The notes beneath the pieces are model-generated. The model was not told where the DNA came from, searched no databases, and saw nothing but the letters and a program-made list of their open reading frames with translations. A program made the translations under genes and the position numbers. A stretch of 18,067 nt of DNA from Alphaproteobacteria bacterium (GTDB taxonomy: Bacteria; Pseudomonadota; Alphaproteobacteria; RF32; CAG-239): contig JAFYWO010000134.1 in the NCBI GenBank assembly GCA_017557925.1, positions 1-18,067 on the forward strand. The letters run 5' to 3'. Shown here piece after piece: positions 1 to 18,067 of this stretch. The first letter of the stretch is position 1, and every line of letters starts with the position of its first letter.

Positions 1-438
1 ACCTTTATCCAAATCATAATACATTTCCCCAAAAAACAGTTTTGAAGATTGTTCTTTTATCTTTATAGTCCTCTTTAGAATATTATTAATTCGCAAAACT
101 AATTCTTTAGGTTCAAAAGGTTTAGCAACATAATCATCTGCACCAATTTCAAGACCGTTTATACGGTCTGCAGCATCACCCATTGCCGTTAAAAGTATTA
201 CAGGAGTATGATTATCTTCTTTTCTGAGTTTAGCCAGAAATTCTGTTCCGCTCATATTAGGCATCATAACATCAACAACCATAATATCTACTTTATAAAA
301 ACCTAAAAGGCTTTCTGCAGATGCAGCATCTTTAGCTGCACTTACAGCAAAGCCTTGTTCTCTTAAATATCTCTGCAAAAGACTACGCAAACGAGTATCA
401 TCATCTACTATCAGTATATGTTTTTCTACCTTTTGCAT
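1..438 (-). CDS. OmpR-family DNA-binding response regulator, C-terminus beyond window
   Basis: Read by hand from the minus strand: an ATG at 438 opens a frame that runs to base 1 without a stop (146 codons visible). The product has a complete CheY-like receiver domain: acidic cluster DDD at residues 12-14, phospho-acceptor D56 in VVDVMMP, T84 in LLTAMGD and K106 in DDYVAKPFEP. From about residue 135 it begins what looks like a winged-helix output domain (FFGEMYYDL), the usual start of the OmpR/PhoB C-terminal half; the rest lies outside the window. It starts 9 bases after the pgsA stop, so it is probably co-transcribed with the repair/lipid genes. No strong ribosome site is seen. No partner histidine kinase is visible, and the regulon cannot be inferred. 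Family assignment is firm; the specific orthologue is not recognised. Confidence 0.9.
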   Translation of the reverse strand, partial: MQKVEKHILIVDDDTRLRSLLQRYLREQGFAVSAAKDAASAESLLGFYKVDIMVVDVMMPNMSGTEFLAKLRKEDNHTPVILLTAMGDAADRINGLEIGADDYVAKPFEPKELVLRINNILKRTIKIKEQSSKLFFGEMYYDLDKG

Positions 439-447
439 TTTTGTGCT

Positions 448-1110
448 CTACTTTTTTTTAGATGTAGTTTTTTTAGTTTTTGTATTTTGTTTTTTTATTG
501 TCTTTGGTTTTGAAGTTTTATTTTCAACTTTTTTGACTTCTTTTTTAGGATTTTCACTCTCTTTGTTTTCCGCCTTAATATATTCCATACTTTTTTGAAA
601 ATACTGATATCCGGTAATAAAAGTCAATACACCGGCTACCCAAAGCAATATTTCACCTAACTGTCCAAAAACAAACCATCCGTCAAAGAAAATCATACCA
701 AGAGACACCATCTGAAAACCTGTTTTCCATTTTGCAAGACGTGTTACCGGCAAACCTACATTTACTTCACGCAAAAATTCACGAAGACCGGAAACCAACA
801 ACTCACGACATAAAATAACAAAAACAGGAATAATGCTTACAGGCGCTAAAACATCTTTTTTTGCCACAAAAACAATAAGAGCTGTTGCTACTAATAATTT
901 ATCCGCAATCGGATCTAACAAACGACCAAATGCAGAAACTATACCACGAGCTCTCGCTATTTTACCATCATAGTAGTCTGTAATAGATGCAATAACAAAC
1001 AAGACTCCGGCAAAATAGGTATAAATTTTACAATCTATGTATACTGACAAAAATATTAACGGAATTACTACAATTCTTGAAATTGTAAGCATATTTGGTA
1101 AATTATACAC
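448..1110 (-). CDS. pgsA: CDP-diacylglycerol--glycerol-3-phosphate 3-phosphatidyltransferase
   Basis: Inner-membrane enzyme that joins CDP-diacylglycerol and glycerol-3-phosphate to make phosphatidylglycerol phosphate, the committed step to phosphatidylglycerol and cardiolipin. The CDP-alcohol phosphatidyltransferase signature is complete: D48-G49-x2-A52-R53-x8-G62-x3-D66-x3-D70. Several hydrophobic segments follow. The core of about 180 residues is normal for PgsA. It carries an unusual extra tail, roughly residues 180-220, made almost wholly of Lys, Thr, Ser, Asn and Glu. The chosen start is a GTG at 1110, preceded on the minus strand by a GGAAAG ribosome site; an ATG at codon 7 (MLTISR) is a credible alternative. 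It lies 54 bases after uvrC and 9 bases before the response regulator, in the same orientation. The two aspartates of the motif are the expected metal ligands. Confidence 0.95.
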   Translation of the reverse strand: MYNLPNMLTISRIVVIPLIFLSVYIDCKIYTYFAGVLFVIASITDYYDGKIARARGIVSAFGRLLDPIADKLLVATALIVFVAKKDVLAPVSIIPVFVILCRELLVSGLREFLREVNVGLPVTRLAKWKTGFQMVSLGMIFFDGWFVFGQLGEILLWVAGVLTFITGYQYFQKSMEYIKAENKESENPKKEVKKVENKTSKPKTIKKQNTKTKKTTSKKK

Positions 1111-1164
1111 GACACTTTCCTTTCAAATAATATAAGTTCTCTTTGTTTATGATAATCTTTTTTT

Positions 1165-2976
1165 TTATTTATGGAAGTATTTATATATGTTTTCAGCCGT
1201 TTTTTTACTTATTCCCGACACTTTTATAATATCATCTATTGTTGCATCTTTTAAAGCAGAAACAGAACCAAAGTGATTTAAAATATCTTTTTTTCGCTTT
1301 GTTCCTATACCTTCTATATCATCAAGACTTGATTTTGTTATTGATTTTGCTCTTTTCTTTCTATGTGTTCCTATGGCAAAACGATGAGCTTCATCTCGTA
1401 ATTTTTGCAAATAAAAAGCTATAGATGACCGATAAGGGAGCGAAAAACTTTCTTTATTTTGTTGATGATAAAACTCTCTTCCGGCATTTCTATCAACCCC
1501 CTTTGATATAGCTATGATACTAATTCCATCTAAATTATACTCTTTTAAACAATCATAAACTGCCGTTAGCTGCCCTATTCCGCCATCCAATAAAATTACA
1601 TCGGGACGATTATCCTCACTCATTCTTTCGAATCGACGACCTAAAACCTCTTTCATCATTGCAAAGTCGTCATTTGTTATATTTTTATTTTTTATATTAA
1701 ATGTCCTATAGGATTTTTTATCAAATCCGGAAGGAGTTGCAACAATCATAGCACCTATTGCATACGAACCCTGATTGTGAGAATTATCATAAACTTCTAT
1801 TCTTTCGGGAAACTTCGGTAAATCAAAATACCTCATCATTTCTTTTAAGTTTTCTTCAATACTTTTATTTTCAGCTATTTTACGTTCCAATGCTTCTTTT
1901 GCATTATTTATAGCATTTTCCATTACTTTATTTTTATTACCTTTTTTTATTACAGAAATTTTTGCTCCTATTGCTTTTTCCATAAATTCTATATTTTCAA
2001 TATCATCTTTTATAAATATTTCTTTTGGAGGCAGATTATCAAAATAAAAAGAACTTAAAAAGGCTTCTGTTATTTCTTGTTTGCTTAATTCTTCCTTTTG
2101 ATGAAAGAAAAATGGCAAATTCCCACAATTTTCTCCATTTCTTATGAAAAACACTTCTATACAATAGTAATTATCTTTTATAGCCAAAGCTACGACATCT
2201 ACAGATTTTAACCCTACATATTCTAAAGCCGAATGTGTTTGTATTGATGTAAGTGCTTTTATTTTTTCTCTTAATACTATAGCTTTTTCAAAGTTTTCTT
2301 GATTGCTTGCCTCTAGCATTTTTTGAGATAAGTCCTCTTGTATTTGACTTGTTTTCCCTTCTAAAAACAAAATAACTTCATTTACAATACTTCTGTATTC
2401 TTCTTTGTTTACTTTATTAACGCAAGGTGCAGAACACCTCTTTATCTGATACAAAAGACAAGGTCTTTGCCTGGTTATAAATACATTATCTCTACAACTT
2501 CTTAACATAAATATTTTTTGTATAGTATCCATAACTTCTTTTACATCTTGAACACTGGCATACGGACCAAAATATTTCGTATTTTTATCTTTTACACCTC
2601 TATACTTACACAAACGAGGATAATCATCTTTAACATTTATTGCCAAATAAGGATAAGATTTATCGTCTTTTAACAATATATTGTATTTAGGATTATATTT
2701 TTTGATAAGTTCATTTTCTACAATTAACGCCCTGTTTTCGTTTTCTACAATTACAAACTCCATTCTTGATATTTCAGAAACCATCTTTTGTAATCGCAAT
2801 GTTAATTTTTCTATATGTGTGTATGATATTATTCTTTTTTTTATATTTTTAGCTTTGCCGACATACAATACTTCTTCTTGTTTGTTTATCATACGATACA
2901 CTCCGGGCAAATCCGGAGCTATCTTTATGTTTTGACGTAAAACCTCTAAACCTCTTTTTACATCATACATTATCAA
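1165..2976 (-). CDS. uvrC: Excinuclease ABC subunit C
   Basis: Nuclease subunit of nucleotide excision repair that makes both incisions around a UvrB-marked lesion. The 603 residues match the usual length. Domains in order: GIY-YIG nuclease (about 20-100, with GVYRM and VLYVGKAKNIKKRI); four cysteines C161, C173, C181 and C185, matching the conserved cluster linked to an Fe-S centre in UvrC; UVR helix pair for UvrB binding (about 200-240); RNase H-like endonuclease with IEVYDNSHNQG and VILLDGGIGQL; and tandem helix-hairpin-helix DNA-binding motifs at the end (DDIEGIGTKRKKDIL and IIKVSGISKKTAENI). Its ATG overlaps the TGA of the upstream glycosyltransferase gene (ATGA, 2973-2976), which points to translational coupling. 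A GAGG site about 7 bases upstream supports the first ATG; a second ATG at codon 3 is possible. Confidence 0.98.
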   Translation of the reverse strand: MIMYDVKRGLEVLRQNIKIAPDLPGVYRMINKQEEVLYVGKAKNIKKRIISYTHIEKLTLRLQKMVSEISRMEFVIVENENRALIVENELIKKYNPKYNILLKDDKSYPYLAINVKDDYPRLCKYRGVKDKNTKYFGPYASVQDVKEVMDTIQKIFMLRSCRDNVFITRQRPCLLYQIKRCSAPCVNKVNKEEYRSIVNEVILFLEGKTSQIQEDLSQKMLEASNQENFEKAIVLREKIKALTSIQTHSALEYVGLKSVDVVALAIKDNYYCIEVFFIRNGENCGNLPFFFHQKEELSKQEITEAFLSSFYFDNLPPKEIFIKDDIENIEFMEKAIGAKISVIKKGNKNKVMENAINNAKEALERKIAENKSIEENLKEMMRYFDLPKFPERIEVYDNSHNQGSYAIGAMIVATPSGFDKKSYRTFNIKNKNITNDDFAMMKEVLGRRFERMSEDNRPDVILLDGGIGQLTAVYDCLKEYNLDGISIIAISKGVDRNAGREFYHQQNKESFSLPYRSSIAFYLQKLRDEAHRFAIGTHRKKRAKSITKSSLDDIEGIGTKRKKDILNHFGSVSALKDATIDDIIKVSGISKKTAENIYKYFHK

Positions 2977-4451
2977 TCCTCATATTCCCAACGTTTTCCA
3001 TTATACCTACATTTATGTTTTTGATATTTTGGCTTCAAGATATACAAGTTACCGTGCGCAGCATTATCATAGTATGTTTTTAATATATCTCTGTCAACAA
3101 AATGTACCGGAACCATTCTTCCTCTGTCTTCTTCATAAGTATCCCAATAAACGCCCCCAAAAATAATCTTAGGCATATATTGCAATATTAACTCATTTAA
3201 ATTGCTTTTAGGCGCTATCCCCAGCTTTTCTCCCAACACATCTATTTGTCCTAAAAGAATAGAATAAAACCCCGGATTTTTAGATTTTATGTTATAAACA
3301 GAATAATATCCGTTTATAACATAATCACAGTGGTTTGTATTTTTAAAAGCAAATTCATAATTTGCCTTAAAATCTTTTCTGGCATATTCGGGAATATATG
3401 TTTTTATATAGTTATAATAAATTGCAAAAAAGATACAAAGCAAACTCATGCAAAATAATATTTTTTTATAACTTATAACCCTATCCAAATAAATAACCGC
3501 AATCATTATACTTAACATCAACAACAAAACATTATAATGCAAAAAAGCAGAAAAATAAAAAGCTCTTAAACAAATTTCCTCTAAAAACAATAAACTTAAA
3601 ATTTTTTCAGAAAAGTTTCCCTTAAATAAAAAAAACAAAGCCCCCAACAAACCTAATGGAACAAAAATATAAAACTCATAATACATAAGAGGAGGCATAG
3701 ATATTCTTTGATTTTCAAAGATTGTCGGAACATATGAGTTAAAATAATAATTAGATTTTAAGTATATAATCAGAGCATCATTAACATATAAATATGTAAA
3801 AAAAAGCAGCAACAACATACAAGGCAATACTATTCCAAAGGCAAAATCTTGCTTTTTTATTTTTTTTATAAAAACTTCATAAAGCAAAATACCCCCTATC
3901 AATGCCAAATTTAACAATATTTTTTGGGAACACATAAAACTTAAAAAAAAGCACAAAAAACTTATAACAATATCCTTTAAGTTTGCTTTTTTATTATATT
4001 CAAACCAATAAAATATACCTATAAAGAAAAACAAATACATAAAAGTATCCGGACGATAATCCATAGAACATAGTATTGAAAAAGAAGATAATGTTATTAA
4101 AGAAAAAATTAAAACTGTGTTCTTCTTTAATCCGTTCTGAAGTAATATTTTAGCTTCAAACAAAATTACCAAAAGAAAAGCCACTACGCTTATTACATTG
4201 AATATAAAAAAAATCTTCACATCATTTATAAAAAATGCAACTATCGGAGAAAACATATACCAAATAAGAGGATTATGGTGTTGGAAAAAATCTCTATATG
4301 GAATATTTTTTTGCCATATCAACCAAGATGTATGAATGTGTTCAATATTATCACCATTAGATTTTATTAAAAATCCGTATGTATAAACAATAAAAATCCC
4401 TGTAAAGAGTAATAAAAAAAACAAAAATAACTCTATTTTTTTAGTTTGCAT
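2973..4451 (-). CDS. GT-C-type multispanning membrane glycosyltransferase (copy 2)
   Basis: A 492-residue membrane protein with about ten or more hydrophobic segments and a soluble C-terminal region of about 120 residues. After the first membrane segment there is a loop with SNGDNIEHIHTSWL and PYRDFFQHHNPLIWY (D34, E37, H38, H58, H59, N60, P61). This resembles the first periplasmic loop of PMT/ArnT-like (GT39/GT83) GT-C transferases, where an acidic residue is catalytic and the donor is a polyprenyl-phosphate sugar. It is a clear paralogue of the gene just upstream: the loop motif, the LGIAP.N...QYMPKIIFGG block and a C-terminal YILKP motif are shared. Its ATG sits 11 bases inside the end of that gene, with an AGGGAG site, and its stop overlaps uvrC. 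Likely role, by inference: adding a sugar to an envelope lipid or glycan in the periplasm. Acceptor and sugar cannot be told. Confidence 0.8.
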   Translation of the reverse strand: MQTKKIELFLFFLLLFTGIFIVYTYGFLIKSNGDNIEHIHTSWLIWQKNIPYRDFFQHHNPLIWYMFSPIVAFFINDVKIFFIFNVISVVAFLLVILFEAKILLQNGLKKNTVLIFSLITLSSFSILCSMDYRPDTFMYLFFFIGIFYWFEYNKKANLKDIVISFLCFFLSFMCSQKILLNLALIGGILLYEVFIKKIKKQDFAFGIVLPCMLLLLFFTYLYVNDALIIYLKSNYYFNSYVPTIFENQRISMPPLMYYEFYIFVPLGLLGALFFLFKGNFSEKILSLLFLEEICLRAFYFSAFLHYNVLLLMLSIMIAVIYLDRVISYKKILFCMSLLCIFFAIYYNYIKTYIPEYARKDFKANYEFAFKNTNHCDYVINGYYSVYNIKSKNPGFYSILLGQIDVLGEKLGIAPKSNLNELILQYMPKIIFGGVYWDTYEEDRGRMVPVHFVDRDILKTYYDNAAHGNLYILKPKYQKHKCRYNGKRWEYED

Positions 4452-5934
4452 ATATCCACTCCCTTTTATTTTCGTTATATACGCAATTTTTTGACCTATA
4501 TTCCGGTTTCAAAATATAAAAATCAAGAAATGGTGTAGGTAAATAATATTCATCAATAACTTTTGATGCTACTTTTTGTATAAAAACAGACATTCCTCTG
4601 TGCCTATAATAACTGTTATAATAGCTCCCCCCAAATATCAGTTTGGGTAAATATTGACGAACAATTTTAGTAACATTCGGCATCGGAGCAATACCTATTT
4701 TATCTCCAACCACATCAATATGCCCCAAAAGAGCCCAATAATAATGCGGATCTTTGCTTATAACCGAATGCACTCCCAAAAAACCACCTAACACATAATC
4801 ACACGGTGTTACATTAGCGTTAATATAATTAACAAAATCTCTGTTTGTTCCTCTTATTCCAAGATATTTATTCTCACAAATAGAAGAGTAGTATGTTGCT
4901 ACCAATAAAAAGATTACAGCTATTTCTTTTTTATAATTTAAAAGTTTATCTATTATAACACTGTTTAAAAACACTGTGTAAACCATCAAAGGAAGCATAT
5001 AATACGGAGATATTGAAAAATAAAAATATCTTTGCACAAATTCTGTTACAAACATTATTGATACAATTTTTATATATATATTACCTCTTAAGAAAAAAGC
5101 ACATATACTAATAAAAGCCAAAGCAAATGCAGGCTCTAACATATGCCTGTCAACAACACCTGTTCTTATATCTCCATAGTATTTTTGCATTTCAATATTA
5201 AATAAATAATTTGATTTCCAATATATGCCTAAAGCATCTTCCGTATGCAAATATGTTAAAAACAAAGCTAACAACAAAACAGGAAGCAAAAGCGCATATA
5301 ATATATCACTTAAAGGCGTTTTTTTCTTATAAAACACAAACAAGCTTATTAAACCCAAAAATCCAAAAACAATTAAAATTTTTTGGGTAAACATAAAGGA
5401 CAGAAAAAAACTCAAAAACGAAACAATCAAACATCCTGTTTTTGGCGTTTGCCAATATAAAAACAAGTAATACAAACCTATAACATAGGTTAAAGCCATA
5501 AATGTATCTGGATTAAAATTAAAGCAAAAAATATAAAAATAAGCAGGACATAAAACCAATAAACTTAATACTGAAGCTATTGATGATGCAAAAAATGTTG
5601 AACTTATTTTATAAACAAACCAAAAAGTAACAATACCTGCAAATATTCCAATAAAATGTGCAATATCGAGCAATAAAACCAGCGATTTAACAAAACCAAT
5701 AAAAGGCGCAAAAATATACCAAAGCAGAGGATTATGATGTTGAAAAAAATCTTTATAAGGAACTTTCCCCTGACTAACCAACCAAGTAGAATGGATATGC
5801 TCAACATTATCTCCGTTTCCGGTTTCAGTCTCAAAAACGGTCCACATCATAAAATACAAAGCATACACAACCAAAGAGGCGCTGACTATTTTTAGCATAT
5901 ACTGAAAAATTCTATCATATTTTAACTTATTCAT
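4441..5934 (-). CDS. GT-C-type multispanning membrane glycosyltransferase (copy 1)
   Basis: A 497-residue polytopic membrane protein, paralogous and adjacent to the 492-residue copy. Residues 40-72 hold the diagnostic loop: GNGDNVEHIHSTWL followed by VPYKDFFQHHNPLLWY (D42, E45, H66, H67, N68, P69). Many hydrophobic stretches follow, then a soluble tail with IGIAP, QYLPKLIFGGSYY and FYILKPEY. The family (GT-C fold, PMT/ArnT-like) uses lipid-linked sugars on the outer face of the inner membrane; assignment is by motif and topology only. It begins 58 bases after nth, with an AGGGG site ahead of the ATG. Its end overlaps the start of copy 2 by 11 bases, so the two may be made in fixed ratio. Both copies keep the acidic loop residues, so neither looks decayed. 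Inserting envelope genes between nth and uvrC is odd but may only reflect operon growth. Confidence 0.8.
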   Translation of the reverse strand: MNKLKYDRIFQYMLKIVSASLVVYALYFMMWTVFETETGNGDNVEHIHSTWLVSQGKVPYKDFFQHHNPLLWYIFAPFIGFVKSLVLLLDIAHFIGIFAGIVTFWFVYKISSTFFASSIASVLSLLVLCPAYFYIFCFNFNPDTFMALTYVIGLYYLFLYWQTPKTGCLIVSFLSFFLSFMFTQKILIVFGFLGLISLFVFYKKKTPLSDILYALLLPVLLLALFLTYLHTEDALGIYWKSNYLFNIEMQKYYGDIRTGVVDRHMLEPAFALAFISICAFFLRGNIYIKIVSIMFVTEFVQRYFYFSISPYYMLPLMVYTVFLNSVIIDKLLNYKKEIAVIFLLVATYYSSICENKYLGIRGTNRDFVNYINANVTPCDYVLGGFLGVHSVISKDPHYYWALLGHIDVVGDKIGIAPMPNVTKIVRQYLPKLIFGGSYYNSYYRHRGMSVFIQKVASKVIDEYYLPTPFLDFYILKPEYRSKNCVYNENKREWIYAN

Positions 5935-5992
5935 TTTTCATTTACCCCTATACTGTATATCATCTGTCTTATCATTCTTTAGTTAATAACCT

Positions 5993-6628
5993 TTATATTT
6001 TTTTATCTTTTGAATTACAATATTTAAAAATAAAACATTCCTTACATTGTGGATTTTGTGCTTTACAAATATACCTACCGAATAACACAAACCAGTGATT
6101 TGCATTTTTAATATATTGTGAAGGAATAACACACATTAAATCTTGCTCTATTTTTTCCGGACTGGAAGATTTACTCATATCAAGTCTTTTAGCTATTCTT
6201 GCAACGTGAGTATCCACCGCTAATGTATTTTTTGAAAACCATACGTTTAAGACAACATTAGCAGTCTTTCTCCCTACCCCAGCCAACTTAACAAGTTCTT
6301 CCATTGTTGAAGGAACAGAACCTTTATGTTTTTCAACCAAATCCTTACTCATCAAAATAATATTTTTAGCTTTGTTATTAAAAAGCCCTATAGATTTTAT
6401 GTATTCTTTTAATTTTTCTTCACCTAAATCTAACATTTTTTGCGGAGTATCTGCTATACCAAACAGCTCTTTGGTAGCTTTATTAACCCCTTTATCTGTT
6501 GCTTGAGCAGATAAAATAACAGCAACAAGTAAAGTATATGCGTTAGTAAAATTTAATTCACATTGAGGATTAGGATTTTTTTGAAAAAAAATCTCCATAA
6601 TATCTTCTATTTCTTTCTTACTACGCAT
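5993..6628 (-). CDS. nth: Endonuclease III (DNA glycosylase/AP lyase)
   Basis: Base-excision repair enzyme that removes oxidised pyrimidines and cuts at the abasic site. The 211 residues match the family. The helix-hairpin-helix reads LVKLAGVGRKTANVVL (113-128), with catalytic Lys K121 and catalytic Asp D139 in AVDTHV, equivalent to K120 and D138 in the Escherichia coli enzyme. The 4Fe-4S loop is intact at the C-terminus: C188-x6-C195-x2-C198-x5-C204. It starts 15 bases after tsaD and is probably translated from the same transcript. The ribosome site is weak (GCGAGAA). Nothing in the active site is missing. Confidence 0.98.
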   Translation of the reverse strand: MRSKKEIEDIMEIFFQKNPNPQCELNFTNAYTLLVAVILSAQATDKGVNKATKELFGIADTPQKMLDLGEEKLKEYIKSIGLFNNKAKNIILMSKDLVEKHKGSVPSTMEELVKLAGVGRKTANVVLNVWFSKNTLAVDTHVARIAKRLDMSKSSSPEKIEQDLMCVIPSQYIKNANHWFVLFGRYICKAQNPQCKECFIFKYCNSKDKKI

Positions 6629-6643
6629 ATATTTTCTCGCTTT

Positions 6644-7720
6644 TTAAGCTTTTACACCTCCAGCACCTGCAGCTTTTGGGGCATTAGCATCAAGTGGCCA
6701 ACGAGGTCTTGGTTTAAAATCTAATGTATCGGTGTATCCTTTTCTAAAACGCTCCAAACCGGCCCAAGCAACCATAACTCCGTTATCCGTGCAAAAACGA
6801 ATCGGTGGTGCAGCAAAAATCATATTATTTTGTTCTGCTAATTTTTTTAATTCACCACGAAGATAAGTGTTTGAAGCAACCCCACCTGAAACAACCAAAT
6901 GCTTACCGTCAGGATATTTATTTTTGAAATAAGCTATTGCCTTTTTTACCTTCCTACATAAACAATCTGTTGCAGTATATTGAAAACAAGCACAGATATC
7001 CGCCACATCTTGTGTAGGAATATCAGCGTGAGCAACATTTCCATCTAAAGAATATGTCTCTATAATTTTTCTAACAGCCGTCTTTAAGCCGGAAAAAGAC
7101 AAATTACAATCTCCTGAACCTATCAGAGGTCTTGGAAGAGTAAATCTGTTAACATCACCAGTTGCAGCCATTTTTTCAATAGCAGGACCTCCGGGATAAC
7201 CAAGCCCCAACATTTTTGCCACTTTATCAAAAGCCTCACCTACGGCATCATCAATAGTTGTACCCAAACGCTCATAGTTATTAACATCTTTAACAACCAA
7301 AATTTGGCAATGCCCTCCGGATACCAATAATAACAAATAAGGAAATTCCACATCATTACTTATTCTTGCAGCCAAAGCGTGTGCTTCCAAATGATTTACC
7401 GCAACAAACGGTTTATTTAATGCTACAGACAAAGCTTTTGCCGTCATAACACCCACAACAACACCTCCGATTAACCCAGGACCTGCAGATGCGGCGATAG
7501 CATCAACATCTCTCGGAGTTAAATTTGTTTTAGCAAAACACTCTTCCAAAATACTATCTATATGCTCCAAATGTGAACGAGCAGCAATTTCGGGAACTAC
7601 TCCGCCAAATGCTATATGTTCTTCTTGTGATAATAATGCCTCACCCAAAATTTCTCTCTTATCATTAACAAGAGCAACAGCGGTTTCATCACAACTACTT
7701 TCTATTCCTAAAACAATCAT
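6644..7720 (-). CDS. tsaD: tRNA N6-adenosine threonylcarbamoyltransferase
   Basis: Transfers the threonylcarbamoyl group to A37 of ANN-decoding tRNAs, acting with TsaB, TsaE and TsaC (not in the window). It has the ASKHA-fold start IVLGIESSCDETAVAL, the Fe/Zn-binding H110-x3-H114 in VNHLEAHALAAR, LLLVSGGHCQ and VSGGVASNTYLR phosphate/nucleotide loops, and the third metal ligand in CTDNGVMVAWAG. The 358 residues are full length; the Ala/Gly-rich tail (DANAPKAAGAGGVKA) resembles that of alphaproteobacterial orthologues. It is the first gene of the minus-strand run and is divergent from the mitofilin-like gene, with a promoter visible in the 97-base gap. The ribosome site is GGAAAAG ahead of ATG. 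Confidence 0.98.
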   Translation of the reverse strand: MIVLGIESSCDETAVALVNDKREILGEALLSQEEHIAFGGVVPEIAARSHLEHIDSILEECFAKTNLTPRDVDAIAASAGPGLIGGVVVGVMTAKALSVALNKPFVAVNHLEAHALAARISNDVEFPYLLLLVSGGHCQILVVKDVNNYERLGTTIDDAVGEAFDKVAKMLGLGYPGGPAIEKMAATGDVNRFTLPRPLIGSGDCNLSFSGLKTAVRKIIETYSLDGNVAHADIPTQDVADICACFQYTATDCLCRKVKKAIAYFKNKYPDGKHLVVSGGVASNTYLRGELKKLAEQNNMIFAAPPIRFCTDNGVMVAWAGLERFRKGYTDTLDFKPRPRWPLDANAPKAAGAGGVKA

Positions 7721-7744
7721 TATTCTTTTCCGACATATAATATA

Positions 7745-7773
7745 TTGAAGTTTATTTTTTTATTTTATAGACT
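7745..7773 (+). promoter_or_regulatory. Predicted sigma-70-type promoter for mitofilin/hemY/ADP-kinase operon
   Basis: TTGAAG (7745-7750), 17-base spacer, TAGACT (7768-7773), giving a leader of about 40 bases before the ATG at 7818. An AGGGAG ribosome site lies at 7803-7808. In such AT-rich DNA chance matches are common, so confidence is moderate. Confidence 0.4.
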
Positions 7774-7791
7774 ATATTTTATAGAATGCAA
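7764..7791 (-). promoter_or_regulatory. Predicted sigma-70-type promoter for tsaD operon
   Basis: On the minus strand, TTGCAT (7786-7791) is followed after 16 bases by TATAAA (7764-7769). It lies about 45-70 bases upstream of the tsaD start and overlaps the predicted plus-strand promoter, so the two may compete. Found by eye; not experimentally supported. Confidence 0.5.
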
Positions 7792-7817
7792 ACAACTATT
7801 GTAGGGAGAACGCTAAA

Positions 7818-8828
7818 ATGTCTAAGAAATCAACCAATTTAGAGAAAAACACCCTTTCGCTCAAAACTAACAAATGGGTAAATTACATCTTAATTGCGTT
7901 AATTTTAGAGGGTATTGCTATTGGAAGTGCATATCTAATCAGCGAATCGAAAACAAAAATCCAAACAGAACAATTAGACTACTTGTCAGAGTTATTAAAT
8001 GAACAGAATAACCGTGTAAAACTTTTAGAACAACTCCCTTCCAGTGTATCTATTCTTTCTTCCAGTATTGCACAAAACAACGGCAACATAAAACTGTTAG
8101 AAGAAAATTTTAATATTTTGAAAAATGAAGTAGGCAACAAAAAAGTAGAGATTATTTCCCAAAAAATAGAAAATTTATCTCAAAGAGTAGAAAGTGTGGA
8201 AGAAAATAAAAGCACCGAATCGTTGATTTTAAGTATAGCCCTTCTTATTAAAGAAAATGCAATCTATGGAAGAGGATATCTTTTTGAAGCAAACATTTTA
8301 GAAGAAATGGCAAAAAATCAAGCTAGTCTATATGAAAGTATTGCCACAATCAAACAACTAAATGACAAACCAATTTTAACAGATGACATTCTTTATCGTA
8401 ACTTTTTAGCTTTTGCTCCTGATTTTAATTTTGATAAAAAAGAAGAAGTTAAAAAAGAAATTTCCCCGAACGAAAGTAAAGTTTCTAAAAGTATTAAATT
8501 GATAAAAGAAACTGTTGCCGGCATAAATTTTGATAAAGTTGTGATTATGAAAAAAGATAGCAAAACGGACGAACAAAAACAATTACTCGGCAAATTGGAA
8601 AATTTGGTAAAATTATATCATTTTGAACAAGCCTTAAAATTGATTGATGCAAATCCTATATTCTTCAACTCCGAGAACAAGCAATTCAACGAATGGTTTG
8701 AAGACGTTAAGGTAAAAGTATCTTTTGATAAAGCTATTTCAAAAATTATTTCTTCAGAACTTAATGTTTTAAGAGAAAATATTAATAATAAGACTCTATC
8801 ATTACCGGAAACTGACGTTAAAAACTAA
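7818..8828 (+). CDS. Mitofilin-like (Mic60/COG4223-type) inner-membrane coiled-coil protein
   Basis: A 336-residue protein with a short basic cytoplasmic start, one membrane segment (about 21-41), a long heptad-like helical region (about 45-135, rich in Leu, Gln, Asn, Glu) and a C-terminal helical region containing LENLVKLYHFEQALKLID. That layout and its place directly before hemY match the alphaproteobacterial mitofilin-family protein, the bacterial relative of mitochondrial Mic60, which shapes inner membranes and contacts outer-membrane proteins. Sequence similarity is judged by pattern only; the family diverges fast. ATG with AGGGAG nine bases upstream. First gene of the operon, 17 bases before hemY. 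It is shorter than many Mic60 homologues, which often have a long low-complexity linker. Alternative: a HemX-like protein, which shares the same architecture. Confidence 0.7.
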   Translation: MSKKSTNLEKNTLSLKTNKWVNYILIALILEGIAIGSAYLISESKTKIQTEQLDYLSELLNEQNNRVKLLEQLPSSVSILSSSIAQNNGNIKLLEENFNILKNEVGNKKVEIISQKIENLSQRVESVEENKSTESLILSIALLIKENAIYGRGYLFEANILEEMAKNQASLYESIATIKQLNDKPILTDDILYRNFLAFAPDFNFDKKEEVKKEISPNESKVSKSIKLIKETVAGINFDKVVIMKKDSKTDEQKQLLGKLENLVKLYHFEQALKLIDANPIFFNSENKQFNEWFEDVKVKVSFDKAISKIISSELNVLRENINNKTLSLPETDVKN

Positions 8829-8845
8829 ACTTAAGGATTTTTATT

Positions 8846-10234
8846 ATGGTTGTTCAACTTATTAAACAAGCTGTTGTTTTAGCACTTATTGCCATATATT
8901 TTCATATTACAGAGACTTCTTTTATTTATGCTCATAAAGAACATATTTTCAAATTAGATATTTTTGAATCTTTGTTTTTCGTATTTCTTATTTTTTTAGC
9001 CTTTGAAGCTTTTTTATTTTTCATCGGTCAAGTTATAAAGCTCATAAAAAAAGACGTTCTCTTATCTAATAAAAATTTTTACGCAGATAAAGACTCTATA
9101 GAAGTTATACAATCTTTAGAGAAAGACAAATTGGTTTTGGCACGCTCTCAGTTTGATGAAGCAGCAATACTTATTGTAAAAGCTATGGGTTCTATCACTT
9201 CAGGCTTAATGAACGAAGCAAGACGAAGCCTTGTTTGCTTAAGAAAAATAATCGGTGATGATGCTATTATAGATATTTTGATGCTAAAAATTTATAAAGG
9301 TGAAAAAAACTTTGATAAAATGGAGCAACTATCACAAAAATTAATACAAAATGAAGACATTCAGTTAGTTGGTATGAAAGCAGCTCTTGAAGCCCAAATT
9401 GAGAAAAAAGAATTTAGTGAAGCACTCAAAACCGTAAACAAAGCGTTTGAAGTAAGACAAGATTTGTACTGGGTAATAGGCAGTGCCTTTCTATTAAGGG
9501 CTCAAAACAAAGATTGGCTCGGCGCCTTAGAGGTTTTAGAATCCGGTATTGATAAAAACATCATACCCAGCCAAAAAGCAAACCGCCTTAAGGCTGTTAG
9601 TTTTTATGAATTAGCTAAACAAGCTAAAAATGATGGTGACCAAACAAAATTCTATAAATTTATCAACCAAGCATTAACCGAAAATCCAAAACTTATACCG
9701 GCAGCCCTTGATTTGGCAAATTATTATATAGAAAACGACAAACAAAAAAGAAAGGCTGAACGAGTTTTAAGTAAGATTTGGGCAGAAAACCCTAGTTATG
9801 AAACAGCTATATCTTATTTAGATTTATATAAAAAAGATACAATTTCAGAGCGCATTCAACGCATGGAAAAACTAGCTATATCAAACAGTAAACGTCCATC
9901 TTTAAACAATCTTATTTTAGCAGAGTTGTATATTAAAGCTAAAAAATATGCTAAAGCAAGAACAGAGTGTAAGATTTTCTTATTAAAGAATCCGGCTACC
10001 GAAAAGATAGCTTCTTTACTTGCTATATTAGATAAGAAAACCAACAAAAAAACATTGCAAAACAATAAGGATATTGTTATAGATTACCCGAGAGATTTTC
10101 AGTGGGTATGTGCTAATTGTGGTAGCATTCACGAAAAATGGGAGCCTATTTGCGATAAATGTGATGAAATTGGTCGCATTTATTGGCATTTATATACAGA
10201 TAACAAACCTTCAGAAATTGAAGATAGTGAGTAA
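8846..10234 (+). CDS. hemY: HemY-like inner-membrane TPR protein with C-terminal zinc ribbon
   Basis: A 462-residue protein with two N-terminal membrane segments (about 5-20 and 41-64), then a long array of TPR-like helices (for example DEAAILIVKAMGSITSGLMNEARRSL, FSEALKTVNKAF and DWLGALEVLESG, quoted in parts). This is the HemY_N plus TPR layout of COG3898. The end carries a CxxC-x10-CxxC pair (C422, C425, C436, C439) preceded by YPRDFQWVCANC, the zinc-ribbon ending I recall from alphaproteobacterial HemY. Despite the name it is not an oxidase: in proteobacteria it is linked to haem biosynthesis loci and its exact job is unsettled. Here no haem enzyme gene is next to it. TAAGGA site nine bases ahead of ATG. 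It ends 14 bases before the ADP-kinase gene. Confidence 0.85.
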   Translation: MVVQLIKQAVVLALIAIYFHITETSFIYAHKEHIFKLDIFESLFFVFLIFLAFEAFLFFIGQVIKLIKKDVLLSNKNFYADKDSIEVIQSLEKDKLVLARSQFDEAAILIVKAMGSITSGLMNEARRSLVCLRKIIGDDAIIDILMLKIYKGEKNFDKMEQLSQKLIQNEDIQLVGMKAALEAQIEKKEFSEALKTVNKAFEVRQDLYWVIGSAFLLRAQNKDWLGALEVLESGIDKNIIPSQKANRLKAVSFYELAKQAKNDGDQTKFYKFINQALTENPKLIPAALDLANYYIENDKQKRKAERVLSKIWAENPSYETAISYLDLYKKDTISERIQRMEKLAISNSKRPSLNNLILAELYIKAKKYAKARTECKIFLLKNPATEKIASLLAILDKKTNKKTLQNNKDIVIDYPRDFQWVCANCGSIHEKWEPICDKCDEIGRIYWHLYTDNKPSEIEDSE

Positions 10235-10248
10235 TGATAAGGAGATAA

Positions 10249-11661
10249 ATGAATATGGACTGTAAAGAATTAAAAAATATTTGGGATGAAAGATATGCAG
10301 TTGTTCCGCAACAGTTGGAAAAACTAAAAACTATCAATTCTGTTGCAACTGCTTTTAATACAAATATTGACGCTATTTACAAAATAAGTGGCGAGCAATT
10401 AAAAAAGATTATTACAGAAAATGGTTTCACATTAAGCGATATAGAAAATATTTCTTTATCAGGTTTTAGAGAACCTCGTGATGTTGTTTTAGGAATTGCT
10501 AAATGTTTTTGTCGTGGCATTGCGGAAGAATGGGTTACAGAAGATATATCTGTTTATAATTGGCTTAATGATAAGATAGGCTATCAACGTTTACAAATGG
10601 GAGGTCAAGGTGGTATTATTGCCAATGCTTTGGCTTTATTACAAATAGGCCAAGTTGTTGCTCATACAAACTCACATCCAAAACTTCAAGCAGAACAATT
10701 TCTTGATTTAGATAACTTGCTTAGTTTTGATGAAAACGGTAAACTTGCAAAATCTGTTAATATTGCCAGAAACAATGATATACCTCTCATTCACTGGATT
10801 ATTGAGTTTGATAAAAATGACACCTTCACTTTAGAAGGCAAAACATTTACTTGTCCTAAATCAAATCGCTTCATCGCAACATACGACCCATTGAATATGA
10901 ATTTGGTGATGAATGAAGATTTTATTTCATACCTTAGCACTCCTAACAACGTAGAATATTTATTATTATCCGGCTTTAATCCTTTGTTAGAAAGTAACAA
11001 TGGTATAGCGCTTGTAGACAATGCTGCAAAAATTTTAGAAAAATGGAAAACTGCTAACAAAGATATGATTGTCCATTTAGAAATAGCATCCACTCAAGAC
11101 AAGGCGGTTAGAAAAGCAATAGCCCAAAAGCTTGCTCCTCTTTCTCATTCTGTAGGTCTTAATGAGCGTGAAACAATAGACTTATTAGAAATAATGGATA
11201 AAAATGATTTAGCTCAAGTTATAGAAAAAGATACTTCTGCTTGTAATTTATTTGATGCTGTTTTGTATTTAATAAAAGAACTCAGATGTCAAAGAATCCA
11301 ACTTCATATGTTTGGACTATACCTAACCATTCAAAACAAAGACTTCAGATATTCAGCTGAACAAAACCTCAAAGGTATGGTTACAGCATCAGTTGTATCA
11401 TCAAGTAAAGCTTATAATGGTGAAATCACAGAATACGAACACTTAACTAAAGCATTGGGTATGAGCGCATCAGACATTGGTCTTAATGAGCTTAAAGCAT
11501 TGGCAGACAAACTCTCAAAACCCGAATTGTTAGAAAAAGGTATTTGCGAAGTAGATGGTTATACCGTTAGTGCTATTCCTACAATTTTGGTTGATAAACC
11601 AAAAACTTTAGTAGGTATGGGAGATACAATTTCATCGGTATCTTTACTTGCCGGTTTATAA
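10249..11661 (+). CDS. ADP-dependent glucokinase/phosphofructokinase-family sugar kinase
   Basis: A 470-residue member of the ADP-dependent sugar kinase family (ribokinase fold, ADP_PFK_GK), which phosphorylates glucose or fructose-6-phosphate using ADP as donor. Visible signatures: N-terminal FNTNIDAI (36-43); QMGGQGGIIANALALL (116-131); NRFIATYD (206-213); LSGFNPLLE (240-248); metal-linked HxE at 276-278 (HLE); NxxE at 305-308 inside SVGLNERE; and the C-terminal catalytic GMGD (456-459, D459) in VGMGDTISS. All key positions are present, so it should be active. Glucokinase and phosphofructokinase activity cannot be separated by eye. Last gene of the operon; AAGGAG lies just ahead, with ATG at 10249 or at 10255. 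The family is best known from archaea and animals and is sparse in bacteria, so transfer is possible, though codon use does not stand out from its neighbours. Confidence 0.88.
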   Translation: MNMDCKELKNIWDERYAVVPQQLEKLKTINSVATAFNTNIDAIYKISGEQLKKIITENGFTLSDIENISLSGFREPRDVVLGIAKCFCRGIAEEWVTEDISVYNWLNDKIGYQRLQMGGQGGIIANALALLQIGQVVAHTNSHPKLQAEQFLDLDNLLSFDENGKLAKSVNIARNNDIPLIHWIIEFDKNDTFTLEGKTFTCPKSNRFIATYDPLNMNLVMNEDFISYLSTPNNVEYLLLSGFNPLLESNNGIALVDNAAKILEKWKTANKDMIVHLEIASTQDKAVRKAIAQKLAPLSHSVGLNERETIDLLEIMDKNDLAQVIEKDTSACNLFDAVLYLIKELRCQRIQLHMFGLYLTIQNKDFRYSAEQNLKGMVTASVVSSSKAYNGEITEYEHLTKALGMSASDIGLNELKALADKLSKPELLEKGICEVDGYTVSAIPTILVDKPKTLVGMGDTISSVSLLAGL

Positions 11662-11682
11662 AAATATCGGAATAAAAAATTT

Positions 11683-11711
11683 AAGGCGGAATATAATTTC
11701 CGCCTTTTTTT
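11683..11711 (+). terminator. Intrinsic terminator after the ADP-kinase gene
   Basis: Perfect 9-bp stem AAGGCGGAA (11683-11691) / TTCCGCCTT (11698-11706), loop TATAAT, then a run of T. It lies between convergent genes; on the minus strand the stem is followed by TTAAATTTTTTA, so it may also stop smpB transcripts. Confidence 0.93.
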
Positions 11712-11742
11712 ATCTCTATTCAATCCATAAAACCAAAAGAAT

Positions 11743-12213
11743 CTACCACTCTTTCAGTCTACGCTTTATATCTCTTTCTTTAATGCTTTCACGCTTATCA
11801 TAAAGTTTTTTACCTTTACCTAGCCCTACTTCCAACTTCGCACGCCCTCTGGCATCAAAAAACAGCTTTTTTGCTACCAAAGAATATCCTTTTTTTGCCA
11901 TAGCACCAATAATTTTGTTAATTTCATGACGAGTAAGCAAAAGTTTTTTCTTTCTGTTTGCATCGTGTTTTTCGTAACCACGGTTTGCGTATTCCTCAAT
12001 TTTCAGGTTTTCAATAAAAATTTCACCATCATCATAAGACCCGTAAGTATCCACAAGACTTGCTTTACCCAGGCGGAGCGACTTAACTTCTGTTCCTTTC
12101 AACTCTATTCCGGCAACAAAATTTTCTTCAATAGCATAATCAAAGGTAGCTCTTCTATTAACAGCAACCTGTCCTGTTGATATAAAATCTGATTTTTTGA
12201 CCTTTTTTGACAT
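11743..12213 (-). CDS. smpB: SsrA-binding protein (trans-translation)
   Basis: Binds tmRNA and places it in the A site of stalled ribosomes. The 156 residues show the family core: RRATFDYAIEENFVAGIELKGTEVKSLR (residues 21-48, in parts), SYDDGEIFIENLKIEEY, HDANRKKKLLLTRHEI, and the positively charged C-terminal tail KLYDKRESIKERDIKRRLKEW (quoted as the final block) that mimics an mRNA in the decoding channel. Length is normal. The start is set by GGAAG on the minus strand before the ATG. It stands alone on the minus strand, convergent with the ADP-kinase operon, and has its own predicted promoter. tmRNA itself is not in the window. Confidence 0.98.
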   Translation of the reverse strand: MSKKVKKSDFISTGQVAVNRRATFDYAIEENFVAGIELKGTEVKSLRLGKASLVDTYGSYDDGEIFIENLKIEEYANRGYEKHDANRKKKLLLTRHEINKIIGAMAKKGYSLVAKKLFFDARGRAKLEVGLGKGKKLYDKRESIKERDIKRRLKEW

Positions 12214-12239
12214 TTATTCTTCCTTAAAAACTGGCTTTA

Positions 12240-12269
12240 AATATATAACCACCTTCATAAACTAGTCAA
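12240..12269 (-). promoter_or_regulatory. Predicted promoter for smpB
   Basis: Minus strand: TTGACT (12264-12269), 18-base spacer, TATATT (12240-12245), giving a leader of about 20 bases before the smpB ATG with its GGAAG site. Both hexamers match the consensus at five of six bases. Confidence 0.6.
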
Positions 12270-12302
12270 TAGTTTTGTATCCTTCAAAAAATAATACTTT
12301 AA

Positions 12303-12317
12303 TTAACCAAAATTTAA
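12303..12317 (+). promoter_or_regulatory. CtrA-like TTAA-N7-TTAA site upstream of the pilin gene
   Basis: TTAA, seven bases, TTAA fits the core of the alphaproteobacterial CtrA box and reads the same way on both strands. It lies about 175 bases upstream of the pilin ATG and 90 bases upstream of smpB. The motif is short and cheap in AT-rich DNA, so this is a candidate only. Confidence 0.25.
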
Positions 12318-12413
12318 TTCTGGTGTGTTAGTAACTATCTCAATGGCATTTTTTGTTATAAAAATAATATAGCAAACTTATCGTCATATAACTTTAGTTA
12401 AAGGCTATTACTA

Positions 12414-12429
12414 TTTACATAATTGTAAA
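12414..12429. promoter_or_regulatory. Palindrome TTTACA-N4-TGTAAA upstream of the pilin gene
   Basis: A perfect 6-4-6 inverted repeat (TTTACATAATTGTAAA), 61 bases before the pilin ATG. Symmetry and position suggest a dimeric regulator site. A further TGTAAA occurs about 20 bases downstream. The regulator is not known. Confidence 0.4.
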
Positions 12430-12438
12430 AAGTTCACT

Positions 12439-12467
12439 TTTAATGTAAAGTAATTATTGTTTAAGAT
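12439..12467 (+). promoter_or_regulatory. Possible pilin promoter
   Basis: TTTAAT (12439-12444), 17 bases, TAAGAT (12462-12467). This would give a leader of only about 17 bases that is nearly all ribosome-binding site. The -35 match is poor, so an activator or another sigma factor may be needed. No clear sigma-54 signature was seen. Confidence 0.3.
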
Positions 12468-12490
12468 ATTAAATTTTTAGGAGACAGAAC

Positions 12491-13129
12491 ATGAGAGTTA
12501 ATGAACAAGGTCGTTCAATGATTGAGATGCTCGGCGTGTTAGCCATCGTTGGTGTGTTATCAGTGGGTGGTATTGCCGGTTACTCAAAAGCTATGAACAA
12601 GTTCAAAACTAACAAAGTTATTGACCAAGTAAACATGATTTCTACAAATATCAGAACATTGTATTCTTCTCAACGTTCTTATGAAGGTTTGGATAATGCT
12701 TTGGCTATTAAGACTGGTGTTGTTCCATCAGAAATGTATGAAGCAGCTTCTGGTGATGTATCAGAAATCATTAACGCATTCAGCGGAACAGTTTATATTA
12801 CAACTGGTACACACAATGGTCAAGCACACGCAGCTTACATCATCGGTTTTGATGGTCTTCCAAGAGCTTCCTGCGTAACAGCTGCTACAACAGACTGGGG
12901 TGGCGACGTAGGTTCTGGTTTCGCTGCTATGTATGTTGACGGTGAATTAGGTGCTCGTAAAGGTAGAGAAGCTGCTTTAGCTCTTTCTATGGATAGTACA
13001 GAAATCACTCCAGGAGCAAACTATGCTGTTCCAGGTGATGAAGAATACGGCACACCAGTTTCAGTTATCACAGCTCAAGCAGTTTGCGTAAGTGATACTG
13101 ACAACGCATTTGCTTTGAAATACATCTAA
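12491..13129 (+). CDS. Type IVb-like (PilS/TcpA-type) pilin
   Basis: A 212-residue prepilin. A short leader MRVNEQG ends in the glycine expected before prepilin peptidase cleavage; the mature protein begins RSMIEMLGVLAIVGVLSVGG, with Glu at mature position +5 and one long hydrophobic helix. The position +1 residue is Arg rather than the usual Phe or Met. After the helix, TLYSSQRSYEGLDNALAI and GVVPSEMY follow the pattern of the PilS/bundlin/TcpA major pilin family. Two cysteines (C128, C199) bracket the C-terminal part, as in the D-region disulfide of class IVb pilins. AGGAGA lies six to seven bases before ATG and codon use is biased to GGT, GCT and GAA, so high expression is likely. It is monocistronic: no assembly ATPase, platform protein or peptidase is nearby. 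A pseudopilin of a secretion system is the alternative. Confidence 0.85.
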   Translation: MRVNEQGRSMIEMLGVLAIVGVLSVGGIAGYSKAMNKFKTNKVIDQVNMISTNIRTLYSSQRSYEGLDNALAIKTGVVPSEMYEAASGDVSEIINAFSGTVYITTGTHNGQAHAAYIIGFDGLPRASCVTAATTDWGGDVGSGFAAMYVDGELGARKGREAALALSMDSTEITPGANYAVPGDEEYGTPVSVITAQAVCVSDTDNAFALKYI

Positions 13130-13153
13130 TCTTAGAATTAGATTTTGCTAAAG

Positions 13154-13183
13154 ACTTGGCAACTTCGGTTGTCAAGTTTTTTT
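13154..13183 (+). terminator. Intrinsic terminator of the pilin gene
   Basis: Ten-pair stem ACTTGGCAAC (13154-13163) / GTTGTCAAGT (13168-13177) with one G-T pair and a stable TTCG tetraloop, followed by seven T. It ends the pilin transcript 25 bases after the stop codon. Confidence 0.95.
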
Positions 13184-13219
13184 GTGGCTAAGTTAAATTT
13201 CAATAAAAGCTTTGCATAC

Positions 13220-13249
13220 AAAAAAAAGCGCCAGAGGGAAACTGACGCT
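13220..13249 (-). terminator. Minus-strand intrinsic terminator at the end of the hairpin array
   Basis: On the minus strand: AGCGTCAG, loop TTTCCCT, CTGGCGCT, then eight T (the A run at 13220-13227). The internal pair is a G-T wobble on the minus strand but a C-A mismatch on the plus strand, so the stem works only for leftward transcription. No minus-strand protein gene precedes it, which implies a non-coding transcript entering from the right. Confidence 0.85.
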
Positions 13250-13256
13250 CTTAAAA

Positions 13257-13316
13257 TATAAGCTATCTTTTCTTTTTTGATTTAGGGATATAGGAGTAAT
13301 TGCAAGATAGCTTATA
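13257..13316. repeat. Hairpin 1 of the array (13-bp perfect inverted repeat)
   Basis: Arms 13257-13269 and 13304-13316 (core ATAAGCTATCTT / AAGATAGCTTAT), loop of 34 bases at 13270-13303. On the plus strand the loop has GGGATATAGGAG but no following ATG; on the minus strand it reads CTCCTATATCCC. Confidence 0.95.
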
Positions 13317-13320
13317 ATGT

Positions 13321-13382
13321 TAAATAAGTCACCATTTCGGGATTTTTATGGAAGGAGACTGAATATGAGAGTGACTTATTTA
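13321..13382. repeat. Hairpin 2 of the array (12-bp perfect inverted repeat)
   Basis: Arms TAAATAAGTCAC (13321-13332) and GTGACTTATTTA (13371-13382), loop of 38 bases at 13333-13370. On the plus strand the loop holds GGAAGGAG, seven bases, ATG. Bases 13353-13372, reaching into the right arm, match the pilin translation start 12479-12498 at 18 of 20 positions without gaps. Confidence 0.95.
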
Positions 13383-13390
13383 TGTAGGAC

Positions 13391-13446
13391 AATAAACCGA
13401 TTGAGATTTTAGGGAGGGAGATATGAAAATAAGAAATCGGTTTATT
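13391..13446. repeat. Hairpin 3 of the array (12-bp perfect inverted repeat)
   Basis: Arms AATAAACCGATT (13391-13402) and AATCGGTTTATT (13435-13446), loop of 32 bases at 13403-13434. On the plus strand the loop holds AGGGAGGGAG followed two bases later by ATG at 13423; on the minus strand CATATCTCCCTCCC. The arms share no sequence with those of hairpins 1 and 2, so the array repeats structure, not sequence. Confidence 0.95.
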
Positions 13447-13558
13447 TTCCTGAAAGAGGTATCAATTATCATTCACAAAGCGTGGAGGACAATCTTTATC
13501 TTTATTTTTATTTTTTTATTAGGATATAATGCGAAAAAATAACAGATACCCCTAAGGT

Positions 13559-13881
13559 CTAAAAGTAATATCTTATTAAATATCTAGTCAAAAATCTTAA
13601 AGTTTATTTTTTATTATTTCTTGTTATCTTCTATAGACAAAATTACACAAAACACACCATTTGTCAACACAAAAAATTAAAAAATTTACCACATTTTTAT
13701 AACATATTGTATTTACGCAAATCTTTTTTTTATACATATAATTTCAGCCTGTTAATTTACTCGTTTTATAGCTATTTCCCAAACTAATATAATTTGCATC
13801 TTATTTTGACAAAACAAAATACTATATTTCATAGGTTAAAATCAATATAAGCCATATTTCTTTTATAGATAAATAAAATTA
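13559..13881. other. AT-rich intergenic stretch without a gene
   Basis: About 320 bases of very AT-rich DNA between the hairpin array and the pyrE promoter. Apart from the candidate minus-strand promoters I see no open reading frame with a ribosome site, no tRNA-like fold and no further long inverted repeat. It probably holds the divergent upstream regions of the small RNA and pyrE. Confidence 0.6.
13565..13591 (-). promoter_or_regulatory. Candidate promoter for the minus-strand RNA
   Basis: Minus strand: TTGACT (13586-13591), 15-base spacer, TATTAC (13565-13570), giving a start near 13558. A second candidate lies further up: TTGACA (13662-13667), 16 bases, TAATTT (13640-13645). Both are imperfect: a short spacer in the first, a weak -10 in the second. 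Confidence 0.35.
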
Positions 13882-13910
13882 TTGACAAAATTCTTTTCAT
13901 TTGCTACACT
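13882..13910 (+). promoter_or_regulatory. Strong predicted promoter for the pyrE-like gene
   Basis: Perfect -35 TTGACA (13882-13887), 17-base spacer, TACACT (13905-13910). Start of transcription would be near 13917, giving a leader of about 42 bases. This is the best promoter match in the window. Confidence 0.7.
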
Positions 13911-13920
13911 GTCAACAGTG
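13907..13920. promoter_or_regulatory. Operator-like palindrome over the pyrE start site
   Basis: CACTGT-CA-ACAGTG is a perfect 6-2-6 inverted repeat that overlaps the -10 box and the expected transcription start. A repressor bound there would block the promoter. It is not the alphaproteobacterial LexA box; no regulator is known to me for it. Confidence 0.55.
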
Positions 13921-13958
13921 AGATAAGTAATCTGTTTATAATTTTAATTTTTTTATCT

Positions 13959-14621
13959 ATGGGCGATTTTGGCATAGAAAAGATGTGTTACGATATGGTC
14001 GTAGCTAGTATGTTTAAGAATAAAGCAGTAAGAATCAATTTTGATACACCTTACTTGCTAAATTCTGGTATTGAATCTCCTCTATATATTGAAGCTGGCG
14101 CTTTGTTGAGCGACTTCGGTGTAAGAGGAACAGTGGTATCATCCTTATTGTTTTGGGTGAATGACCATTGTAGAAAACTCAACACTACTGTTGATGCGAT
14201 TGTTGGTATTGCTCAAGGTGGTATCGTTTGGGCTAGTTCTATTGCAAACAACAAGGGACTTCCTTTGCTTTATGCTTTTGCTAAACCGAAGGATCACGGT
14301 TTGTTCAATCAGATTGTAGGCGATATTCCGTTCAATGGTGCTAGAGTTATCGTAATTGACGATGCTATTACCACCGGTTATTCTGCATTAGAAGTGGTGA
14401 AAGCACTGCGTATCGGCAAAGACGGCAAGAAGGCTAACGTCATCGGTGTTTATAGCATCTTTGACTGGGGCTTTTCTCAAGTTAACGAAAAATTCGTTGA
14501 ACTTGGCATTGAAAAGCAAAGCCTTGTGTCAGTTGATACATTGATTGATTACGGTGCTAAGAACAACTATCTTAAACCAAAGGAAGTTGATAAGCTTAGT
14601 GTGTTCATCCCAAAATTTTAA
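13959..14621 (+). CDS. pyrE: Orotate phosphoribosyltransferase-like protein
   Basis: A 220-residue type I phosphoribosyltransferase that would join orotate and PRPP to form OMP in pyrimidine synthesis. Family features: NSGIESPLYIEAG (35-47), matching the LxSGxxSPxYxd element of PyrE; AIVGIAQGGIVWASSIA (80-96); the catalytic-loop-like FAKPKDHG (107-114; K109, K111, H113); and the PRPP-binding VIVIDDAITTGYSA (130-143). It is divergent from typical PyrE, so another phosphoribosyltransferase substrate is possible. Single gene with its own promoter, operator-like site and terminator. There is no clear Shine-Dalgarno before the ATG at 13959 (the leader is nearly all A and T); an ATG at codon 9 (MCYDMVV) is an alternative but has no better site. 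Confidence 0.8.
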   Translation: MGDFGIEKMCYDMVVASMFKNKAVRINFDTPYLLNSGIESPLYIEAGALLSDFGVRGTVVSSLLFWVNDHCRKLNTTVDAIVGIAQGGIVWASSIANNKGLPLLYAFAKPKDHGLFNQIVGDIPFNGARVIVIDDAITTGYSALEVVKALRIGKDGKKANVIGVYSIFDWGFSQVNEKFVELGIEKQSLVSVDTLIDYGAKNNYLKPKEVDKLSVFIPKF

Positions 14622-14637
14622 GTGGTATCAATAAAAA

Positions 14638-14665
14638 ACGCCTGTCTATGACAGGTGTTTTTTTG
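14638..14665 (+). terminator. Intrinsic terminator of pyrE
   Basis: Eight-pair stem ACGCCTGT (14638-14645) / ACAGGTGT (14651-14658) with one G-T pair, five-base loop, then a T run. Located 17 bases after the stop codon. Confidence 0.92.
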
Positions 14666-14715
14666 TGTCTTAATGATTATATATAAATCCCTGTAATAAA
14701 TAAAGAGAGGCTGAT

Positions 14716-14784
14716 ATGAATGTAAAAGAAATCATCATTTTAATAGTATTTATTTTTGCCATCATAATATCGCTTGTAATGTAA
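14716..14784 (+). CDS. Possible 22-residue membrane peptide
   Basis: ATG at 14716 follows AGAGAGG by five bases and opens a 22-codon frame ending in TAA: short polar start MNVKE, then a nearly unbroken hydrophobic run of Ile, Leu, Val and Phe. Such peptides occur as small membrane proteins or type I toxins. It lies after the pyrE terminator with no clear promoter, so it may not be expressed. Length alone gives no proof of coding. Confidence 0.3.
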   Translation: MNVKEIIILIVFIFAIIISLVM

Positions 14785-14817
14785 TTATAAAGACAAAGTA
14801 TCACAAACTTGCCCCCT

Positions 14818-14902
14818 TCATTGCGAGTATAGGAGTGGATTGCCACGCCTTCGGCTCGCATGACGTAACAGGTGCAAAGGCATACTACAATTCGCAATGA
14901 CG
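14818..14902. repeat. Degenerate palindromic interspersed repeat with CATTGCGA ends
   Basis: Outer arms TCATTGCGA (14818-14826) and TCGCAATGA (14892-14900, continuing CG) form a 9-bp inverted repeat. Inside is GGATTGCCACGCCTTCGGCTCGCATGACG, an arrangement (quoted here as GGATTGCCACGCC then TTCGGCTCGCATGACG) typical of the CATTGCGAG...GGATTGCCACG repeats scattered in Rickettsia and other alphaproteobacterial genomes. A further partial end, CTCGCAATAACAACG, lies at about 14932. G+C content is clearly above the surrounding DNA. It appears decayed. Confidence 0.65.
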
Positions 14903-14951
14903 AGTGATTAAAAACACGGCATAAAAACTGCCTCGCAATAACAACGCAATC

Positions 14952-14978
14952 AAAAAAAAACAAGGGCGTTAGCCCTTG
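14952..14978 (-). terminator. Intrinsic terminator of the cysteine-rich protein gene
   Basis: On the minus strand: CAAGGGC, loop TAAC, GCCCTTG (14961-14978), then nine T. It begins 9 bases beyond the stop codon of the large minus-strand gene, confirming that this is its true 3' end. Confidence 0.95.
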
Positions 14979-14986
14979 CTTTTTGA

Positions 14987-17900
14987 TTAATTCCTGTCAA
15001 GTAATCCACCTCCGCCTACCTCACATTCAACCCTCATAGTAATGCTTCTAGTTTCGCCGGTATTAGGATTTGTAACTGATACAGTTGATGGAGATATTGT
15101 TGCACTATTGCAAGCGGTAATTGTGTTAGGTCTATTACACATACCTCCCCCACTATTTTCATTATCACAATATGAGAAATGATCACCATCTGCTTCATAA
15201 CTACCATCACTCTTATATGATCCACACATTGCAGCATGGGCCATATTATTAATGTCAGGTCTTACGCATATATACAAACTTGAACCAAAGTCTACATAAG
15301 TATCAACAAGCATCGCTCCCATATCATCAACAAAGCTAACATTATTTACAACCATCCAACACATTCTATCATTCCAATAACCAATACCACAATCATAACC
15401 TACATTAACTATAGCTCTTGTTGGCCAAGAGAAATTATCTCCGCCGGTACATGAACCATTATTACATGTTTGACCAACTAGACACCTAGATAGACCACAA
15501 GTTTCATAATATGTTGTTCCATTTCTGACACAACTGTCTGTCTCTAACGTAGGAACAAACATACATTTATTTCTACATGTAGTTGGTGTTTCCTGATATA
15601 CACAATCATTTTCTACAATTTCATCTGTACAGCAATCACATGGTGTTTTATCATTTTCTAACCATTTTGCAGGACAACAACATCTATCACCTAATGCTGT
15701 ACCAAATTCTCTAAAGAGAGGAACTTCGCCATCAGGATCACAAGTATTAGTAATATTACATGGACTATAATCTATAACTGTATTACACTGACCACTACAA
15801 CTGAAGTTAGCTGTAACAAAAGCATTGCTTGATATTTGACCAGCTATAGTATTCAGACTATCAGAGTCAGAAACTTCTGTCATCCAGTTAGGTTGACCTG
15901 TAAATCCATTAAAGCTGATTAAGCATTTACCATCATTATATGTAATGTTATTATTAACGCTCATAGATACAGTTGTTCCTGATGGGATATTCTCTTTATA
16001 AATAGAGTTATCACCTTTTGTTCCACCGGCAAATGTTACCCCTAGTAGGTCTTCAATACCTATACCAGTTGGACATCCTCCACCAAAGCTACCCATTAAG
16101 TTAGCACTATATAAGCCACCTTCACACTTACCTTTGTTACACAACTGTCCTGCACTACACGTAATATCACCGCATCTTTCATAATATGTAACACCATCTG
16201 AACATATTTTATGTGGAATTGTATTATTTACCGGTGCGCATTTTTGTGCACAAATTTCTTCAGTCATAGTATATGGACATGTTTCTTCCATATCACCACC
16301 GCAACTTAACTTATATGTTTTGTTGTTATATGTAAATTGATCACCCTGATTATAGGTTTTTCCATCAATTGTAACACTACAAGTTATGAGGCCTGGTTGG
16401 TCAGCTGTTGCACCACCTGAACAGAAGTTTGTATATGTAGCAAATGATTTGACAGCTCCACCACCTATTCTACAAGTAACGCTACCACTAAATGTTTTCT
16501 GTTGTGTTGGGCAACCAAATGTTGCACCGATAGTAGCACTTGAGATACCTGTTGAATTATCACAGCCTGCGAAAATCTCACCATCACCTGTATGACTATG
16601 CGAACCCGCAAAATCAACAACGAAGTCGTATATAGTTTCTTTTACACATTCAGTTTTACAACAGTAGAACCCGTCTCCACATCTATCGTGAATTATTGTC
16701 CCTTCGCCTTCATAACAACCTGCTTTGTTTGTATCACAAAGACTTGAGTCACTAACTTTAGTGTAACCTGATTTACAAGAGGTGTATTCACCACATTTCA
16801 TTGTAGAGTTATCAATTCTTGTAACGGTTCCTCCTTCACTAAATACGCAAATACCGCTATAATCTCCAGTTTTTGTGTCCTCATAATATGGATTTTTACA
16901 ACCAACAGAACAGTAGCAACTAGATACAGTCGAATGTTCGGTATAACTAAAGTATGTATCATCAGGTTTAGTTGTTGTGCAATCAGTTGGACATACTTGT
17001 TCAACGCCACCATTACAAACTAGTATGTACTTCTTACCATCCTCAAAATTAAATTCTTCTCCTTCGCAAGCAAAGTTACCATCAACATCTTGAATACAAC
17101 AACTACTAAGTTCCGGAGTGGAATTACTTTCGTAACAATAGTTTTCATAGTATTCAAGTCTTTCAGAAGTCTCTCCACAAACAACAGTAGATTCAAAGCT
17201 TATATCACCATTGTGACAAGCATAAGTTGCTTTCAGATTAACCTTGCCAATACCATCTGTTGTAGAAGAACTACAAGTACCCCAAATTGTACCGTTACCG
17301 AGCCCAGGAGTATGTTTAACATCTAAATTAACATAAATATATTCCGGCTTAGATGGAGTACACTTACCGCAATCTTTTCCATCTACCTTTATGTATTTAT
17401 CGTCAGAAAGCTTACCGCAACCTTCAACAGAAGAAGAAGCATCACCTGCGGTATAATCTTCACCTTCTTTACAATCATCTTCAGTAAGTCCTAAAGTATA
17501 TCCTTCCGGACAAGAGTAGTTACAAGCTGTGCATAGACCGCATGTTGGCGGAACTACACATCCTGTTTGTGTAGATGTTGCTTTTACAGAAGAATATATT
17601 TCAAATTCTTTAACATCAGTCTTACAGCTAGTTTTACCAATATCTAAACTATAATCACCCGTACATGTGTACTTACAATCTGAGCACATTGCATATTTCT
17701 TGTTAGAGCAACCTTCTTCTGTGCCGGAACAAGTCTTCTCAACATAAGATTTATCCAACGGTGTGCAGTCGTCTTGTCCGTTTGTTGGGAAGCCTTCTTC
17801 TCCTTCTAGGATATAATCTGCTTCTACAGCTTCTGTTTCACAAGTACCATAGCTACAATCGCCACAGAAACCGCATTGTTTATCAGGGTTACCTTCGTGT

Positions 17901-18067
17901 CCGGTTGGTTTTGTTGCATCCATTACTCTGTAGTATTGGTATTTAGTGCAATCAGTTAGAAGTTTATCTGGTTCATATCCTTCAACCTTTTCACATTTTT
18001 CATTCTCATCATAAACACCACAACAGTATTCAAAGTTTTCACATCCGCCATCAACACAAACTTGTCC
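14987..18067 (-). CDS. Large modular cysteine-rich, probably secreted or surface protein, N-terminus beyond window
   Basis: The frame is open from the right edge to TAA at 14987 (1026 residues visible); the ATG at 17923 is internal, since the frame continues upstream as GQVCVDGGCENFEYCCG. Cysteines are dense and often in CxxC, CC and CGxCxxC patterns, suggesting many disulfides and thus an exported protein. Three architectures follow each other (numbering from the M at 17923): short Cys-rich units at 1-190 with CG.C..C (CGFCGDC, CGLCTAC); two related modules at about 196-315 and 431-551; and two copies of TYYExCG-x3-C-x2-GQxC-x2-GxC at 579-600 and 804-825. The C-terminus is GGGLLDRN, with no sorting motif or beta-barrel pattern that I recognise. 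No function can be named; adhesin or surface-layer-like roles are guesses. It is acidic and rich in Gly, Thr, Ser and Asp. Confidence 0.85.
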   Translation of the reverse strand, partial: GQVCVDGGCENFEYCCGVYDENEKCEKVEGYEPDKLLTDCTKYQYYRVMDATKPTGHEGNPDKQCGFCGDCSYGTCETEAVEADYILEGEEGFPTNGQDDCTPLDKSYVEKTCSGTEEGCSNKKYAMCSDCKYTCTGDYSLDIGKTSCKTDVKEFEIYSSVKATSTQTGCVVPPTCGLCTACNYSCPEGYTLGLTEDDCKEGEDYTAGDASSSVEGCGKLSDDKYIKVDGKDCGKCTPSKPEYIYVNLDVKHTPGLGNGTIWGTCSSSTTDGIGKVNLKATYACHNGDISFESTVVCGETSERLEYYENYCYESNSTPELSSCCIQDVDGNFACEGEEFNFEDGKKYILVCNGGVEQVCPTDCTTTKPDDTYFSYTEHSTVSSCYCSVGCKNPYYEDTKTGDYSGICVFSEGGTVTRIDNSTMKCGEYTSCKSGYTKVSDSSLCDTNKAGCYEGEGTIIHDRCGDGFYCCKTECVKETIYDFVVDFAGSHSHTGDGEIFAGCDNSTGISSATIGATFGCPTQQKTFSGSVTCRIGGGAVKSFATYTNFCSGGATADQPGLITCSVTIDGKTYNQGDQFTYNNKTYKLSCGGDMEETCPYTMTEEICAQKCAPVNNTIPHKICSDGVTYYERCGDITCSAGQLCNKGKCEGGLYSANLMGSFGGGCPTGIGIEDLLGVTFAGGTKGDNSIYKENIPSGTTVSMSVNNNITYNDGKCLISFNGFTGQPNWMTEVSDSDSLNTIAGQISSNAFVTANFSCSGQCNTVIDYSPCNITNTCDPDGEVPLFREFGTALGDRCCCPAKWLENDKTPCDCCTDEIVENDCVYQETPTTCRNKCMFVPTLETDSCVRNGTTYYETCGLSRCLVGQTCNNGSCTGGDNFSWPTRAIVNVGYDCGIGYWNDRMCWMVVNNVSFVDDMGAMLVDTYVDFGSSLYICVRPDINNMAHAAMCGSYKSDGSYEADGDHFSYCDNENSGGGMCNRPNTITACNSATISPSTVSVTNPNTGETRSITMRVECEVGGGGLLDRN
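16271..16633 (-). repeat. Module B of the cysteine-rich protein
   Basis: About 120 residues beginning IYDFVVDFAGSHSHTG and ending METCP/EETCPYT, the diverged partner of module A. Shared cysteine spacing and the closing KLSCGGDMEETCP versus ILVCNGGVEQVCP show common origin by internal duplication. Confidence 0.75.
16979..17338 (-). repeat. Module A of the cysteine-rich protein
   Basis: About 120 residues beginning IYVNLDVKHTPGLGNG and ending EQVCPTDC. It shares an order of landmarks with module B: G.G.I..GC, a Gly-Ile/Val turn, ATYAC/ATFGC, STVVCG/GSVTCR, Y.N(Y/F)C, G..F....KKY.L.C.G..E..CP. Confidence 0.75.

Follow-up and report, generated by a model that had tools for sequence, protein, structure and literature searches.

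Small RNAs that present anti-Shine-Dalgarno motifs in a series of hairpin loops are known from rhizobia and Rhodobacter. The rhizobial RNAs alpha-r14/NfeR1, SmelA075 and SmelA099 (cuckoo) have three or four hairpins with variable stems and CCUCCUCCC in each loop, and a single family with a varying number of modules has been proposed for them (PMC10746234, PMC7143759, PMC3927594). In NfeR1, which has a sigma-70 promoter, three redundant anti-Shine-Dalgarno motifs silence targets such as ntrB (PMC10746234, PMC7143759, PMC3927594); this RNA is stated to be Hfq-independent (PMC10746234). The CcsR1-4/cuckoo RNAs of Rhodobacter carry an anti-Shine-Dalgarno motif in each of several stem-loops (PMC3927594), and CcsR RNAs share one precursor transcript with a DUF1127 gene (protein CcaF1) and are cut from it (PMC10253847). 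AbcR1/2 (alpha-r15) also leave CU-rich anti-Shine-Dalgarno motifs unpaired, and these are believed to base-pair at ribosome binding sites (PMC7143759). With two motifs and three stem-loops, these Hfq-binding RNAs of 114-120 nt are not a chain of like hairpin modules.

We analysed a window of 18,067 nucleotides, positions 1 to 18,067 of contig JAFYWO010000134.1 of an Alphaproteobacteria bacterium, in which an earlier note had described three consecutive hairpins with different stems as a multi-loop design that was not known. The rhizobial alpha-r14/NfeR1 and SmelA075/SmelA099 cuckoo RNAs are a precedent for it, and the design thought new is therefore already known. The hairpins themselves were reproduced exactly: the arms 13257-13269/13304-13316 (13/13 bp paired), 13321-13332/13371-13382 (12/12 bp) and 13391-13402/13435-13446 (12/12 bp, one mismatch allowing extension to 13386/13451) enclose loops of 34, 38 and 32 nt and are separated by gaps of 4 and 8 nt. 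An inverted-repeat scan of the whole window found no other perfect repeat of at least 12 bp with a loop of 20-60 nt, and in 500 dinucleotide-shuffled versions of 13186-13958 such repeats averaged 0.022 and never exceeded 1. The minus-strand RNA of 13215-13475 folded at -58.6 kcal/mol (z = -6.5), against z = -3.7 for the plus strand. The arms had been called unrelated to each other; this did not hold, as AATAARYC...GRYTTATT or a near-variant is common to all, and the hairpins are therefore diverged copies of one module.

Read on the minus strand, display hairpin 1 (13386-13451), the 5'-most, has the loop core CUCCCUCCC at 13412-13420. Display hairpin 2 (13321-13382) has the loop UCUCAUAUUCAGUCUCCUUCC with its core at 13350-13357, and this loop is complementary to the start region of the pilin gene at 12491. 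Display hairpin 3 (13257-13316) has the weakest core, ACUCCUAUAUCCC at 13285-13297. A covariance model built from 19 hairpins (R1) scored them at 60.9, 54.6 and 46.9 bits, the first being itself among the rows from which the model was built.

The structure extends rightward past the three hairpins. A leader hairpin was found in the minimum free energy structure of the minus strand at 13455-13553, with a loop containing GUCCUCCACG and a CCUCC site at 13484-13488 whose probability of being unpaired is 0.70; the related genomes G009 and G013 have leaders built alike, again with CCUCC. Upstream lies a conserved minus-strand promoter, with a -35 element TTGACA (13662-13667; exact in seven of eight arrays, the search expression having missed G013) and a -10 element TAATTT (13640-13645) preceded by TGTG, separated by a spacer of 16 nt (16-17 nt in relatives). 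The conserved motif TGTCYATA (13632-13639) lies around the expected transcription start. The expression TTGTRTAN{2,8}TGTCYATA gave seven matches in 18 genomes of the genus, all of them at arrays (seven of eight), and the G012 array deviates from it at one base; when reversed as a control, the pattern matched four times. At the other end, a Rho-independent terminator with an 11-bp stem, a 7-nt loop and a T run occupies 13220-13252 of the minus strand. The terminator claimed by the earlier note was thus recovered, at 13252-13224, as the sole site in a scan of 13100-14000 (0.2 expected from shuffles). From the promoter at 13667-13640, a start at about 13633-13635 (deduced from the -10 position) and an end near 13220 follow, and we predict a transcript of about 415 nt that runs leftward from 13635 to 13220 and is made of the leader hairpin, three display hairpins and the terminator. 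A consensus scan also listed a weaker promoter, TTGTCC-16-GATAAT at 13492-13465, within the leader hairpin, which is less likely to be the one used.

Of 57 genomes searched at the DNA level, four genus relatives, G009, G015, G001 and G005, have related arrays; two short matches lie elsewhere. The R1 model, run on 126 genomes of the family, found arrays in eight of the 18 genus genomes, at one locus each (G000, G001, G005, G009, G012, G013, G015 and G017). They hold two to four display hairpins, including an imperfect one, the second in G012, which stands beside a single good display hairpin. The eight loci have a common plan: promoter, leader of about 60-190 nt, two to four display hairpins and a GC-rich hairpin with a T run; in G013, seven Ts directly follow the last display hairpin. 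Outside the genus, R1 gave four weak matches in four genomes of 108; on reading, these (L041-L044) are ordinary short-loop bidirectional terminators and were rejected. An order-level search of 153 genomes, overlapping the family set, gave no further arrays. A looser R1 search of the ten array-less genus genomes gave nothing better than E = 0.09, and seven weak places in six of them (E 0.09-0.70) were on reading not arrays; two of these weak matches, L055 and L056, are by eye antisense to apparent gene starts. Since no array was found in ten of the 18 genomes, it is not essential to the genus.

In a pattern scan of named genomes, 21 places were found and R1 confirmed convincing arrays at eight. 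Seven of these are in records titled Alphaproteobacteria or uncultured Rhodospirillales MAGs, with rumen or rectum in three titles. The other pattern matches scored low with R1 (L127 32 bits, L124 24.9, L130 22) or not at all and were taken as chance. The eighth array (L121, JAFZRU010000017.1, about 3400-3560), nearly identical to that of G015, is on a 286 kb contig binned as Prevotella, whose DNA stops resembling that of G015 just before the array promoter; it may reflect a chimeric contig or a transfer. The sequence TCTCCCTCCC occurs at 25 places in the genus, 11 of them within arrays, the other 14 being without a hairpin of the kind searched. Plasmid and phage collections gave no match. On sequence evidence, the array is a real, well-structured and genus-restricted candidate for a small RNA with several anti-Shine-Dalgarno loops.

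In an alignment of 19 hairpins, which leaves out an extra nested hairpin of G005 (h0) and the imperfect second hairpin of G012, changes on both sides were found at 8 of 12 pairs (33 cells), and 96.1% of cells were paired as compared to 30-45% with the partner slid, a percentage that is partly circular because the rows were picked by a stem-demanding search. The count was therefore redone on the second hairpins of the eight genomes alone, including the imperfect one of G012 that the stem search had missed: 92.7% of cells were paired, as compared to 27-47% when slid, with both-side changes at 5 of 12 pairs (9 cells). In relatives the stems thus change with compensation and the loops are conserved, the outcome that the earlier note had named as support for its reading. 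The display-loop cores are open, with a probability of being unpaired of 0.93-1.00 (0.98-0.99 in the window) as compared to transcript means of 0.42-0.56, with the exception of the second hairpin of G012 (0.52). The leader CCUCC sites of G000, G009 and G013 are less open (0.52-0.72), as are a second leader site in G013 (0.45) and a CUCC atop the second stem of G017 (0.52).

The loop cores are CUCCCUCCC, or CUCCUUCC, ACUCCUAUAUCCC, UUCCCUCCC and similar, and are complementary to GGGAG-type Shine-Dalgarno sites. In the two sampled relatives, G005 and G009, start regions are G-rich at -9 to -11, and their commonest hexamers are AGGAGA and AAAGGA, respectively, which is not independent evidence because the starts were chosen partly by such a site. 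Of 20 loops (G005 h0 taken in, the imperfect hairpin of G012 left out), 15 have an anti-start-codon CAU on the 5' side of the core, at most 8 nt away in 14 of them; on the 3' side of the core start, CAU occurs in four. Shuffled upstream parts gave a mean of 7.1, and reached 15 or more once in 5000; the true significance is below this figure because the loops are related by descent and not independent. No conserved peptide was found across the eight arrays on either strand, and sense-strand open reading frames do not exceed 38 codons in any of them. With accessible CU cores and compensated stems in relatives, the proposal of the earlier note, a leftward small RNA built of loop-displayed anti-Shine-Dalgarno elements, is upheld as a prediction.

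How close, then, are these arrays to the described RNAs? As in alpha-r14/NfeR1, the window has three display hairpins (two to four in relatives) with unpaired anti-Shine-Dalgarno cores and variable stems. The core here, however, is CUCCCUCCC or weaker, and CCUCCUCCC occurs in none of the eight arrays. Loops are of 22-50 nt, whereas the two SmelA075 hairpins that fold cleanly have loops of 13 and 10 nt; unlike those of the alpha-r14 group, the stems have AATAARYC...GRYTTATT in common. The transcript, with its leader, is predicted at 301-426 nt, as compared to 116-122 nt from the coordinates in PMC7143759. The CcsR/cuckoo RNAs are similar in having several anti-Shine-Dalgarno stem-loops and a variable number of modules. 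The CcsR loci differ in having a DUF1127 partner: DUF1127 (PF06568) was found in none of 18 genus genomes, and the control matched one of 14 named genomes, E. coli.

The Rfam model of ar14 (RF02344) matched neither 13180-13720 of the window (up to E=10) nor the seven relatives' loci (up to E=1), and the positive control SmelA075 scored 89.9 bits. CcsR1 (RF02791) likewise left both unmatched at the same limits; it gave SmelA075 28.7 bits, under the cut-off of 65.3. The R1 model did not match SmelA075, and the whole window gave nothing in Rfam at gathering scores. At a loose threshold, six matches in the array region and ten in relatives' loci were obtained, all below gathering scores and rejected, the best being to a microRNA family (E 0.0036, 31.6 of 86 bits). 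A literature search, which lacked the founding papers on cuckoo and CcsR, found no report of the array RNA. By analogy, the arrays look like RNAs that work as the alpha-r14/cuckoo RNAs do, as a far-diverged relative or a look-alike.

We surveyed candidate targets by computing loop-mRNA duplex energies in two genomes, with 303 start regions from 400 kb of G005 and 255 from about 346 kb of G009. For all six loops of these genomes, the mean duplex energy was lower at start regions than in coding windows. As a null for specificity, the core was kept and the flanks were shuffled 100 times. With the three G009 loops, 2, 10 and 1 of 100 shuffles reached the mean energy (best duplex 27, 2 and 4; best ten 10, 3 and 10). 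With those of G005, the numbers were 22, 75 and 22 (best duplex 55, 61 and 56; best ten 39, 63 and 22), and for G005 h2 the strongest duplex lies in a coding window (-26.2, against -24.4 for the best start region). The core therefore accounts for most of the preference for start regions; extra specificity beyond the core is suggested in G009 only, of the two genomes sampled.

Among the top G009 candidates was an ankyrin-repeat gene (Pfam Ank) with a duplex of -34.5 kcal/mol. As a group, the 12 ankyrin-type genes of G009, which are paralogs, gave a Mann-Whitney p of 1.5e-4. One G009 stretch, which holds VirB8-, CagX- and VirB4-type genes, has five of its nine genes among the 26 best of 255; four of the five were scanned with Pfam, giving no match above cut-off and one sub-threshold T4SS match. 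A cluster of ankyrin-repeat-type genes in G009 (L107, C3, about 11100-17900) has the common start MS(D/E)DILEKQLFEII and differing start regions; one of these genes was scanned with Pfam.

The start region of the window pilin pairs with the loop of hairpin 2 at -21.3 kcal/mol; with the loops of this genome, 15 of the 432 background start regions equal or exceed this. For the closest pilin of each genome, the number of 432 start regions pairing equally well or better was 15 in G000, 2 in G013, 20 in G009, 23 in G015, 53 in G005 and 129 in G001, ranks that are post hoc because the pilin was chosen by position and by a match seen by eye. The match is thus ordinary in G001 and modest in G005, and no pilin match was found in G012. 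Further pilins gave mixed numbers (153 in G000, 127 and 6 in G009, 4 in G013, 331 in G005, 15 in G015), and those of G017 fell at 0-28 for four and 79-347 for the rest; the pilin loci L153 and L164 yielded no start region by the expression used, and one pilin match was without a locus. G017 has 18 matches to the pilin N-terminus, as compared to 0-3 in the other seven array genomes. When 60 reciprocal-best-hit genes of G005 and G009 were ranked jointly, the pilin came second; the ranks of the two genomes correlate (rho 0.44) because both sets of cores favour strong Shine-Dalgarno sites. On sequence grounds, pilins are plausible targets. A target class of cell-surface and secretion genes, comprising the pilin and, in G009, the type IV secretion cluster and ankyrin-repeat genes, is faintly indicated.

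Could the loops bind a protein and not mRNA? CsrB and RsmZ are sponges with tandem hairpins and a repeated loop motif, whose GGA loops bind a protein. An array whose CU-rich loops soak up an RNA-binding protein, in the way that CsrB/RsmZ sequester CsrA, would have the same layout of accessible repeated loops, near-constant core and variable stems, with a hairpin number that differs among genomes, and the plus-strand loops do show GGA motifs as in CsrB. However, the conserved promoter is directed leftward and the sense strand carries CUCC, not GGA. For whole transcripts compared with 60 shuffles, the sense strand gave z of -5.5 to -10.1 and the antisense strand -2.8 to -5.9, the sense being stronger in all eight arrays; in absolute folding energy the antisense strand is lower in several. 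The terminator scan listed no plus-strand site in 13100-14000, but it also failed to list a plus-strand terminator seen by eye. A sponge would moreover have no need of an anti-Shine-Dalgarno core with an anti-start codon enriched on the correct side, and we consider this explanation unlikely.

The neighbouring genes raise the question of a role in cis. The convergent neighbour is the pilin-like gene (12491-13129, plus strand; PilS/Bundlin domain, Pfam PF08805 E=1.7e-13, PF05307 E=2.6e-13), which has its own plus-strand terminator by eye at 13154-13183 (perfect 10-bp stem, TTCG loop, T run). On the other side is a divergent pyrE-like gene (13959-14621, plus strand), named from its translation, and beyond it a cysteine-rich open reading frame of 978 aa (14987-17923, minus strand); other cysteine-rich frames adjoin the arrays of G001 and G005, by eye. 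The array could be a convergent RNA acting on the 3' end of the pilin transcript, or a leader or attenuator of pyrE, since in the window and in G009 it has a pilin gene on one side and a pyrE-like gene on the other, in G015 it adjoins a similar pyrE-like gene, and in G009 it is upstream of the pyrE-like gene and on the same strand as that gene. In the window, however, it is directed away from pyrE and terminates before the pilin gene, the arrays of G001 and G005 have different neighbours, and a promoter (exact -35 in seven of eight) and a terminator-like end belong to the arrays themselves. A role in cis is thus very improbable. Relative to pilin and pyrE, the array has opposite orientations in the window's genome (L001) and in G009 (L002).

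A chance or passive DNA element without RNA function, such as a cruciform or piled-up bidirectional terminators, would fit the stem motif, which is similar to the one found in ordinary bidirectional terminators of related genera. The shuffles, the covariation, the constant loop cores and the array-specific promoter make it barely credible. Those terminators (L041-L044, about 1500-1530) are built on a stem of this kind, AAATAAGCC...GGCTTATTT, closed by a very short loop, and the display hairpins may therefore have grown from terminators. Least credible of all are plus-strand small open reading frames whose Shine-Dalgarno sequence and ATG each hairpin would hide: GGAG-spacer-ATG occurs on the plus strand of all eight arrays (13 places), but the peptides range from 2 to more than 50 aa and are not conserved, except in the near-identical first hairpins of G015 and G012, and the conserved promoter sits on the opposite strand.

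On the evidence of structure, covariation, conserved promoter, terminator, accessible cores and start-region preference, all read from sequence, the array is thus probably a leftward non-coding, trans-acting small RNA that blocks translation initiation through its loops; transcription, mRNA binding, repression and use of Hfq we infer. Transcription would start from the sigma-70-type promoter at 13667-13640 and end at the terminator at 13252-13224, and three strong hairpins would keep loops of 32-38 nt open. The CU-rich core of each loop would mimic the anti-Shine-Dalgarno end of 16S rRNA and, as an anti-start-codon CAU usually lies a few bases 5' of it, the loop can be regarded as a translation initiation region in short antisense form. 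The core would pair, loop first, with the Shine-Dalgarno region of an mRNA and pairing would then extend into the start codon, blocking binding of the 30S subunit. Several loops on one RNA would provide several binding sites, and so greater avidity or a wider list of targets. Hfq may take part: 15 of the 18 genus genomes have its gene, and the remaining three are 65-81% complete, but its role is kept as a possibility because NfeR1 is stated to be Hfq-independent (PMC10746234).

More tentatively, and with less chance of being right, the array may be modular. Each hairpin would be a whole anti-initiation region, made of anti-Shine-Dalgarno, spacer, anti-start codon and codon-2 bases and tuned to its own set of mRNAs; hairpins would be gained, lost and retuned singly, and one transcript would repress a number of genes for the cell surface and for secretion, namely those of pilin, type IV secretion and ankyrin proteins. 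Its loops would then be separately addressable, in contrast to the redundant identical loops of NfeR1. The arrays would carry the design of several anti-Shine-Dalgarno loops, known from rhizobia and Rhodobacter, into uncultured Alphaproteobacteria of rumen and gut; here the core is a different one, the loops are larger, an anti-start-codon element is present and the DUF1127 partner is missing. Either the family would be far older and looser than its Rfam models, or such RNAs originated on two occasions, in the present case possibly out of terminator hairpins.
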